From a virus: a stretch of DNA of 52,522 nt. A program made the translations under genes and the position numbers. Below, piece by piece: positions 1-52,522 of the stretch. Numbering within the stretch: the first letter of the stretch is position 1; every line of letters begins with the position of its first letter. The stretch covers positions 1-52,522 of IMG/VR virus record IMGVR_UViG_3300037150_000196; one strand, given 5' to 3'. The notes beneath the pieces were generated by a model, which had not been told where the DNA came from, made no database searches, and was given only the letters and a program-made list of their open reading frames with translations.

Positions 1-127
1 TGAGATCGCTGTTGCACTAGTCGTTACAGTTGCACGAGTTGCTTCAAAAGTTCCACTAGCAGAACCACTTATGTACATATCGGTCGCAATATTCGTACCA
101 TTTTTAGTGATATACATAAACTTTTCA
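1..127. repeat. Terminal redundancy, left copy
   Basis: These 127 bases are identical to 52396-52522. A reverse-strand gene is open through the joined ends, so this is a circular overlap. The exact length of 127 matches a common maximum k-mer of short-read assemblers, so it is probably an assembly overlap and not a biological direct terminal repeat. Confidence 0.95.
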
Positions 128-537
128 AGACCGAGAAGTTTAGTTGTACCAATCGAGATTGTTGTAGAAGAAGAAATCCCGGCTGGAATCAAAATACTAG
201 TTACTGAGGCAAACGCTACTACACCATTAACGGTTGCAGCAGAACCTGGGGCAGCAATAGTATCCGTAACTACGTTTCCACGAATATCGGTACCCGTAAT
301 GACAATGTTACCAGTATCGGTTGTTGAAGATTGTGTAATACTCAAGACGCGCGGAAAGTCAGGTTGTGTAATACCGGTCGTAACAGTTAGGGCAGCACCA
401 GTACCTGTAATGGCGGCGTGAATCTTTGTTGTTGTACCCAAAAGAGGAGCGGTCCACCTCTGACAGTGTATTCTACCGCCAGGGATGTCCATACCACCCT
501 TAAGGACACGTTTTTCTAAGTCCTTAATTATTCCCAT
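1..537 (-). CDS. Virion-associated protein, 5' part (continues across the circle)
   Basis: The reverse-strand frame starts at ATG 537 (MGIIKDLEKRV...) with an AAGGA ribosome site just upstream. It runs off the left end and continues at 52395 to a stop at 52291, giving a 213-aa protein on the circle. It is rich in Thr, Ile, Val, Ser and Gly with alternating beta-strand-like segments and no catalytic motif. It lies 8 bp after the capsid gene and before small head or decoration genes, so a structural role in the head is the best inference. I do not recognise the family. Confidence 0.85.
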   Translation of the reverse strand, partial: MGIIKDLEKRVLKGGMDIPGGRIHCQRWTAPLLGTTTKIHAAITGTGAALTVTTGITQPDFPRVLSITQSSTTDTGNIVITGTDIRGNVVTDTIAAPGSAATVNGVVAFASVTSILIPAGISSSTTISIGTTKLLGLEKFMYITKNGTNIATDMYISGSASGTFEATRATVTTSATAIS

Positions 538-545
538 ATCAATCC

Positions 546-1472
546 TTAAGCGACCGCCGCTTTAATTAGATAGACGGCTTGCGCTGCAATTAAGTGCTGG
601 TTGTAGTAGTCGTTAACACGAATCCAAGTTACTTTCGGGTCGAAGTCGTACCATGAGTCAACGTAGCGACCATTCTTCAGTACGAGCGTGTAGAAGGCAG
701 CTGGCGAGCGGAGAGCTGGTGTTGGCGGTACATACATAACCCAAGCGTTCTTACCCCATACAAAGGCGTTTGATGGTGTTAAACCTTCAGCAGCTGTATT
801 GTAAACGGCTTTAGCAATAATAACTTGGTCAAGATCAAACAAGGCAGCAAGAGCATCGGTCGACATCTTACCAAACTGAGTGTACTTAACGCGGTCGATC
901 AAGTCGGGGTGGTTTTTAAGTTTAGACCATACCTGATAGCCAAGTACCAAAGTATTAGCTGGCATTAAAGCGTTTTCAAGTACGGTATCAATCGCACCTT
1001 GAATATCACCAAACGGGTCGGAGTTAGCGTAGTCGGACCATTGCTGACCACCACTGTTTGTTTGGTTCTGCGTAATGACAGCTGTAGAAGCCATAACTGT
1101 GGCAAGGGCAATCTCTTTATTTAAAAGCATACGGTCAGAAACGGTGTTGGTGTGGTCAATCTTTGGATCGTATGGATTGGCGAACTCATCCATTTCATCT
1201 TTCTCAATACCGGACTTAAGAGCGTGTTCAGCTAAAGGACCGTACTGAGTTTTGGTTAGACCAAAGTCAACAACGGCTGTGCCTGACTTGCCGGAACGTA
1301 AATCGTTCTCTTGGCGAAGGTTAGCTGTATCGTACACAAAGTAAAGACCTGTACGGTGGTCTACGAATAGGACTGGGGCAATTGTCTCAGCTACGAACTG
1401 AGTGTTGCGAAACTGTACTGAAATGTTGGTCAGTAGAGTGTCGACGTAGTAATCTTGAATTCCTGCGGCCAT
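546..1472 (-). CDS. Major capsid protein
   Basis: This 308-aa protein is the best candidate for the coat subunit. It follows the protease/scaffold and decoration genes in the usual order and has the size and composition of HK97-fold coat proteins: an N-terminal segment ending in FVAETIAPVLFV, a charged middle part resembling an E-loop (FGLTKTQYGPLAEHALKSG), and a C-terminal region with conserved aromatics. The start ATG 1472 is preceded by an AAAAAGGA ribosome site. No catalytic motif is present. Family-level assignment rests on order and overall character, not on a database match. Confidence 0.8.
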   Translation of the reverse strand: MAAGIQDYYVDTLLTNISVQFRNTQFVAETIAPVLFVDHRTGLYFVYDTANLRQENDLRSGKSGTAVVDFGLTKTQYGPLAEHALKSGIEKDEMDEFANPYDPKIDHTNTVSDRMLLNKEIALATVMASTAVITQNQTNSGGQQWSDYANSDPFGDIQGAIDTVLENALMPANTLVLGYQVWSKLKNHPDLIDRVKYTQFGKMSTDALAALFDLDQVIIAKAVYNTAAEGLTPSNAFVWGKNAWVMYVPPTPALRSPAAFYTLVLKNGRYVDSWYDFDPKVTWIRVNDYYNQHLIAAQAVYLIKAAVA

Positions 1473-1496
1473 TTTTTATATTCCTTTTTCTAGTTA

Positions 1497-1895
1497 TTAA
1501 TATCTGTCGGTTCCACCGATAGCAAATTCGACAATTTGCCCTGCGCTTGCAGCGTGGAGTGCAGTCCCAATCAAACGGTTTCCAGAAGATGTAGTGGAAA
1601 TAGCTTGACCGCTTGAGTTAGTTGTAAGAAATTCACTGATGGTTAAAGTACCACCAGCAACTACCTTACCCGTACCTTGAGCGCCTAACAAAAGAACAAC
1701 TGCTTCATCGCCCGAACTAGCAAGTGGTTTATTTAACAGAACTCCGGCGATTGGGTCTGTTGCGGACGTGGACAAAAGAACTTGATTATCGTTACTCGTA
1801 TCTAGTTTAACGATTAAAAACTGTGAGCCACTAAGATCCGTGCTGGTACTGGTAGCAAAGGTTCTTATTGGACTGTCATGATATAGTGATGCCAT
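1497..1895 (-). CDS. Capsid decoration (cement) protein, DUF2190-like
   Basis: A 132-aa protein rich in Gly, Ser, Thr and Ala. It has the alternating pattern of DUF2190-type capsid cement proteins: a segment where the value is fixed by PIAGVLLNKP, then GDEAVVLLLGAQGTGKVVAGG, then a late GTALHAASAGQIVEFAI. Such proteins bind the outside of HK97-type capsids and stabilise them. It starts at ATG 1895 with AAAGGA upstream and sits between the protease/scaffold gene and the capsid gene, the usual place for a cement protein. Confidence 0.7.
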   Translation of the reverse strand: MASLYHDSPIRTFATSTSTDLSGSQFLIVKLDTSNDNQVLLSTSATDPIAGVLLNKPLASSGDEAVVLLLGAQGTGKVVAGGTLTISEFLTTNSSGQAISTTSSGNRLIGTALHAASAGQIVEFAIGGTDRY

Positions 1896-1916
1896 TTTTT
1901 ATTCCTTTCTTATTTA

Positions 1917-2666
1917 TTATTTTTTAACTTCGGTTTCGTGGGCGGACGCTAACTCTGGGTGGGAATCAAGAACTCTTTTGGTAGCGGTTGAGTAGTCAAT
2001 CTTCTCGGAAGCAACTAATTCTTTAGCGAGTTTGTCAATCTGACCTAGACTGTTACCAGAGATTGTCGTATCTTCACTGGAACCGATTTCACTAAATAGG
2101 TTAAGGGCTGGGAGTTTTGTTACTAAAGCGTCAAAGGACTTAACTTGCTCATCACTTAGGGTCTTATAAAAACCGGCGAGCTCATTAGCAACAGCTGGAC
2201 CAAACTTACCCGACTTATTGGATTCGCTAGCAATAAGGCCACCGATCTTCTTTTCAATACGAGCGGCTTTCAACTCTTCAGCTGCTTTCATGCCTTCGTT
2301 AGCCATCTTCTCGATGTTGGCCATATAAGCTTTATCAACGACCATCTCGTTGGCTTTTAACTCTTTCTTTTCTTTCATTGGGGTTGTTTTTCCTTTCTCA
2401 TCTGCTGTATTTTCTTCTGGATCGTTATCGGCGTCTGGAGTTGGTTCCATTTCACCATCACCATCAGTATCAACTGTCTTGGCGACCGCTGGATCAACTT
2501 CTGGAACTGTGGTGTCGTGAGCGTCTACCAAAGCCTGCTCTTCGGGAGAACGATCAGCTGGATCTTTCGCTGTCGCTGCGTCTAAATCTAAAGTACCTTG
2601 AGCGTTATCTTCATTCATCTCTGGACCGTTTTCTACAATATTGTCGTCTGCTTTTTTCTGAGCCAT
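1917..2666 (-). CDS. Nested in-frame scaffold protein (internal start of the protease gene)
   Basis: Met369 of the protease-scaffold gene (ATG 2666) begins MAQKKADDNIVEN and would give a 249-aa acidic, then helical, scaffold. A copy of the late promoter element (TTGACA at 2751-2756, ACCCCCAC at 2731-2738) lies inside the coding sequence 65-90 bp upstream, and AGAAAGG precedes the ATG. In Mu the scaffold gpZ is likewise made from the 3' part of the protease gene I, and lambda does the same with C and Nu3. The separate product is inferred. Confidence 0.6.
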   Translation of the reverse strand: MAQKKADDNIVENGPEMNEDNAQGTLDLDAATAKDPADRSPEEQALVDAHDTTVPEVDPAVAKTVDTDGDGEMEPTPDADNDPEENTADEKGKTTPMKEKKELKANEMVVDKAYMANIEKMANEGMKAAEELKAARIEKKIGGLIASESNKSGKFGPAVANELAGFYKTLSDEQVKSFDALVTKLPALNLFSEIGSSEDTTISGNSLGQIDKLAKELVASEKIDYSTATKRVLDSHPELASAHETEVKK

Positions 2667-3770
2667 ATTATCTTGTGCCTTTCTATTTCTAGTTTCTTTA
2701 TTTTCTAAGTTTTCTTTCTCTATAAAAATCGTGGGGGTCGCGGAAGCTTTTGTCAAGCCCTTATTTTCAGAAGCAACTAATGGATCAAGTTTTTTCATCA
2801 ACGGACGGTTGGTTAATGCGCCACCAGTTAGGACATTTGGGATTTCAGCCGCGGTTTCAGGATCTACGTAAATCGTCCACCACTCAGGGGAGAAGAATTT
2901 GTATATTTTATCTTTTAAGAGTTGAGCTCCAAGCGGTGTCCAGTCAATGCCGGCCATTAACGAAGTTGTGCCATCAGCGTTCAATCTTGTTTCCATGCTA
3001 CTCAACCAGCCAGTCGCTGCTTTCTGATCGTGATCACAGTCGAGGGCTATCCCCTTGCGGACCTTACCGTAAAAGTTAGCAATCATATCATTAAAGACAT
3101 CAACCGTTAGAACAACTGGTTCGTCAAACGAATACTCCCACGTGCCAGTACGCATTAGCTCAATTTGAGTTGGTAAACCATTATCACCGTAACTAACGCC
3201 GTCATCTTCGGCCGCGGTTAAGGCACGGTCAACTAACTGAATAAAATTATAAAGATGATGTCCTTTAGCTGGTAACTCACAGGCCCCGTTAGAACATAAG
3301 TCGGACTGGATATTAAAACTCTTGGCAGCAGCACAGACTTTTTTTAAAGCGCTGGCTTTATCTTGAGCATTATCAAAGTCAGTTTGGTTAAAACGCGCTA
3401 GTGCAGCGGAAACGTGGGCTGAGTCGTGGATTGGTAATTTGCGATTACCTTCGGAGTCGATATAAGCAAAATCAGAGTCATTTAAATCGTTACGTTTTTT
3501 AGTTGTTAATTCAGCACTTAAGTTAGCGCACATTGTAGAAGTAATTTTATAAGCACTACAAACCTGGCAGATCTTTTTCATTGCCTGTTGCTTATCAGCG
3601 TCGTTCTCAAACGGTGTTTTAGCGAATTGAGCTAAAGAATTCCTAACGTGTGTCTCGTCGTGGATACATAAGAATCTATTGCCTTTTGAGTCTATATAGG
3701 CGTAGTCACTATCCTGTAAGGTCACTTGCTTATGCAGTGGCGTTAATTGTCGAGCTTTTAGTCCTGGCAT
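1917..3770 (-). CDS. Prohead protease fused to scaffold, with duplicated N-terminal domain
   Basis: A 617-aa multidomain head-assembly protein. Residues about 20-83 and 97-160 are two copies of one domain (DYAYIDSKGNR...IHDETHV and DFAYIDSEGNR...IHDSAHV), of the DUF6582 type. Residues about 170-335 resemble the Mu gpI-like prohead protease, with CDHDQKAATGW, FSPEWW and GGALTNRP. Then follows an acidic, disordered, Glu/Asp/Pro-rich linker and a helical C-terminal scaffold-like part. No SD precedes ATG 3770. A late promoter (3780-3809) predicts a transcript start about 3 nt upstream, so translation may be leaderless. The C-terminal part can also be made alone (see 1917-2666). Confidence 0.8.
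   Translation of the reverse strand: MPGLKARQLTPLHKQVTLQDSDYAYIDSKGNRFLCIHDETHVRNSLAQFAKTPFENDADKQQAMKKICQVCSAYKITSTMCANLSAELTTKKRNDLNDSDFAYIDSEGNRKLPIHDSAHVSAALARFNQTDFDNAQDKASALKKVCAAAKSFNIQSDLCSNGACELPAKGHHLYNFIQLVDRALTAAEDDGVSYGDNGLPTQIELMRTGTWEYSFDEPVVLTVDVFNDMIANFYGKVRKGIALDCDHDQKAATGWLSSMETRLNADGTTSLMAGIDWTPLGAQLLKDKIYKFFSPEWWTIYVDPETAAEIPNVLTGGALTNRPLMKKLDPLVASENKGLTKASATPTIFIEKENLENKETRNRKAQDNMAQKKADDNIVENGPEMNEDNAQGTLDLDAATAKDPADRSPEEQALVDAHDTTVPEVDPAVAKTVDTDGDGEMEPTPDADNDPEENTADEKGKTTPMKEKKELKANEMVVDKAYMANIEKMANEGMKAAEELKAARIEKKIGGLIASESNKSGKFGPAVANELAGFYKTLSDEQVKSFDALVTKLPALNLFSEIGSSEDTTISGNSLGQIDKLAKELVASEKIDYSTATKRVLDSHPELASAHETEVKK
2728..2756 (-). promoter_or_regulatory. Late promoter element inside the protease gene (copy 2)
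   Basis: On the reverse strand, TTGACA (2756-2751) is followed after 12 nt by ACCCCCAC. The box CACGAT (2733-2728) lies 17 nt from the -35 box. Three other late sites share this arrangement with a 13-nt gap. The predicted transcript starts near 2721 and would serve the nested scaffold. Confidence 0.55.
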
Positions 3771-3779
3771 ATTAACTTA

Positions 3780-3809
3780 ATCATGGGGGTCGCCAGAACA
3801 CCTTGTCAA
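3780..3809 (-). promoter_or_regulatory. Late promoter element for protease/capsid operon (copy 1)
   Basis: The reverse strand shows TTGACA (3809-3804), a 13-nt gap, ACCCCCAT, and a CATGAT box (3785-3780) 18 nt from the -35, followed by TAAG. The predicted start is about 3773 and the protease ATG is at 3770, so the message would carry only about 3 nt of leader. Confidence 0.6.
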
Positions 3810-3821
3810 GATCTCAAACAC

Positions 3822-3931
3822 TATGAGCTGGGTTCGAGGAGACAGTCCTCGCTTTATTTTCCCGTTGAACGGATCGGACTTACAACCGAAGGCTTGTGTG
3901 ATCACTTGCCTAATTTCTTACCCAGCTCATA
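3822..3931. ncRNA. Cloverleaf-like structured element of unknown role
   Basis: A perfect 12-bp inverted repeat (3822-3833 with 3920-3931, containing GAGCTGGGT) closes a region holding four more helices: CGAGGA/TCCTCG (3835-3851), CCG/CGG (3862-3872), TCGG/CCGA (3874-3889), and AGGC/GCCT (3890-3911) with an inner GTG/CAC. Both strands can fold this way. It lies between the methylase stop and the protease promoter and holds no ORF. The shape recalls a tRNA with a long variable arm, but T-loop and D-loop consensus bases are absent. It may be a 3' processing or termination structure, a packaging site, or an RNA gene. Confidence 0.5.
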
Positions 3932-3989
3932 AGGCTCTAATAAAATAATACACCAACCATCGTGCCAAAAAAAGTACGATGAAAATGGT

Positions 3990-4718
3990 TTAGGTGGCTG
4001 TCAAGCGTTTGTTTATTATGTCGATATACTCTGGTTCTTTCTCTATAAGAATATAATTTCGGTTAAGGTTTTTACAAGCCACACCTGTAGTTCCACTACC
4101 AGCAAAAGGGTCAAGAATAATATCACCTTCGTTACTACTTGATATTATTATTCTTTCAATCATTAAAAGTGGTTTTTGAGTCGGGTGAGCATTAAATTCT
4201 TTCATAGCAAAAAAAGGAATGGTATAGTGCCAAACATTTCCTAGCCCAGTCCATCTACATTTTATTCCATCTTCATTAGTAAACCACCCTCTGGGCTTGC
4301 CATCTTTTGTGTAAGGAGTTATGTGGTATTTTAATAATTTTTGTTCATTCCAAGTAAACCTATTTCCTTTTGTGTAATATAGTATTTCCTCTTTCATCGA
4401 TTTATAATTTTTACTACTTCCTCGGCCTTTGGTACGAGCCCAAGTTATCCAATTCCTAATAGTTCCATATTTATCTAATAGTAGTTTAAATTCAGATACA
4501 TTCGACCAACCCATAAAAGAATAAAAACTCCCATCATCTTTTAATACCCTAAAACATTCACCAACCCATTTTTCCGTAAAGCCAATAAAGTCATTAAAGT
4601 TATCCCAAGCAGCGTAATTTATCCCGTAGGGTGGGTCAACAATAACTAGGTTAATACTTTTATCGGGTATATCTTTCATAAAATCTAAACAATCACCCTC
4701 AATTACTTGGTTTACCAT
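3990..4718 (-). CDS. DNA methyltransferase (N4-cytosine/N6-adenine, beta-type order)
   Basis: This 242-aa enzyme should transfer methyl groups from S-adenosylmethionine to an exocyclic amino group in DNA. The catalytic motif DPPYG is near the N-terminus (residues 28-32) and the cofactor motif DPFAGSGTTG is near the C-terminus (about 204-213), which is the beta-class order. HPTQKP just before it is typical of this family. Target site unknown. It may protect phage DNA from host restriction. It stands apart from the head genes around it, with its own promoter (4727-4754) and structured non-coding DNA on both sides, as expected for an inserted cargo gene. Confidence 0.9.
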   Translation of the reverse strand: MVNQVIEGDCLDFMKDIPDKSINLVIVDPPYGINYAAWDNFNDFIGFTEKWVGECFRVLKDDGSFYSFMGWSNVSEFKLLLDKYGTIRNWITWARTKGRGSSKNYKSMKEEILYYTKGNRFTWNEQKLLKYHITPYTKDGKPRGWFTNEDGIKCRWTGLGNVWHYTIPFFAMKEFNAHPTQKPLLMIERIIISSSNEGDIILDPFAGSGTTGVACKNLNRNYILIEKEPEYIDIINKRLTAT

Positions 4719-4726
4719 TGACTCTT

Positions 4727-4754
4727 ATTATACCTTTATTAAAAACTACTACAA
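4727..4754 (-). promoter_or_regulatory. Promoter of the DNA methylase
   Basis: The reverse strand has TTGTAG, a 16-nt gap, and a perfect TATAAT (4732-4727). The predicted start, about 4720, is 2 nt before the ATG at 4718, and no SD is present, so this looks like a leaderless transcript. Confidence 0.55.
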
Positions 4755-4770
4755 AACGGCTTTAGAATTG

Positions 4771-4779
4771 TGTTATAAT
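4771..4779 (+). promoter_or_regulatory. Extended -10 promoter of a small RNA
   Basis: TGTTATAAT is a perfect extended -10 element (TG, one base, TATAAT at 4774-4779). No good -35 box is visible 16-18 nt upstream, which extended -10 promoters can tolerate. Predicted start is near 4786. Confidence 0.55.
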
Positions 4780-4785
4780 GCTCTT

Positions 4786-4888
4786 GGTGTGAACTTTAAA
4801 GTAAACCAAAGCGAATGTCCTCATTAAATCAGCAGCTACAACTGCGAAAGAGAACGACTTAAGCCAACAGGAACAGTTGGCTTTTTTG
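4786..4888 (+). ncRNA. Candidate small RNA, about 100 nt
   Basis: An extended -10 promoter and an intrinsic terminator bracket about 100 nt with no ORF. Visible helices are TTGGT/ACCAA near the 5' end, GCAG/CTGC (4832-4845), and an imperfect outer stem TTAAATC/GACTTAA (4824-4830 with 4856-4862) that shares two bases with the terminator. It runs opposite to the flanking late genes, so it would also be complementary to read-through late RNA. I do not recognise the family. Confidence 0.5.
4861..4887 (+). terminator. Intrinsic terminator of the small RNA
   Basis: AAGCCAAC (4861-4868), loop AGGAACA, GTTGGCTT (4876-4883), running into six T (4882-4887). An 8-bp stem with a T-tract is a standard Rho-independent terminator. 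Confidence 0.8.
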
Positions 4889-4943
4889 TTTACCTCCGTT
4901 TTAATTAGAATGTCACTACTTTTTACTTACGTCAAATTCTACT

Positions 4944-6635
4944 CTAGTCACCGCTATCATCTTCAGAGTCGTCTTGGCTACCATCTGGGTAATTAACTAC
5001 TAGGCGGCAGCGGCAATTATGTACCAGTATTGAATTGCAAGTGTAGAATTGATACTCTGTACTTAAATCATATACAAAACCATGAAAAGGCTTAATCTCG
5101 ACACTAACGATCTCGTCCAAGGATATGTCGCTGGGGAATCCGTCAATAAGATCGCTAAAAGCTTGGGGTGTTGTCGTGAGGTCGTCACTAATAGACTTAA
5201 GGAGTCTGGAGTCACAATCAGAAACCAAGTTGTCGCCAATAGACTGATGATGAGTAAAAGATCTCCAGAGTTTAATAAAGCTAACGCGGAAGCAGCCCAT
5301 AGAGCGGTAAAGGGAAGTAAGCAGAGCCAAGATAGTCTTATTAAAAGAGCTAAAGGGGTTGAACTTAGACAAAGCAATTCCTCTCCTGCTGAGCTTATTA
5401 TTATAAGTACGCTTAAACAATTCTCCGTTAACTGTAATCCCCAATTTGCTATCGGCAAATATAATGTCGATATTCTTGCAGGAAACACCATCGCCGTGGA
5501 GATCTATGGGGGAGGCTGGCACGCTTCTAAGAACCACATTGCCAGGGATAGATACATCCTCGATCAAGGATATGACAGGCTTACTATCTGGGTCGATAAT
5601 GTCAAGACTCATCCTTTCGATCCAATTAGGTGCGCTAAACAAATAATCTCCTTTCTTGAGTTTAGACGCTTGAACCCAACCGTTGGGCGTTGCCATCGGA
5701 TGTTTTGGGGTGACGGCAATTCTTATATTAGAACGAGTCGTAAGATAGACAGCAAGACCGTTATAGTCCGCGATCATCTTGGCTGATACACCTAAAGCTT
5801 TAACTTCTTGACCCCCTAAAATAGCATTAGGGTGGGCACTTGGTGCGTCGTCACCAGAACTAAAGGAGTCGTTAATATCTATATCTCCATCATCGGCGTT
5901 ATCTTCACAGATTGGACAGGGATCATATTGAGTTTCCCATGTCTTCGTAGTAGCACCAGACTGTATCCCATAAGTTAAAGTACCTTGGCCGTAAGCGTTG
6001 ACTGATTCTGTCGTGGCGATTAAGTGCGCACGATCTGGGTCATTTACTAAATCACTTAAAGCGTCTTGCGCCTGTTGGACGGTATTACCTTGAGCAAGAC
6101 TATCAGCTATTGAGTTCTGGATCTTACCTATAGTGGTGTCGTTAAGGCCCTTAATTAGCTTGTCTACGTGGTCTCTAGCAGCTTTTTCAATCGTAGTTGA
6201 TAAATCGGTAGCCGCAAGGTCAGAAGCTGCGCCAGCGTCCGCCTCAGCGGCCATAGCGCCGGCTTGTTGAGCTTCGACTATGTGATTAAAAGTTATCTTA
6301 ATTAATAGTTTTGTTTCAGCATCACTAATTGCTTTAGCGGTGACTAGGACTTTGGCGTTAATGGCTGCTTGTTTTTCAGTAGACGTGTTTGGTTTAGCTA
6401 GCTCTTTGGCGTAGGCTTTCCAGTTAACGTATTTAACTGCCCGACTACCGAGACCCTTAAAGTAATTCTTTAACCCTAAAACCATAGCGGCTTCGGCTTG
6501 GACTAGCTTATCAAAAGCTTCGGGATTGTTCTTGTAACCCTTCTCCCAATCTTCGGCAGCGATATAACTAGATAAGGTGGCTGTGACTGTGGTTCTGAGC
6601 CTTTTTAATACGTTCTCTTGTTCTGAGGAAATCAT
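4944..6635 (-). CDS. MuF-like minor head protein interrupted by an intein
   Basis: The 563-aa precursor is a head-morphogenesis (Mu gpF-like) protein. The host part is residues 1-270 plus 541-563. It has a long helical N-terminal region, then TTESVNAYGQG, and the Zn-type signature CPICEDN...APSAHPN|CRCRLVVNY, split exactly between HPN and CRC by the intein. After splicing the mature protein would be 293 aa, a normal size. It acts inside the head next to the portal. The start ATG 6635 overlaps the portal gene by 68 bp, suggesting coupled translation. The C-terminus ends in an acidic tail. Confidence 0.85.
   Translation of the reverse strand: MISSEQENVLKRLRTTVTATLSSYIAAEDWEKGYKNNPEAFDKLVQAEAAMVLGLKNYFKGLGSRAVKYVNWKAYAKELAKPNTSTEKQAAINAKVLVTAKAISDAETKLLIKITFNHIVEAQQAGAMAAEADAGAASDLAATDLSTTIEKAARDHVDKLIKGLNDTTIGKIQNSIADSLAQGNTVQQAQDALSDLVNDPDRAHLIATTESVNAYGQGTLTYGIQSGATTKTWETQYDPCPICEDNADDGDIDINDSFSSGDDAPSAHPNAILGGQEVKALGVSAKMIADYNGLAVYLTTRSNIRIAVTPKHPMATPNGWVQASKLKKGDYLFSAPNWIERMSLDIIDPDSKPVISLIEDVSIPGNVVLRSVPASPIDLHGDGVSCKNIDIIFADSKLGITVNGELFKRTYNNKLSRRGIALSKFNPFSSFNKTILALLTSLYRSMGCFRVSFIKLWRSFTHHQSIGDNLVSDCDSRLLKSISDDLTTTPQAFSDLIDGFPSDISLDEIVSVEIKPFHGFVYDLSTEYQFYTCNSILVHNCRCRLVVNYPDGSQDDSEDDSGD
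5049..5076 (+). promoter_or_regulatory. Possible promoter of the antisense endonuclease
   Basis: TTGATA (5049-5054), a 16-nt gap and TATACA (5071-5076) lie in intein DNA coding for blocks F and G on the other strand. The predicted start falls at about the ATG of the antisense gene (5082), and no SD is present, so a leaderless transcript is possible. Confidence 0.35.
5082..5786 (+). CDS. Antisense Vsr/EDxHD-type homing endonuclease nested in the intein
   Basis: The frame encodes 234 aa wholly within the intein DNA on the opposite strand, in codon-aligned phase. Residues about 10-48 form a resolvase-like helix-turn-helix (VAGESVNKIAKSLGC, then VTNRLKESGVTIRNQ). Residues about 100-175 match the Vsr-like/DUF559 nuclease pattern: SPAE (Glu104), KYNVDIL (Asp130), AVEIYGGGWH (Glu140, His147), ARDRYILDQGYDRL (Asp156). 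The EDxHD homing endonucleases such as I-Bth0305I use this fold. The last 35 or so residues overlap the coding DNA for Hint block B and look less conserved. The likely role is to cut intein-free copies of the MuF gene and so spread the intein. Confidence 0.75.
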   Translation: MKRLNLDTNDLVQGYVAGESVNKIAKSLGCCREVVTNRLKESGVTIRNQVVANRLMMSKRSPEFNKANAEAAHRAVKGSKQSQDSLIKRAKGVELRQSNSSPAELIIISTLKQFSVNCNPQFAIGKYNVDILAGNTIAVEIYGGGWHASKNHIARDRYILDQGYDRLTIWVDNVKTHPFDPIRCAKQIISFLEFRRLNPTVGRCHRMFWGDGNSYIRTSRKIDSKTVIVRDHLG

Positions 6636-8559
6636 CGGCCTCCTTTAACTGTTCTTTGGCGATAAATAGAAACTCGCTGGCCGTTTGTGGTGTTATGGTT
6701 TGAAAATTAGACTTAGCAGACTTCGTTTCTAGCTCTTGTTGCTTCTGTAATAGTTGAAGTTCCATCTGCTTGATCTCTTCTAGGCGAATCGGATCACCAG
6801 CACATTCTCGCTTGGCAATTGTTATTTGGATTTGGCGAACGAAATCACGCAACTGATCTTTAAGGATAGCGGTCGTAATAGATGGTTGTGCAACCGGTTG
6901 CACGCTTGGCATATTAGAAACTGGATTGGCCGTACCGTTATCTAACTGCGGTACTTGTGGGGTTTGTGTCGGTTCAATTGTCTCATCAGCGGTATGTTCT
7001 GAAAAGTCCTCATCTTCTTCATTGGGATCTTCTACATCTGGTTTATACGGCGGTGTACCAGGCACAAGTGGTAGCGGTGGGGCAGCTTGAGCAATTGCTG
7101 GCAAGGAATCAAGAATCTCTTCCAGTTTTTGTTTGAACTCTCTAACAGCCTCAGCATCAGCATCTTTAAACGGTAAGTTCATAAGCTCTCGGATATATTG
7201 CTCATCAGCCAGATCGGTTGTAATTGTTCCATTTAAGACTAATTGGTTAATGGCTGCACTTAGGACTTGAATATTGGGATCGCCCAATGGGGCGTGGTCA
7301 AGTTTTGGAATCGCGACATTGTCACCAAAGTTAATTCTTACTAATCGTTCAATAACGTCTTTCTGAATAGAGGCTTCCAGATTATCAGCTTCCGCTTCCA
7401 AGGCGTCCATAAAGAAGTCCGATTGTGATTCAGCAACAGCCCGAGAACCAGAGCCTTTACCAACCGAGTTACCTAGTTCAACAAACTGAGCTAAGACAAC
7501 CTTTAGAATCTGACGGTCATGGTAAAGTAAGGTATCAACTGGATTTCGGAGTGTACCAGCTTTCATATCCATAAAATCAAATAAGAAGCCTTCAGGTGCT
7601 TCGATATAACCGGCTTGGTTGGCTCGTGAGTTCTGAGCAGCTTGACGAGCTAAATTCTTATCCTCTTCGGTCGCCTGTTGTGGTGTGGTAATTGTAAGAA
7701 TACCTAGACCTTGCTTCTCTAAAGCCATAGCGTCGATCTCCTCAACACCCTTTTTAATATACCAATGTTTGTAAGCAGGGCGTAATAGAGAAAGTCCCGC
7801 AAAATTATCACCCTCTTTTTGGTGGGTAATATAGACTAATTTTTCTCTAGGGATCGAAAGCGTACCACCGGACGGCACGATCTGAGTCACACCTTGTTGG
7901 TCAAACTGAGTTACCCATGAGAAAATAGTTCGTTGTTTACGCGAGGCGATCTCGTCAAGACCAATATAGGTTTTGCCCTCAAAAACATCTGACTTATAAA
8001 GTAATTCACCGACATAGAAACCAAACTCGAACTCAGTTAGCATCTCTTCAATCGTGTGTTTCCAGTTTAGGTTTTCAAAGAGCTGTTTGGCGACCCATTG
8101 CTGAATCATCAAGTCTTCGGGTGATTGAGAGGCTGGATCAATAAACCATTTAGCAGCAATAATAGGTAATTTACAGACTAATAAAGCCGCCCTAACCGTA
8201 CCATCAGATCGACGCATCTTGTCGTAAATATCTATCCCGTTCCAACCCGTTAGTTCAAGATTGTATTCTTCAAGGGTAATAATACCTTGAAAAATTAAAG
8301 TACCGGATTGACCGAACTGCCGGCCGGACTTAGCTAACTCAACGCCAAATCCTTCACTGTCTGGCATGGGCGGTGGCACAGGTGGACGAACAACGCCCAT
8401 AGAATAGGCTTCAACGGTTGGCGGCGCTTGATCTGCCCATGGTTTATTTGGAGCGACTGGATTTAGTGGGACGGGTAAGTTACCAGGTAAAATCTGACCA
8501 TAGCCAAGAGTCGTTGCTGGTGGCAAGTTTGGCGTATTCAAAGCTTGAGATGGTGTCAT
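6568..8559 (-). CDS. Portal protein (Mu gp29-like/DUF935)
   Basis: At 663 aa this is the dodecameric DNA gate of the head. The middle region has the gp29/DUF935 character: YDKMRRSDGTVRAALLVCKLP, the segment FEFGFYVGELLYKS, RKQRTIFSW, KLVYITHQKEGDNFAGLSLL and a helical stretch with LAQFVELG. The last 150 residues are Pro/Glu-rich and then helical (KRECAGDPIRLEEIKQMELQ), and overlap the MuF gene by 68 bp. It follows the terminase genes directly. A promoter with TACGCT places the predicted transcript start exactly on its ATG (8559), without an SD. Confidence 0.85.
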   Translation of the reverse strand: MTPSQALNTPNLPPATTLGYGQILPGNLPVPLNPVAPNKPWADQAPPTVEAYSMGVVRPPVPPPMPDSEGFGVELAKSGRQFGQSGTLIFQGIITLEEYNLELTGWNGIDIYDKMRRSDGTVRAALLVCKLPIIAAKWFIDPASQSPEDLMIQQWVAKQLFENLNWKHTIEEMLTEFEFGFYVGELLYKSDVFEGKTYIGLDEIASRKQRTIFSWVTQFDQQGVTQIVPSGGTLSIPREKLVYITHQKEGDNFAGLSLLRPAYKHWYIKKGVEEIDAMALEKQGLGILTITTPQQATEEDKNLARQAAQNSRANQAGYIEAPEGFLFDFMDMKAGTLRNPVDTLLYHDRQILKVVLAQFVELGNSVGKGSGSRAVAESQSDFFMDALEAEADNLEASIQKDVIERLVRINFGDNVAIPKLDHAPLGDPNIQVLSAAINQLVLNGTITTDLADEQYIRELMNLPFKDADAEAVREFKQKLEEILDSLPAIAQAAPPLPLVPGTPPYKPDVEDPNEEDEDFSEHTADETIEPTQTPQVPQLDNGTANPVSNMPSVQPVAQPSITTAILKDQLRDFVRQIQITIAKRECAGDPIRLEEIKQMELQLLQKQQELETKSAKSNFQTITPQTASEFLFIAKEQLKEADDFLRTRERIKKAQNHSHSHLI

Positions 8560-8565
8560 GTATAA

Positions 8566-8594
8566 AGCGTATGTCTTACTATTCCTTTGGTCAA
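8566..8594 (-). promoter_or_regulatory. Late TACGCT-type promoter of the portal gene
   Basis: Reverse strand TTGACC (8594-8589), 17-nt gap, TACGCT (8571-8566), then TTTATAC and ATG. The same TTGACC-N17-TACGCTTTA arrangement precedes the fibre gene at 33752. The predicted +1 is the A of the start codon. Confidence 0.55.
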
Positions 8595-8598
8595 GATA

Positions 8599-10167
8599 CT
8601 AAAAGTTTTTACCTTGCAATCCACCGAAACCACTAAATCGATCACTGTTTCTTTTTTCTGGATCTGGTCGGACTGGTTCGTTACTATTCAACTCTCTTCT
8701 AAAATCTTCGATATTTAATTCTGGTTTATAATTAGACCCATAAGTTCCTATTCTTGGGCCAGACAGACATAGCATAAGTGCGTCAGCGTCGTTATAGGAA
8801 AGAACTCCACGAGCTTTTAACTCATCCTTGCTTTCGATAATTCTGTTCTTATCACTTTGAGTTTTAAAAGCGACTTCGGTTAATTGGTTCCAATCGCCTT
8901 CGCCAAGTTTACCACCCAAATTAACAATCCAGTCATAGAGTTGGAAAAACGCCCAAGCTTTGACGTTGCGGTAACCTTCATCAGCTTTTCCAGTTAGATT
9001 CACTGGTGCGCTTGCGCCGACAATAATATCTTTAGCTGGGAAGCCGAGCTCTCTTAATCTTTTACCCACAGTGTAACCCATACCCGTTGCATCAACATTG
9101 ATTATGGACGGATTTAACTCTTTTAGGATACTTTGATATTCACCTATTTGAGCCATTGGATCATCGTTAGAACTTTCATAGACTCTTTTAGCATAGCGAG
9201 CATACTTAGCTACAATCGAAGTCTTGTCTGGTCTTCCCGAGCCTACATCTATTCCAATAACCGGTCTGTCGGTTGGACTAATACTAGGCTCGGTTATTAT
9301 CTTAGTCTTAGGATCGGCCTGTATTCTCGCCATAATTATTTGTTCAAGTTTAAATAGTCTAGTATAGCCGCCCTGGACTAAGCCTGATGGATCAGGGAAC
9401 TTACAAAGATACAAAGATTCATACTGAGGGCGTTTACTGGCTTCGTTTAAGAATGTTTGCGTATAAATCCCTTCACGAACCGCTCTTAATCCGTCCACAG
9501 TCAAAGAAACGTAATTATCTTCACCCATTAAAGCTCGGTAATAGTGATCACAATAGGTCTCCCTAGTGATAGCGTTACCAAGTTTAATGATCCGACCATT
9601 CGGCCAACCGGCAATCATACGCAAAACAACTGCCTCGGTTTCATTACTCGTTAAAGACGCTTCCTCAAAGACAATAATCTCGTCACCCTTACCCAAAACA
9701 CTCCGACGTTTTTCAACATTATCACGTTCGTTTAAAGTGATCGCTCGTATATGACCCGTGCCGTGTCCTGAATCCTTGAAGGAAATGAACTTCTTACTTT
9801 CGTTTGACTTTAATCGTTCAACTTTCTGCTCGCCACCTTGAAGCATAAGATTTTGAAAGAACTCTTTGCGATCAATCATTTCAATAAAATACTGAAGCGG
9901 TGTAACGGCTTGCTCTTCTTTTGGAGCAACGATTGTTATTCCGTAACCAGTCGCTGCCAATAATCCTAACGCTTTAGCGGCTGCTCGTGACTTTTGAATC
10001 TGAGTTGCGCCCAGAATAGCGACACGAGGTAACTCCATATTTAAAACCAAGGCCACAATCTCCGCTTGAGCTTCTTTTAACTCTTCGCCGTAATAATCTA
10101 CGGAAACTTGAGCCGCCCTTTCCGGTGTTACTCTAGCAGTCTTCCAAAAGTTGGAATCTGCGAGCAT
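8599..10167 (-). CDS. terL: Terminase large subunit
   Basis: The 522-aa packaging motor has an N-terminal ATPase and a C-terminal RNase H-like nuclease. The Walker A region is the atypical GATQIQKS (residues 53-60), Walker B is EIIVFEEA (about 163-170), and a coupling motif may be GNAITRE. The nuclease part shows IGIDVGSGRPD, IINVDATGMG and a late YNDADALMLCL, providing the usual acidic metal ligands. It starts at ATG 10167, sharing bases with the stop of the small-subunit gene upstream. Confidence 0.9.
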   Translation of the reverse strand: MLADSNFWKTARVTPERAAQVSVDYYGEELKEAQAEIVALVLNMELPRVAILGATQIQKSRAAAKALGLLAATGYGITIVAPKEEQAVTPLQYFIEMIDRKEFFQNLMLQGGEQKVERLKSNESKKFISFKDSGHGTGHIRAITLNERDNVEKRRSVLGKGDEIIVFEEASLTSNETEAVVLRMIAGWPNGRIIKLGNAITRETYCDHYYRALMGEDNYVSLTVDGLRAVREGIYTQTFLNEASKRPQYESLYLCKFPDPSGLVQGGYTRLFKLEQIIMARIQADPKTKIITEPSISPTDRPVIGIDVGSGRPDKTSIVAKYARYAKRVYESSNDDPMAQIGEYQSILKELNPSIINVDATGMGYTVGKRLRELGFPAKDIIVGASAPVNLTGKADEGYRNVKAWAFFQLYDWIVNLGGKLGEGDWNQLTEVAFKTQSDKNRIIESKDELKARGVLSYNDADALMLCLSGPRIGTYGSNYKPELNIEDFRRELNSNEPVRPDPEKRNSDRFSGFGGLQGKNF

Positions 10168-10784
10168 TACTTATCCCCACCGAGCCACTTACGCAATAAG
10201 GCGTTGTGTTCGATTAGTTCCTCTTGACCGATAACCGTTAGTGTTTCAGGAAGTTTTCCATCCATGTTTTCAAATATGAACTGGATTGCTCTCATGTCCC
10301 CTTTTTTAACTGCTAGTTCAATCGCCGTCGCAGCGACAGCTTTTTTAGCGTTAGGGGTATTCTCCATCTGGTCGCGTAAAATATCTCGCATAGTTTCTCC
10401 CTTGTGGGGTTGACCCAACCTATTGATATCTTGTGGACGTTCTCCTAAACCGCCTTTACCGGTAGGGTTGTTATTTTTATTACTATTTTTTGGCTTAACT
10501 TCTTGGTTTAACTTGGCTTGTATTTTAGCATCACTAAGTATCTTTTTTTTACCTATTTTCCCCTTTGGTCTTCCTACTTTTTTCTTTGGTTCGCTCACCT
10601 GTTCTTTTTTTACTTTTATTATTAAAACTTTATTTATTGCGTCCCAACTACCCTGAACGCTCTCTGTTAAAATAACATCCCCTATTAATTCGCCTTTATT
10701 AATTAGTTTATCGCCTATTTTAAGGTTAAAAAGGGCTTTGTTTTCTTTAATTAAATTGACTGATTTATATTGTTTAGTTTCCAT
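10167..10784 (-). CDS. Probable terminase small subunit
   Basis: A 205-aa protein directly upstream of and overlapping terL. The middle has an AT-hook-like basic stretch (KKVGRPKGKIGKKK) and a polar Asn-rich linker. The C-terminal part (about 130-205) has KKGDMRAIQFIFENMDGKLPE, a pattern I know from small-terminase-like phage proteins. It would recognise phage DNA and load the large subunit. A TATAAT box (10797-10792) puts the predicted start 1 nt before ATG 10784. Confidence 0.65.
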   Translation of the reverse strand: METKQYKSVNLIKENKALFNLKIGDKLINKGELIGDVILTESVQGSWDAINKVLIIKVKKEQVSEPKKKVGRPKGKIGKKKILSDAKIQAKLNQEVKPKNSNKNNNPTGKGGLGERPQDINRLGQPHKGETMRDILRDQMENTPNAKKAVAATAIELAVKKGDMRAIQFIFENMDGKLPETLTVIGQEELIEHNALLRKWLGGDK

Positions 10785-10791
10785 CTACTTA

Positions 10792-10797
10792 ATTATA
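10792..10797 (-). promoter_or_regulatory. -10 box of the terminase operon
   Basis: A perfect TATAAT followed by TAAGTAG and the ATG at 10784. No convincing -35 box was found (TTGGAC lies 15 nt upstream). Predicted leader is 1 nt. Confidence 0.4.
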
Positions 10798-11764
10798 CCC
10801 TAAACGCTTCCTGTCCAATTGGTATGAAAATAGTCTCGTCAGGCTGATTGGTATGAGTTTGGTTTCCGCCTTGTAATGTACTTCTCTGAGGAAAACTACG
10901 TATAACTACAAAATCATCAGGTGCATTATATTCGCTAATGTATATCTTGTTGGTTTTTGATACTTTCCGCGCCCAACTCCAAAACCTGTCATGGTCAAAT
11001 GCATCTTCTTTATATTCGGCAGTACCCCTATATGGTGGGTCGCAATAAATAATAGCATCGGATGGTATAGGTACTTCGTTATAATTACAAGAATATAGCT
11101 GCAGTTGCTCCAGTCGCTCCAGTCGCTGCAGTTGCTCCAGTCGCTCCAGTTGCTGCAGTTGCTCCAGTCGCTGCAGTTGCTCCAGTCGCTCCAGTTGCTG
11201 CAGTTGCTGCAGTCGCTCCAGTTCGTACACCCGTGTCTTTAATCTATGGCTTGTTCTAGCCAATCCCAGCCGTCTTTTATGCCAACTGTCTAACTTAAGT
11301 ATCTCATCTAAGTATCTTTGAGGTATTAAATCTCCCAAACCAGATGTGTCTTTGTTTATAACTAACATATGACCAGCACGTTTAAGTGGTTCAACTTCTT
11401 TCCCAAAGAGATATTCTGACTGACTATTTCCAAAAGACCAAATACATTGAACGTAGCCCACAAACCAATCATCATAATTGCCTGGGTTGGCCTTCACGTC
11501 TAAAAACATCTCCCTAGTAATAAACTCGGGCGTAAAAACACTGTCGTTAAATCCGCCACTGATCGCCTTACGTATAAGCTCGATCACATACTTGTTTTTA
11601 TCATTAGCGATAACCATCCAGCCCTTTTCATAAAACTTCTCCCCTATAGCAAGACCCCCACAAAATAAATCAACTAAAGTGGTTGCTTTAGGGTTAAGGT
11701 TTTTTATCGCAAGATATATTTTTAGAGCCGATTTTCTTTTACTGCCCATATATGGTACAGGCAT
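10793..11764 (-). CDS. DNA adenine methyltransferase (Dam/D12 class) with Leu-repeat insert
   Basis: This 323-aa enzyme methylates adenine N6. The N-terminal YMGSKRK and VDLFCGGLAIGEKF form the cofactor site, and IIYCDPPYRG is the catalytic motif. Between them, residues about 181-220 are a three-residue repeat with Leu at every third position (LERLQQLQQLERLEQ...), encoded by 9-bp tandem repeats. The insert precedes a segment like YSCNYNEV, where Dam enzymes are variable. It starts 2 bp after the ParB-like gene. Confidence 0.85.
   Translation of the reverse strand: MPVPYMGSKRKSALKIYLAIKNLNPKATTLVDLFCGGLAIGEKFYEKGWMVIANDKNKYVIELIRKAISGGFNDSVFTPEFITREMFLDVKANPGNYDDWFVGYVQCIWSFGNSQSEYLFGKEVEPLKRAGHMLVINKDTSGLGDLIPQRYLDEILKLDSWHKRRLGLARTSHRLKTRVYELERLQQLQQLERLEQLQRLEQLQQLERLEQLQRLERLEQLQLYSCNYNEVPIPSDAIIYCDPPYRGTAEYKEDAFDHDRFWSWARKVSKTNKIYISEYNAPDDFVVIRSFPQRSTLQGGNQTHTNQPDETIFIPIGQEAFRV
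11103..11220 (-). repeat. 9-bp tandem repeats within the Dam gene
   Basis: About 13 units of 9 bp, forward-strand forms ctccagtcg, ctccagttg and ctgcagttg, encode Leu-Glu-Arg or Leu-Gln-Gln triplets. Near-identical DNA units point to recent growth by slippage or recombination. Confidence 0.9.
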
Positions 11765-11766
11765 AA

Positions 11767-12261
11767 TTAGACCTCAAAGCTATGACCACACTCAGGGCAA
11801 GTTACCGTTTGTGGTTTTTCGCTTATAGTTCTATCCTCCGTACCCACAATGTCACCAAAATTACTTAGTAATTGTTTTAGATCACTTGTCTTCCCTAAAT
11901 CAACATGATAATCACCCAGTTCTATTTTGGGGATATTAATAACCAACTCGGCTAATTGTTGCTCGTCGTAATAACCGGCTCGGTCGTTAGCTGATAGGGC
12001 ATACTTAGTCATCGTCTCTTGATCCTGGGCGTCCACTACCCAAACGTCGACGGGATCAATACCAATCTCTTGGAAAGCTTTGAGCCTCATATTGCCAGAA
12101 AGAACTATGTTGTCTTGGTTTATTAAGAGTGGAGCGTAAACCCCTAATGTTTTAATTTGTTTGAGGAGTCGAGAATAACCTTCGGTTGTAATTCCCCTTG
12201 GATTTAGGGTCCACCCCTTAAGAGTAGATAGTGGGACTGTTTTTTTATCCAGTATACTCAT
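11767..12261 (-). CDS. ParB-like (ParB/Srx fold) protein with Zn ribbon
   Basis: A 164-aa protein whose first 90 residues match the ParB/Sulfiredoxin-like nuclease fold: VPLSTLKGWTLNPRG, then LLINQDNIVLSGNMRLKAF. The C-terminus ends in half of a zinc ribbon (CPECGHSF). In phages such domains often accompany DNA methylases and terminases, and here the Dam gene follows after 2 bp. A role in DNA modification or DNA binding is likely, the exact activity is not. Its ATG overlaps the stop of the upstream small gene. Confidence 0.75.
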   Translation of the reverse strand: MSILDKKTVPLSTLKGWTLNPRGITTEGYSRLLKQIKTLGVYAPLLINQDNIVLSGNMRLKAFQEIGIDPVDVWVVDAQDQETMTKYALSANDRAGYYDEQQLAELVINIPKIELGDYHVDLGKTSDLKQLLSNFGDIVGTEDRTISEKPQTVTCPECGHSFEV

Positions 12262-12452
12262 ATCTTACCTTCTCCAAAGTACTTATAACACTTGCTACAC
12301 ATCTTGAAGGGGTAGTGGCTACTATACAACTGCTGGATTTGATGACCTTTTAAGCCGCAGAATAAGTACCTTAAGCGAATCCCGATTACCCAGGGTCTGT
12401 TAATAAAAACTAACCATAAATAGTGTTTAACTTTAAGCCAATTATTTTTTAT
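12258..12452 (-). CDS. Small basic CxxC protein with an AUA start
   Basis: A 64-residue frame (KNNWLKVKHYLWLVFINRP...) ends in KMCSKCYKYFGEGKI and its stop overlaps the ParB-like ATG (ATGA), a sign of real coupled genes. There is no ATG, GTG or TTG in frame, but a strong AAAAGGAGG (12466-12458) stands 5 nt before ATA at 12452, so AUA is the inferred start. It has one CxxC pair and a hydrophobic middle. Function unknown. Confidence 0.55.
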   Translation of the reverse strand: MKNNWLKVKHYLWLVFINRPWVIGIRLRYLFCGLKGHQIQQLYSSHYPFKMCSKCYKYFGEGKI

Positions 12453-12552
12453 AGTAACCTCCTTTTAAGATAGTGTAGCACAGAAAACAACTACCTACGA
12501 AGTGACCGCCATCAACCAAGTAAATACTTAAATGTCTATAAAATGACGGAGT

Positions 12553-12564
12553 TTGGTATACCAA
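12553..12564. promoter_or_regulatory. Perfect 12-bp palindrome, possible operator
   Basis: TTGGTATACCAA lies in the 270-bp region between the reverse (late) and forward (early) operons, close to both starts. A palindrome here suits a dimeric regulator. No binding protein is known. Confidence 0.4.
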
Positions 12565-12585
12565 GTGACAACCAAATGGCAACCC

Positions 12586-12615
12586 AGGTTAGGTTAGGTA
12601 AGGTTAGGTTAGGTA
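12586..12615. repeat. Two tandem copies of a 15-bp repeat
   Basis: AGGTTAGGTTAGGTA occurs twice back to back. Each copy is itself three AGGTT-like pentamers. It lies in the divergent intergenic region next to the replication genes and the ParB-like gene, so an iteron, origin or partition-type site is possible. Confidence 0.7.
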
Positions 12616-12631
12616 AGAATACTAATACATG

Positions 12632-12660
12632 TTGACTTTAGTAAAATAAGTGCTTAATGT
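12632..12660 (+). promoter_or_regulatory. Early promoter before the replication genes
   Basis: TTGACT (12632-12637), 17-nt gap, TAATGT (12655-12660). It is 65 bp before the first forward gene. A small hairpin (TAGTC/GACTA) follows, then AAAGGAGG. Confidence 0.5.
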
Positions 12661-12724
12661 GAAGTTAGTAAAAGTAAATAATCGTTTTTTAGTCTATGCG
12701 GACTACTAAGCAAAGGAGGAAAAT

Positions 12725-12922
12725 ATGCCTAAGTACGAAGGTCAACAAACTCTACGAGAGATTATGGAGTGGATTTTAGCGCACCGTAAAGACACAAGTG
12801 CGATGGATAGGATAAGCCGAGCTACTTATCCTTTTACGACACACTTTTTAAATAAAACTATGGCTGAAGCAACGGATATTATCTTGGGGGAAGAAGATGA
12901 AAACCAGAATAATTCAAACTAG
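12725..12922 (+). CDS. Small early protein of unknown function
   Basis: A 65-aa protein, MPKYEGQQTLREIMEWILAHRKD..., first in the early operon with an excellent AAAGGAGG site. It is helical and acidic at the C-terminus, and overlaps the next gene by 26 bp. No family recognised. Its place before the initiator gene suggests a role in replication or takeover. Confidence 0.75.
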   Translation: MPKYEGQQTLREIMEWILAHRKDTSAMDRISRATYPFTTHFLNKTMAEATDIILGEEDENQNNSN

Positions 12923-13565
12923 GTTTTGGGAAGATGAGTTAAACGATAATATAGGTTTAGAGGCGCAGCATTTATATATTTATCTTTTAACCTGCCAGCA
13001 AGTGAATATTTGTGGATATTTCCAACTTCGTGATGGCACTATAAAGTTTCAAGCTAAGCTAACTGATAAACAACTAGAAGTAGCTAAGATTGATCTTGAA
13101 AAAAATAAAAAAGTATTTTTTAAAGATGGGTGGATTTGGGTCTGTAATGCTCGAAAAAATAATCACTATGAAAACAGTGAGTTAAATAAAGTTGCTTGTG
13201 AAAAAGAATTATCAGTGATTCCAGATAGTATTAAAGATTATTTCAATACTACTATTGATAGTAGTATATATACTAACCATAAACAAGAAATAATAAATAA
13301 TAAATCAGAAATAAGAAATAAGAAAGAGGAGATTACTTTACAGAAAGAAGGGGATAAAAAATCAAAAGAGTATGTAATTGATAACTTAGAGTTATTTAAA
13401 AGTAAGTTTCCAAGCATCGATGTTGAATTTGAGTTTCAACATATGTGTGATTGGTTAGCAACGAAAGGTAAAGAGACTAAAGATTGGTCCGCTCGATTTA
13501 GGATGTGGCTTAACAGTGACATACCCAAAAAACAATCAAATAAAATAATAGCGAGGGAGACGTAG
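12897..13565 (+). CDS. Replication initiator-like protein
   Basis: 222 aa. The N-terminal 90 residues (MKTRIIQTRFWEDE..., then GLEAQHLYIYLLT, GYFQL, WVCNARKN) resemble the winged-helix start of phage DnaD/gpO-type initiators. A charged Lys/Glu/Asn-rich linker follows. The C-terminal 60 residues (EFQHMCDWLATKGKETKDWSA, RFRMWL) look like the helicase-loading domain of those proteins. The DnaB-like helicase follows 6 bp later. It would melt or mark the origin and load the helicase. Confidence 0.75.
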   Translation: MKTRIIQTRFWEDELNDNIGLEAQHLYIYLLTCQQVNICGYFQLRDGTIKFQAKLTDKQLEVAKIDLEKNKKVFFKDGWIWVCNARKNNHYENSELNKVACEKELSVIPDSIKDYFNTTIDSSIYTNHKQEIINNKSEIRNKKEEITLQKEGDKKSKEYVIDNLELFKSKFPSIDVEFEFQHMCDWLATKGKETKDWSARFRMWLNSDIPKKQSNKIIARET

Positions 13566-13571
13566 GGAGAC

Positions 13572-14483
13572 ATGAAGAAATATAACGGATTAACAGATGA
13601 GGCAATTAGGCAAGAGCTACACCTGGCTTTAGCCGAGTTAGAAAAACGTGGTCAGAAGGTATTTGAAGAACAGAATATTGAACCAGTAACCTTAAGTGAT
13701 AGTTATGACGCTATGATTAAATCATGGAGTGATAAATCTGAGTTACACTGGCCGTTCGTCTCTTTAGAAAAAAGATTAGGGGGTTATTGGCCTGGGGAAC
13801 TTTATACAATCGGCGGAACGACCGGAATTGGTAAATCTCTTTTAACCGCCTACTTGGTTTTAAGATATGTTTTGGATGGCGGTAAAGCACTTTACTTCTC
13901 AACAGAAATGCCCAATAAAGAGACGACTCAACGTATGTACCATATGTGGCAAAACTACCTTCAAGATAAGGATAATTTTGTAAACTTATATTTAGAATAC
14001 GGAGACGAAAAGTATTCTGTTACACCGGATATTATCGAGTTGATGTTAAAAAGAAACAAGGAACGGTCTGAGACTGGTATGGATAAACGCTATACTCTGG
14101 TTGTGATCGATAACCTCCATTGGTTTATGCGCGGTGGCGAAAGTGTTTCAGAGGATATTGGTATCGTAACAAAGCGTATGAAAGAACTAGCCCTGAGATA
14201 TGATGTTAGTATTATCCTTGTAAGCCATGTTAACCGAACGGCGGCCATGGGAGAGAAAAACAAAACACCGGCGATGGCTCAGCTTAAGGGATCGAGTTAC
14301 ATAGAACAAGATTCGGATGCAGTGATTATGATCACTAGAATGAAAGATGAGTATGGTAAAAGTATAAATAAATCCCTAATAAGTCTTGAAAAAAACCGGC
14401 GCAATGGTAGGACGTTTCAAGATGTTGAGCTAACTGTTGATAAGAATTTATGCTTTAGGCAAACTGGTAATGACCCAGAGTAA
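13572..14483 (+). CDS. DnaB-type replicative helicase (RecA-like domain)
   Basis: 303 aa with a RecA-fold core. Walker A is GGTTGIGKS (residues 81-89) and Walker B LVVIDN (Asp180). Later come IILVSHVNRTA and LKGSSYIEQDSDAVIMI, the DnaB motifs H3 and H4, and EKNRRNGRT near the end. The large N-terminal domain of DnaB is missing, only about 70 residues precede the core. It should unwind DNA at the phage fork with the initiator encoded just upstream. Confidence 0.9.
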   Translation: MKKYNGLTDEAIRQELHLALAELEKRGQKVFEEQNIEPVTLSDSYDAMIKSWSDKSELHWPFVSLEKRLGGYWPGELYTIGGTTGIGKSLLTAYLVLRYVLDGGKALYFSTEMPNKETTQRMYHMWQNYLQDKDNFVNLYLEYGDEKYSVTPDIIELMLKRNKERSETGMDKRYTLVVIDNLHWFMRGGESVSEDIGIVTKRMKELALRYDVSIILVSHVNRTAAMGEKNKTPAMAQLKGSSYIEQDSDAVIMITRMKDEYGKSINKSLISLEKNRRNGRTFQDVELTVDKNLCFRQTGNDPE

Positions 14484-14721
14484 GTTCTTATTCTACGAGA
14501 TAGAGCGAAAAAGGTTCGAGGACTTAATTAAAAGTACCTTAGCTAAAACTCGTGATCTGCTGGGCTATGAGGTTGATATTGCTGAAGCTAATTACTTATA
14601 CTATACCAGTGCCTTTGCTCAGCCCAGGAATAAGTATAGTTTGAGGGCAATAATAGATACCGTTGAGACGTATTACTGGTATCTTAACTGGTTAAAAAAG
14701 GATCTATATAAAAACAAGTAA
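14470..14721 (+). CDS. Small helical protein, unknown
   Basis: An 83-aa protein beginning MTQSKFLFYEIERKRF, overlapping the helicase by 14 bp. The internal ATG 14470 was chosen over an upstream ATG that would overlap more deeply. It is rich in Tyr and charged residues. Function unknown. Translation is likely coupled to the helicase. Confidence 0.65.
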   Translation: MTQSKFLFYEIERKRFEDLIKSTLAKTRDLLGYEVDIAEANYLYYTSAFAQPRNKYSLRAIIDTVETYYWYLNWLKKDLYKNK

Positions 14722-14755
14722 TTGTCATGGCGCCACGAATTGTAACAAATGGCTA

Positions 14756-14784
14756 TTGACAAGCTAACGAACGTATGCTATAAT
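14756..14784 (+). promoter_or_regulatory. Strong sigma-70 type promoter
   Basis: TTGACA (14756-14761), exactly 17 nt, TATAAT (14779-14784): a perfect consensus. It serves the second early operon starting at 14816. Confidence 0.9.
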
Positions 14785-14815
14785 TTAATCAATATAAGTT
14801 AAGTTGGAGGAAAAT

Positions 14816-14950
14816 ATGGAATATAACCTAGTAGTAACGTATGAGTCTGGTGAACAAGTATCTGTTACGAGCGATAGTATTAAGGCTGTTGTACAAGCTT
14901 TTGACCTAGCGAGTTCGAGTAACCTAAACACAACTTTGGAGGAATTATAA
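14816..14950 (+). CDS. 44-aa early protein, unknown
   Basis: MEYNLVVTYESGEQVSVTS..., preceded by TTGGAGGAAAAT and by the consensus promoter. It appears to fold as a short beta hairpin plus helix. Its stop nearly touches the next gene. Too short for a family call. Confidence 0.65.
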   Translation: MEYNLVVTYESGEQVSVTSDSIKAVVQAFDLASSSNLNTTLEEL

Positions 14951-14951
14951 T

Positions 14952-15248
14952 ATGAACTACGGAACCTGGACTACGTTTGATTGCCCGACCGGTGATTTTA
15001 CAAAAGCTCATAATTGGTTAAAGGGCGAAGTCGAGAAGATTGGAGGTATGGTTAGGATTATAGATAACCCCCACGACTTAGGGACTTATAAGAGTTTTGA
15101 GATTGATAAACCCATCGAACTGGAAGGTGTTGATGAGGAGACTGAGGATCTAGAACTACAGGCCAGATTAAATAACTGGGTTATTGGGATAAATCAAATA
15201 GAAGATGATTATTCGGAGAGGTTCTTTGGAGGCGATAATGAACAATAA
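14952..15248 (+). CDS. 98-aa acidic early protein, unknown
   Basis: MNYGTWTTFDCPTGDFTKAHNWLKG... has a good TTTGGAGG upstream. It is acidic with an alternating strand-helix pattern. It overlaps the next gene by 11 bp. No family recognised. Confidence 0.75.
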   Translation: MNYGTWTTFDCPTGDFTKAHNWLKGEVEKIGGMVRIIDNPHDLGTYKSFEIDKPIELEGVDEETEDLELQARLNNWVIGINQIEDDYSERFFGGDNEQ

Positions 15249-15537
15249 AATAGCCCAACTAAACGACTTAGTACGTCAAGGTACAGATGGTTACTCTTTG
15301 ACAGTTGGTATTCAGGAGTTAAGAGATATACCAGGGTTACTTTATGAGATTAAAGAATATAAAAGTTTTACAGAGGATAATGATCCTTATGGTGAGCATG
15401 ATTTTGGAACACTAGAATGGGATGGTGAACTAGTAAATTGGAAAATAGATTACTACGATCAAGCACTGCGTAACTGGTGCGATCCATTGTCCAGTAATTG
15501 TAGAAGGGTAGTAACTATTATGTTGGCAGGAGAATGA
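15238..15537 (+). CDS. DUF3768-like protein
   Basis: A 99-aa protein. The C-terminal half, NDPYGEHDFGTLEWDGELVNW, then KIDYYDQAL and VVTIMLAGE, matches the DUF3768 pattern found in plasmids and phages. Biochemical role unknown. The start ATG 15238 follows TTTGGAGG at the right distance; an upstream in-frame ATG was rejected because it lacks an SD and overlaps more. Confidence 0.75.
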   Translation: MNNKIAQLNDLVRQGTDGYSLTVGIQELRDIPGLLYEIKEYKSFTEDNDPYGEHDFGTLEWDGELVNWKIDYYDQALRNWCDPLSSNCRRVVTIMLAGE

Positions 15538-15704
15538 CGAATAGTGCCGCTAGTGAATTAGGTAAACTATCAGTTATTAAACGGCGTAAGTTAGCTGGTG
15601 GTCAGGAAGGTTTTAGAAGGCGTATGCAGGAGATCGCTAAGCTGCCCCGTAAAAAGGTACCAAAAACACCACTTGACAAAGGCTCTACAAAGGTTATTAT
15701 ATAA
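15534..15704 (+). CDS. 56-aa basic protein, unknown
   Basis: MTNSAASELGKLSVIKRRK... starts in an ATGA overlap with the previous stop and ends within the -10 region of the next promoter. Very basic (RRR, RKK), so nucleic-acid binding is possible. Family unknown. Confidence 0.55.
   Translation: MTNSAASELGKLSVIKRRKLAGGQEGFRRRMQEIAKLPRKKVPKTPLDKGSTKVII
15673..15700 (+). promoter_or_regulatory. Early promoter, repeat copy A
   Basis: TTGACA (15673-15678), 16-nt gap, TATTAT (15695-15700). About 45 bp around it is nearly identical to 22384-22428. It lies inside the 3' end of the preceding small gene. Confidence 0.75.
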
Positions 15705-15733
15705 GTAATATAAGGTTAATAAGGAGGAAGAAC

Positions 15734-15925
15734 ATGAACGAGAATACGTTCGAAACTGTGCTTGAGAAACGGTTAGAGACTGAGATAAACGAAGATGAAG
15801 CGATCAGAGCTGCGTTGGCCGATATGACCGGAGGTGGATCGGATTACTGGCAGGATGGTGTTTCGAACTATCAGATTAGACTGATAAAGGAACAATTTAG
15901 TAACCTATTAAGGGTAAGGGTATGA
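15734..15925 (+). CDS. 63-aa protein, unknown
   Basis: MNENTFETVLEKRLETEINEDE... has an AAGGAGGAAG site and follows repeat promoter A. Acidic N-terminus, then a GGGSDYWQDG turn and a helix. Its stop overlaps the next ATG. Function unknown. Confidence 0.7.
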   Translation: MNENTFETVLEKRLETEINEDEAIRAALADMTGGGSDYWQDGVSNYQIRLIKEQFSNLLRVRV

Positions 15926-16071
15926 TTTACTTTTGGGGAATTGTCGCCCTAGGTTGTATGTTTGGACTCGGTTATATGACCGGCCAGTTAAAAGAGCGCG
16001 CTGAGCAGTCCGAAAGGTTTAGTGACTATATTCAAAAGAGTGCTAAATATGCACCTAGAAAAAAACTATGA
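15922..16071 (+). CDS. Small single-pass membrane protein
   Basis: 49 aa starting MIYFWGIVALGCMFGLGYMT, one Gly-rich membrane helix followed by a charged cytoplasmic tail. The start overlaps the stop of the previous gene, and its stop overlaps the next ATG. Role unknown. Confidence 0.65.
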   Translation: MIYFWGIVALGCMFGLGYMTGQLKERAEQSERFSDYIQKSAKYAPRKKL

Positions 16072-16247
16072 CGAATAGGGAAATAGCTAAGATTGCCGAG
16101 GAAATGGGACTGATTACCTGGAGACAAACTGATCGAGTAATTAAAGGGAAGGACGTTTACGTTGAAGCTGGAGAGAGTTCCGGGACGTGGCCAGTGTCTG
16201 GGTTAAGAGCAGAAGTAATTAAAAGATTAAAGGAGGTAGATGCTTGA
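16068..16247 (+). CDS. 59-aa protein with possible HTH start, unknown
   Basis: MTNREIAKIAEEMGLITWRQ... resembles the beginning of a helix-turn-helix but is short. It overlaps genes on both sides by 4-8 bp, in the middle of a tightly packed operon. Function unknown. Confidence 0.6.
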   Translation: MTNREIAKIAEEMGLITWRQTDRVIKGKDVYVEAGESSGTWPVSGLRAEVIKRLKEVDA

Positions 16248-16452
16248 ATATAGTAGTTTGATTGAAAAAATTATCAACGACATTCCTGATATGTCTCTAA
16301 CGGGAATAGAAACGAAAATCCTGTGTATGCGCCTTAATAATGCTAGCTTAGAAGATTGTGGTAAGGAATTTGGTATGACTTGTGAGCGTATTCGTCAAAT
16401 TGAAGCTAAAGCACTACGGAAAATAGAAAAATATAAGGAGGCAAATGCCTAA
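16240..16452 (+). CDS. Sigma-70 region 4-like protein (stand-alone)
   Basis: 70 aa made almost only of a sigma region 4 domain: GIETKILCMRLNNASLEDCG, then FGMTCERIRQIEAKALRKIEK, the classic recognition helix and its flank. There is no region 2, so it cannot melt promoters alone. Such pieces may bind the beta flap of RNA polymerase or -35 DNA and redirect the host enzyme. AAAGGAGG precedes the start. A second, longer relative is encoded at 17611. Confidence 0.75.
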   Translation: MLEYSSLIEKIINDIPDMSLTGIETKILCMRLNNASLEDCGKEFGMTCERIRQIEAKALRKIEKYKEANA

Positions 16453-17614
16453 AGGGAAACCAAAGAAAAAAGGATTAAAGGAGGTGTCTGGTGTAGTTCA
16501 AGCTGGATCATTAACTCCATATAACGGTTCTGAACCAATAAGTGGGATAGCTCCTAAAGATTTAACCATTGAACAGTTAATCGCTAAAGGAATTGACCAA
16601 GGAGCTACGGTCGCGGTAATGACCGGACTGTTTGATTTAAGTGAGAAGATTAAAAAAGCCAAAGCCAAGGAAGCTTATGATAGTGATATGGGAAAGTTCC
16701 AGGGGAATTGCCCACCAATATCCAAAGACAAGGTTGTGCTTGGTAAAGACGGCAAGCCTCGCTATTCTTATGCCCCACTAGACGCTGTTGTGAGCCAAGT
16801 TAAGGGATTACTTATGGAGTATGGTTTTTCCTACTCTACGGACGCTGTGGTTGAAGATGGATGGGTAACTGCTATCTGTAAAGTAACTCACAAACTTGGA
16901 CATAGTGAACATAGTCAATTTAAAGTTCCGGTAGACAAAGAAGGATACATGAGCGCGCCACAGAAGTTTGCTTCGGCGTTGACCTTTGCTAAGAGATACG
17001 CGTTCCTAAACGCCTTTGGGATTATGACTGGTGATGAGGACACGGACGCCAATTATGAAGATAAAAAGGTACACACGCCCACGACCGAACCAGTAGAAAA
17101 GGTACAAGAAGGTACAAAAGCCAGTTATGATCAAGTTAAGAAGATATTTGCTTTAGCCAAAGACCTAGACCAGGAATCGACAGAGTTTAAGGATTGGGTT
17201 AAAGGGTATTTTAAACTAGAGAGTTTTAACGACTTGAGCATTACACGGGCGTCAAAACTTATAGAAGTCTTGGATAAGAAACTAGCTCTTAAGAACGCTG
17301 AAACAGATCCGTCTTTAAAGGTTGACGTTAAGGTTGAGAATATAACCGATGAACAGATAGATCGGGCCGCTGAGGACGCTTTAGTAGAAGATGTTAAAGA
17401 GGTTATGGGTGAGGCAGTTAGTGACGCATTCAAAGAGGAAGTAGAGGGCAAGATATTAAAGTTTGGTTTCAATGAGTTTGAGAAGCTTAAGCTTTATCGG
17501 AAGGCCTTTAACTTTGCCAACTATCCCAAGTCCGATGACGACTGGAGACAGCTTGGTTCGTTACTTGACTTGATGGAAGACGATCCTGAAGTATTAAAGG
17601 AGGTAAAAGAATGA
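16445..17614 (+). CDS. ERF-family single-strand annealing recombinase
   Basis: A 389-aa protein. Residues about 60-205 match the ERF pattern: KFQGNCPPISKDKVV, KPRYSYAPLDAVV, GFSYSTDAVV, CKVTHKLGHSEHS, ASALTFAKRYAFL, GIMTGDEDTDA. It anneals complementary single strands in phage recombination and repair. The C-terminal 180 residues are a charged linker followed by a helical domain, longer than in many ERF proteins. AAGGAGG precedes the ATG, and the gene overlaps both neighbours. Confidence 0.88.
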   Translation: MPKGKPKKKGLKEVSGVVQAGSLTPYNGSEPISGIAPKDLTIEQLIAKGIDQGATVAVMTGLFDLSEKIKKAKAKEAYDSDMGKFQGNCPPISKDKVVLGKDGKPRYSYAPLDAVVSQVKGLLMEYGFSYSTDAVVEDGWVTAICKVTHKLGHSEHSQFKVPVDKEGYMSAPQKFASALTFAKRYAFLNAFGIMTGDEDTDANYEDKKVHTPTTEPVEKVQEGTKASYDQVKKIFALAKDLDQESTEFKDWVKGYFKLESFNDLSITRASKLIEVLDKKLALKNAETDPSLKVDVKVENITDEQIDRAAEDALVEDVKEVMGEAVSDAFKEEVEGKILKFGFNEFEKLKLYRKAFNFANYPKSDDDWRQLGSLLDLMEDDPEVLKEVKE

Positions 17615-18060
17615 GGTCTATAAATCAACAACTAGATCATGATAAGAAGGTGGATTTTATTAATGAACACCGACCATATTTCAGTATTCTAACGCCTCGC
17701 GAACGAGATATTGTTAATATGAGGTGTCAGGGTTGGACACTTGAAGAGATTGGTACGATTTATGGCGTGACTCGTGAACGTATTAGATGCCTAGAAATTA
17801 AAGCACTTGAGAAATTGAAGAAAGCACCCTTGAACTATCCTGATCTAAAAGACATTAAACACGCTAATTCTACTAAAGACGAGTGTACTGTATCAGTTGG
17901 GGACATTCCCGAAGGTGAAGTTGTTGAGATAGTGACAGATATCGTTCTTGAGGGTAAGCGATTAAGAAGAGAGATTGTTAACATACCCTATCAACATATT
18001 GGATTCTTAATCCACGCCCTAGAACATTATCAAGATTATAAAAAGGAGATTAAAAAATGA
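17611..18060 (+). CDS. Sigma-70 region 4-like protein with extra C-terminal domain
   Basis: 149 aa. Residues about 24-72 form a sigma region 4 helix-turn-helix (LTPRERDIVNMRCQGW, LEEIGTIYGVTRERIRCLEI). The C-terminal 70 residues are a strand-rich domain of unknown type (GEVVEIVTDIVLEGKRL). No region 2 is present. With the 70-aa relative it forms a likely pair of RNA-polymerase-directed regulators. AAGGAGG precedes the ATG, which overlaps the ERF stop. Confidence 0.75.
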   Translation: MRSINQQLDHDKKVDFINEHRPYFSILTPRERDIVNMRCQGWTLEEIGTIYGVTRERIRCLEIKALEKLKKAPLNYPDLKDIKHANSTKDECTVSVGDIPEGEVVEIVTDIVLEGKRLRREIVNIPYQHIGFLIHALEHYQDYKKEIKK

Positions 18061-18302
18061 ATATGAAAGTTTTAGAAGTTGCATGGTTCAATAGCTGGAA
18101 TGGTTGTTTGGGGGTTGTTCTTGCTGAGGACGAGACTATGGGTTATAGATGCGCCTACTTTGACAAAGTAGATAGCGGTGATGAAGAGCAGGATATGCGG
18201 AATATTATGGCCGAGGGCGCCAAGTTGACACTACAACAGGCCAAGGGATTTTTCCCTGGTTGGGACTTAGACAAAACTTATAAAGGAGTAAAAAATGGCT
18301 AA
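18057..18302 (+). CDS. 81-aa protein, unknown
   Basis: MNMKVLEVAWFNSWNGCLGV... has an AAGGAG site and ATGA overlap with the previous gene. The composition is mixed, with an early aromatic beta segment. Family unknown. Confidence 0.7.
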   Translation: MNMKVLEVAWFNSWNGCLGVVLAEDETMGYRCAYFDKVDSGDEEQDMRNIMAEGAKLTLQQAKGFFPGWDLDKTYKGVKNG

Positions 18303-18486
18303 AGATAGAAAGTTTAAACGAGAATGGCTACTAAAGTTTAGCGGCACTTCAAAAGGCGATGAAGGTGAGGTTACGTTCGCAGAGTCTTTATTCAGTACGA
18401 TGTTAACTTCTGTAATTTATGCTTGGAATAACCAACACAAAACCACTAAAGTAGAGGTAGAGGAAGTTACGAAAAAGGAAATATAG
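18295..18486 (+). CDS. 63-aa protein, unknown
   Basis: MAKDRKFKREWLLKFSGTSKG... has AAAGGAGTAAAA upstream and overlaps the previous gene by 8 bp. Basic at the start, acidic at the end. No family recognised. Confidence 0.65.
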   Translation: MAKDRKFKREWLLKFSGTSKGDEGEVTFAESLFSTMLTSVIYAWNNQHKTTKVEVEEVTKKEI

Positions 18487-18493
18487 GAGGCTA

Positions 18494-18709
18494 ATGGCAA
18501 GAAAAAAAGCTAAAGCAAAAGTCGCAAAAATAAAGAAGATCAAAGTCGTTAAACCGAAAGTCGTCAAGGCGAAAAAAGTTAAAGTTCCGAAAGCTAAGAA
18601 GTTAGTTAATACACGAGTAAATAAAACTGCTCGAGATAAAGTTCTCGACCGTAAGCAGAAGGTGATGGATCGACACTCATCTGTATCTGTTAGGAAGAAC
18701 AAGGTTTAA
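18494..18709 (+). CDS. Lys-rich histone H1-like basic protein
   Basis: 71 aa, about a third Lys, with KKAK, KPKV and KAKK repeats through residue 38 and a basic C-terminus. The low-complexity Lys/Ala/Val/Pro pattern is like eukaryotic H1 tails and bacterial Hc1-like proteins. It probably binds DNA or RNA by charge. AGGAGG precedes the ATG. Confidence 0.7.
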   Translation: MARKKAKAKVAKIKKIKVVKPKVVKAKKVKVPKAKKLVNTRVNKTARDKVLDRKQKVMDRHSSVSVRKNKV

Positions 18710-18727
18710 AAGTTAATAGGAAGAGAG

Positions 18728-18910
18728 ATGAAATCAATAACTGGCGGTAAAGTAGACGAGTCCTCAGAACTTAAATCACCGGATTTTAAATGTAAGCACT
18801 GTGGTAAGGCTATCCAACCGATCTGGGCGATCAGAACTGGTTACTGTTCGGGCTGTTCAAAGATTTACTACAAGCGTAAAATAGATTTAAATAAGGAGGA
18901 AAATGGTTAA
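18728..18910 (+). CDS. Small zinc-ribbon protein
   Basis: 60 aa with CKHC and CSGC pairs 20 residues apart, a four-cysteine zinc site. A start site GGAAGAG lies upstream, and it overlaps the next gene by 8 bp. Probably a small nucleic-acid or protein binder, exact role unknown. Confidence 0.7.
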   Translation: MKSITGGKVDESSELKSPDFKCKHCGKAIQPIWAIRTGYCSGCSKIYYKRKIDLNKEENG

Positions 18911-19175
18911 GAAGCTAAGTAGGGAAGATTATAGAGTTTTCGTAACAGAGGCGTTCGAAGCGGTTATAAGAAAGTCGGGTGTATTTAATAGCTCGGATAG
19001 TTTAATAAAAGCTATGCAGGAAACCTATCCTGAGGACCAGATCAAACAGGCGTGTTTATCAGAAGCTCTCTTTACCTATTTCGAGACACCAGAAGCTATG
19101 GAAAAGTTTGGCAAAAGATTAGTCACAACCTCAATGTTGTTTAGAGCTATAGAGGAGCGAAAGCATGATAAGTAA
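18903..19175 (+). CDS. 90-aa helical protein, unknown
   Basis: MVKKLSREDYRVFVTEAFEAV..., all helix by appearance, with AAGGAGGAAA upstream. Overlaps both neighbours. Function unknown. Confidence 0.7.
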   Translation: MVKKLSREDYRVFVTEAFEAVIRKSGVFNSSDSLIKAMQETYPEDQIKQACLSEALFTYFETPEAMEKFGKRLVTTSMLFRAIEERKHDK

Positions 19176-19404
19176 AGTCGATCAGGAGCGTGAAATACTC
19201 CACGACTGGCACTATAAAGCCCACGAGGCTTTCGATAGTTGGTGGCAGGGTAAGAATATCCCCAGGAACTCTGCCTACGTCTGGTTACAGTTAAAAATGG
19301 GTTTGAGTAGTGGCGAGACCCATATTAAAAAGATGACTATAGAGCAGTGTCAAGAAGTAATAAGGTTAATTAAGGAGGACGATGAATCACAAAGAGAAAG
19401 TTAA
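19165..19404 (+). CDS. 79-aa protein, DUF3268-like zinc-free segment, unknown
   Basis: MISKVDQEREILHDWHYKAHEAFDSWW... contains a Trp-rich segment and MTIEQCQEVIRLIKED. The pattern of YxWLxxxMxL with MTxExCxxVI occurs in small phage proteins. Function not known. The ATG overlaps the preceding gene by 11 bp. Confidence 0.6.
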   Translation: MISKVDQEREILHDWHYKAHEAFDSWWQGKNIPRNSAYVWLQLKMGLSSGETHIKKMTIEQCQEVIRLIKEDDESQRES

Positions 19405-19567
19405 ACTAGCCCGTCAGTTGCTTACCGATGAGGAAAGGTACTTTAAGACAGGTAAGTTCCAATCTAAAGGCTGGGAAGAACGTAGGGCGGAAAAGAGAAG
19501 GCAAGTTGAATTAGACGAGGAGCGAGCCAAAACCAGAGCTAAGGATAGGTTAAAGGCCAAAAAGTAA
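19382..19567 (+). CDS. 61-aa highly charged helical protein, unknown
   Basis: MNHKEKVKLARQLLTDEERYF... then a run of alternating Arg/Lys and Glu, likely one long helix. AAGGAGGACG upstream. Overlaps both neighbours. Function unknown. Confidence 0.6.
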   Translation: MNHKEKVKLARQLLTDEERYFKTGKFQSKGWEERRAEKRRQVELDEERAKTRAKDRLKAKK

Positions 19568-19797
19568 TGGAAGATAGATTGACTAAGGAGATCGTCGTAA
19601 ACCGTATTAGAGGTTGTTTCAGACGCTCAACTTATTCTCTGATAATGATAGTGATCTGTACTCTTGAAATATTTTATTCTAAGAGAGGTTTTACTACTTG
19701 GGTATTAGGTGGTGTTGATATTCTGTTATGTTTTTCTGTTATGGGCTCTATGGCCATAGTTAAGAATCTTGAAAAACATCTTGACACTACTAATTAA
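19567..19797 (+). CDS. Two-pass membrane protein, unknown
   Basis: 76 aa with two hydrophobic segments (about 24-40 and 46-64) and charged ends. It starts at the stop of the previous gene. It is followed by two more membrane genes, so a membrane-associated unit is suggested. Confidence 0.6.
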   Translation: MEDRLTKEIVVNRIRGCFRRSTYSLIMIVICTLEIFYSKRGFTTWVLGGVDILLCFSVMGSMAIVKNLEKHLDTTN

Positions 19798-19817
19798 AAA
19801 CCATTACGATTTTGTTA

Positions 19818-20210
19818 ATGGCAAAGAATTGGCATAAGGAGCACCGAGAAAATAGATCGTTTTTAGATAGGATTGGAATTAAGGTCACTGGTTGGGTAGG
19901 TACAATGATTTGTGCGGTTGTTTTTATGTGTATTGCTCTAGTGAGTGCTCCGGCAGCCTTTGAAAGTGGCAACCCAGTAATTATTGTTCAGTGGGTGTCT
20001 GGAAACTTCTTACAATTAGTCTTGCTATCCGTGATCCTATTTGGAACGAATGAACAATCTAAAGCTTCAGAGGCGCAATCTAATGCCGACTTCGAAACTA
20101 ATGTGAAGGCCGAGAAAGAGATCGAACAGCTTAACCAAATATTAATTAACCAGAATACCGAACTAGCAGAAATTAAAAAGCTTCTCGGTAATGGTAAAAA
20201 GAGTAAGTAA
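19818..20210 (+). CDS. DUF1003-like membrane protein
   Basis: About 131 aa. Two membrane helices (about 24-45 and 58-76) are followed by GTNEQSKASEAQSNADFETNV and a coiled coil with KAEKEIEQLNQIL. This resembles the DUF1003 pattern of cytoplasmic-membrane proteins (helix pair, then DRxxAExDxxxNxKAExEI). Start ATG 19818 was chosen over a TTG two codons upstream. It overlaps the VIT-like gene by 20 bp, so both are likely made together. Confidence 0.55.
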   Translation: MAKNWHKEHRENRSFLDRIGIKVTGWVGTMICAVVFMCIALVSAPAAFESGNPVIIVQWVSGNFLQLVLLSVILFGTNEQSKASEAQSNADFETNVKAEKEIEQLNQILINQNTELAEIKKLLGNGKKSK

Positions 20211-20643
20211 ACAAGAAATTGAATCGGAAGAGATCTTCGGGGGTTTTGATGGTTTTACCAGTGCCGTTGGTGTCGTAATTGCTGCACTCTTGCAGAACAA
20301 TCTTCATACTCTAATTGTCGTTGTGGCTGGATTAGCGACCGCCTCGTCGTTGAGTATGGGTTTTGGGGAGTGGTTGGCCGACAACGGTAGGAGTGGCTAC
20401 AAGGCCTTTATTATGGCCGTAGCAACGCTTATCGGGACTTGTTTACCAGCACTACCATTTTTGTTCTTAAGTCGTGTACCGGCCATTCTAGTGGGGTCTT
20501 TGCTGTGTCTTTTAACTGTACTATTGATTGGTAAGGCACGTGGTAAAGGACTCCGGCCGTACATAGAGACATTTATTATTTTAGCAGTGGTTATTACGGC
20601 CACTGTAATTATTTCGTTACTAGCTGGAAACCTGGCCAATTAA
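20191..20643 (+). CDS. VIT/CCC1-family metal transporter-like protein
   Basis: 150 aa with an acidic-to-hydrophobic start and about four to five membrane helices. GGFDGFTSAVGVVIAALL and LATASSLSMGFGEWLADNG match the first two helices of VIT1/CCC1 iron-manganese transporters, whose Asp and Met-rich helix carry metal. The family usually has about 200 or more residues with a cytoplasmic metal-binding domain. Here that domain is absent and the loop is short. It may move Fe or Mn across the host membrane during infection. Confidence 0.7.
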   Translation: MVKRVSKQEIESEEIFGGFDGFTSAVGVVIAALLQNNLHTLIVVVAGLATASSLSMGFGEWLADNGRSGYKAFIMAVATLIGTCLPALPFLFLSRVPAILVGSLLCLLTVLLIGKARGKGLRPYIETFIILAVVITATVIISLLAGNLAN

Positions 20644-20660
20644 GCTCGTTGCATAAGTGC

Positions 20661-20688
20661 TTGACAAACTTTATTAAACGGTTATATT
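20661..20688 (+). promoter_or_regulatory. Promoter of the 20.7-21.0 kb RNA
   Basis: TTGACA (20661-20666), 16-nt gap, TATATT (20683-20688). It begins the 360-bp stretch without a gene. Predicted start is near 20695. Confidence 0.7.
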
Positions 20689-20695
20689 TAATTAG

Positions 20696-20990
20696 TAGCT
20701 TTAAAAAAGAGGTATAAGAAAGACGACAGATCACCTGCTCGGTAGATAAGGCAAAGGCCCAGGAAAACTGTACGGCGTCGAATCAGTCTCGATACTGGGT
20801 TGCTCGCTTCTATATTGCAATAGTGTTAGCTGAAAGGCGCACGCTATATATAAGACGGCAACCTGGTTAAGCTCAATTTTTAATAGGTTATGTGTTGGGA
20901 GTGACGACTTTTGGCTATTAAGCTCGGTATTGCCGATGAAAGTACTACGGAATAACTTGATCCGTAAACGGGTAGCCCTCAGCACATAGG
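20696..20990 (+). ncRNA. Candidate structured RNA, about 300 nt
   Basis: No ORF occupies this stretch. The 3' domain is closed by a helix of up to 12 bp (20888-20899 with 20978-20989, including ATGTGTTGGG) and holds hairpins TCGG/CCGA (20924-20936) and TACGGA/TCCGTA (20946-20966). TTAATAG (20880-20886) can pair with CTATTAA (20915-20921) as a pseudoknot. The 5' domain has GCCCAG/CTGGGT (20757-20762 with 20795-20800). It could be a free RNA or the long leader of the gene at 21007. I do not recognise the class. Confidence 0.55.
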
Positions 20991-21006
20991 ATATTAAAGG
21001 AGGAGT

Positions 21007-21156
21007 ATGGAAAAACAATCAAATAATTACGCGACACTTACGCCCGGACAAGCTGCTAAATACCTAGAGATAGTTAATAGCGGTAATATGGATGATATGT
21101 TCGATTGGGCTTCTGAGTTGGGTTGGGAAAAAGCTAAAGATGAGTATATTCACTAG
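21007..21156 (+). CDS. 49-aa protein downstream of the structured RNA
   Basis: MEKQSNNYATLTPGQAAKYLEI... follows AAAGGAGGAGT, which directly abuts the folded region. Acidic and helical. It may be the gene controlled by that leader. Family unknown. Confidence 0.65.
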   Translation: MEKQSNNYATLTPGQAAKYLEIVNSGNMDDMFDWASELGWEKAKDEYIH

Positions 21157-21297
21157 ATGATTAAGTCAAAAAGTACTGCGAAGGAGGCAGTTACTAAAAT
21201 GAGACTTACTGCCGTAAATAAAATCAGACGTATTAAAAAGATGATCGCCCAAGGAGCTAGACTACAGGACAGGTTAAGTATCTGGGAGAGTAAATGA
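21157..21297 (+). CDS. 46-aa basic protein, unknown
   Basis: MIKSKSTAKEAVTKMRLTAV... begins right at the previous stop. An alternative start is the internal ATG 21199, which has AAGGAGG upstream. Strongly basic. Function unknown. Confidence 0.5.
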   Translation: MIKSKSTAKEAVTKMRLTAVNKIRRIKKMIAQGARLQDRLSIWESK

Positions 21298-21367
21298 AAC
21301 AGTCAGTAATAGTGGATATTACTCGTTGGGTATAATGTTGTATAATAATTTCAAATAGGAGGACTTA

Positions 21368-21553
21368 ATGATAGAAAAAAGAAAAGTAGGAAGGCCCACG
21401 CAGAATAAACAAGCTGAGGCTATTTATTTGCGCCCGTCAGTCCACAGTAAGCTTATGGAATTAAAGGAACGTACAGGTATGAAAAAGAGTGTTCTAGTTG
21501 AAAGATTACTAGAGCTTTGTTTTAAAACTGACCTAGATAATGAGATAATGTAA
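21368..21553 (+). CDS. Ribbon-helix-helix-like DNA-binding protein
   Basis: 61 aa: a short AT-hook-like KVGRPTQNK, then AIYLRPSVHSKLMELKERTG and KKSVLVERLLEL, the strand-helix-helix layout of RHH regulators. Likely a small dimeric repressor. AGGAGG precedes the ATG. It could be the regulator that reads palindromes such as 12553-12564, which is untested. Confidence 0.7.
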   Translation: MIEKRKVGRPTQNKQAEAIYLRPSVHSKLMELKERTGMKKSVLVERLLELCFKTDLDNEIM

Positions 21554-21807
21554 TGGAAGAGCTAAGAAAAGAAGAGATTAATGCTGCGATAGAAAGAATG
21601 CCAAAGTCGAATACTTCCAAACCTATGAAAGGTAAACTCTACCAAGGTCTTGAAGGCGTTCAAATTAAAAGAGAAGTTGAGAAAGAAGAAACCAACCCAG
21701 ACGTCACCTGTCCAAAGTGTGGCAATACATTAAATTTGCCTGATAAAATGATTAAGCGAGGTGCTCGTTTACTAAGATGTCCTTGTGGTTGGTTAAGGGA
21801 GGATTAA
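21553..21807 (+). CDS. Zinc-ribbon protein, 84 aa
   Basis: The C-terminal third has CPKCGNTLNLP and RCPCGWL, a CxxC plus CxC zinc ribbon. The N-terminal part is polar and basic. Starts at the stop of the RHH gene. Function unknown. Confidence 0.65.
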   Translation: MEELRKEEINAAIERMPKSNTSKPMKGKLYQGLEGVQIKREVEKEETNPDVTCPKCGNTLNLPDKMIKRGARLLRCPCGWLRED

Positions 21808-22172
21808 TGGTAGTACCAGAGTTTAAAGCACCGGATTATTTCGTTGATTTTATGGCCGAGGCGGACGATCTACTCCAAGCGTTCCGAAAACAGTATCCTA
21901 GGCTGAAATTGACCGATAACTTTGAGCCCTTAAGTAAGCGCGAGGATAATTTGTTTAAGAAACTTCCTGAACAAGAAAGGTTTGAATTAGTCCATGCTCA
22001 AATGTTGTTCAACTCACTATTCCAAGTTGCCTATAAGAAGTTCTTTTTCTTAACTCCGGCCGCCAGATCCAATGACGATAAGGCAGCAATGTATTACTTT
22101 AAAGACGAGCAAGTTATTAGAGAAGTCGATTTGCTACCAAGAAATATGTTAGGCAAATTAAAGAAGGACTAA
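21807..22172 (+). CDS. 121-aa helical protein, unknown
   Basis: MVVPEFKAPDYFVDFMAEADD... is mostly helical with many charged residues. ATG 21807 was chosen because AAGGGAGGA precedes it and it touches the previous stop. No family recognised. Confidence 0.7.
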   Translation: MVVPEFKAPDYFVDFMAEADDLLQAFRKQYPRLKLTDNFEPLSKREDNLFKKLPEQERFELVHAQMLFNSLFQVAYKKFFFLTPAARSNDDKAAMYYFKDEQVIREVDLLPRNMLGKLKKD

Positions 22173-22381
22173 TGGACGACGAATACGTAATAAACGAAAC
22201 GGTTAAACCCAAAGGCTTTTCAGATAAAGCTGACGAGAACCCAAACTGGCATGCCCTTAAAACTTTTAGAGATTACTTCATCGCTACCCACGGGGGTAGA
22301 CTGGATAAGTTAACCACCAACGATCTAATTGAATTAAAGCGTCAAGAAGATATTTTTATTCAACAGAGCAAGGCTAGATAA
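22172..22381 (+). CDS. 69-aa protein, unknown
   Basis: MDDEYVINETVKPKGFSDKAD... sits 1 bp into the previous stop and ends just before repeat promoter B. Polar, helical at the C-terminus. Function unknown. Confidence 0.65.
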   Translation: MDDEYVINETVKPKGFSDKADENPNWHALKTFRDYFIATHGGRLDKLTTNDLIELKRQEDIFIQQSKAR

Positions 22382-22385
22382 TCAC

Positions 22386-22413
22386 TTGACAAAGGTTCTA
22401 AAAAGGTTATTAT
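22386..22413 (+). promoter_or_regulatory. Early promoter, repeat copy B
   Basis: TTGACA (22386-22391), 16-nt gap, TATTAT (22408-22413), within a 45-bp block almost identical to that at 15671-15710. It serves the methyltransferase-like gene at 22434. Confidence 0.75.
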
Positions 22414-22433
22414 TAAAGTAATATGGAGAGGGA

Positions 22434-22913
22434 ATGAATAAGGACTACTACTGGTATAATAGGTTGTCTAAATTAGGTTATAAGGATCAGATAGACGAGA
22501 TTATTAACCAAAATAACTGTGATATTGATCCAAGTTTTCTAGGCTTTTTAGATACCTACTATTACCTTTCTAAAATAATCCCTAAACACCGTATTGTTAT
22601 TGATCTGGGGTGTTCCTATGGAATACAAGCAGCTTTCTTTGAAAAACACCTGGCTTATATTGGAGTTGACGTTAGTGATTGTCTAAAATTAAAGACTAAA
22701 AAATCTCTTTATATCACTAAAACAATTGACGACTACATAAAAGTAAACGGGTCGTTTGAGAATCAAAATCTTTTTGTTATATGTAATTACGTCCCCACCA
22801 GCACTAAACTCTTGAGGGAGACATTTCCCTACTTATATGTTTTTTATCCAGAGAGAGCCGATAATCCAGAGATATGGAAGGCAGAAAAGAAACTAGTTAA
22901 TATAAACCAATGA
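22434..22913 (+). CDS. Class I SAM methyltransferase-like protein
   Basis: 159 aa. The glycine motif VIDLGCSYGIQAAFF and the following YIGVDVSD are the cofactor-binding motifs I and II of class I methyltransferases. The catalytic half is short, and the N-terminal 45 residues are helical. The substrate cannot be told. GGAGAGG precedes the ATG. It leads the operon behind repeat promoter B. Confidence 0.7.
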   Translation: MNKDYYWYNRLSKLGYKDQIDEIINQNNCDIDPSFLGFLDTYYYLSKIIPKHRIVIDLGCSYGIQAAFFEKHLAYIGVDVSDCLKLKTKKSLYITKTIDDYIKVNGSFENQNLFVICNYVPTSTKLLRETFPYLYVFYPERADNPEIWKAEKKLVNINQ

Positions 22914-23125
22914 GAAAGTTAATAGTTGGCAAACAGGAGATCCCCGAAGAGGCCGTTAAGGTTATTAGAAAGATCTACGCTAACTGGATTATTCAACAGA
23001 TAGAGAAAGCTCAATATCCAGATATTAAAGTCTTGGACGACAAAATGACCAAAGAGTACATAGCTAAAATGTGTTATACAGACGGTTTAAACGGGGCAAT
23101 AGAAATAATAAAGGAAGATTTATGA
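22910..23125 (+). CDS. 71-aa helical protein, unknown
   Basis: MRKLIVGKQEIPEEAVKVIRK... overlaps the previous stop by 4 bp and the next start by 4 bp. Helical, charged. Function unknown. Confidence 0.65.
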   Translation: MRKLIVGKQEIPEEAVKVIRKIYANWIIQQIEKAQYPDIKVLDDKMTKEYIAKMCYTDGLNGAIEIIKEDL

Positions 23126-23346
23126 AAGACACCGAATTAATTGAACCAGCTTTAATTTTAGTTATTACCAATCGTAGAGGCGTATTAGGTGATAAGACTT
23201 GGTGTTTGGAGAATCATAGAATATCTCTTGAGCAAATTGCCGACACTTTATACGCCGGTGGAATTAAGAATCTATACGATATGTATCCCCAATTAAAAAA
23301 GAGTAAAAGTATCGAATTATTAGATAAGGAGGAAGGTGATCAATAG
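23122..23346 (+). CDS. 74-aa protein, unknown
   Basis: MKDTELIEPALILVITNRRG... has AAGGAAG upstream. ATG 23122 overlaps the previous TGA and was preferred to an earlier in-frame ATG deep in the previous gene. Function unknown. Confidence 0.6.
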   Translation: MKDTELIEPALILVITNRRGVLGDKTWCLENHRISLEQIADTLYAGGIKNLYDMYPQLKKSKSIELLDKEEGDQ

Positions 23347-23524
23347 AGAAAAGATAGAAGAATTAGTAGATCTGTTTGATAAAAAAGTTCAGATTAACCA
23401 GGAGCTTTATGCTAGTGCTAAAAACGAGAACGACGCCTATTATTATTCGGGTGAATTATCTGCTTGGGTACTAGCCAAACAAAGAGTACTTGATCTATTA
23501 AGAGAAAACAGAGGAATAAGATGA
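23336..23524 (+). CDS. 62-aa helical protein with GTG start
   Basis: (M)INREKIEELVDLFDKKVQIN... begins at GTG 23336, with AAGGAGG only 3 nt before, closer than usual. Coiled-coil-like. Function unknown. Confidence 0.5.
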   Translation: MINREKIEELVDLFDKKVQINQELYASAKNENDAYYYSGELSAWVLAKQRVLDLLRENRGIR

Positions 23525-23563
23525 ATACTCAACTTTGGATATACGGTAAGATAAAAGAGGCTA

Positions 23564-23668
23564 ATGCCTGACGATAACCTCAAAATCCTCCTCGGAGCAG
23601 TCTTCTTAGCGTCTTGTCTGCTGATAGGGGTGTTGGTGGTGACAATAATAGTAATGAGCTGGAAATAA
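23564..23668 (+). CDS. 34-aa single-pass membrane peptide
   Basis: MPDDNLKILLGAVFLASCLLI... with one long hydrophobic helix. AAGAGG lies upstream. It ends in a block (ATGAGCTGGAAATAA, 23654-23668) that occurs again at 24140-24154. Role unknown. Confidence 0.55.
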   Translation: MPDDNLKILLGAVFLASCLLIGVLVVTIIVMSWK

Positions 23669-23688
23669 ATTAACTAGAAAAGGAAATT

Positions 23689-24030
23689 ATGGCAACAGAA
23701 TACAAACTAACAAAAGAAGAATACGAGAAAGTTAAGCACCTGCTTAAGAAAGAGGCTATTAAGTACAACGCACTTGACGATTTAGTCGGTGGAATTGTCT
23801 TTATTAGAACTGTCACCCACTACTTCACGGGTCGAGCAATAAACATAACGGGTGACTTTATTCACCTGGAAGACGCTGCCTGGATACCTGATACGGGTCG
23901 TTTCTATGAGTTCGTTAAAGGAACACCTACTGATTCGTTGGAAGTAGAACCAATTGGCACAACCTTTGTTGCTATTGGTTCTATTATCGAAATAATGCCC
24001 TATAGTAACTTGTTTACGGTTCAAAAATAA
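23689..24030 (+). CDS. 113-aa protein, unknown
   Basis: MATEYKLTKEEYEKVKHLLKK..., a helical start followed by beta segments (GGIVFIRTVTHYFTGRA). AAAGGAAA upstream. Looks like a small folded alpha/beta protein. Family unknown. Confidence 0.7.
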   Translation: MATEYKLTKEEYEKVKHLLKKEAIKYNALDDLVGGIVFIRTVTHYFTGRAINITGDFIHLEDAAWIPDTGRFYEFVKGTPTDSLEVEPIGTTFVAIGSIIEIMPYSNLFTVQK

Positions 24031-24137
24031 TGAACCAAGCAGTCGTTAGAACTGGCTGGGAAAGTTCGTGGTCGGGGTCGTGGTCGGGGTCGTGGTCGTG
24101 GTCGGGGTCGAGGTCGAGGTCGTGGTATACAAGTTAA
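24030..24137 (+). CDS. 35-aa Trp-Ser-Gly repeat peptide
   Basis: The frame starts in the previous stop and encodes (SWSG)-type repeats, from a tandem tggtcg/gggtcg DNA repeat (about 24066-24125). Low complexity. It may be a gene, or a coding remnant of a repeat expansion. Confidence 0.35.
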   Translation: MNQAVVRTGWESSWSGSWSGSWSWSGSRSRSWYTS

Positions 24138-24197
24138 TTATGAGCTGGAAATAAGAAGGAAAATGACTAAATATGACAATACAGAGTTGGAGATAAA

Positions 24198-24941
24198 ATT
24201 AAACTATTCAAACTAACAGATTCAGACAACAAAACGAGAGATGACACCAAGTGGGGTGAGAACGTCACTCACCAGCTCAAGAAAGTCAAAAATCCCCAAC
24301 TGTGTTCAGGTGATGTCCTACACGCCTATACCAATGTCAATTTAGGGCTTATCCTAAATCCGATTCACGGCGATATCCAAGATCTTAACATCTGGGAGGC
24401 AGAGGGCGATATAGTGGTTAAAGATTACGGAAAAGTCGGGGTTTTTTCGCTTACCACCACTGGGCTGATACCACCTCCTGCGTGGATAAGTTCCGATAAA
24501 GAAAAAAGCGTTCGGGTAATGTTTGCGATTCTTTGTGCCGAGAGTGTCCTGAAGTACTTTGAGAATAAGTATCCAAAAGACAATAGACCGAGAAGAGCGA
24601 TAGAAGCAGCAAAAGGATACCTTAAACACCCAACGGCTCGTGCGGCTCGTGCGGCGGCTGATGCGGCTTATGCGGCTCGTGCGGCTTATATGGCTTATGC
24701 GGCGGATAATGCGGCTGATGCGGCGGCTCGTGCGGCTTATACGGCTTATGCGGCTTATGCGGCGGCTCGTGCGGCTTATACGGCTCGTGCGGCTTATATG
24801 GCTTATGCGGCTTATGCGGCGGCTCGTGCGGCTTATACGGCTTATGCTGAAATTGACTTTGCCCTCCTAGTTGATATGGCGGTCGAATTGATTATGAACC
24901 CAAAAAAGAAACCTAAAAAACTAGTAAAGGCTAAAAAATGA
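24198..24941 (+). CDS. Imm-5-like protein with Ala-rich repeat tail, AUU start
   Basis: The frame is open from 24177 to 24941 and its protein-like sequence begins KLFKLTDSDNKTRDDTKWGEN, well before the first ATG/GTG (GTG 24414). ATT at 24198 has TTGGAG 5 nt upstream, so AUU is the inferred start (247 aa). The middle has FAILCAESVLKYFENK and PRRAIEAAKGYL, the pattern of Imm-5-like domains seen in phages. Residues about 150-215 are an Ala-Ala-Arg/Tyr repeat encoded by gcggct-type 9-bp units. The tail is Lys-rich. Role unknown. Confidence 0.65.
   Translation: MKLFKLTDSDNKTRDDTKWGENVTHQLKKVKNPQLCSGDVLHAYTNVNLGLILNPIHGDIQDLNIWEAEGDIVVKDYGKVGVFSLTTTGLIPPPAWISSDKEKSVRVMFAILCAESVLKYFENKYPKDNRPRRAIEAAKGYLKHPTARAARAAADAAYAARAAYMAYAADNAADAAARAAYTAYAAYAAARAAYTARAAYMAYAAYAAARAAYTAYAEIDFALLVDMAVELIMNPKKKPKKLVKAKK
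24640..24845 (+). repeat. Tandem 9-bp repeats coding Ala-Ala-Arg/Tyr
   Basis: About 22 near-identical units (gcggctcgt, gcggcttat and relatives). A second forward frame is also open through the whole repeat, as expected for such DNA. Confidence 0.9.
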
Positions 24942-25102
24942 CATTTGATTATGAGTGGATAGAAAAACAAGAAGATGTCCGAAAACATATCCAGGAGTGC
25001 GAGGGGAAACATACTCAGCAAGCGATATACAGTACCTTTCACTACGCTCTGACTCAGATATGCTTTGGGTGCCAAAAAGTAAGAAGTACTATCAAGCGAT
25101 GA
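24938..25102 (+). CDS. 54-aa protein with Cys pair, unknown
   Basis: MTFDYEWIEKQEDVRKHIQEC... starts in an ATGA overlap and ends in one. It has three cysteines (one CFGC pair). This frame was preferred to an overlapping longer frame starting at 24955, whose first 48 residues look unnatural. Confidence 0.6.
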   Translation: MTFDYEWIEKQEDVRKHIQECEGKHTQQAIYSTFHYALTQICFGCQKVRSTIKR

Positions 25103-25464
25103 CTAAATATGACAATGTCGAGTTGATTAAGTTCTTGCGAGGGCAACATTGGCTTTTAATGAGTGAAAGGGAGCAAGCTGAAGCCTTTGCTAACGCACTT
25201 GAAGCGCAGGACAAGTCGGACTCTGAACCTTCCAGTGGGGAGCCCGAAGATAATGGTTGTGCCTGTGGTGAATGTCTTACTATGAAGTTGTGCAAAAATT
25301 GCATATGTGGTGGTATACCAATGCTTAAACCTATCAAACCCCAACCAGAGTCTGTGGAGAAGATAAATAAATTGTCTTATGGTTTACTATTACCAGATGA
25401 GTTAGTTGATAAAATAAATAACGCACTAGATAAGTTGACGATAATAAAGGAGGACAAATGCTAG
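25099..25464 (+). CDS. 121-aa Cys-rich protein, unknown
   Basis: MTKYDNVELIKFLRGQHWLL... a helical N-terminus, then a cysteine cluster CACGEC, C, CKNC, C (about 76-95), likely zinc-binding, then a helical C-terminus. The first 18 bases recur at 24164, where they begin a 17-codon frame that soon stops. Confidence 0.65.
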   Translation: MTKYDNVELIKFLRGQHWLLMSEREQAEAFANALEAQDKSDSEPSSGEPEDNGCACGECLTMKLCKNCICGGIPMLKPIKPQPESVEKINKLSYGLLLPDELVDKINNALDKLTIIKEDKC

Positions 25465-25871
25465 AATTACTAACGGTTGAAAAATTAAAGGCGATGAATG
25501 ACGGAGATATATTTGCCCAAGGCACTATCGTTGACTCTCCTGAAGGTATAAATATGACGAGAACAGAAAAGATGTTAGACTGGGTCGCTTGTAGGGGTCA
25601 AGGTTATCACGACTGGGCTATTTATTGTACTTTTAGTGATAGTTATTGGAGCGAAGACGACATACCACGCTGGAAAAAGGTTGACGAGACTTTTAGAAAC
25701 CTCGCCTATTTAGGTGAGCCAGATTTTAGAAACACCCTGACTGGCATAGTCAAAGACCGTGAAGCCCAAACATATCTAGGTAAAAAAGTGGTAGCTATTT
25801 TGGGGCTGATAGGAGTAATCGTTGGGATAATCACTGGAATCTTTGCGACTATGTACTATGGCCACAAATAG
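25458..25871 (+). CDS. 137-aa protein with C-terminal membrane helix
   Basis: MLELLTVEKLKAMNDGDIFA... folds as a soluble N-domain ending near residue 108, followed by a hydrophobic Gly/Ile-rich helix (AILGLIGVIVGIITGIFATM). AAAGGAGGACAA upstream. A tail-anchored membrane protein, role unknown. Confidence 0.7.
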   Translation: MLELLTVEKLKAMNDGDIFAQGTIVDSPEGINMTRTEKMLDWVACRGQGYHDWAIYCTFSDSYWSEDDIPRWKKVDETFRNLAYLGEPDFRNTLTGIVKDREAQTYLGKKVVAILGLIGVIVGIITGIFATMYYGHK

Positions 25872-25905
25872 ATGGTGTATAATAAAATAAATAAGGAGGT
25901 TCTAA

Positions 25906-26046
25906 ATGCTTGAGCTGATTCTAATTGTTCTGCTCGTTCTGTTCTTGCTTGGTGGTTTTGGTCACGTTCTGGCTTGGATTGTATCGCTACCACTGGCGGT
26001 GGTGCTTTTGATTGTAGTAGTAATTGTGTTAGTAAGTAAAAAATAA
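25906..26046 (+). CDS. 46-aa two-helix membrane peptide
   Basis: MLELILIVLLVLFLLGGFG... two hydrophobic helices with almost no charge, ending in SKK. AAGGAGG upstream. Just ahead of the endolysin and holin genes, so a lysis role is possible. Confidence 0.65.
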   Translation: MLELILIVLLVLFLLGGFGHVLAWIVSLPLAVVLLIVVVIVLVSKK

Positions 26047-26054
26047 GGAGGTAA

Positions 26055-26966
26055 ATGATTAAAGGCGTAGACGTTTCACAGTATCAAAGTTCGATCAACT
26101 GGCCGGCGCTAAAAAATAGCGTAGATTTTGCGATTATCAAATCAACTGGTGGTTGCCCTGATCCGGGTCAGCCAGACAGCCAGTATCTCGATCCCCATTT
26201 TGAAACCAATAAGACTGAGGCTAGAAACTCTGGTATCTTGCATGGTTTCTATCACTTCTCTTACCCCCAGTACAACACGCCCGAAGCCGAGGCTGAGTAT
26301 GTTGCCCGTGTCCTTAGTGATATCCAACCCGGCGAAATAGTTGCCTTGGACTTTGAGGAAGCCTATGACGGCGACTCAGTGGCGTGGTGTCTAGCGTGGC
26401 TTAACAAGGCTGAGCAATTACTAGGATTCAAACCATTGCTTTACATCAATCTTGCTCTAGCTAAGGCGCACGATTGGCAACCAGTTATTAGCGCCGGCTA
26501 CGGTCTATGGTTAGCAGAATGGACGTTTAACGATAACGGCGTATACGACACCAGTCAACCCTGGCCGATGGCGGCGTTTATGCAGTACTCAGACAAAGGC
26601 CAAGTAAGTGGTATTCCCACCACAGTCGATCTCGATCTGTTCTTTGGTGACGCAGCGCAGTTCCAAGCCTACGGTAAACCTCAGCCAGCTCAACCATTAC
26701 AACCAACGATACCAGCCCCAGTTGAGATAACGGCCGAACTAACCCCAGAGCAACCAACGGAAGTGGCCGAGCCTATCTCGGACGTGCCGCCACATAACAC
26801 GCCTGAAACCCCGGCTACTCCTGAGGTTGAGCCAGTTGTTAGTTCTACTTCAGATACTCCAGTCACTATCGTTACTCACGAAACAATCCTAATCGAACTA
26901 CTCGATGAGTTAAAAAGCTTGGTCGAGCGAGTAGTAGATAAGTTGGAAGGAAAAAAAAATGATTAA
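26055..26966 (+). CDS. GH25 muramidase endolysin
   Basis: 303 aa. Residues 1-205 are a glycoside hydrolase family 25 lysozyme: GVDVSQYQ (Asp6), HGFYHFSYP, ALDFEEAY (Asp99 and Glu101, the DxE catalytic pair), PLLYINL, GLWLAEW, MQYSDKG and TTVDLDLF. It cleaves the glycan chain of peptidoglycan. A Pro/Thr/Glu-rich linker (about 215-270) and a C-terminal helix (LIELLDELKSLVER) follow, perhaps for oligomers. AAGGAGG precedes the ATG. It overlaps the holin gene by 8 bp. Confidence 0.93.
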   Translation: MIKGVDVSQYQSSINWPALKNSVDFAIIKSTGGCPDPGQPDSQYLDPHFETNKTEARNSGILHGFYHFSYPQYNTPEAEAEYVARVLSDIQPGEIVALDFEEAYDGDSVAWCLAWLNKAEQLLGFKPLLYINLALAKAHDWQPVISAGYGLWLAEWTFNDNGVYDTSQPWPMAAFMQYSDKGQVSGIPTTVDLDLFFGDAAQFQAYGKPQPAQPLQPTIPAPVEITAELTPEQPTEVAEPISDVPPHNTPETPATPEVEPVVSSTSDTPVTIVTHETILIELLDELKSLVERVVDKLEGKKND

Positions 26967-27147
26967 ATCATTACAAGGCTACAAAGTCTATTTTGTGTCA
27001 ATTATAGCCATCATCTATTTTGTAGTTGCTTGGTCAACTGGTAACGTCAGCCAAGTGGCTGGTGTCTCCGGTATTTTTACCGCACTTGGTGCGATGGGAT
27101 TCCGCTCAGCTCTCGCCTCAACGCTTGAGCAATTGCTAATTAAGTAA
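26959..27147 (+). CDS. Holin-like membrane protein
   Basis: 62 aa with two hydrophobic helices. GYKVYFVSIIAIIY, then GFRSALASTLEQLL at the end resembles small phage holins of Gram-positive type. The gene overlaps the endolysin stop. A relative is encoded on the other strand (31305-31487) beside a second wall enzyme, which supports the call. Confidence 0.7.
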   Translation: MIKSLQGYKVYFVSIIAIIYFVVAWSTGNVSQVAGVSGIFTALGAMGFRSALASTLEQLLIK

Positions 27148-27459
27148 ATGAAACAGCCGTACACCCAACTAACCTTAAAGCACTTGAGGAAGTTGGGTTA
27201 TACGGTGGCAGTTGTTGAACATTGGAATGGGTTTACCAATAATCGGGTAGACCTTTTCAATATAATCGACCTAATCGCAATTAAGCCTGGCGAGATATTA
27301 GGTGTCCAGTCGACCTCAGACAAACAGCGTAATGCCCATATCAGGAAGATAGTTGCCGAGCCGCTACTCCAAGAGTGGCTGGACAGCGGAGCTAAGTTCC
27401 AGCTCATTACCTGGGCTAAGCCAAAGTTTCGCTATATCCCAACAATTGAGAACTTTTGA
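27148..27459 (+). CDS. PD-(D/E)XK-like nuclease-fold protein
   Basis: 103 aa. The core VDLFNIIDLIAIKPGEILGV followed by QSTSD has the Asp-strand-strand pattern of the restriction-endonuclease/VRR-NUC fold. Where most have ExK, this has VQST, a variant known in small phage proteins. Could be a Holliday junction or repair nuclease. Directly after the holin. Confidence 0.6.
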   Translation: MKQPYTQLTLKHLRKLGYTVAVVEHWNGFTNNRVDLFNIIDLIAIKPGEILGVQSTSDKQRNAHIRKIVAEPLLQEWLDSGAKFQLITWAKPKFRYIPTIENF

Positions 27460-27483
27460 CAATCTCCACAAACGGAATACTGT
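27456..27483 (+). promoter_or_regulatory. Promoter-like site
   Basis: TTGACA (27456-27461), 16-nt gap, TACTGT (27478-27483), before the small zinc protein gene. Confidence 0.5.
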
Positions 27484-27515
27484 AAAGTAATAGTTCGTAC
27501 TTTAGGAGTAACATT

Positions 27516-27692
27516 ATGAAAAAGTGTCGATATTGTGGGAGTGACGATCTCCACCCATTTTCTAATTTGACTCACTGCTTAAATTGTCAACTCTACCTCG
27601 ACGATGAGGACGTGGTTGACGATGAGGACATTGAGCCATCATTATTCGCCGATACCTCTCCAAAGGAGGACGAGTTCAGCTGTGACTACTAA
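27516..27692 (+). CDS. 58-aa zinc-ribbon protein with acidic tail
   Basis: MKKCRYCGSDD... and HCLNCQLY form a four-cysteine zinc ribbon. The rest is Asp/Glu-rich. TTAGGAG precedes the ATG. Perhaps a small transcription- or nucleic-acid-related factor, role unknown. Confidence 0.7.
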   Translation: MKKCRYCGSDDLHPFSNLTHCLNCQLYLDDEDVVDDEDIEPSLFADTSPKEDEFSCDY

Positions 27693-27754
27693 ACAAAGAG
27701 TTGGTCATTACAGAAAACATCTCAAGTTGCCCCGTCCGAGATTGGAGGTACACG

Positions 27755-28012
27755 ATGGACAGGCACGAATCCGCCCGAAGGTTGCAACAGCAAATAGCTC
27801 TTGCTCTAATAGTCGAAAATAGCCTAGCACTCTGCACCTGGACGTGTGGAATTGAAGGTTGTGAGGGACATATCGAGAGCCAGTATGTTGGCTTGCCCGG
27901 CGAAGGAGATTATATCGGTTGTAACTGCGACAAGTGCTATCGTACATATAACCCGAAGATTTCCTTTGAGTTAGTCCGGCAACTCGACCTACCGAAAGGA
28001 GAGATCATATGA
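27755..28012 (+). CDS. 85-aa Cys-rich protein, unknown
   Basis: MDRHESARRLQQQIALALIVE... with a later C/C-rich region (CTWTCGIEGCEGH, CNCDKCYRTY), likely zinc-binding. TTGGAGG is 6 nt before ATG 27755, hence the start chosen over two upstream possibilities. Ends 5 bp before the terminator. Confidence 0.65.
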   Translation: MDRHESARRLQQQIALALIVENSLALCTWTCGIEGCEGHIESQYVGLPGEGDYIGCNCDKCYRTYNPKISFELVRQLDLPKGEII

Positions 28013-28016
28013 TTAC

Positions 28017-28047
28017 AGCCCTCATTTCTTACAAAGAAGTGGGGGCT
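28017..28047 (+). terminator. Strong hairpin closing the early strand
   Basis: A 14-bp stem (AGCCCTCATTTCTT with AAGAAGTGGGGGCT, three G-U pairs) and loop ACA. The following TTATTACTT is only moderately T-rich, so this is a probable but not textbook terminator. Confidence 0.65.
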
Positions 28048-28053
28048 TATTAC

Positions 28054-28184
28054 TTGACAAAATCTAGAAATTTATAACAAAACACGCTACGCTAGCTAGG
28101 TCATGCAAGTTAAAGGAGTCGATAAAACGACTTAAAAACGAAGCACCACACCCACTCTGTCTATCCTGTGTACTCTGGAATCCC
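28054..28184 (+). promoter_or_regulatory. Leader of the Rpf-like gene with mini-ORF and hairpin
   Basis: TTGACA (28054-28059), no good -10 at normal spacing, but TACGCT at 28088-28093 predicts a start about 3 nt before ATG 28103. That ATG opens a 10-codon frame MQVKGVDKTT. AGTCG/CGACT (28117-28132) forms a hairpin within it. The matching leader upstream of 29299 has a different hairpin sequence that still pairs. Confidence 0.45.
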
Positions 28185-28793
28185 TTGAAGTTTATACTCT
28201 TAGCAATCCTGCTCGCATTTATACTTGTACCCTCGACTTACGGTCAGTCTGTTACGTTAGTGGGTTCTGACGTATCTACCGGGAATTCTGGTAATTCGTT
28301 GCCATCTTCTAGCCAAAGTCAATTAGTTGGTTCAATTAGTTGCCTTAATGTTCAAATTTGTGAACTTGTCAGAAATACAGTTTCTATTAAAATAACTCAA
28401 AGTGAGTACCAAGCCCAGCAAGAGGCCATTGCGAAGCAAAAAGCTCTCACAGCAGCCAGTTCTAACGGTAACTTAGGGGTATTACAAAAGCCTGCGGTTA
28501 AGCAGGCTAATGCAGAGAGTTTTGTGACGGTACAAAATAGCTCTGCCTATACGCTACCACCAATTTTTGCTAAAATAAAACAATGCGAGAGTGGAAATGA
28601 TCCAGTTGCTCAAAATCCTCACTCTACAGCCAGTGGTTTATACCAAGTATTAAATTCTACGTGGAATAATTACGATGGTTATGCCAGGGCTATGTATGCA
28701 CCCCCTGCTGTTCAAGAGCAATTTGCGCTTGAGCTTTATACACGGCGAGGGACTGAGCCGTGGATTTCATCTTCCAGTTGCTGGCAGGGTTAA
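28185..28793 (+). CDS. Secreted Rpf-like/transglycosylase-like wall enzyme
   Basis: 202 aa. Residues 1-20 form a signal peptide (KFILLAILLAFILV, cut after YG). A coiled linker follows. Residues about 125-202 match resuscitation-promoting-factor-type domains: IKQCESGNDP (catalytic Glu135), TASGLYQVLNSTW, EQFALELYTRRG, WISSSSCW. It cleaves peptidoglycan outside the membrane. The start TTG 28185 fits the signal peptide. Its first half is paralogous to the facing gene at 29299. A reverse-strand frame overlaps its 3' end. Confidence 0.85.
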   Translation: MKFILLAILLAFILVPSTYGQSVTLVGSDVSTGNSGNSLPSSSQSQLVGSISCLNVQICELVRNTVSIKITQSEYQAQQEAIAKQKALTAASSNGNLGVLQKPAVKQANAESFVTVQNSSAYTLPPIFAKIKQCESGNDPVAQNPHSTASGLYQVLNSTWNNYDGYARAMYAPPAVQEQFALELYTRRGTEPWISSSSCWQG

Positions 28794-28926
28794 TAAAGTT
28801 AGGCTTAAAACCTTTGGCACGGCTTTTATTATTACAACCTATAGAGCAAGTAAGACTACGCTTACCTACGTGTTTCATTATCGGTTGGTACAGTTTACCA
28901 CAGACTATACAAGGAACTTCAGGAAT
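28690..28926 (-). CDS. Small zinc-finger protein, uncertain start
   Basis: The frame reads IPEVPCIVCGKLYQ, MKHVGKRSLTCSIGCNNKS..., a CxxC and CxxxC zinc site like those in the HNH cluster nearby. No ATG/GTG/TTG precedes the first CxxC; ATT 28926 is the likely start (78 aa). The last 35 codons overlap the Rpf-like gene on the other strand. Low confidence as a complete gene. Confidence 0.4.
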   Translation of the reverse strand: MPEVPCIVCGKLYQPIMKHVGKRSLTCSIGCNNKSRAKGFKPNFINPASNWKMKSTAQSLAVYKAQAQIALEQQGVHT

Positions 28927-28945
28927 TTTTTGTTCTGGTTTTAGT

Positions 28946-29299
28946 CTACTCTTTAACTGGGGTAATCCCAGCTTCAGCCATTAACTGTTCGTTAGTAGTA
29001 CTAGTGGGGATCGGGGTCACCGCTGGGATAGTCGTTTTTACGGTCAAAATCTTCTCAGACGCTTGTTTTTCTTTGGCAATGATAAGTTGGTTAGCTATTT
29101 GTTCAGCCGTTTGTTGTGTCAAGTATGGCGAGGTACTGTCGAGCGTGATTGTGAGCGGATCACGTCCGACTGAGCAAATGGTATTAGTTAGGCACTTAAT
29201 ACTCTCCGAATTACCAGGAATCCCGGTAGATACAGAATTAGAAACAATTACCTGGCCCTGTACTGACGTTGGGTATAAACAAAAACTAGCAATAAGCAT
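28946..29299 (-). CDS. Secreted paralogue of the Rpf-like gene, catalytic domain missing
   Basis: 117 aa with a hydrophobic N-terminus. The stretch VSTGIPGNSESIKCLTNTIC parallels VSTGNSGNS...ISCLNVQIC in the Rpf-like protein, and both continue into a Gln/Lys coiled segment. The enzymatic domain is absent. The signal peptide appears to begin upstream (KFVLSI), where the Rpf gene has its TTG; here that codon is CGG, so ATG 29299 is used. Could be a truncated copy or a regulator of the enzyme. Confidence 0.7.
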   Translation of the reverse strand: MLIASFCLYPTSVQGQVIVSNSVSTGIPGNSESIKCLTNTICSVGRDPLTITLDSTSPYLTQQTAEQIANQLIIAKEKQASEKILTVKTTIPAVTPIPTSTTNEQLMAEAGITPVKE

Positions 29300-29372
29300 T
29301 ATTGATAAGACGAACTTCCGGGAGTTACTGAGTATTTTTGAGTATCTGAGGGGGTGTAGTGAACCGTTCCAA

Positions 29373-29441
29373 AGTCTACGAATAGACTCCTTTGCTTTTC
29401 ATGACGTTATTAAACGTAATAAAAGTCACAAAAAATGTCAA
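29373..29441 (-). promoter_or_regulatory. Promoter, mini-ORF and UUCG hairpin before the Rpf paralogue
   Basis: Reverse strand TTGACA (29441-29436), 17-nt gap, TACGTT (29418-29413), predicted start 4 nt before ATG 29402, which opens the 8-codon frame MKSKGVYS. AGTCTA-TTCG-TAGACT (29388-29373) is a hairpin with a UUCG loop. The layout equals that of 28054-28184. Confidence 0.5.
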
Positions 29442-29449
29442 GGCACATA

Positions 29450-29833
29450 CTATTTATTTAGAGATTTTACCAAATCCTTGTACTGTTTTTTTAAATCTTC
29501 AAGTTTTTCTTTCCACTCATATTCTTTAATAGGTCTAATAGGATAGGCTTTTGCTTTTAATCTTTCATATCGACCAGGCCATTTGACTAGAAACCATTCA
29601 GCATTCTCTAATGGTGAATTGTGCCAAGAATTCCTAGCCCACTCATGATCTGAGGCGCACATTGCGATTATGTTATCTGGGTCCGCAGCAGTATTACCAA
29701 AGGTTATTGGAAAAATATGAGCTCCTTGAATTTGTCCAGCCAACTTTCCTTTGCCACATTTTTGGCATATCCACGAGTCCCTTTCCTTCGCTACTTTTTT
29801 AGCTATATCAATTGCTTTTTGCCTTGTTGTCAT
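29450..29833 (-). CDS. HNH endonuclease
   Basis: 127 aa. CQKCGK, then GAHIFPITFG and ADPDNIIAMCASDHEWA give an HNH-type metal-binding core (His-Asn-His with two CxxC-like ligands). A basic helical C-terminus follows. Probably a free-standing homing or DNA-cutting enzyme. First of three zinc-rich genes on this strand. Confidence 0.8.
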   Translation of the reverse strand: MTTRQKAIDIAKKVAKERDSWICQKCGKGKLAGQIQGAHIFPITFGNTAADPDNIIAMCASDHEWARNSWHNSPLENAEWFLVKWPGRYERLKAKAYPIRPIKEYEWKEKLEDLKKQYKDLVKSLNK

Positions 29834-30050
29834 ATTGTTTTAACCCACTAGTATTCCGGCCCTTACCAAGACCACGTTTTAAGCGATTCAATTTATTAAG
29901 TCTATTTTTATAGGTAGTTCGGCAACTTTCTTTTTGGCAGAGTTTTGATTGCCAACTCATAGCACGAAATTCCTGGTTACAAACGATACACCGCCTTATT
30001 TCTATACTCCTACGGAAACCAAACCAGTTGGTTACGCTCATAAGAACCAC
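29808..30050 (-). CDS. Small zinc-binding protein
   Basis: 80 aa (or from Met4) with CIVCNQEF, CQKESC spaced like a Zn motif, then a basic tail (NRLNKLNRLKRGLGKG). It overlaps both HNH genes. Likely DNA-binding accessory of the cluster. Confidence 0.6.
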   Translation of the reverse strand: MVLMSVTNWFGFRRSIEIRRCIVCNQEFRAMSWQSKLCQKESCRTTYKNRLNKLNRLKRGLGKGRNTSGLKQYDNKAKSN

Positions 30051-30421
30051 CTATCCTTTACGTAACATTCGTGAGAACAATATTTACTGTCCTTGGTTAC
30101 TTGCGAATTACGAACCTTTCTTGGGGAGCCACACACCTTACATAAAATTTCAGTTGAGCCGCCCACCCTCTTTAGATTATTCATTCTTCCATCTTTAGTC
30201 ATATGACATTTACGGCAGAGCCATTCCCAATTTTCAAAATTCCTATCATATATCCCTTTATTGGCAAGGTCTAAGGGTGGAACTATACCACAACATTCAC
30301 ATAGATCAGGTTTTTTTAGATACCTAGTAACCCAAACGTGTAAACCAGCTTTTTTAACTAATTCACCCTTCCAGTTAGGATTATTACTCCCTAGGACCGA
30401 ACTAACTTTTTCTTTATTCAT
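30038..30421 (-). CDS. HNH-like endonuclease with C-terminal zinc finger
   Basis: 127 aa. CECCGI, LDLANKGIYDRN, WEWLCRKCHMTKD form the HNH-like core seen in phage nucleases. The C-terminus has CKVCGSPRKVR...YCSHECY, a second zinc site. No SD; a TATAGT box lies where a leaderless start would need it. Confidence 0.75.
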   Translation of the reverse strand: MNKEKVSSVLGSNNPNWKGELVKKAGLHVWVTRYLKKPDLCECCGIVPPLDLANKGIYDRNFENWEWLCRKCHMTKDGRMNNLKRVGGSTEILCKVCGSPRKVRNSQVTKDSKYCSHECYVKDRWFL

Positions 30422-30730
30422 AGTACTATACTATAACACTACTATACATAAAACCAGTTTGCTATGCTCGTAAACATAATATAACACAAAACACCGCCGG
30501 CGACGCAGCGATGTTTTAAGTTATGTTCAGATCTCGACCTGACCACATATTTATTATGCTCAGTAAGGGGGCATGACTGTCAATACCCGACAACCCTGCC
30601 CCCCCACGGAATTTTAAACCGAGCAGATGATCCAGTCAGTTGACCCGTCGCAGCATCTCCAGCCGAGGCATCTGTTGACAATTTTTGGTGAGGTGAATAC
30701 ATTATGTATTCTTTTTAAAAATAGCACAAC
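30422..30730. other. Gene-free region with hairpins
   Basis: No ORF seen. It holds AAAACA.../...TGTTTT hairpin (30488-30517), GGGGGCA/TGCCCCC, TCAG/CTGA, CAGATG/CATCTG pairs, and a forward TTGACA-N17-TACATT near 30672. Fifteen bases (30618-30632) match 20729-20743 on the other strand at 14 of 15 places. Candidate RNA, origin or packaging site. Confidence 0.45.
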
Positions 30731-30771
30731 AAAAAGACCGAACGCGCGAGGAGGGGGTCGGCGTCCGGTCT
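30729..30771 (-). terminator. Terminator of the late/lysis operon
   Basis: Reverse strand AGACCG...ACGC paired with GCGT...CGGTCT (10 of 11 pairs, 30735-30771), followed by TTTTTGTTG. It lies 25 bp after the stop of the last gene of the cassette. Confidence 0.8.
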
Positions 30772-30795
30772 CTAAGTCTAGCGTATAGCTATTTT

Positions 30796-31104
30796 TTACT
30801 GAGCAACAGTAGGGTCAACAGGTGCGTCTTCTGCGGCTGGTGCCTCAGGAGCAACTTCAGGAGTTGCTTCTGCTACTGGCTCGGCCACAACTTCGTTAAC
30901 CGGAGCTGTTTCAACAACAGGAACCACTGGAGTAGCTGGTTCTACTTTGGCTGGAAACTGATCAATATTACTTTTAAACTTATTCATAAGATCAGCTATT
31001 TTTGTAACCATAGTACCTGGAAACTGAGCGTTCTCTAATAGACCCAATACGTACTCCCAATCTTCTTTTACTAAACCGGCGATATCATTAATTTCGTCTT
31101 GCAT
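30796..31104 (-). CDS. 102-aa protein with Pro/Ala/Glu-rich tail
   Basis: MQDEINDIAGLVKEDWEYVLG... helical half, then a low-complexity APE/VAEP half. Likely a small virion or lysis accessory protein. Last gene before the terminator. Start has AAGGAAT. Confidence 0.6.
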   Translation of the reverse strand: MQDEINDIAGLVKEDWEYVLGLLENAQFPGTMVTKIADLMNKFKSNIDQFPAKVEPATPVVPVVETAPVNEVVAEPVAEATPEVAPEAPAAEDAPVDPTVAQ

Positions 31105-31130
31105 ATTTAATTCCTTACTAGATTATTAAT

Positions 31131-31289
31131 TTATAATAATGACGCTGCGAATCCAAAGGCAATACCCCAAAGACCAAATGTCTGAGCACTTATACTGCTT
31201 GTAAAGACCGTACCACTTATAAGAGCCGCTATAACTAACAAGATCACAGCTACAACCAAAAACAATTTATTTAACCATGGATAATTCAT
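31131..31289 (-). CDS. Small two-helix membrane protein (holin-type)
   Basis: 52 aa, MNYPWLNKLFLVVAVILLVIA... with two hydrophobic helices. AAGGAGAAAT upstream. Next to the holin-like gene, so a lysis partner is plausible. Confidence 0.65.
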   Translation of the reverse strand: MNYPWLNKLFLVVAVILLVIAALISGTVFTSSISAQTFGLWGIAFGFAASLL

Positions 31290-31304
31290 ATTTCTCCTTA
31301 TCTA

Positions 31305-31487
31305 TTAACCTAATATTTGATAACTTTTTGCAATACCACTACGCAGAGCTGATGCCATACCAGAACCTAAGACCATCGGAATCGCTTGACTCCAACCCAT
31401 ATGACCAGTAAAAGCTGCTGACAGAGCATAAATAACCGTAACAATCGCCAAGATATGCGTCTTATAACCTCTTAATTCGTTCCACAT
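31305..31487 (-). CDS. Holin-like protein, second cassette
   Basis: 60 aa. GYKTHILAIVTVIYAL and a late SALRSGIAKSYQIL parallel the forward-strand holin (26959). Two membrane helices. Follows the peptidase gene after 20 bp. Confidence 0.7.
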   Translation of the reverse strand: MWNELRGYKTHILAIVTVIYALSAAFTGHMGWSQAIPMVLGSGMASALRSGIAKSYQILG

Positions 31488-31506
31488 TTTTATTGTTCCT
31501 TTCTAT

Positions 31507-32145
31507 TTAATAATGTAAATTTCCACTGAACACAAAGTGACCAAGCGAGCTTTTAACCCAGTTAGAGTTTCCACCTACATTTGAACCCTGTACAATCGCA
31601 ACACCCGTAAACGTATTACCTGGTTGTATAACGCTAGTAATCTGAGCAGATATTGACGGAGCAGTTCTGACGTTACTAGTTCTAAGAACTGTGACGTTAA
31701 AATTAACTGGAGCTGGTTGTGGAGTTGGTGCAGGTTGAGGAGCAGGAGCTGGTGCTACAAGCGGAGCTATACCAATATTATGAACTGTGCCGTCCGCTAC
31801 CCAACCGGCCGGAGCGTGTTCAAGACCAAACCATGGATCAGAAGTAACTCCGTTATGTTCAAGTACCCAGTGCTTAAAACCAGACCAGTTACCCTCTGCT
31901 AAAGTATACCCAGAACCATTCATATTTATCTGTGAGTAAATTTTTGGTAGAACTCCCCAGACTAATTCACTATTCTCAAATCCACCATTGGCGTTCATTT
32001 TGCCTATGAAGTCCTGTGGAGTTACATTATAACCAGCAAGATTCAAAGCATTCACACATGAGATTGCGAGACAACCTTCTTTTGCTACACTTAATCCTCC
32101 GTTACCTAATGTCAAATCTGGAAAATCTGTCTGTTTAAATATCAT
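31507..32145 (-). CDS. Cysteine-peptidase (C39-like) wall enzyme with SH3b domain
   Basis: 212 aa. Residues 1-125 look like a papain-fold C39-type peptidase: EGCLAISCVNALNLAGY (catalytic Cys near 24) with a late HNIGIAPL. A Pro/Ala linker (about 130-147) joins an SH3b wall-binding domain (LRTSNVRTAPSISAQI...). A likely second endolysin or virion lysin, cutting peptide cross-bridges. AAAGGAGG precedes ATG. Confidence 0.7.
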   Translation of the reverse strand: MIFKQTDFPDLTLGNGGLSVAKEGCLAISCVNALNLAGYNVTPQDFIGKMNANGGFENSELVWGVLPKIYSQINMNGSGYTLAEGNWSGFKHWVLEHNGVTSDPWFGLEHAPAGWVADGTVHNIGIAPLVAPAPAPQPAPTPQPAPVNFNVTVLRTSNVRTAPSISAQITSVIQPGNTFTGVAIVQGSNVGGNSNWVKSSLGHFVFSGNLHY

Positions 32146-32169
32146 ATAACCTCCTTTATTAATTTAATC

Positions 32170-32262
32170 TTATGCCCAAACTAATCGAAGTGTCAAATAA
32201 AAACTTGTTAAAACAAGAATTCCCACAACAGTCCAGAGTATTATCCACTCCCAGTCTGGCAT
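32170..32262 (-). CDS. 30-aa single-pass membrane peptide
   Basis: MPDWEWIILWTVVGILVLTSF... in TAATG overlap with the upstream stop. One membrane helix. Possibly holin accessory. Confidence 0.5.
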   Translation of the reverse strand: MPDWEWIILWTVVGILVLTSFYLTLRLVWA

Positions 32263-32795
32263 TAAATTGGCTTAAGTTTATCATTAAGAACTGGCGCACC
32301 ACGCTGGATTGAGTCATGTATCTCGTTTACTTTTTTTAGAACTTCACCGTGATGATCATTTTCACTAAAACCATCTTTTAGTAAGCTAAAAACCATATCA
32401 AAGTTATTAGTATCTTGAGCATAATGATCAGAAAAGTTTTTGCGCAATTCAACAAGTTCTTTCCGTGAATTAGATAGCTCTTGGAGAATGTTTGTAATGT
32501 TTTTATTGAAATCTGGATCACGGAGAGCTAGTGTCTCTTGGAGAATTTGAACTTTACCTATCTGCTGATTTAATTGAGCAGTAGTAGCGTCGTATTTTTT
32601 AGCCAAACCTTCTTGGGTTTGCTTCATATAATCAATATCCCTACGTTGAGAATCTACTAATGCCGACAAAGTATCTACTGTCTCTTTTTTAGCATCTGAA
32701 TTACCTCTTGAGCCATATGCCCAGAAGAACGTATAAACGATTGCACCACCAGCCACTAAAGCTGCAGGGATTTGCCAGTAGAGATTAACGTCCAT
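32262..32795 (-). CDS. Membrane-anchored coiled-coil protein
   Basis: 177 aa: one membrane helix (about 6-26), then a long heptad region (KKYDATTAQLNQQIGKVQILQ). Spanin- or lysis-accessory-like, or a membrane anchor for a tail protein. Sits between fibre and lysis genes. Confidence 0.65.
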   Translation of the reverse strand: MDVNLYWQIPAALVAGGAIVYTFFWAYGSRGNSDAKKETVDTLSALVDSQRRDIDYMKQTQEGLAKKYDATTAQLNQQIGKVQILQETLALRDPDFNKNITNILQELSNSRKELVELRKNFSDHYAQDTNNFDMVFSLLKDGFSENDHHGEVLKKVNEIHDSIQRGAPVLNDKLKPI

Positions 32796-32852
32796 TCTTA
32801 TAATCTTTATTTATTGAACTGTCACCGTAATCATATGAACCTAAGCCTGCCA

Positions 32853-33752
32853 TTACCAACCTATTGCTATCCACAGAATATCAATGTCTCCTGTATTAAC
32901 CGACGTACCGTCAGGCGTATTCCAGGCCCATATTGTAGCAAAAGATGCGTTCGTATAAGTATTACTGTCATCTATTACCTGAAGGCCTATTGTGGTATTA
33001 CTTGGACCAGCTATAACAGGGAGGAAACACAGTAGCCCATTAGGAAATGAGTTAGGAAAATTTATTGTAGCGTTACCATGAGAGTTAGTGGTCACTGTAG
33101 TCTTGCCTGCCTGCATAAGAAAGTTACTAGAACCTACCGCTGGGGGATTACCACCACCTGTGCTAGCTGCTGCCCCAAATAAATTAAACGGTACTGTGCC
33201 AGCCGCTAATGAAGAACCATTGACGGTTAACTTTGGTCTTACGTCAGTAATATTTGCGGTAATAATAGAACTAAATCCATTGGCCACAGCGATATTGGCC
33301 AAGACTATAAAAGGATTTGAAGCCCCGATATAAGACTCAATTGCGGCGTTGTTGGGCGCAACTGGTGAACCTGAAGGTGTACCAGCTACAACATCTATTA
33401 AAAATGCTCCAGGGTTATCGTTGGAACTTGAAGACACAACACTCAAATTAACATAAGCAACAATTACATCTATACGAGCCGAGCCTGAAGTATTGTTGGC
33501 TATAGTGATATTTCCAGTTGTTGGTAGCCAACACTCATAAGAATAGGTTGAAGCAGATGGAGAGAGGGAGCCAATAATACAGTTACCAACCGCTACAGCG
33601 ACGGTTTTATTGGGAGTTCCTTGGGCGGTGACTAAGAGATCACCCGAGGCAATTACGCCATTATAACCAAGAAAAGCACTGAGAGTTTGGGTTAAACCTT
33701 GTTCAGAGGTCTTGCCTCCGTTTCTGTTTGCCAACTGGCCGCTTAAACTCAT
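32853..33752 (-). CDS. Tail fibre/baseplate-type protein
   Basis: 299 aa, Ser/Thr/Asn-rich and strand-rich. The N-terminus (GYNGVIASGDLLVTAQGTPN, KTVAVAVGNCIIGSLS) resembles the attachment domain of phage fibre proteins. Late TACGCT-type promoter with 3-nt predicted leader. May bind host or other fibres. Confidence 0.7.
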   Translation of the reverse strand: MSLSGQLANRNGGKTSEQGLTQTLSAFLGYNGVIASGDLLVTAQGTPNKTVAVAVGNCIIGSLSPSASTYSYECWLPTTGNITIANNTSGSARIDVIVAYVNLSVVSSSSNDNPGAFLIDVVAGTPSGSPVAPNNAAIESYIGASNPFIVLANIAVANGFSSIITANITDVRPKLTVNGSSLAAGTVPFNLFGAAASTGGGNPPAVGSSNFLMQAGKTTVTTNSHGNATINFPNSFPNGLLCFLPVIAGPSNTTIGLQVIDDSNTYTNASFATIWAWNTPDGTSVNTGDIDILWIAIGW

Positions 33753-33761
33753 ATTACTTAA

Positions 33762-33790
33762 AGCGTAAAGCTAATAATTTAATTGGTCAA
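33762..33790 (-). promoter_or_regulatory. Late TACGCT-type promoter
   Basis: TTGACC (33790-33785), 17-nt gap, TACGCT (33767-33762), then TTAAGTAATATG. Predicted start 3 nt before ATG 33752. Confidence 0.55.
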
Positions 33791-33867
33791 GACATTAGTA
33801 TGGTAACTATACCCTCATAACATGCTATATGGTATAAGGGAAAAGTGATAGGGCGGCGTTCTTACAC

Positions 33868-33896
33868 TTGTGCCAATATCAAAAAACTAGTACGCT
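33868..33896 (+). promoter_or_regulatory. TACGCT-type promoter on the forward strand
   Basis: TTGTGC (33868-33873), 17-nt gap, TACGCT (33891-33896), and 6 nt to ATG 33903, giving a fully leaderless start. The -35 box is weak, but spacing and -10 equal the reverse-strand family. Confidence 0.45.
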
Positions 33897-33902
33897 TGTG
33901 TT

Positions 33903-34037
33903 ATGAGTGATCAAATGTACAATCTTCCGCTTGAGAGGGATACGGAAACCTTGATAGATAGGACACTGGAAAATCTTGGCTGGGTTGACGATCCAAAAAG
34001 CCAAGATAGGAATGTATACAAACAACATACCGTTTAA
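33903..34037 (+). CDS. 44-aa protein, HsdR/methylase-N-terminus-like
   Basis: MSDQMYNLPLERDTETLIDRT then LENLGWVDDPKSQDRNVYKQ resembles the first residues of type I restriction R subunits or N6-methylase fusions. Only this piece exists, so a truncated capture or a small decoy is possible. Lone forward gene among late reverse genes. Confidence 0.4.
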   Translation: MSDQMYNLPLERDTETLIDRTLENLGWVDDPKSQDRNVYKQHTV

Positions 34038-34048
34038 AGTTTTACGTG

Positions 34049-34702
34049 TCAAGGTGTTAGTAATTTTTCCCAAGCTCCAAAATTATCACTAGAACTATCC
34101 TCTAGGTTGGCATCTAATATCCTAACTGGATATCCCTCATAGGTAGTGGGGTCGGGTGAATAAGAACTACAGTAAGCCAGGGGGCCTAAATAGTTGACAC
34201 TATAGACTACACACTGTGGGGTAATACCCCCTACTGGGTCTACATTACACATATCGCCTGGATCGCAGACATCTACCATCTGTTGGGAACCACCATTAGC
34301 ATAAGATACACCAGAATTTTGATCACACGAACTAGGATCAGTAGAAACGCCATCAACACAAGCAGATCCGTCCATAGTCGTACTCGTTGGCTGAACTGTC
34401 GGAGTTACTGCTACAGTTTTTGGCTCTATAACAGAAGTTGGGGTAAGAACTTTAGGAGCTACAACTGAAGTAGAACTAGCTGGTTTGGTTGCTACTGGGG
34501 CTGTTACGGTTGGGGTAGACTTTACGGGCGTGGTGGCTACCGTTGGAGTAGTAGATGTAGGCTTAACGACTTCGGTAATAGGTTTTTGATTACTTAAAAC
34601 GTCAACTCGTTTATTCAAGTGGTACAAAGAATAACCCCCCAAAGAGGCGGCACTAACAGAGGCTACTATTCCAGCACTTATTAATAATACCTTTAGATTC
34701 AT
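34049..34702 (-). CDS. Membrane-anchored or secreted Cys-rich protein
   Basis: 217 aa: N-terminal hydrophobic anchor (about 4-27), a Thr/Pro/Val-rich linker to about 108, and a Cys-rich C-terminus (eight cysteines, CDPGDMCNV, CVVYSV). No family recognised. Surface-exposed role on virion or host envelope likely. Confidence 0.65.
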   Translation of the reverse strand: MNLKVLLISAGIVASVSAASLGGYSLYHLNKRVDVLSNQKPITEVVKPTSTTPTVATTPVKSTPTVTAPVATKPASSTSVVAPKVLTPTSVIEPKTVAVTPTVQPTSTTMDGSACVDGVSTDPSSCDQNSGVSYANGGSQQMVDVCDPGDMCNVDPVGGITPQCVVYSVNYLGPLAYCSSYSPDPTTYEGYPVRILDANLEDSSSDNFGAWEKLLTP

Positions 34703-34709
34703 AAAGTTA

Positions 34710-34737
34710 ATAATAACCTTTTTAGCAAGTTTGTAAA
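34710..34737 (-). promoter_or_regulatory. Promoter of the Cys-rich surface protein
   Basis: TTTACA (34737-34732), 16-nt gap, TATTAT (34715-34710). Predicted start 1 nt before ATG 34702. Confidence 0.5.
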
Positions 34738-34744
34738 TAGGTGT

Positions 34745-35011
34745 TTATATAACTGGTTCGACAATACTACTTGTGCCGGTAACTGTTTCGGTATCGGTAA
34801 CTACTGGCTCTATGGTTTGGGTTCCGTCTTCACTGGTTATTACTTGATAGTTTTGTGGATTATTTAAGCAGTCGTTAAACTGATCAGTGGTCATATAACT
34901 AACGTCTATCGTACTTATTAACTTATTATCTGGGCTGCCATTAAAGGGAATACCAATACCATTAGCAAAAATAATACTCTGATCCTGGTAAACTAAAGCT
35001 TCACGTTTCAT
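34745..35011 (-). CDS. 88-aa protein, tail-region, unknown
   Basis: MKREALVYQDQSIIFANGIGI... small beta-like protein with a Thr/Val/Glu-rich tail, adjoining the next gene. Possibly a minor tail protein. Confidence 0.65.
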   Translation of the reverse strand: MKREALVYQDQSIIFANGIGIPFNGSPDNKLISTIDVSYMTTDQFNDCLNNPQNYQVITSEDGTQTIEPVVTDTETVTGTSSIVEPVI

Positions 35012-35497
35012 TTAACTTTGTGCGGAGTCTGGTGGCGCTCCGATATATCTAAACCTTAATCTTATTATAACGCCTATGGAACTACCACTGTTATTAGTGA
35101 TTGTCATTACATAGGCGTTCTTAGTATAAAAAGTATTAGACCCATAGGGCAATACCTGAGTAAAATCATAGCTATATCCAGAGACTATCGGTACTAACCC
35201 CATATCCAAACCTCCAAATCCCTGAAAGTAATCATTAGCACTTGAAACTGAGCCATTATAAACAGACCACTCACACATGGATAGAAGATCCCAATCACCA
35301 CTTGGGTTTAAATAAACAAGTGGATCAAAATACCATGTAATACCATTATTGATAGTTATTAAACTCGTAACGTATTCACTGCTACCCTGGACAGTAGTTA
35401 CTTGAACTGCTTTCAATTGTTTTAAATCCTTCTGCATATCTAAAATCTGCTGCTGTAGGTAATTATTGGGTCCTTTTTTAATGACGTTCTTACTCAT
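35012..35497 (-). CDS. 161-aa tail-region protein, unknown
   Basis: Short N-terminal helix, then a strand-rich domain (SSEYVTSLITINNGITWYFD). Starts in the stop of the hub-like gene. Probably a minor tail or fibre-base protein. Confidence 0.65.
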   Translation of the reverse strand: MSKNVIKKGPNNYLQQQILDMQKDLKQLKAVQVTTVQGSSEYVTSLITINNGITWYFDPLVYLNPSGDWDLLSMCEWSVYNGSVSSANDYFQGFGGLDMGLVPIVSGYSYDFTQVLPYGSNTFYTKNAYVMTITNNSGSSIGVIIRLRFRYIGAPPDSAQS

Positions 35498-36630
35498 TAT
35501 CCTGCTAAAGTTAAACTTAATTGCTCGGTATTACTATCATCAACTGTCCAGGTATATGATTCGACTCGGTAGTTGTTCCCATCTAAGTCCTCAAAACTAT
35601 CCTGATTGGCTGCAACTCTAAAGACCAACTGATCTCCGATATTTATTTGAGTTATGTCTGGGCCAATTACACCGTCTAAAACTAATTCGGGAACTATAAT
35701 AACAGAAGATAAGGCGGTTGCATCGGCTGTTGCTTGAGATTGGAGCATATCTTGATTAGTTATATCACTATAACTATTAACCGTTGTCTGAAGTCCTAGG
35801 TCGCTCTGCTGAGAGGCTGTATTGGTTCCAGTGGCTTCCAACGTACCAGAACCTTGTCCAATAACATTATTTGCCAGATTGGTTCCATCATCTGTTACGG
35901 TAAGTTGAATCGGTGTACCAGGAATCATAATTGGTATATCTGGTCGGGTCGTTCCGATACCAGGATAGTAAATATTAAGAATCTTGTCCCAAGTAATCTC
36001 CATATCAAAACTACCCTCCATCTCCGTCAACTCCGTAAGGGCGTCCTTAATACACTTGAACTGAAGATAGGTACAGGTTTGATCATTACTTGTCTGAACC
36101 GTTCCTACGGTAATATTGGTAATTGCTGGTTGGGCGTATTGGGCGGCTTGAGCGTTGGCTAAAAGAGCTAGAGCGATCTGTCCACCGTCAGTAGTACCAG
36201 CACTATAATCCAAAGCTGAGTTAATGGTAATCTGATTAGGCGCAGCGTTATAGTAGTATCTTGCCAGTAAACCAAGCCAACCTAAAGCGACAATCACCAC
36301 CGTTCTGTTGCCGTCCTCTAAACCTCTTTGTAATGACTGAATTTGACCAGCTCCAATACAGGCAAACTCACCAGTGACTTTACTGATTTTATAAATCCTT
36401 AATTCATTAACTCTGACGTTAACTAGATTCCTAATATTAGTTCCTAACGTAACGGCCAATTCGTGCATCTTATCTAAACTACACTGAACCTGTAATTGAT
36501 CGGCGTCGTTTCTAGTTTTGATAATTTGTTTTGCTAAGTCCAAGCCGGTTAAATCAACAACCAAGTTACCGGACGGATCGTATATTTGAACCTTATAAAT
36601 AGATTGGTTGTTCATTAAATACCTGCCCAA
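35497..36630 (-). CDS. Tail hub / tail-associated protein (Gp37-like)
   Basis: 377 aa. The start (YKVQIYDPSGNLVVDLTGLD, RNDADQLQVQCSL) resembles the gp27/Gp37-type hub domain of siphoviral baseplates. Overlaps the distal-tail gene by 16 bp. Fits the distal-tail then hub order. Confidence 0.7.
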   Translation of the reverse strand: MGRYLMNNQSIYKVQIYDPSGNLVVDLTGLDLAKQIIKTRNDADQLQVQCSLDKMHELAVTLGTNIRNLVNVRVNELRIYKISKVTGEFACIGAGQIQSLQRGLEDGNRTVVIVALGWLGLLARYYYNAAPNQITINSALDYSAGTTDGGQIALALLANAQAAQYAQPAITNITVGTVQTSNDQTCTYLQFKCIKDALTELTEMEGSFDMEITWDKILNIYYPGIGTTRPDIPIMIPGTPIQLTVTDDGTNLANNVIGQGSGTLEATGTNTASQQSDLGLQTTVNSYSDITNQDMLQSQATADATALSSVIIVPELVLDGVIGPDITQINIGDQLVFRVAANQDSFEDLDGNNYRVESYTWTVDDSNTEQLSLTLAG

Positions 36631-37484
36631 GTATTATAGTACGTTAGAACACACTTGGCGTCATCTCCACCACCACCCGACGTATAAGAGATTGTATTGT
36701 TACCCGGTTGTATACCCCACCAACTCGAACCATCTTGAACGTATAAAAGAGCTGAAACACCGTTAAGTAGAACTGTTTTATTCTGTGGATCAATTACCAA
36801 AGTATCCGTCGAGATCATGGTCAAATTAAAGGAAATATACTGACTCGTTGTCTGATTAACTATAAGAGGATTGGTCGCTATTCCTGTAATGGTGATAATG
36901 GGGTAGGCGGTGACGTTTCCGGCGTTATTAGCTGTCCCGACATTTCCTGTTCCAGCCGCAAAGACAATTGGAACGTCGACTGGCAGGATAAACCCACCAC
37001 CTGTTGCTAACTGAAGCGTTAAAGACTGCTGATTGTTATAATCAAAGAACCAATCATTACAGATAATATCGAGAGAGAATGGTGCGTTAGTTAAAAATTG
37101 ATCGGGTAATAGAATGTTAGTAATTTGCCCAGTAACCGCATAAGTATTACCATCGTCAGTCGTGAACAAACAAGTCTTTTGTTGAAGCACCCCACTATTG
37201 TTGCGAGTTGCTTGTTGGAGACTGGATATATTCTGACGCATTGTAGTATAGTCATCTACACCTGCCGTGGCGGCGACAATCCCGTCTAAGTGAATCGTCC
37301 GTTGTCCTTGGAAAATATTAGCAATAAATACCCCGTCTTCACCGGCACGATTAAACTGTGTAACACGTTGGGGAACTTCGGCAATACCAGGAATGGGCGT
37401 GTAGACGTAATAGTGACACGTTGAGTCGGTTACATCGTGAATTTTTAGGTTAGAACCTGTTGAGTCTAGTATTATTGTTTTCAT
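36615..37484 (-). CDS. Distal tail protein (Dit)-like
   Basis: 289 aa. An N-terminal beta domain with VPQRVTQFNRAGEDG and TIHLDG, and middle LDIICNDWFFDY, fits Dit proteins that cap the tail tube and hold the hub. Follows the tape measure gene directly, as Dit genes do. Confidence 0.75.
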   Translation of the reverse strand: MKTIILDSTGSNLKIHDVTDSTCHYYVYTPIPGIAEVPQRVTQFNRAGEDGVFIANIFQGQRTIHLDGIVAATAGVDDYTTMRQNISSLQQATRNNSGVLQQKTCLFTTDDGNTYAVTGQITNILLPDQFLTNAPFSLDIICNDWFFDYNNQQSLTLQLATGGGFILPVDVPIVFAAGTGNVGTANNAGNVTAYPIITITGIATNPLIVNQTTSQYISFNLTMISTDTLVIDPQNKTVLLNGVSALLYVQDGSSWWGIQPGNNTISYTSGGGGDDAKCVLTYYNTWAGI

Positions 37485-37488
37485 CTAA

Positions 37489-39675
37489 TTACATTAATGC
37501 GTTCTTCACGGAAAACGCCATGCTTCTTGCAATAGCATTCGGGTCTTGGGGGGTCGAAAAGTTGTTATTCTGATTAATTACCACTTGGGAGCTGTTAGAT
37601 GTTTGACCAGCTGGTGTAACCGTTACTTTCTCCCCTGATTGAGCAAAAACACCACCGCCTAACGGGTAAGAATCATTAGGAAAACCTTGTGGCACTATAA
37701 AAGAACCACCAGAAGCTAAGCCAATTTTACTAAGAATAGAACCAGCAGCACCAGTAATTCCCTTGAAACCGTTCTCAATATCGGTCACTAAAGTAGAACC
37801 AGTTCCACTAATTGCCTTACCAATATCCGCTGGCATACCTTTGAATAGATTAATCACCCAGTTATAGGCAGTAACAAACGGAGTGGTAATATCCGTCCAA
37901 ACACTACTTAACCAGGTTACGGTAGCGTTCCAAGCGTCTTTAACTGCATCTTTAATTTTATTCCAATATAAAGCTGTCCATTTAAGAACTTTGTCCCATG
38001 CATCATTTACTGCCGTGGGAAGATTTTCAAACCAACTAATTACAGACTCGATCCATTTAATTACATCAGCTATTGCATTTGAAACAAGCGCCAAACCTCT
38101 AACCAAAAGATCTAAAGTGACTATTATTATCTGGATAGCAGCGTCTAGTACTACTCCAATAATAGCGGCAATCACTTTTATTGGTGGTCCAAGAGTATTC
38201 CAAAGATTTTCTAAAGCAGGTAGTAACTTACTTTTTATGTCATCCCAAAGTATCTCTAATTCACCACGTATTTGTTTGAAAGCCTCTTTAACAAACTTTA
38301 TAGAAGCGCTATTTCCATCAAACCACTTCTTTAATTCACTGAGAGTTGTGGAGATTTTCTTAAAGTTAAGAGCTACTAAAATAGCTATATCTATAATAGG
38401 GTTGAATACTTCAAAGAATAATAAGAAAACAGTTATAAAATCAGCTACATCTTTTTTATGTGCGTTTAGATAGTCAAATACTATTTTAATAGCGCTCTCA
38501 AAGGTAGGCCACGCCTCTTCGGCTACTTTGATAATAGCTTTAGCTATGGTCTCTATATCGTTCTTTAATATTTCGAGTCCTGGTTTGACGTAGTCAAAAG
38601 CTAGTTTTAATCCATTAAGAGCATCTTCACCAGCCTGCTTTAGTTTAGGCCAATATTTTTCAGCCAATGGGATAAGTTTTATAGCTTCATCTTCTAAGGC
38701 CATACCAATTTTAGTTAAAGCAGCATAAAACTTTTGACCAAACTCTACCTCAAGGGGATCCATCTGAGCCTTTAACTCAGCTAGTTTACCAGAAAAGGTG
38801 TTGGTCGCAGCCGTTGCGTCTCCACCTACTACCGTTGCTAGGTCTTGCATCTCAAGGGCCTGAGCTCCTGCGGTATTTCCAGCCTTTTCCATAGCCTTAA
38901 CAGCAGCGACTTGAGCTGGAGTAAAGTTTACCATTTGACGAGTAAAAGCAGTTATGCCGGTAGCTGGGTCTTCTAAAGCCTTACCAAGTGCTTTACTTGC
39001 TTGAGTTAACTGTTGAGTTGAGGGTGTACCGCCTTTAGCCATACGAGTTGCTAGGTCATCTACTAAAGAAATTGACTCAGGTAGAGACTTTTTATTAATA
39101 GCACTATATCCCATTAAAGCCTGTTCAACGGCTTGATTGCTAACCCCAGTAATAGTGGTTCCCTTGGCGGTACTATCAGCTAAAGCGTCAAGTTGAGAGA
39201 TATTCATACCAATTGCGTCATTAGTATTCTTTAACGTCTGGGTCATCAAGGCATTAGAACTTTGAAATAAGTCCGTTGCTGTTTTTACATCACCTATAAA
39301 GGCTTTACCACCTTCGTACAAACCAAACATCGCTGCTAAAGGAATAATAGTTTTGGCAATAGAACCGCCTAGTAAGTCAAACCCACCAGAGCTTTCGGCT
39401 GCAGCTGAGCCCGCGGCTTCTGTTTCAGCTCCAGCTGCGTCAGCACTAGCACCCATCTCAGCTAGTTTAGGAGCAGCACTACCAGCGGCAAAACCAGCAC
39501 CTTCAAAAGCTCCACTCATACCTTCTGTTGCAACACTAGCCTCTTCTGTCGCTGCCGTAACAGCTGCACCCATTTCTTCAGTGGTAGCTCCTAGTTCAGC
39601 CATAGAAGATTCAGCCGCTGTAATACCGGCTGGATCAAAGACTGTATTAATAGATACTATTAGATCGTTTGGCAT
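37489..39675 (-). CDS. Tape measure protein
   Basis: 728 aa. Ala-rich helical N-terminus, a domain with a typical TMP_3-like part (about 115-300, with KALGKALEDPATGITAF), several hydrophobic segments (about 410-440, 495-530), a Trp-rich region, and a Gly-rich end. At the usual 0.15 nm per residue the tail would be about 110 nm. Late TACGCT promoter places the predicted start 1 nt before the ATG. Confidence 0.88.
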   Translation of the reverse strand: MPNDLIVSINTVFDPAGITAAESSMAELGATTEEMGAAVTAATEEASVATEGMSGAFEGAGFAAGSAAPKLAEMGASADAAGAETEAAGSAAAESSGGFDLLGGSIAKTIIPLAAMFGLYEGGKAFIGDVKTATDLFQSSNALMTQTLKNTNDAIGMNISQLDALADSTAKGTTITGVSNQAVEQALMGYSAINKKSLPESISLVDDLATRMAKGGTPSTQQLTQASKALGKALEDPATGITAFTRQMVNFTPAQVAAVKAMEKAGNTAGAQALEMQDLATVVGGDATAATNTFSGKLAELKAQMDPLEVEFGQKFYAALTKIGMALEDEAIKLIPLAEKYWPKLKQAGEDALNGLKLAFDYVKPGLEILKNDIETIAKAIIKVAEEAWPTFESAIKIVFDYLNAHKKDVADFITVFLLFFEVFNPIIDIAILVALNFKKISTTLSELKKWFDGNSASIKFVKEAFKQIRGELEILWDDIKSKLLPALENLWNTLGPPIKVIAAIIGVVLDAAIQIIIVTLDLLVRGLALVSNAIADVIKWIESVISWFENLPTAVNDAWDKVLKWTALYWNKIKDAVKDAWNATVTWLSSVWTDITTPFVTAYNWVINLFKGMPADIGKAISGTGSTLVTDIENGFKGITGAAGSILSKIGLASGGSFIVPQGFPNDSYPLGGGVFAQSGEKVTVTPAGQTSNSSQVVINQNNNFSTPQDPNAIARSMAFSVKNALM

Positions 39676-39682
39676 TAGTTAA

Positions 39683-39712
39683 AGCGTACTCCTAGACTAA
39701 TCAGTCTGACAA
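39683..39712 (-). promoter_or_regulatory. Late TACGCT-type promoter of tape measure
   Basis: TTGTCA (39712-39707), 18-nt gap, TACGCT (39688-39683), then TTAACTAATG. The gap holds a small hairpin AGACT/AGTCT and TAGGAG, which could also act as a distant SD. Confidence 0.5.
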
Positions 39713-39714
39713 GA

Positions 39715-39915
39715 TTATTTTTTGCCATACTTGGTTTTGACTTGCTCTTCGGTGTCCATAAAGTGCATATCCTGATTGTAGATATTAAGCGGTGTTTCTA
39801 AAAACTGTTGATAGCCTATACCCATATTTCGGCGATAGGCAAAGAACGTATAACTAAGAGGTGGGCTGACTGACGGCTTCTGTCCCTTCGCTTGGCTCAC
39901 TAGAAACATCGTCAA
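39715..39915 (-). CDS. Frameshift extension of the tail assembly chaperone
   Basis: 66 codons overlapping the chaperone gene by 62 bp. They would be added through a +1 (or -2) shift at the run of nine A (39924-39916 reverse strand), giving a G-GT pair as in most siphoviruses. No own SD. Confidence 0.6.
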   Translation of the reverse strand: MTMFLVSQAKGQKPSVSPPLSYTFFAYRRNMGIGYQQFLETPLNIYNQDMHFMDTEEQVKTKYGKK

Positions 39916-40228
39916 TTTTTTTTTCCTCTCCTTTAGTAAGCTGACCGTAATCGATTTGTTTACTTAGGAAAGTAAAATCAGTAACCTGTAATTGCTTCAC
40001 GCTCTCTACGGTAATAGGTAAAATCTGATCGTCTGAACCTGTAATATTCCAGGAGATTATCGCTTTGGTTAAAAGTTGTAAACTTTTTTCCATATTGCTG
40101 GCAGATTCGTCTATATCTACTAGCGAACCAACGGAGATTCCTTTATTAATCTCTACGATAGCCGGATCTCCATCAATACTTGACGGTAGCGTTACCTTAA
40201 CAATTCCTGCTGTGTTGATCTTTGGCAT
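39854..40228 (-). CDS. Tail assembly chaperone (gpG-like)
   Basis: 124 aa, with a beta-rich N-terminus and an acidic tail. Located between tail tube and tape measure genes, where the G protein lies. AAAGGAGGAATATG start. Overlaps the frameshift frame. Confidence 0.7.
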   Translation of the reverse strand: MPKINTAGIVKVTLPSSIDGDPAIVEINKGISVGSLVDIDESASNMEKSLQLLTKAIISWNITGSDDQILPITVESVKQLQVTDFTFLSKQIDYGQLTKGEEKKIDDVSSEPSEGTEAVSQPTS

Positions 40229-40259
40229 ATTCCTCCTTTTTGTTTATTCTACTCTAAAA

Positions 40260-41651
40260 CTAAACTGTCGCCAGGGTGTTAATTACTTTTACGTCAAAAG
40301 CCTGTGAATCACTTTGGCTTAATACTGGTACATAAGTAGCGTCAATATAGAGTAACTCATTTACCTTGCTTTCTGGGTCGAGTTTAGTACTGGCATAAAT
40401 CTTGTTAAGAGTTAAACGAAGTTCGTAAGAACCGGAATAGCTTCTAATAACCAACGCACCTGAAGCGGTAACTGATTTAAAGGTAGCCATATCAGTTGGG
40501 GAGTCAAAGAACTTCTTAATATTCAAGGATACATCGGCTTCTTTGCGTGGTAAGGAGGCTGGGTCGATCGTGCCTGAACGGTGTTCACCACCGGCGCTAT
40601 TAAACTCCCACTTCACTTCATAACCTGAACCGTCTTCTACTTGCGTCTGTGTGGCCACTAGAGCGGTTGCAGCGGTTGATCCGAAGCAGAATTGGGTACT
40701 TGACCATTCAAACGGTGAAAGTAGGCTGTAGGACGGAGTTTGGGGGGCTATAGAGACTATATCACCGGCAGCGTTTGCAGTTACGTTAGTCGTGGTGGTA
40801 ATTGTCGTTCCGCTAGGAATGGAGGCAACGGTAAACTTCGTATAAGAGTTACCTGATACAGAATAGATTTGAAGCGTGTCACCAACCACCAAACCGGTTG
40901 TTGGGTTTGGATCATAAGCAGTGCTAAAAGTAATCGTATAAGGATTTGAACCAGTAGGCGTAATTGAGATTGCACGAGGTGAGAATGAACCAATCGCCGA
41001 GACTGAGACGGCTAGTTCCATCTTATTCTTATTAAAACTTGGTTTAATTCCAGAAGCCTTAACACCAAAGTAACGAATAACATGAAGACCTTTTAGAATA
41101 TCAAGCGTATAAGAAGCTGAATCAGACGAACCTGGCATGGCAAAGTTGTGTTGGTAACTAGTAGTCCCAGCAGTGAAAGCTGAGAATGTAATATTACCCG
41201 TTGGGGTTCCTGAAACGTATGTTAAAGTACCGCTTGCACTTGGCGCTCCAGTACCTTGAGCGACTAGGGTTGTACTACTAGAAACGGCTGATGTAACCGT
41301 AAAAGTAACACCATTATTGGTATAGGTAGCTCCAGCACTTGCACTGGCACTAGCAATCGTAAAAGTATAAGTGTTAAGAGTAGCGGCTTTATTTAAGAGC
41401 ATATTAAACCAAAGAGCGGCGGTGTTTGGTTCGCCCATAACAGTTAAGGCGCCCATATGTTCGCGTTGACCTTGGTATACGGCATAGTTGGCATAAGGTA
41501 CGCCGGCGATCACTTTATCAGTATCGAGTTTAATATCGGTCTGCATTGTATCCGAGTACAACGGGAAAAAGATACTTGGCGTGACTGCCGTACCAAAAGT
41601 TGTTTCTTTGCCTAACGCTCCATACCCTAAATCACTTAATCTTTCGCTCAT
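40260..41651 (-). CDS. Major tail tube protein with inserted Ig-like module
   Basis: 463 aa. N-terminus (GALGKETTFGTAVTPSIFFP) and C-terminus are tail-tube-like. Residues about 105-165 hold an inserted beta module (GATYTNNGVTFTV, SASGTLTYVSG, GNITFSAFT) that also occurs in the 261-aa protein at 51293. A second insert may follow at 225-310. Longer than typical tube proteins because of these modules. Confidence 0.8.
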   Translation of the reverse strand: MSERLSDLGYGALGKETTFGTAVTPSIFFPLYSDTMQTDIKLDTDKVIAGVPYANYAVYQGQREHMGALTVMGEPNTAALWFNMLLNKAATLNTYTFTIASASASAGATYTNNGVTFTVTSAVSSSTTLVAQGTGAPSASGTLTYVSGTPTGNITFSAFTAGTTSYQHNFAMPGSSDSASYTLDILKGLHVIRYFGVKASGIKPSFNKNKMELAVSVSAIGSFSPRAISITPTGSNPYTITFSTAYDPNPTTGLVVGDTLQIYSVSGNSYTKFTVASIPSGTTITTTTNVTANAAGDIVSIAPQTPSYSLLSPFEWSSTQFCFGSTAATALVATQTQVEDGSGYEVKWEFNSAGGEHRSGTIDPASLPRKEADVSLNIKKFFDSPTDMATFKSVTASGALVIRSYSGSYELRLTLNKIYASTKLDPESKVNELLYIDATYVPVLSQSDSQAFDVKVINTLATV

Positions 41652-41851
41652 TATTTAGTGTCCTCTTTTTCTACTAGTTGGGTTGGGGCGACCACTGGAA
41701 TAACCTCTTTAATTGCTGGTGCAATTTTAGGCTCACTCACAACCTCAAAATTTTTGTTATTTAATTCTTTTGCTTCAATAATCTCTTCCGGCTCAACAAT
41801 CCCATGTCCGAGAAGGTGCTGAACTAAACCGCTAATGTTTTTATACTTCAT
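41651..41851 (-). CDS. 66-aa protein, unknown
   Basis: MKYKNISGLVQHLLGHGIVEP... then Glu/Lys/Ala-rich. Small FI-like character. Late promoter copy 3 predicts a leaderless start (+1 at 41852). Confidence 0.6.
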   Translation of the reverse strand: MKYKNISGLVQHLLGHGIVEPEEIIEAKELNNKNFEVVSEPKIAPAIKEVIPVVAPTQLVEKEDTK

Positions 41852-41858
41852 TATCTTA

Positions 41859-41888
41859 AGTGTGGGGGTTTATTAAGGACGGTGTCAA
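41859..41888 (-). promoter_or_regulatory. Late promoter element (copy 3)
   Basis: TTGACA (41888-41883), 13-nt gap, ACCCCCAC, CACACT (41864-41859), then TAAGATA before ATG 41851. It overlaps the end of the gene at 41885 by a few bases. Confidence 0.6.
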
Positions 41889-42421
41889 GTACGCACCGGC
41901 ACCAGGACGTTCTCCTCTAGATCAAGCGTCACGATTAACTCAGCCGTCATTATATCATTGGGCCTAACGCTAGTGGCAAAGTCACAACTAATCTCTTGTC
42001 TAGTTAATCTAACACCGAAAGTATCTTGATCTTTATCTGTCTGGTTGATTGTATAGTTTGTTCGTAAAATACCCAACAAGGAGACGGGGGAATATTCTAA
42101 AGTTACTGGATCACGACCATCGTAATACTGTTGTAATAATTGGTGGGTTGTTTTGGTGTTATTTGCGGTCATAAAATCTTGTCGTTTATCTATAGCGATT
42201 TTAATTTGGATCTTGTGTGTTGTGTGGTCTAAACCAGTCGCTTCGGCCGTAGTTGTACCTGACTGTTTTTCAACTATTAAAGCAGGGAGGTTGGCGGTCG
42301 GAATAGCCCACGGATCACCATCATAATAGGTCGTAAAGGTTGTTTTGAAGTTAGTACGTAGTAAATTTAACACTCTGGCTGTAATCGACGTGTTGAACGT
42401 ATTTAAGGGTAAAGTTGCCAT
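41885..42421 (-). CDS. Tail terminator/completion-like protein
   Basis: 178 aa. Position between the gpG-like and tail tube genes is that of tail terminators (gpU/gp17). The sequence (NTSITARVLNLLRTNF, LPALIVEKQSGTT, KIQIKIAIDKRQD) fits this group. Starts in the stop of the previous gene. Confidence 0.65.
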   Translation of the reverse strand: MATLPLNTFNTSITARVLNLLRTNFKTTFTTYYDGDPWAIPTANLPALIVEKQSGTTTAEATGLDHTTHKIQIKIAIDKRQDFMTANNTKTTHQLLQQYYDGRDPVTLEYSPVSLLGILRTNYTINQTDKDQDTFGVRLTRQEISCDFATSVRPNDIMTAELIVTLDLEENVLVPVRT

Positions 42422-42885
42422 TAAATAGAAGCCAATCTAGCTTCAATACCAGCTTGAAATACGTCACCGATAATCTTATTAGTTGCAAAATTAAAACCAA
42501 TCATAGCACGACGTGGTAGGTTTGAGCTTCTCGGTGCTGAGGACTGATGATACTTAAAATATGGAGCGGTATTAGTAACCGTCATCATTGTTGAGTTAGA
42601 CATCGTGACAAAGCTTCCTTGCATCTTGCCACTGGCCACTAAAATACCTTTTCCAAAACCATACTTATTACCCTTATACGTTGCGTATGGTTGACTTAAC
42701 GGTGCCCATCTTTGACCAAGGGCTTGACCATCACTGGCAAAAACATCGCTATTGTAAAATTTCTTAAGTAAACCAGATATTTCTGAAAGTTCGTTTTTAA
42801 AGTTTGATAGAGAAGTTGTCAACTCCTCGAGTTTGTCACCAACTAAATTGCTATTAACTAGGTTTACTTCAACAGAGAGTATCAT
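42421..42885 (-). CDS. Mu gpG-like virion morphogenesis protein
   Basis: 154 aa. The middle RWAPLSQPYATYKGNKYG, KGILVASGKMQGSF, and APYFKYHQ with a late LPRRAMIGF match the Mu gpG/HK97 gp10 family. It acts at head-tail joining or tail completion. Confidence 0.8.
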   Translation of the reverse strand: MILSVEVNLVNSNLVGDKLEELTTSLSNFKNELSEISGLLKKFYNSDVFASDGQALGQRWAPLSQPYATYKGNKYGFGKGILVASGKMQGSFVTMSNSTMMTVTNTAPYFKYHQSSAPRSSNLPRRAMIGFNFATNKIIGDVFQAGIEARLASI

Positions 42886-43868
42886 TAAAATATCTTTCCA
42901 CGATAAAACATCGGACCATTATCTCCATTATTACCACCAATACTAGGATCACCAGGAATTCCGGTAGAAGTAGTTGAATTAGGCCAACTATTAACTCCTA
43001 AATCTTCGTCAAGCAGTAAGGAGTGACCAAACTGATCCAGTAAGGTCATCTCACGGTCAACAATCATCTGTAACTTAACCTCGCCTTCGGTAGCTTTAGA
43101 ATCGCCCTCATCTTGTTTTGGTGAGAATTGACCATACTGTTGTTGCTGTAAAGTCCAACCAGCAGCAATTAATGTAGCTATTCTACCTAAAATAGGCGGA
43201 TAGGGAGTAGGAAGTGGAATATCGTAACTGTTATGTAGTCGGTCGTTTATATAATCTTCAGCAGCCGAGCGCATCTCATCTAATACCTGATCAGTAACAG
43301 CTGGGACGTTCATTAATCCAGCCTCATTTCTAATCCTGTCTATGGTGGTAAAGTGGCCTACTTGACCACCAATAACCCAGGTGGCGTCTGTGATAGGGGT
43401 CTCATCAGTCGTTAAACTGTTCTGATAAGTATAACCGTAGTAAAAGGCAGATCCTCCGGAGGTATCAGTGTATTCGGTATTATAAGATATAGGATCAATT
43501 TCAACTATTTGAATCGAGGTTGGAGTCGTTACTGTTGGATCGGGAACGCCAGCACCAGTGTTGGGAATACGATAAAAATCAATCGAATCTCCATAAGCAA
43601 CGAAGATTTGTTCGTAAATATTATGCTCATAGATTAAAGCCGTGGTTAAGGTCACCACTAATCCAGTAATAGACTGAACAAAAACCCTTTCCATATTCTG
43701 GTTAGTCGGCGAACCAAAGAATAGTGGGTCGTTAATATCTATCTCCGCAACGGTAGCAACACTAAGAGTAGTTGCACCAATAAGGGCATCGCTCGTTAAA
43801 CTACTACTACCTTTCTGGTTTGCTGGATCGAAGTTGGCTGCAACTAGGTTTGTGGCTATTAGTGACAT
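42885..43868 (-). CDS. Head-tail adaptor-like protein
   Basis: 327 aa. An N-terminal beta module (about 20-110) is followed by a helical part with DEMRSAAEDYINDRLHNSY, IATLIAAGWTLQQQ, like gp36/DUF1320-type adaptors. Fits before the gpG-like gene. Confidence 0.65.
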   Translation of the reverse strand: MSLIATNLVAANFDPANQKGSSSLTSDALIGATTLSVATVAEIDINDPLFFGSPTNQNMERVFVQSITGLVVTLTTALIYEHNIYEQIFVAYGDSIDFYRIPNTGAGVPDPTVTTPTSIQIVEIDPISYNTEYTDTSGGSAFYYGYTYQNSLTTDETPITDATWVIGGQVGHFTTIDRIRNEAGLMNVPAVTDQVLDEMRSAAEDYINDRLHNSYDIPLPTPYPPILGRIATLIAAGWTLQQQQYGQFSPKQDEGDSKATEGEVKLQMIVDREMTLLDQFGHSLLLDEDLGVNSWPNSTTSTGIPGDPSIGGNNGDNGPMFYRGKIF

Positions 43869-46800
43869 TATTTTCTTTCTGTTTTAAGTATTGTCCTGTA
43901 AATTGCTTGCGTCAATATAGCTATTTCTTTAGCCTGACTTAATATGGTCTGGTTGTATGATTTAATATTACTAAACATGACAACCTTAGCCTTGCCTAAT
44001 TGGGTTTTGGTGGTTGTTTGTTTAATCGATCCCTTGCCAAGTTGAATTTGATTTGTAATTCCAAGTATATTGGCCTTACCTATCTGAGTTTTAAGACTCG
44101 TAACGGTTATCCGTGCCTTACCAGTAATTGTCTCGGTATCTGTAACTTTAATCGATGCCTTACCGAGTTGGTTCTGAGTGATGGAGCTCTTTATTCGTGC
44201 TTTACCTAGATTGGTTTGAGTGGTGATTCCTACTATCCTAGCCTTACCTAATTGGGTTTTAAGGTCGGTTAGGGATATACGCCCCTTACCTGTTTGTGTC
44301 TTGGTAGAAGTAACGGTAATCCTCGCTTTACCTGTCTGAGTATGTGTTGGAGAGCTACCAATATTGGCCATTCCCAATTGAGTCTGGGTAGTGGTCTTCT
44401 TGATCGCCGCCTTACCCGTCTGAGTTTTAGTAGTCGAAGATGTAACACGAGCTTTACCGGTAATGGTTTTTGTATCAATTAGGGTTATTCTTGACTTACC
44501 CAGTTGGGTCTTTAGATCCGTAACAATTAAACGAGCCTTACCAATCTGGGTCTGAGAAGTGGTATTGGCGATATCAGCCCTACCAGTAATCGTCTTGGTA
44601 GTTGCCGTAGTAATAATAATATTAGCCTTACCGAGTTGAGTCTGAGTGCTAGTTAGGGTTATTCTTCCCCTACCAGTAATGGTTTCGGGCGTTGTATTAG
44701 TAATACGCGACTTACCGTTCTGGGTCTTCAATATTACATTAGTAACTCTCGCTTTACCTAGTTGAGTCTGATCGGTCGTATTGGTTATCTTAGCCTTACC
44801 AGCAATGGTTTGAAGTGTTGTATTTTTAATTGCCGCTTTACCAACAATTGTTTTGACAGTGTTATTTCTTATATTGCCTTTACCTAATTGGGTTCTTGTT
44901 GTCGATGACGTTACGGTAATATTGGCCTTACCCAGCTGGGTTTGAGTGGTTGTGTTAGTTACTTTAGCCTTACCCGTAATTGTTTGGGTCGTTTTAGCGG
45001 TGATCCTTGACTTACCCAAAATTGTTTTAGTTGTAGTGACGATGACTCGGGCTTTGCCCAACTGGGTCTTTACAGATGTCTCGGTGATACGTCCCTTACC
45101 CGCTTGAGTCCTAGAAGTCTTGGCCGTAACTCTTGCTTTGCCCAACTGGGTATGAGTGGTCTGGGCTGTTATTCTACTCTTACCATATTGAGTCCGGTTA
45201 GTGGTATTGATAATATTTGCTTTGCCCAACTGGGTTTGAGGAGTCTGCAGAGTAATACGCGTAATTCCTAACTGCGTCTGTTGTGTCTGGGCAGTAATCC
45301 GTGATTTACCCACTAGCGTCTGGGTGGTTATTTGAAGTACGGAAGCTTTACCTAGTTGAGTTTGAGTGGTGGTCGCAGTAATCCGTGATTTACCGGATTG
45401 GGTTTTGTTAGTAAATATGGCAATGCTAGCCTTACCCAACTGGGTTTGGGTAGTTGTTGCTTTAATGTTAGCTTTACCGGTCTGGGTCTTGGAAGTAGTG
45501 GCGAATATATTGGCTTTACCTAATTGGGTATGAGGAATGATACGGGGCAACGGCTTAAAGGCAAGTACTATCATAGCCCAGTCGTCTGAGGCTGATCCTG
45601 TATAAGTATCTGTATAGCTACCCACTAAAGATCCAAGTAGATAGTCCATCGCACCTAGCGTAGAGCTCGTTGTATCGTTACTTAGTTGTTTCTGATTAGT
45701 GGTTGCGGATGTTGAGCTATTTCGAGAAAGTGTTCCTACGATCAAGTCACTTGGGTCAACAGTAGTAACACTGACAGCTGGATTACCCGATGTTCCCGTA
45801 GCTGTATTATAAGCGTCCGGTTGAAGAGACTGGTATACACCCGTGAATGAAGCTGAAGTAAACTTATTGGAAGTAACCGCTCCCGCAATTACAACCGTGA
45901 TGGTTTGTGTGCCGGTTGTTGGACCGAGGAGATACCACATCTCAGCCGCCATATTATTCTGATTAAGATTGGTGACCTTAACTAGAGATTGTATTCCATA
46001 AGTAATACTGGTTATCGTTCCTGTGCCAGCAACGGTCTGATAGATATCGGCAGCAACAATTAATATAGAATTAGAACCAGTTACGGTGTGGCTCCAACTC
46101 AGTGAAGTGCTGGTTGTGGAAGTATCGAAAGCGGTCGGAGTTATCCACGCTTTACCACTCTGATTCTGCGTAGTAGTATTCTTAATTGAGGCTTTACCCG
46201 ACTGAGTCTGGGTATCTGTTTTCTGAATTCGTGCCTTACCAAGTTGAGTTTGGGTATCTGTCTTTTGAACTCGAGATTTACCCAACTGAGTCTTGGTATC
46301 AGTTACCTTAATCCGTGCTTTACCAGTTTGAGTACGGGTATCCGTTAAACCAATGCGTCCTTTTCCAAGCTGAGTGTGAGTAGTGACAGCATTTCCCGAT
46401 GAGGCCAAGTTTCCAATCGCTAGAACGGTTTCCGTCCAATTTTGAGATTGAGAGATACTATATCCTTCAGTATAGGTATTAGGAGTTGTAACAAGTCTGT
46501 AACCAGCACCAGCTCCGTCTGGCATTGTGCCATTATTAAGAGCTATTTTATTAATAGTCTGACCATTAGAAGCAGTAAATCCAGCAGAAGAAGACCCAGT
46601 ACTACTAATAAGAGCAACAGCATCAAGAAGCATATCTCCTGCGCTTAGAGTGGTTATATTTTCAGTCGGAGTAACGCCTGTGCCTGATGTTTGAGCAACT
46701 ACTTCGGGGGCGACGTTCTTACAGTTATTAAAGGCATAAGCGGCAATACCATAATAAGTGTTACCACTAAAATTAACGACAATATTATAAGTTGTTGTGC

Positions 46801-47131
46801 CAACATTACCAAGCCAAAAAATTTGAGTATGAACATTTCCTGAGACCCCAGCATTAGTATCTTGGCTTGAGCCAATTTGAGTCATACTAACCCCATTAAA
46901 GGTTACTCCAGTCGCTGTAATAGCAGGGTCAGCTACGAAAACTTCAACGTAAAGGTTTACATTAGAGCCGACATGAAAAGAGAAAGCAAAAGTATCACTG
47001 GAAGATTGCACCCCACTAATACTGGTTGAGTTAATATTATTATTCCAAACAATACCTGGTGGGGGCTGAATAAAAAGATTAAACCTATCTACTAACGGCT
47101 TATGCGGTTGCCCACGCCCAAAACGTGCCAT
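43868..47131 (-). CDS. Giant fibre/adhesin with 43 copies of a 14-residue repeat
   Basis: 1087 aa. Two beta-sandwich domains (about 30-240 and 335-535) appear paralogous. Between them are six, and after the second 37, copies of the repeat T-Q-L-G-K-x-x-I-x-x-T-T-x-x. The repeat makes a likely beta-solenoid or stalk. A short tail ends it. Overlaps neighbours at single bases. Best inferred as a long tail fibre or head fibre. Confidence 0.65.
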   Translation of the reverse strand: MARFGRGQPHKPLVDRFNLFIQPPPGIVWNNNINSTSISGVQSSSDTFAFSFHVGSNVNLYVEVFVADPAITATGVTFNGVSMTQIGSSQDTNAGVSGNVHTQIFWLGNVGTTTYNIVVNFSGNTYYGIAAYAFNNCKNVAPEVVAQTSGTGVTPTENITTLSAGDMLLDAVALISSTGSSSAGFTASNGQTINKIALNNGTMPDGAGAGYRLVTTPNTYTEGYSISQSQNWTETVLAIGNLASSGNAVTTHTQLGKGRIGLTDTRTQTGKARIKVTDTKTQLGKSRVQKTDTQTQLGKARIQKTDTQTQSGKASIKNTTTQNQSGKAWITPTAFDTSTTSTSLSWSHTVTGSNSILIVAADIYQTVAGTGTITSITYGIQSLVKVTNLNQNNMAAEMWYLLGPTTGTQTITVVIAGAVTSNKFTSASFTGVYQSLQPDAYNTATGTSGNPAVSVTTVDPSDLIVGTLSRNSSTSATTNQKQLSNDTTSSTLGAMDYLLGSLVGSYTDTYTGSASDDWAMIVLAFKPLPRIIPHTQLGKANIFATTSKTQTGKANIKATTTQTQLGKASIAIFTNKTQSGKSRITATTTQTQLGKASVLQITTQTLVGKSRITAQTQQTQLGITRITLQTPQTQLGKANIINTTNRTQYGKSRITAQTTHTQLGKARVTAKTSRTQAGKGRITETSVKTQLGKARVIVTTTKTILGKSRITAKTTQTITGKAKVTNTTTQTQLGKANITVTSSTTRTQLGKGNIRNNTVKTIVGKAAIKNTTLQTIAGKAKITNTTDQTQLGKARVTNVILKTQNGKSRITNTTPETITGRGRITLTSTQTQLGKANIIITTATTKTITGRADIANTTSQTQIGKARLIVTDLKTQLGKSRITLIDTKTITGKARVTSSTTKTQTGKAAIKKTTTQTQLGMANIGSSPTHTQTGKARITVTSTKTQTGKGRISLTDLKTQLGKARIVGITTQTNLGKARIKSSITQNQLGKASIKVTDTETITGKARITVTSLKTQIGKANILGITNQIQLGKGSIKQTTTKTQLGKAKVVMFSNIKSYNQTILSQAKEIAILTQAIYRTILKTERK
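43977..45530 (-). repeat. 42-bp coding repeat array (37 units)
   Basis: Each unit codes TQLGKARIxxTTxx or a close variant; two units have two extra residues. A shorter array of six lies at about 46140-46378. Codon usage differs between units, so the array is old, not freshly amplified. Confidence 0.9.
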
Positions 47132-47995
47132 CTACCAACTAGCAGCTCTTTTAACTGCCTGTAAAATAGGTTTTTGTTGTTGAGCGATAAAAGCTGGTGT
47201 ATAGGTAATAACGATAAGACCACCAGCACCAGTTCCAGAAACTCCTTGACTAGAAGTACCGCCGCCGCCGCCGCCGTAGCTTCCGCCATTTCCGGCATTA
47301 TAAAGACCACTACCGCCGCCGCCGCCGCCAGAACCAACAGTTCCCGAAGCAGGCGACCCATTAAGGTTAGTGTATGTCCACTCGGTACCAGCACCCCCGT
47401 TACCACCATACGTAGAACCACTACCGCCGCCGCCGCCGCTGGTTCCATTACTGGCGGTGCCGCCAGAGCTTCCGGCGCCGCCCGTACCGGTACCGCCAAA
47501 ACCAGAATTACCGCCGGCAGCCCACTCCGTACCTCCAGCCGTGCCGTTATCGGCCCCGCCGCCGCCGCCATAAATAGTACCACCAGCGCCGCCAGCGCCA
47601 AGGGGACCACCAGCGCCACCGCCACCGCCAATCTCAGCGCCGCCAGCGCCACCAGCATATTTGAGTGTTCCCACTGAGTTAGCCGTTGCGCCCCCTGGGG
47701 GACTACCACTCGTTCCCGAGCGTCCATAATCGGCTACGAGTGGCCCCGTAGAACTACCAAACCAGGTAGTAGAATATCCACCGGCTGAACCAATGTTCAC
47801 CGAAATTGACCCACTGCCCGACCAGTTGCTAATCTTCGCATAGGCGCCGCCGCCGCCGCCACTACCGCCGCCGCCGCTGTTGGTTGCGCCATTTCCTCCC
47901 GAACCTAAGGCTTCAATCGTATTATTGGAGGCGTTCCAGTCTCCAGGAACCGTCCAGGAAGTACCGGTTGTAAGGGCAATAACTACAGTAGCCAT
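47132..47995 (-). CDS. Gly-rich adhesin/fibre protein
   Basis: 287 aa. WTVPGDWNASNNTIEALGSGG is the common start of phage Gly-rich fibre proteins. It then has many GGGGG and GGAGG runs up to residue 265. Likely a receptor-binding tip built as a polyglycine sandwich. GGGAG upstream. Confidence 0.75.
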   Translation of the reverse strand: MATVVIALTTGTSWTVPGDWNASNNTIEALGSGGNGATNSGGGGSGGGGGAYAKISNWSGSGSISVNIGSAGGYSTTWFGSSTGPLVADYGRSGTSGSPPGGATANSVGTLKYAGGAGGAEIGGGGGAGGPLGAGGAGGTIYGGGGGADNGTAGGTEWAAGGNSGFGGTGTGGAGSSGGTASNGTSGGGGGSGSTYGGNGGAGTEWTYTNLNGSPASGTVGSGGGGGGSGLYNAGNGGSYGGGGGGTSSQGVSGTGAGGLIVITYTPAFIAQQQKPILQAVKRAASW

Positions 47996-48011
47996 TGGGT
48001 CTTACTCCCGA

Positions 48012-48512
48012 CTAAATTTCTACTTCGATATAACAAATGGCGTTGACAGCTGCCCCAGCCGTCACTCTAACACGACAAGCGTTACCGATAACCAAAACTG
48101 GCTCTTGTCCCAATGGGAATTGATAAACGTATTGGTTAGTTGGAGCAACTAACTGAGCGTCAAACATACGTGTAGTTGTAATGGAACCTTCTGAGGTACA
48201 AGTATATCCAGTCGCTGAAGTGCCTTCAGTTAGACCAGCTATTGAAGCGACGGCTTGGTCAGCTCCGTTTTGCTTAACACAGTCAGCATCTGCTGAAGCG
48301 GTCACTGTTCCAAAGACTGTCCCCGTTTCTAGTAATTCACATTTAATTGGCGTAGCTGCGGCTGAGCCGTCAAAACTAATGCCCCAAGATACTATTTTGG
48401 CTTGGTTAAATGGTTTTAATTGTAAAAGAGTCTTAATCGCTGTACCTGTCGTCACTGCTACCTGTGCCGCTGTTGTTGGTGCGGGTCCATTCCAGACTTT
48501 ATATCGTGCCAT
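48012..48512 (-). CDS. Structural beta-rich protein, 166 aa
   Basis: MARYKVWNGPAPTTAAQVAV... strand-rich, Thr/Ala-rich, no catalytic motif. In the adhesin/decoration region. Family unknown. Confidence 0.7.
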   Translation of the reverse strand: MARYKVWNGPAPTTAAQVAVTTGTAIKTLLQLKPFNQAKIVSWGISFDGSAAATPIKCELLETGTVFGTVTASADADCVKQNGADQAVASIAGLTEGTSATGYTCTSEGSITTTRMFDAQLVAPTNQYVYQFPLGQEPVLVIGNACRVRVTAGAAVNAICYIEVEI

Positions 48513-48727
48513 TAGGAAGCCCCCATCTCTGTATTGTAAGCAGCAAAAGCAGCCGTTAGTTCATCATCTGTGTAGTTGGGCGAGAAGCGCAAAACCTCAT
48601 CGTTATAAGTTACTTTAATTACGTTACTAACATTTCCACCATCATCTGTTTCTTCTACCAATCCAACACTCCAAGTCGCTAGGGCTTGGTCGTTGACACT
48701 CCATAACTGGGCTGTTGTTATATCCAT
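48512..48727 (-). CDS. 71-aa protein, unknown
   Basis: MDITTAQLWSVNDQALATWSV... a small beta-helix protein. AGGAAA upstream. Resembles the 101-aa protein nearby in its EVLRFSP/GHFLKFP and DELTAAF/EEQLQEM parts. Confidence 0.65.
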   Translation of the reverse strand: MDITTAQLWSVNDQALATWSVGLVEETDDGGNVSNVIKVTYNDEVLRFSPNYTDDELTAAFAAYNTEMGAS

Positions 48728-48739
48728 TTATTTCCTTTC

Positions 48740-48850
48740 TTAGTTTACTGCTATTGTTTGTTTTACGTTCTTGCCGTCTACTAAACTGAAAACCTTTCTG
48801 CATTTTTTGCAAAATACACTAACTTGTGAATACTCTCTTGGTCTTCCCAT
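48740..48850 (-). CDS. 36-aa peptide with CxxC
   Basis: MGRPREYSQVSVFCKKCRKVF... starts at the stop of the previous gene. One CxxC. Possibly zinc-binding as a dimer. Confidence 0.45.
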   Translation of the reverse strand: MGRPREYSQVSVFCKKCRKVFSLVDGKNVKQTIAVN

Positions 48851-49279
48851 TTAACTTACCGCCAAAGTAGTTTGTTTATTGCGACCACTACTATCCGTAC
48901 ACTGCCAACCGATAAAATACCGGTTAACATACCTATTTTGGACATCTCCTTGAAAATCTATCCGTGACTCACGGAAATATATCAGACGAAGCTTATGTTC
49001 TTCTGGCACAAAATACTGATCATGGATAGCAATCGTTACTCCATTAACGGTAAAAAGACCGTTCCTTAAGTCAACGGCGATAGTTTCGTCTGTGTCCGGA
49101 TTATACAACGAAAAAGCAACGAGTTCATCTTCACGAGCCAGTACGTCACTAAACGCACTTGGATTATGTTCAGCCCCTTCAACGTGGTTCTGCGAACGGT
49201 CGTCTTCTGGCTGATTGAGAATTGTCCCATCAGAGAAGATAGCCCTAAAAAGCCACTTAAGCGGTTGGGATGTTGTCAT
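48851..49279 (-). CDS. 142-aa protein, unknown
   Basis: MTTSQPLKWLFRAIFSDGTIL... alpha/beta, contains LRNGLFTVNGVTIAIHDQYF. Overlaps the upstream gene by 23 bp. Found in similar phage clusters as a small structural protein, role unknown. Confidence 0.65.
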   Translation of the reverse strand: MTTSQPLKWLFRAIFSDGTILNQPEDDRSQNHVEGAEHNPSAFSDVLAREDELVAFSLYNPDTDETIAVDLRNGLFTVNGVTIAIHDQYFVPEEHKLRLIYFRESRIDFQGDVQNRYVNRYFIGWQCTDSSGRNKQTTLAVS

Positions 49280-49562
49280 TGGATTGACCTTCTGGGATTG
49301 TATTCCCGTTTAATTGTTCGACTAATGCTTTATCGGCTTCGGCTTGAGCAACTTGAGCCGCTTCCATTTCTGGTGTGATAACTTCTTGGCCTTGACCAGC
49401 TTTCTCAGTTGCGTCAACCATTTCTTGAAGTTGTTCTTCAGTAGTCCCACCTGGGAACTTTAAGAAGTGGCCATCAGAAAAAGTGGCAACAATCTCGTCA
49501 TTACCGTCTACAGACCATGTTACATCTTCTTCTAACTGTGTAAATGTGTTAAATACTTGCAT
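49257..49562 (-). CDS. 101-aa protein, unknown
   Basis: MQVFNTFTQLEEDVTWSVDGN... small beta domain then Gln/Ala-rich helix. AAAGGAAA upstream. Related in pattern to the 71-aa protein at 48727. Confidence 0.65.
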   Translation of the reverse strand: MQVFNTFTQLEEDVTWSVDGNDEIVATFSDGHFLKFPGGTTEEQLQEMVDATEKAGQGQEVITPEMEAAQVAQAEADKALVEQLNGNTIPEGQSNDNIPTA

Positions 49563-49649
49563 TTAATTTTCCTTTCTTTAAAAATAATTATATAAGTCAA
49601 GCGTCAATCTTTTGGCCAGTCTTGTCAATACTTTTTTTATAGTGTTTAA

Positions 49650-50423
49650 CTAAGAGAACTTTTTACGATCCTTGTAGTCTCTTTTACACTGCCGGCATTG
49701 GCGGTGAATAAAACCGTCTGGCGTGACCCATTTATAGGTATTTACTTCATCCAGGGGGTGTCCATGTTTGCACACCAATTTACCATCATTGCCATTAGAC
49801 CGCGGAGGTTCAGTTCTCAAAAGACGCTTTCTGGCGTTATATTTAGCAGACCTTATCGCAGAGGAACTTTTACCTAGCAATTTAGCTTCGTCTAATACTT
49901 CACTATGAGTACGTCTTGATTTAAACTCTAGTTCTAGTGGGTAATACTCTTCTGGAATTTTATTGCCATGCATATCTACACCTCTATTAAGTTCGTGAGG
50001 ACAATATTTTCCAGAGCGTTTACCAAGATTGCAGTTAGCACATAAAACTTGGAGTTTAATATCTTGTGGGTAGTTATTTTGCTTTAACCAATAATAGAGT
50101 TGCGTACCGCCCATAATTCCCTTCTTGGACCACTCCTTACGGTAAAGATAGCCATCACCATTTATATGATCAAGATGAAGAAACTTTATCTCTTTCTCCC
50201 CACAACAACAACAAACAGCACCGCCATAATGGTTAAAAACCTCTAAGCGTATTTTATTATAGGATCTAATCTGGCCAGCCCTATGCTTGTCTTTGTTTTC
50301 TCTCCGCCACTTCCTAGAACGCTCAGCAGCTTGTTCCTTATTTTTTAATCCCTTTTCTGTTTTGAACCACTCACGCATATAAGCGGTATGTTTATTTGGA
50401 TCTTCTTGTTTCCACTTTGACAT
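49650..50423 (-). CDS. HNH homing endonuclease
   Basis: 257 aa. Basic N-terminus with repeated YMREWFKT/RSRKWRREN, then CCCCGEKEIKFLHLDHINGDG and LQVLCANCNLGKR, the HNH metal core. The C-terminus has a second Zn-type motif (CKHGHPLDE...CRQCKRDY). Free-standing homing type. Its own promoter and an SD-sequestering hairpin lie upstream (50427-50475). Confidence 0.85.
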   Translation of the reverse strand: MSKWKQEDPNKHTAYMREWFKTEKGLKNKEQAAERSRKWRRENKDKHRAGQIRSYNKIRLEVFNHYGGAVCCCCGEKEIKFLHLDHINGDGYLYRKEWSKKGIMGGTQLYYWLKQNNYPQDIKLQVLCANCNLGKRSGKYCPHELNRGVDMHGNKIPEEYYPLELEFKSRRTHSEVLDEAKLLGKSSSAIRSAKYNARKRLLRTEPPRSNGNDGKLVCKHGHPLDEVNTYKWVTPDGFIHRQCRQCKRDYKDRKKFS

Positions 50424-50426
50424 AAA

Positions 50427-50475
50427 AACTCCTATTTCTAGGAGTTATTATGCACTAGTTTTGCCTACCCGTCAA
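50427..50475 (-). promoter_or_regulatory. Promoter plus SD-sequestering hairpin of the HNH gene
   Basis: Reverse strand TTGACG (50475-50470), 17-nt gap, CATAAT (50452-50447). Right after it AACTCCTA-GAAA-TAGGAGTT (50446-50427) forms an 8-bp hairpin with a GNRA loop that contains the SD (TAGGAG) 5 nt from ATG 50423. The predicted local start, about 50440, removes most of the 5' arm. Confidence 0.7.
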
Positions 50476-50507
50476 GTATAAATTATACGATATATGTAAT
50501 TAACAGG

Positions 50508-51293
50508 TTAATTTTCATTATATTGCATGGTCATACTGGCTTGTGCCGTGTCACCAGCAGCTGCACTTGTTGTTGTCTGAAGCTGTGTTGGGAGATACTG
50601 GGAGTAACCAGAAGATGTAATAGCAGCGGTTGGGGTAGCTGCGTATGGCCCTGTCGTGTTGAACCAGACTACAATACCAGAACCAATCGATACAGCGGAG
50701 GTAATATCTTTAGTAAGGTTGGCATTCGTTGTTGTAGAAGGGGTAGCGTAAACAGCGTAGTTGGTAAAGGCTGAAAAGGTAAGTGTTGCGTCACCTGTAC
50801 CCGACGCTTTGGTCAAAGTACCAGATGCCGTTGGGCTGGCTGTTGGAGAAGCTGTCGACATAATAACGGACGTTGACGAAGCGACTGTTGCAACTACGGT
50901 AAGGGTAATACTGTTATTAGTGTAAGTTGCTCCAACTGTAGCGTTACCACTTGATATTGTGAATAGGAATTGACATCCACCAGCACCACCATCGGTTGCG
51001 CCTTTAAGAGTTAGGCCTGTACCAAGCGCACCAGCAGTATGAGCAAAAAGACCAGCTGAAATTTGGTTAAATGAACCAGTGAAAGAGCCGTACTGATATT
51101 TGGTGTATGAGTTATTTCCAGCTGTAATTGGAGCAGCTGAGTAAGCCGTACCTGAGTTTACGGTATTGTCATCGACGTTTTTCCAGTTGACGTCTGTTGG
51201 GTAGTGAGTATCCGCCCCAAAACCCGATTGAGTTGTTCCGTGTGAACTCGTTAAAGTTCCGTTATCTTCGCACCAGTTAAAAGTTGCTGAAAT
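50508..51293 (-). CDS. 261-aa structural protein with shared Ig-like module, AUU start
   Basis: The frame is open from a TAG at 51303-51305 to 50508 with no ATG/GTG/TTG near its start. ATT 51293 with TAGGG upstream gives (M)SATFNWCEDNGTLTSS.... The C-terminal module (GATYTNNSITLTV, SGTLTKASG, ATLTFSAFT) is shared with the tail tube protein. Likely a head-surface or tail decoration protein. Late promoter copy 4 precedes it. Confidence 0.65.
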   Translation of the reverse strand: MSATFNWCEDNGTLTSSHGTTQSGFGADTHYPTDVNWKNVDDNTVNSGTAYSAAPITAGNNSYTKYQYGSFTGSFNQISAGLFAHTAGALGTGLTLKGATDGGAGGCQFLFTISSGNATVGATYTNNSITLTVVATVASSTSVIMSTASPTASPTASGTLTKASGTGDATLTFSAFTNYAVYATPSTTTNANLTKDITSAVSIGSGIVVWFNTTGPYAATPTAAITSSGYSQYLPTQLQTTTSAAAGDTAQASMTMQYNEN

Positions 51294-51333
51294 TTTGTTA
51301 CCCTACACTCTCTAGTTATATTAATATAACTTA

Positions 51334-51363
51334 ATCGTGGGGGTAAGGAGTGGGTTGTGTCAA
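51334..51363 (-). promoter_or_regulatory. Late promoter element (copy 4)
   Basis: TTGACA (51363-51358), 13-nt gap, ACCCCCAC, CACGAT (51339-51334), then TAAG. Predicted leader of about 34 nt to ATT 51293. Confidence 0.6.
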
Positions 51364-51392
51364 GAGCTGTTTTGAGTTTAGATTAGTTAAAA

Positions 51393-51761
51393 CTAACTTC
51401 GCTCAATTAGTAGGTCAACATTGAATATCTGGTTAGCTATTTCATTACCAGAACTTGTAATCGTAAAGGTATAGTTAACACCACATAGGGGAATCTGGAA
51501 ATAATTATTATTAGTATCAACTAGGAAGGTTGTCTTGCCACCTTGAGCAATAGCGACTTTAGAGAAGACTGCGTAACCATTATCATCAGTAATCGTAAGA
51601 GTTACTGTATGACCAGATACTAAAGCTGGGACAGTCACACCAATTCCCCTTAAAATACCGTTAACAGAAATCCCAGTAGCTGTAGCTACGGTGGCACTTG
51701 TTTGGTAAGCCAAATTAAGTACGGTTGTCTGTCTTTGTATAGGGAATTGATGTACTGACAT
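51393..51761 (-). CDS. 122-aa beta-rich structural protein
   Basis: MSVHQFPIQRQTTVLNLAYQT... one beta-sandwich domain. Small virion protein by position, near head genes. Family unknown. Confidence 0.65.
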   Translation of the reverse strand: MSVHQFPIQRQTTVLNLAYQTSATVATATGISVNGILRGIGVTVPALVSGHTVTLTITDDNGYAVFSKVAIAQGGKTTFLVDTNNNYFQIPLCGVNYTFTITSSGNEIANQIFNVDLLIERS

Positions 51762-51766
51762 CAGGT

Positions 51767-52267
51767 TTATTTAGTTGTCTTGCTCGGTGTTTCCTCTACT
51801 GTTTCGGTTGTGTCTTCGGTCGGAGTTTCAGTTTCTGGAGTTGGTTCATCTTCAGATGAGTCGAGTTCAATACCATCATCAGCAACTGGGGTTTCTACGA
51901 CTGGCTCTACTACAGGAGCTACTTCTGGAGTTAAATCTGCGGCAGTGTTCTCAACACTTGGAGTTTCAGGGGTAGTTACCACTGGCTGACCTTGTAAAGT
52001 AGTTCTTATAGCTTCTATTAGATCAGATTGTAAACCATATCCAGTTGGGTTAAGTCCTAAACTGGTAGCGTAAGCTGCGCGCTCCGGCACGGTCATATTG
52101 TAGAAGTCTGGTTTTTTATCAGCTTCTGGGGCTATAGAATCAGATACCTTAGCGGCAACACCTAGACGAATTAACTCAAGAGCTTCGTTATCACCAAGGT
52201 CGAACTCATCGCCAACCTGGTGAAGACCGAAGTCACTTTTAATATTACTTATTGCTTTTATTTTCAT
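51767..52267 (-). CDS. Head-region protein with acidic tail, 166 aa
   Basis: N-terminus (DFGLHQVGDEFDLGDNEALEL, IRLGVA) is a small beta motif common in phage head-region proteins. The middle (GLNPTGYGLQSDLIEAI) resembles a SAP/Rho-N-like helix pair. The C-terminal 75 residues are Glu/Thr/Pro-rich. AAGGAGG upstream. Confidence 0.65.
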   Translation of the reverse strand: MKIKAISNIKSDFGLHQVGDEFDLGDNEALELIRLGVAAKVSDSIAPEADKKPDFYNMTVPERAAYATSLGLNPTGYGLQSDLIEAIRTTLQGQPVVTTPETPSVENTAADLTPEVAPVVEPVVETPVADDGIELDSSEDEPTPETETPTEDTTETVEETPSKTTK

Positions 52268-52290
52268 TGTCTTTTTTCCTCCTTATTTTT

Positions 52291-52522
52291 TTAAGCTGTT
52301 GTTAGGTAACTCTTACTCGCTAGTTCACCGGTAATATAGTTAGCCTGGAAATTCAACGTACCATTTAAGGCCGTGTTGAAAGCAACGGTATTTAATGAGA
52401 TCGCTGTTGCACTAGTCGTTACAGTTGCACGAGTTGCTTCAAAAGTTCCACTAGCAGAACCACTTATGTACATATCGGTCGCAATATTCGTACCATTTTT
52501 AGTGATATACATAAACTTTTCA
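52291..52522 (-). CDS. Virion-associated protein, 3' part
   Basis: This is the C-terminal end of the gene starting at 537 across the circle, ending ...LASKSYLTTA at 52291. See the entry at 1-537. Confidence 0.85.
   Translation of the reverse strand, partial: EKFMYITKNGTNIATDMYISGSASGTFEATRATVTTSATAISLNTVAFNTALNGTLNFQANYITGELASKSYLTTA
52396..52522. repeat. Terminal redundancy, right copy
   Basis: Identical to 1-127; marks the circular joint. Confidence 0.95.

Follow-up and report, generated by a model that had tools for sequence, protein, structure and literature searches.

A predicted homing endonuclease encoded antisense within inteins of phage MuF-like genes

Described relatives of the element

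Canonical mobile inteins carrying LAGLIDADG or HNH enzymes combine a Hint domain, precise in-frame insertion at a conserved host site and an element-borne endonuclease. The locus analysed here resembles them in these respects and differs in the placement of the predicted endonuclease, which in canonical inteins lies in the frame of the spliced polypeptide and here has a gene of its own on the opposite strand. I-Bth0305I, described as a group I intron enzyme (PMC3943268), and the related EDxHD homing endonucleases (PDB 3r3p) are alike in having a Vsr-like catalytic domain and modular DNA-binding parts; in contrast to I-Bth0305I, the helix-turn-helix (HTH) is N-terminal here, an intein harbours the gene in antisense orientation and the match to the motif is partial. 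Antisense endonuclease genes have been reported in nuclear group I introns, e.g. that of the His-Cys enzyme I-DsqI (PMC9548176), and such introns likewise place an endonuclease gene opposite a self-splicing element. In a group I intron, however, splicing is done by an RNA; the strand facing the endonuclease gene does not code for protein, and no open frame has to be maintained on it. The ShiLan element offers another parallel, namely an out-of-frame, same-strand HNH endonuclease hidden in a stop-free in-frame insertion of phage methylase genes (PMC11855218); it differs in strand, in nuclease family and in the lack of a detectable splicing domain or ribosome-binding site, and is not an intein.

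The latter paper also cites a preprint on non-canonical intein architecture in actinobacteriophages (Gosselin et al., bioRxiv 10.1101/2025.01.02.630785). Judging by its title, it deals with non-canonical inteins of actinophages, and MuF inteins of Gordonia phages could fall in its scope. We found no precedent in the literature for an antisense endonuclease inside an intein; this statement does not extend to the full content of that preprint, which leaves priority uncertain.

The DNA under study, hereafter the window, is a viral stretch of 52,522 nucleotides (IMG/VR record IMGVR_UViG_3300037150_000196). Among its other features are a 1087-aa ORF with a long run of TQTQLGKARI-like repeats (43868-47131, minus strand), a DNA methylase-like ORF with an internal LEQLQRLEQLQQ leucine/glutamine repeat (10793-11764, minus strand) and an ORF whose second half has an alanine/tyrosine/arginine repeat (ARAAYTAYAAY; ORF 24414-24941, plus strand).

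The intein and the gene opposite to it

The interrupted host gene is a MuF-like head morphogenesis ORF of 563 aa (4944-6635, minus strand), for which Phage_Mu_F was matched at 1e-5, below its cut-off. Its intein of 270 aa (810 bp; 5016-5825, minus strand) runs from Ala1 (5823-5825) to Asn270 (5016-5018), is followed directly by Cys+1 of the host protein (5013-5015, minus strand) and sits between residues HPN and CRC of that protein. Pfam assigned it to Intein_splicing with E = 9e-13, Thr39 and His42 of block B were invariant (alignment A10), and Foldseek matched its model to the GyrA, DnaB and RecA inteins with probability 1.00, yet with no E value as low as 0.001. The sequence criteria for an intein are satisfied, i.e. 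Hint splicing blocks at both ends, a C-terminal Asn and Cys+1, with Ala as residue 1 in the window; an earlier sequence-only reading, which had proposed an Ala1 Hint intein in a MuF-like gene, is thereby confirmed. The combination of Ala1 and Cys+1 is compatible with class 2 splicing.

In the AlphaFold model both Hint halves have pLDDT of about 90 or above. The N-terminal half (5631-5825, minus strand) is sense-constrained and reaches 90-98 over residues 1-65; the C-terminal half, with blocks F and G (5016-5138, minus strand), is mostly above 90 and shows sense constraint at its end. The linker, intein residues 128-217 (5175-5444, minus strand), is open, for the most part modelled below 50 and under little sense constraint, in agreement with the initial impression that the central sense translation looks arbitrary. 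No endonuclease match to the sense middle of this intein was found in Pfam.

Opposite to it lies an ORF of 234 aa (5082-5786, plus strand), the codons of which lie exactly over sense codons, as had been inferred from the letters alone. The ORF itself, Pfam, profile searches and AlphaFold together point to an HTH followed by a Vsr/EDxHD-like nuclease. Pfam matches (HTH_58, 1.8e-4; MTES_1575, 1.3e-4; DUF559, 0.0099) were under curated cut-offs and in consistent order; among 98 antisense proteins of relatives, 60 matched MTES_1575 and up to 42 matched HTH families. A three-helix HTH was placed at residues 8-41 (5103-5204, plus strand) by Pfam, family search and AlphaFold, so that the proposed HTH holds. 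The nuclease domain was located at residues 102-197 (5385-5672, plus strand) by PDB profile search, AlphaFold and fold search. The profile of the antisense family matched 3r3p (I-Bth0305I domain) and 3hrl (endonuclease-like) near 1e-5; the single protein of the window gave no match against PDB with phmmer. Structure prediction, which had been suggested as a check, returned a nuclease fold with mean pLDDT of 90.5, whose best PDB fold match was 3r3p (Foldseek probability 1.00, E only 2.5e-3, TM 0.5 over the domain). The absence of any nuclease match would have refuted the original proposal; matches were obtained both by sequence and by predicted fold, and the modelled protein satisfies the criterion of a Vsr-like catalytic fold.

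Five residues of the Vsr/EDxHD fold had been listed. Four of them are conserved in the family, Glu104 in 89, Asp130 in 91, Glu140 in 91 and His147 in 74 of 91 sequences (codons 5391-5393, 5469-5471, 5499-5501 and 5520-5522, plus strand), but Asp156 is not, and was rejected as the final Asp of the EDxHD motif; its neighbour Arg155 is conserved in 85 of the 91. The motif fits only in part, and the protein is therefore called EDxHD-like.

Codons TTA, CTA and TCA in the antisense gene are stops in the sense frame. Since the sense linker must remain stop-free, the nuclease gene avoids them: the probability of their complete absence over 234 codons by chance is 1.7e-6 at the codon usage of this phage, and about 6e-7 given the Leu and Ser content of the antisense protein.

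Homologous loci, selection and start signals

A tblastn search with the antisense protein matched 124 phage records, the lowest E being 7e-23; in 108 of them the match spans 80% or more of the query. Most matches lay opposite head morphogenesis, minor capsid and MuF-like genes or unnamed ORFs, and hosts of the phages included Salmonella, Escherichia, Pseudomonas, Vibrio, Gordonia, Klebsiella, Edwardsiella and Rhodococcus. At least 136 loci were collected from IMG/VR by four pattern scans built on sub-alignments, the alignment of 16 sequences being too diverse to yield one; a single query had 436 matches, and a scan for relatives with the window protein alone gave no match. The arrangement is shared by about 150 viral loci, the homologous loci form 100 clusters at <75% identity, and strict peptide patterns recovered at least four loci of the same arrangement from bacterial assemblies labelled Arcobacter, Pseudomonas, Micromonospora and Ornatilinea.

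In 151 of 154 loci no stop interrupted the codon-aligned opposite frame along the entire match (mean 234 codons), and the two other opposite frames had on average 14.4 and 7.9 stops. Stops in the antisense frame of all homologous inteins, which would have counted against the proposal, were hence not encountered. The three exceptions were a free-standing relative (L014, see below), L024, where a frameshift breaks both frames, and L154, where the match extends beyond the host gene. L154 and L134 were rejected as real exceptions, because their stops either belong to the end of the host gene itself or precede the start of the antisense ORF.

At every one of the 154 loci except one, an intein ORF occupies the other strand. 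Pfam detected Intein_splicing in 92 of the 96 sense proteins, most of which also have MuF, minor capsid or portal matches flanking it. Of 97 representative inteins, 95 begin with Cys (that of the window with Ala), 96 end with Asn and 94 have Cys as the next residue. Intein lengths fall into classes of about 270, 320 and 370 aa, which track the number of HTH modules in the antisense ORFs (L022-L157): nearly all inteins of <300 aa have one, most of 300-345 aa two and most of the longest class three. A few intein-bearing MuF proteins (alignments A6 and A7) also matched the polymorphic-toxin domains Ntox50, Gln_amidase and PBECR2 in Pfam.

The division of selection between the strands was assessed in 31 pairs of loci, no locus being used twice; two pairs have counts identical to those of another pair and probably are duplicates. 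In this alignment of frames the first sense codon position is the antisense wobble position. Differences at sense positions 1, 2 and 3 numbered 1714, 607 and 1004 in the middle, and 352, 160 and 532, and 214, 139 and 409, in the two Hint ends, so that the middle varied most at the antisense wobble position in 31 of 31 pairs and the Hint ends at the sense wobble position. Single-base codon changes behaved likewise: in the middle 956 were silent only in antisense versus 260 only in sense, and in the Hint ends 298 and 243 were silent only in sense versus 125 and 65 only in antisense. Along the intein, the preferred wobble position switches close to both Hint boundaries. The region 5646-5780, where the C-terminal part of the antisense protein is opposite the N-terminal Hint half including block B, codes on both strands and shows low change at both wobble positions, lowest in the bin 5691-5735. 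Central changes consequently track the antisense and not the sense frame, the opposite of what would have spoken against the proposal. Homologous loci share ancestry, and significance values therefore overstate the number of independent events, despite the 100 clusters and 31 pairs.

The start of the antisense gene in the window, ATG 5082-5084, is inside sense block F (5061-5105). Read in reverse complement, the block F motif HVYNLE of most relatives gives a sequence like TTCGAGGTTATAAACATG, which forms a Shine-Dalgarno sequence a few bases ahead of an ATG. The block F His codon is CAT rather than CAC in 60 of 71 cases (P 2e-11), and block F leucines are CTC in 55 of 80, compared with 28% in the same genes (P 5e-14). 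Block F thus shows a strong preference for the synonymous codons that provide the Shine-Dalgarno sequence and ATG of the antisense gene. The window copy starts at another place in block F than most relatives and has no clear Shine-Dalgarno sequence. A promoter-like site had also been suggested ahead of the ORF at 5049-5076; a consensus scan did not find it, and promoter-like sites in the region did not exceed those in shuffled sequences, leaving that suggestion without support. In Klebsiella phage RCIP0054 (L015), genes at 476-2217 and 4001-4458 flank the antisense nuclease (2330-3226) on the same strand, with a similar situation in L016; given such small same-strand genes on both sides, read-through transcription could express the L015 nuclease.

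Mobility and alternative readings

Comparison of related phages revealed precise presence and absence of the intein. The MuF gene of E. coli phage Bas70 equals that of Snoke without the intein, the two differing by exactly 816 nt at the junction AHPN/C with 90.6% identity elsewhere, and Snoke and Salmonella phage BPS11Q3 share 95.2% identity in the intein, 69.9% in the N-extein and 83.5% in the other extein. Sporadic presence, together with a host gene more diverged than the element, satisfies the criterion for a homing element. Empty sites and divergence patterns support homing, as far as it may be deduced from comparing sequences, the act itself being unobserved. In Escherichia phage KMB36 (L013, MuF gene 2060-4030), a related intein is located at a second site, RTST/CRARDG, of the same MuF gene.

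In the Acinetobacter phages P1068 (L014:2330-3223) and IME285 (L160:455-1348), a free-standing relative of the nuclease adjoins an intein-free MuF gene. It has 12-24 stops opposite, and 12 of its codons are stops in the aligned opposite frame; the constraint of stop avoidance is gone outside the intein. The tree places it among embedded genes (support 0.95 with L148 and L007), and from this nesting it may have left an intein.

We consider it highly probable that the element is a mobile intein with an antisense-encoded homing endonuclease. Established by the comparisons are the open and conserved state of both frames, the split selection, the choice of codons at the start of the antisense gene, the predicted nuclease fold, the precise intein presence and absence and a host gene that diverges faster than the intein, whereas inference alone stands behind expression, cleavage, splicing and homing. 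The sense strand would encode two Hint halves and a linker, which would splice out of the MuF capsid protein, and the opposite strand, codon over codon, a separate HTH and Vsr/EDxHD-like endonuclease. The latter would cleave MuF genes that lack the intein, at the insertion site or close to it, and repair would then copy the intein in. Apart from having to stay open, the sense linker would be largely a by-product, and the ribosome-binding site and start codon of the nuclease would, in most relatives, come from Hint block F read in reverse complement. The central idea of the sequence-only reading, that one stretch of DNA serves both a splicing element and its endonuclease, is thus supported by homology, fold, open frame and selection, its homing part by inference.

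The most resilient alternative, albeit an improbable one, is that a real nuclease-like antisense gene is present by chance and serves a purpose other than homing, e.g. as a regulator, an exclusion nuclease or another DNA-acting enzyme. Cleavage data are absent, and the free-standing relative beside an intein-free MuF gene would suit such an enzyme; however, the near-exclusive location opposite intein ORFs, the pattern of presence and absence, the intein-versus-extein divergence and the best structural relative, itself a homing endonuclease, all speak for homing. Still less credible is an element that no longer splices, i.e. an insert tolerated in MuF with only the antisense nuclease functional. 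Ala1 of the window could be taken in this sense, and ShiLan demonstrates that an in-frame insertion may hide an endonuclease without any splicing domain (PMC11855218). The Hint ends are, however, under sense constraint, and almost every member retains block B, the terminal Asn and Cys+1. Ala1 itself, with Cys+1, does not exclude class 2 splicing. The view that the antisense ORF is open merely by chance, or mirrors codon usage on the sense strand with selection on the sense protein only, can practically be discarded, because, although codon-aligned antisense frames do stay open in GC-rich genes (>1000 codons in Pseudomonas L002), many of the genomes are AT-rich (the window has 41% GC), changes in the middle fall mostly on the antisense wobble position, which refutes this reading for the family, and the antisense protein, unlike the sense middle, matches nucleases and folds confidently.

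Returning to the antisense-encoded homing endonuclease, we lean towards regarding it as part of a widespread, unrecognised intein architecture, in which splicing and homing would reside on opposite strands of the same DNA, the start signals of the endonuclease would lie in block F and the sense linker would be merely a stop-free by-product. In most phage records examined, the nuclease beneath the head morphogenesis gene is unannotated or at best a hypothetical protein, which is of relevance for annotation. The family provides a large natural set of codon-over-codon antisense pairs, where the product of one strand is constrained at its ends and has a middle that is a by-product, and the free-standing relative is a natural control in which the constraint of the overlap is released. 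The evolution of overlapping genes, the origin of linkers and the joining of endonucleases to inteins thereby become directly testable.
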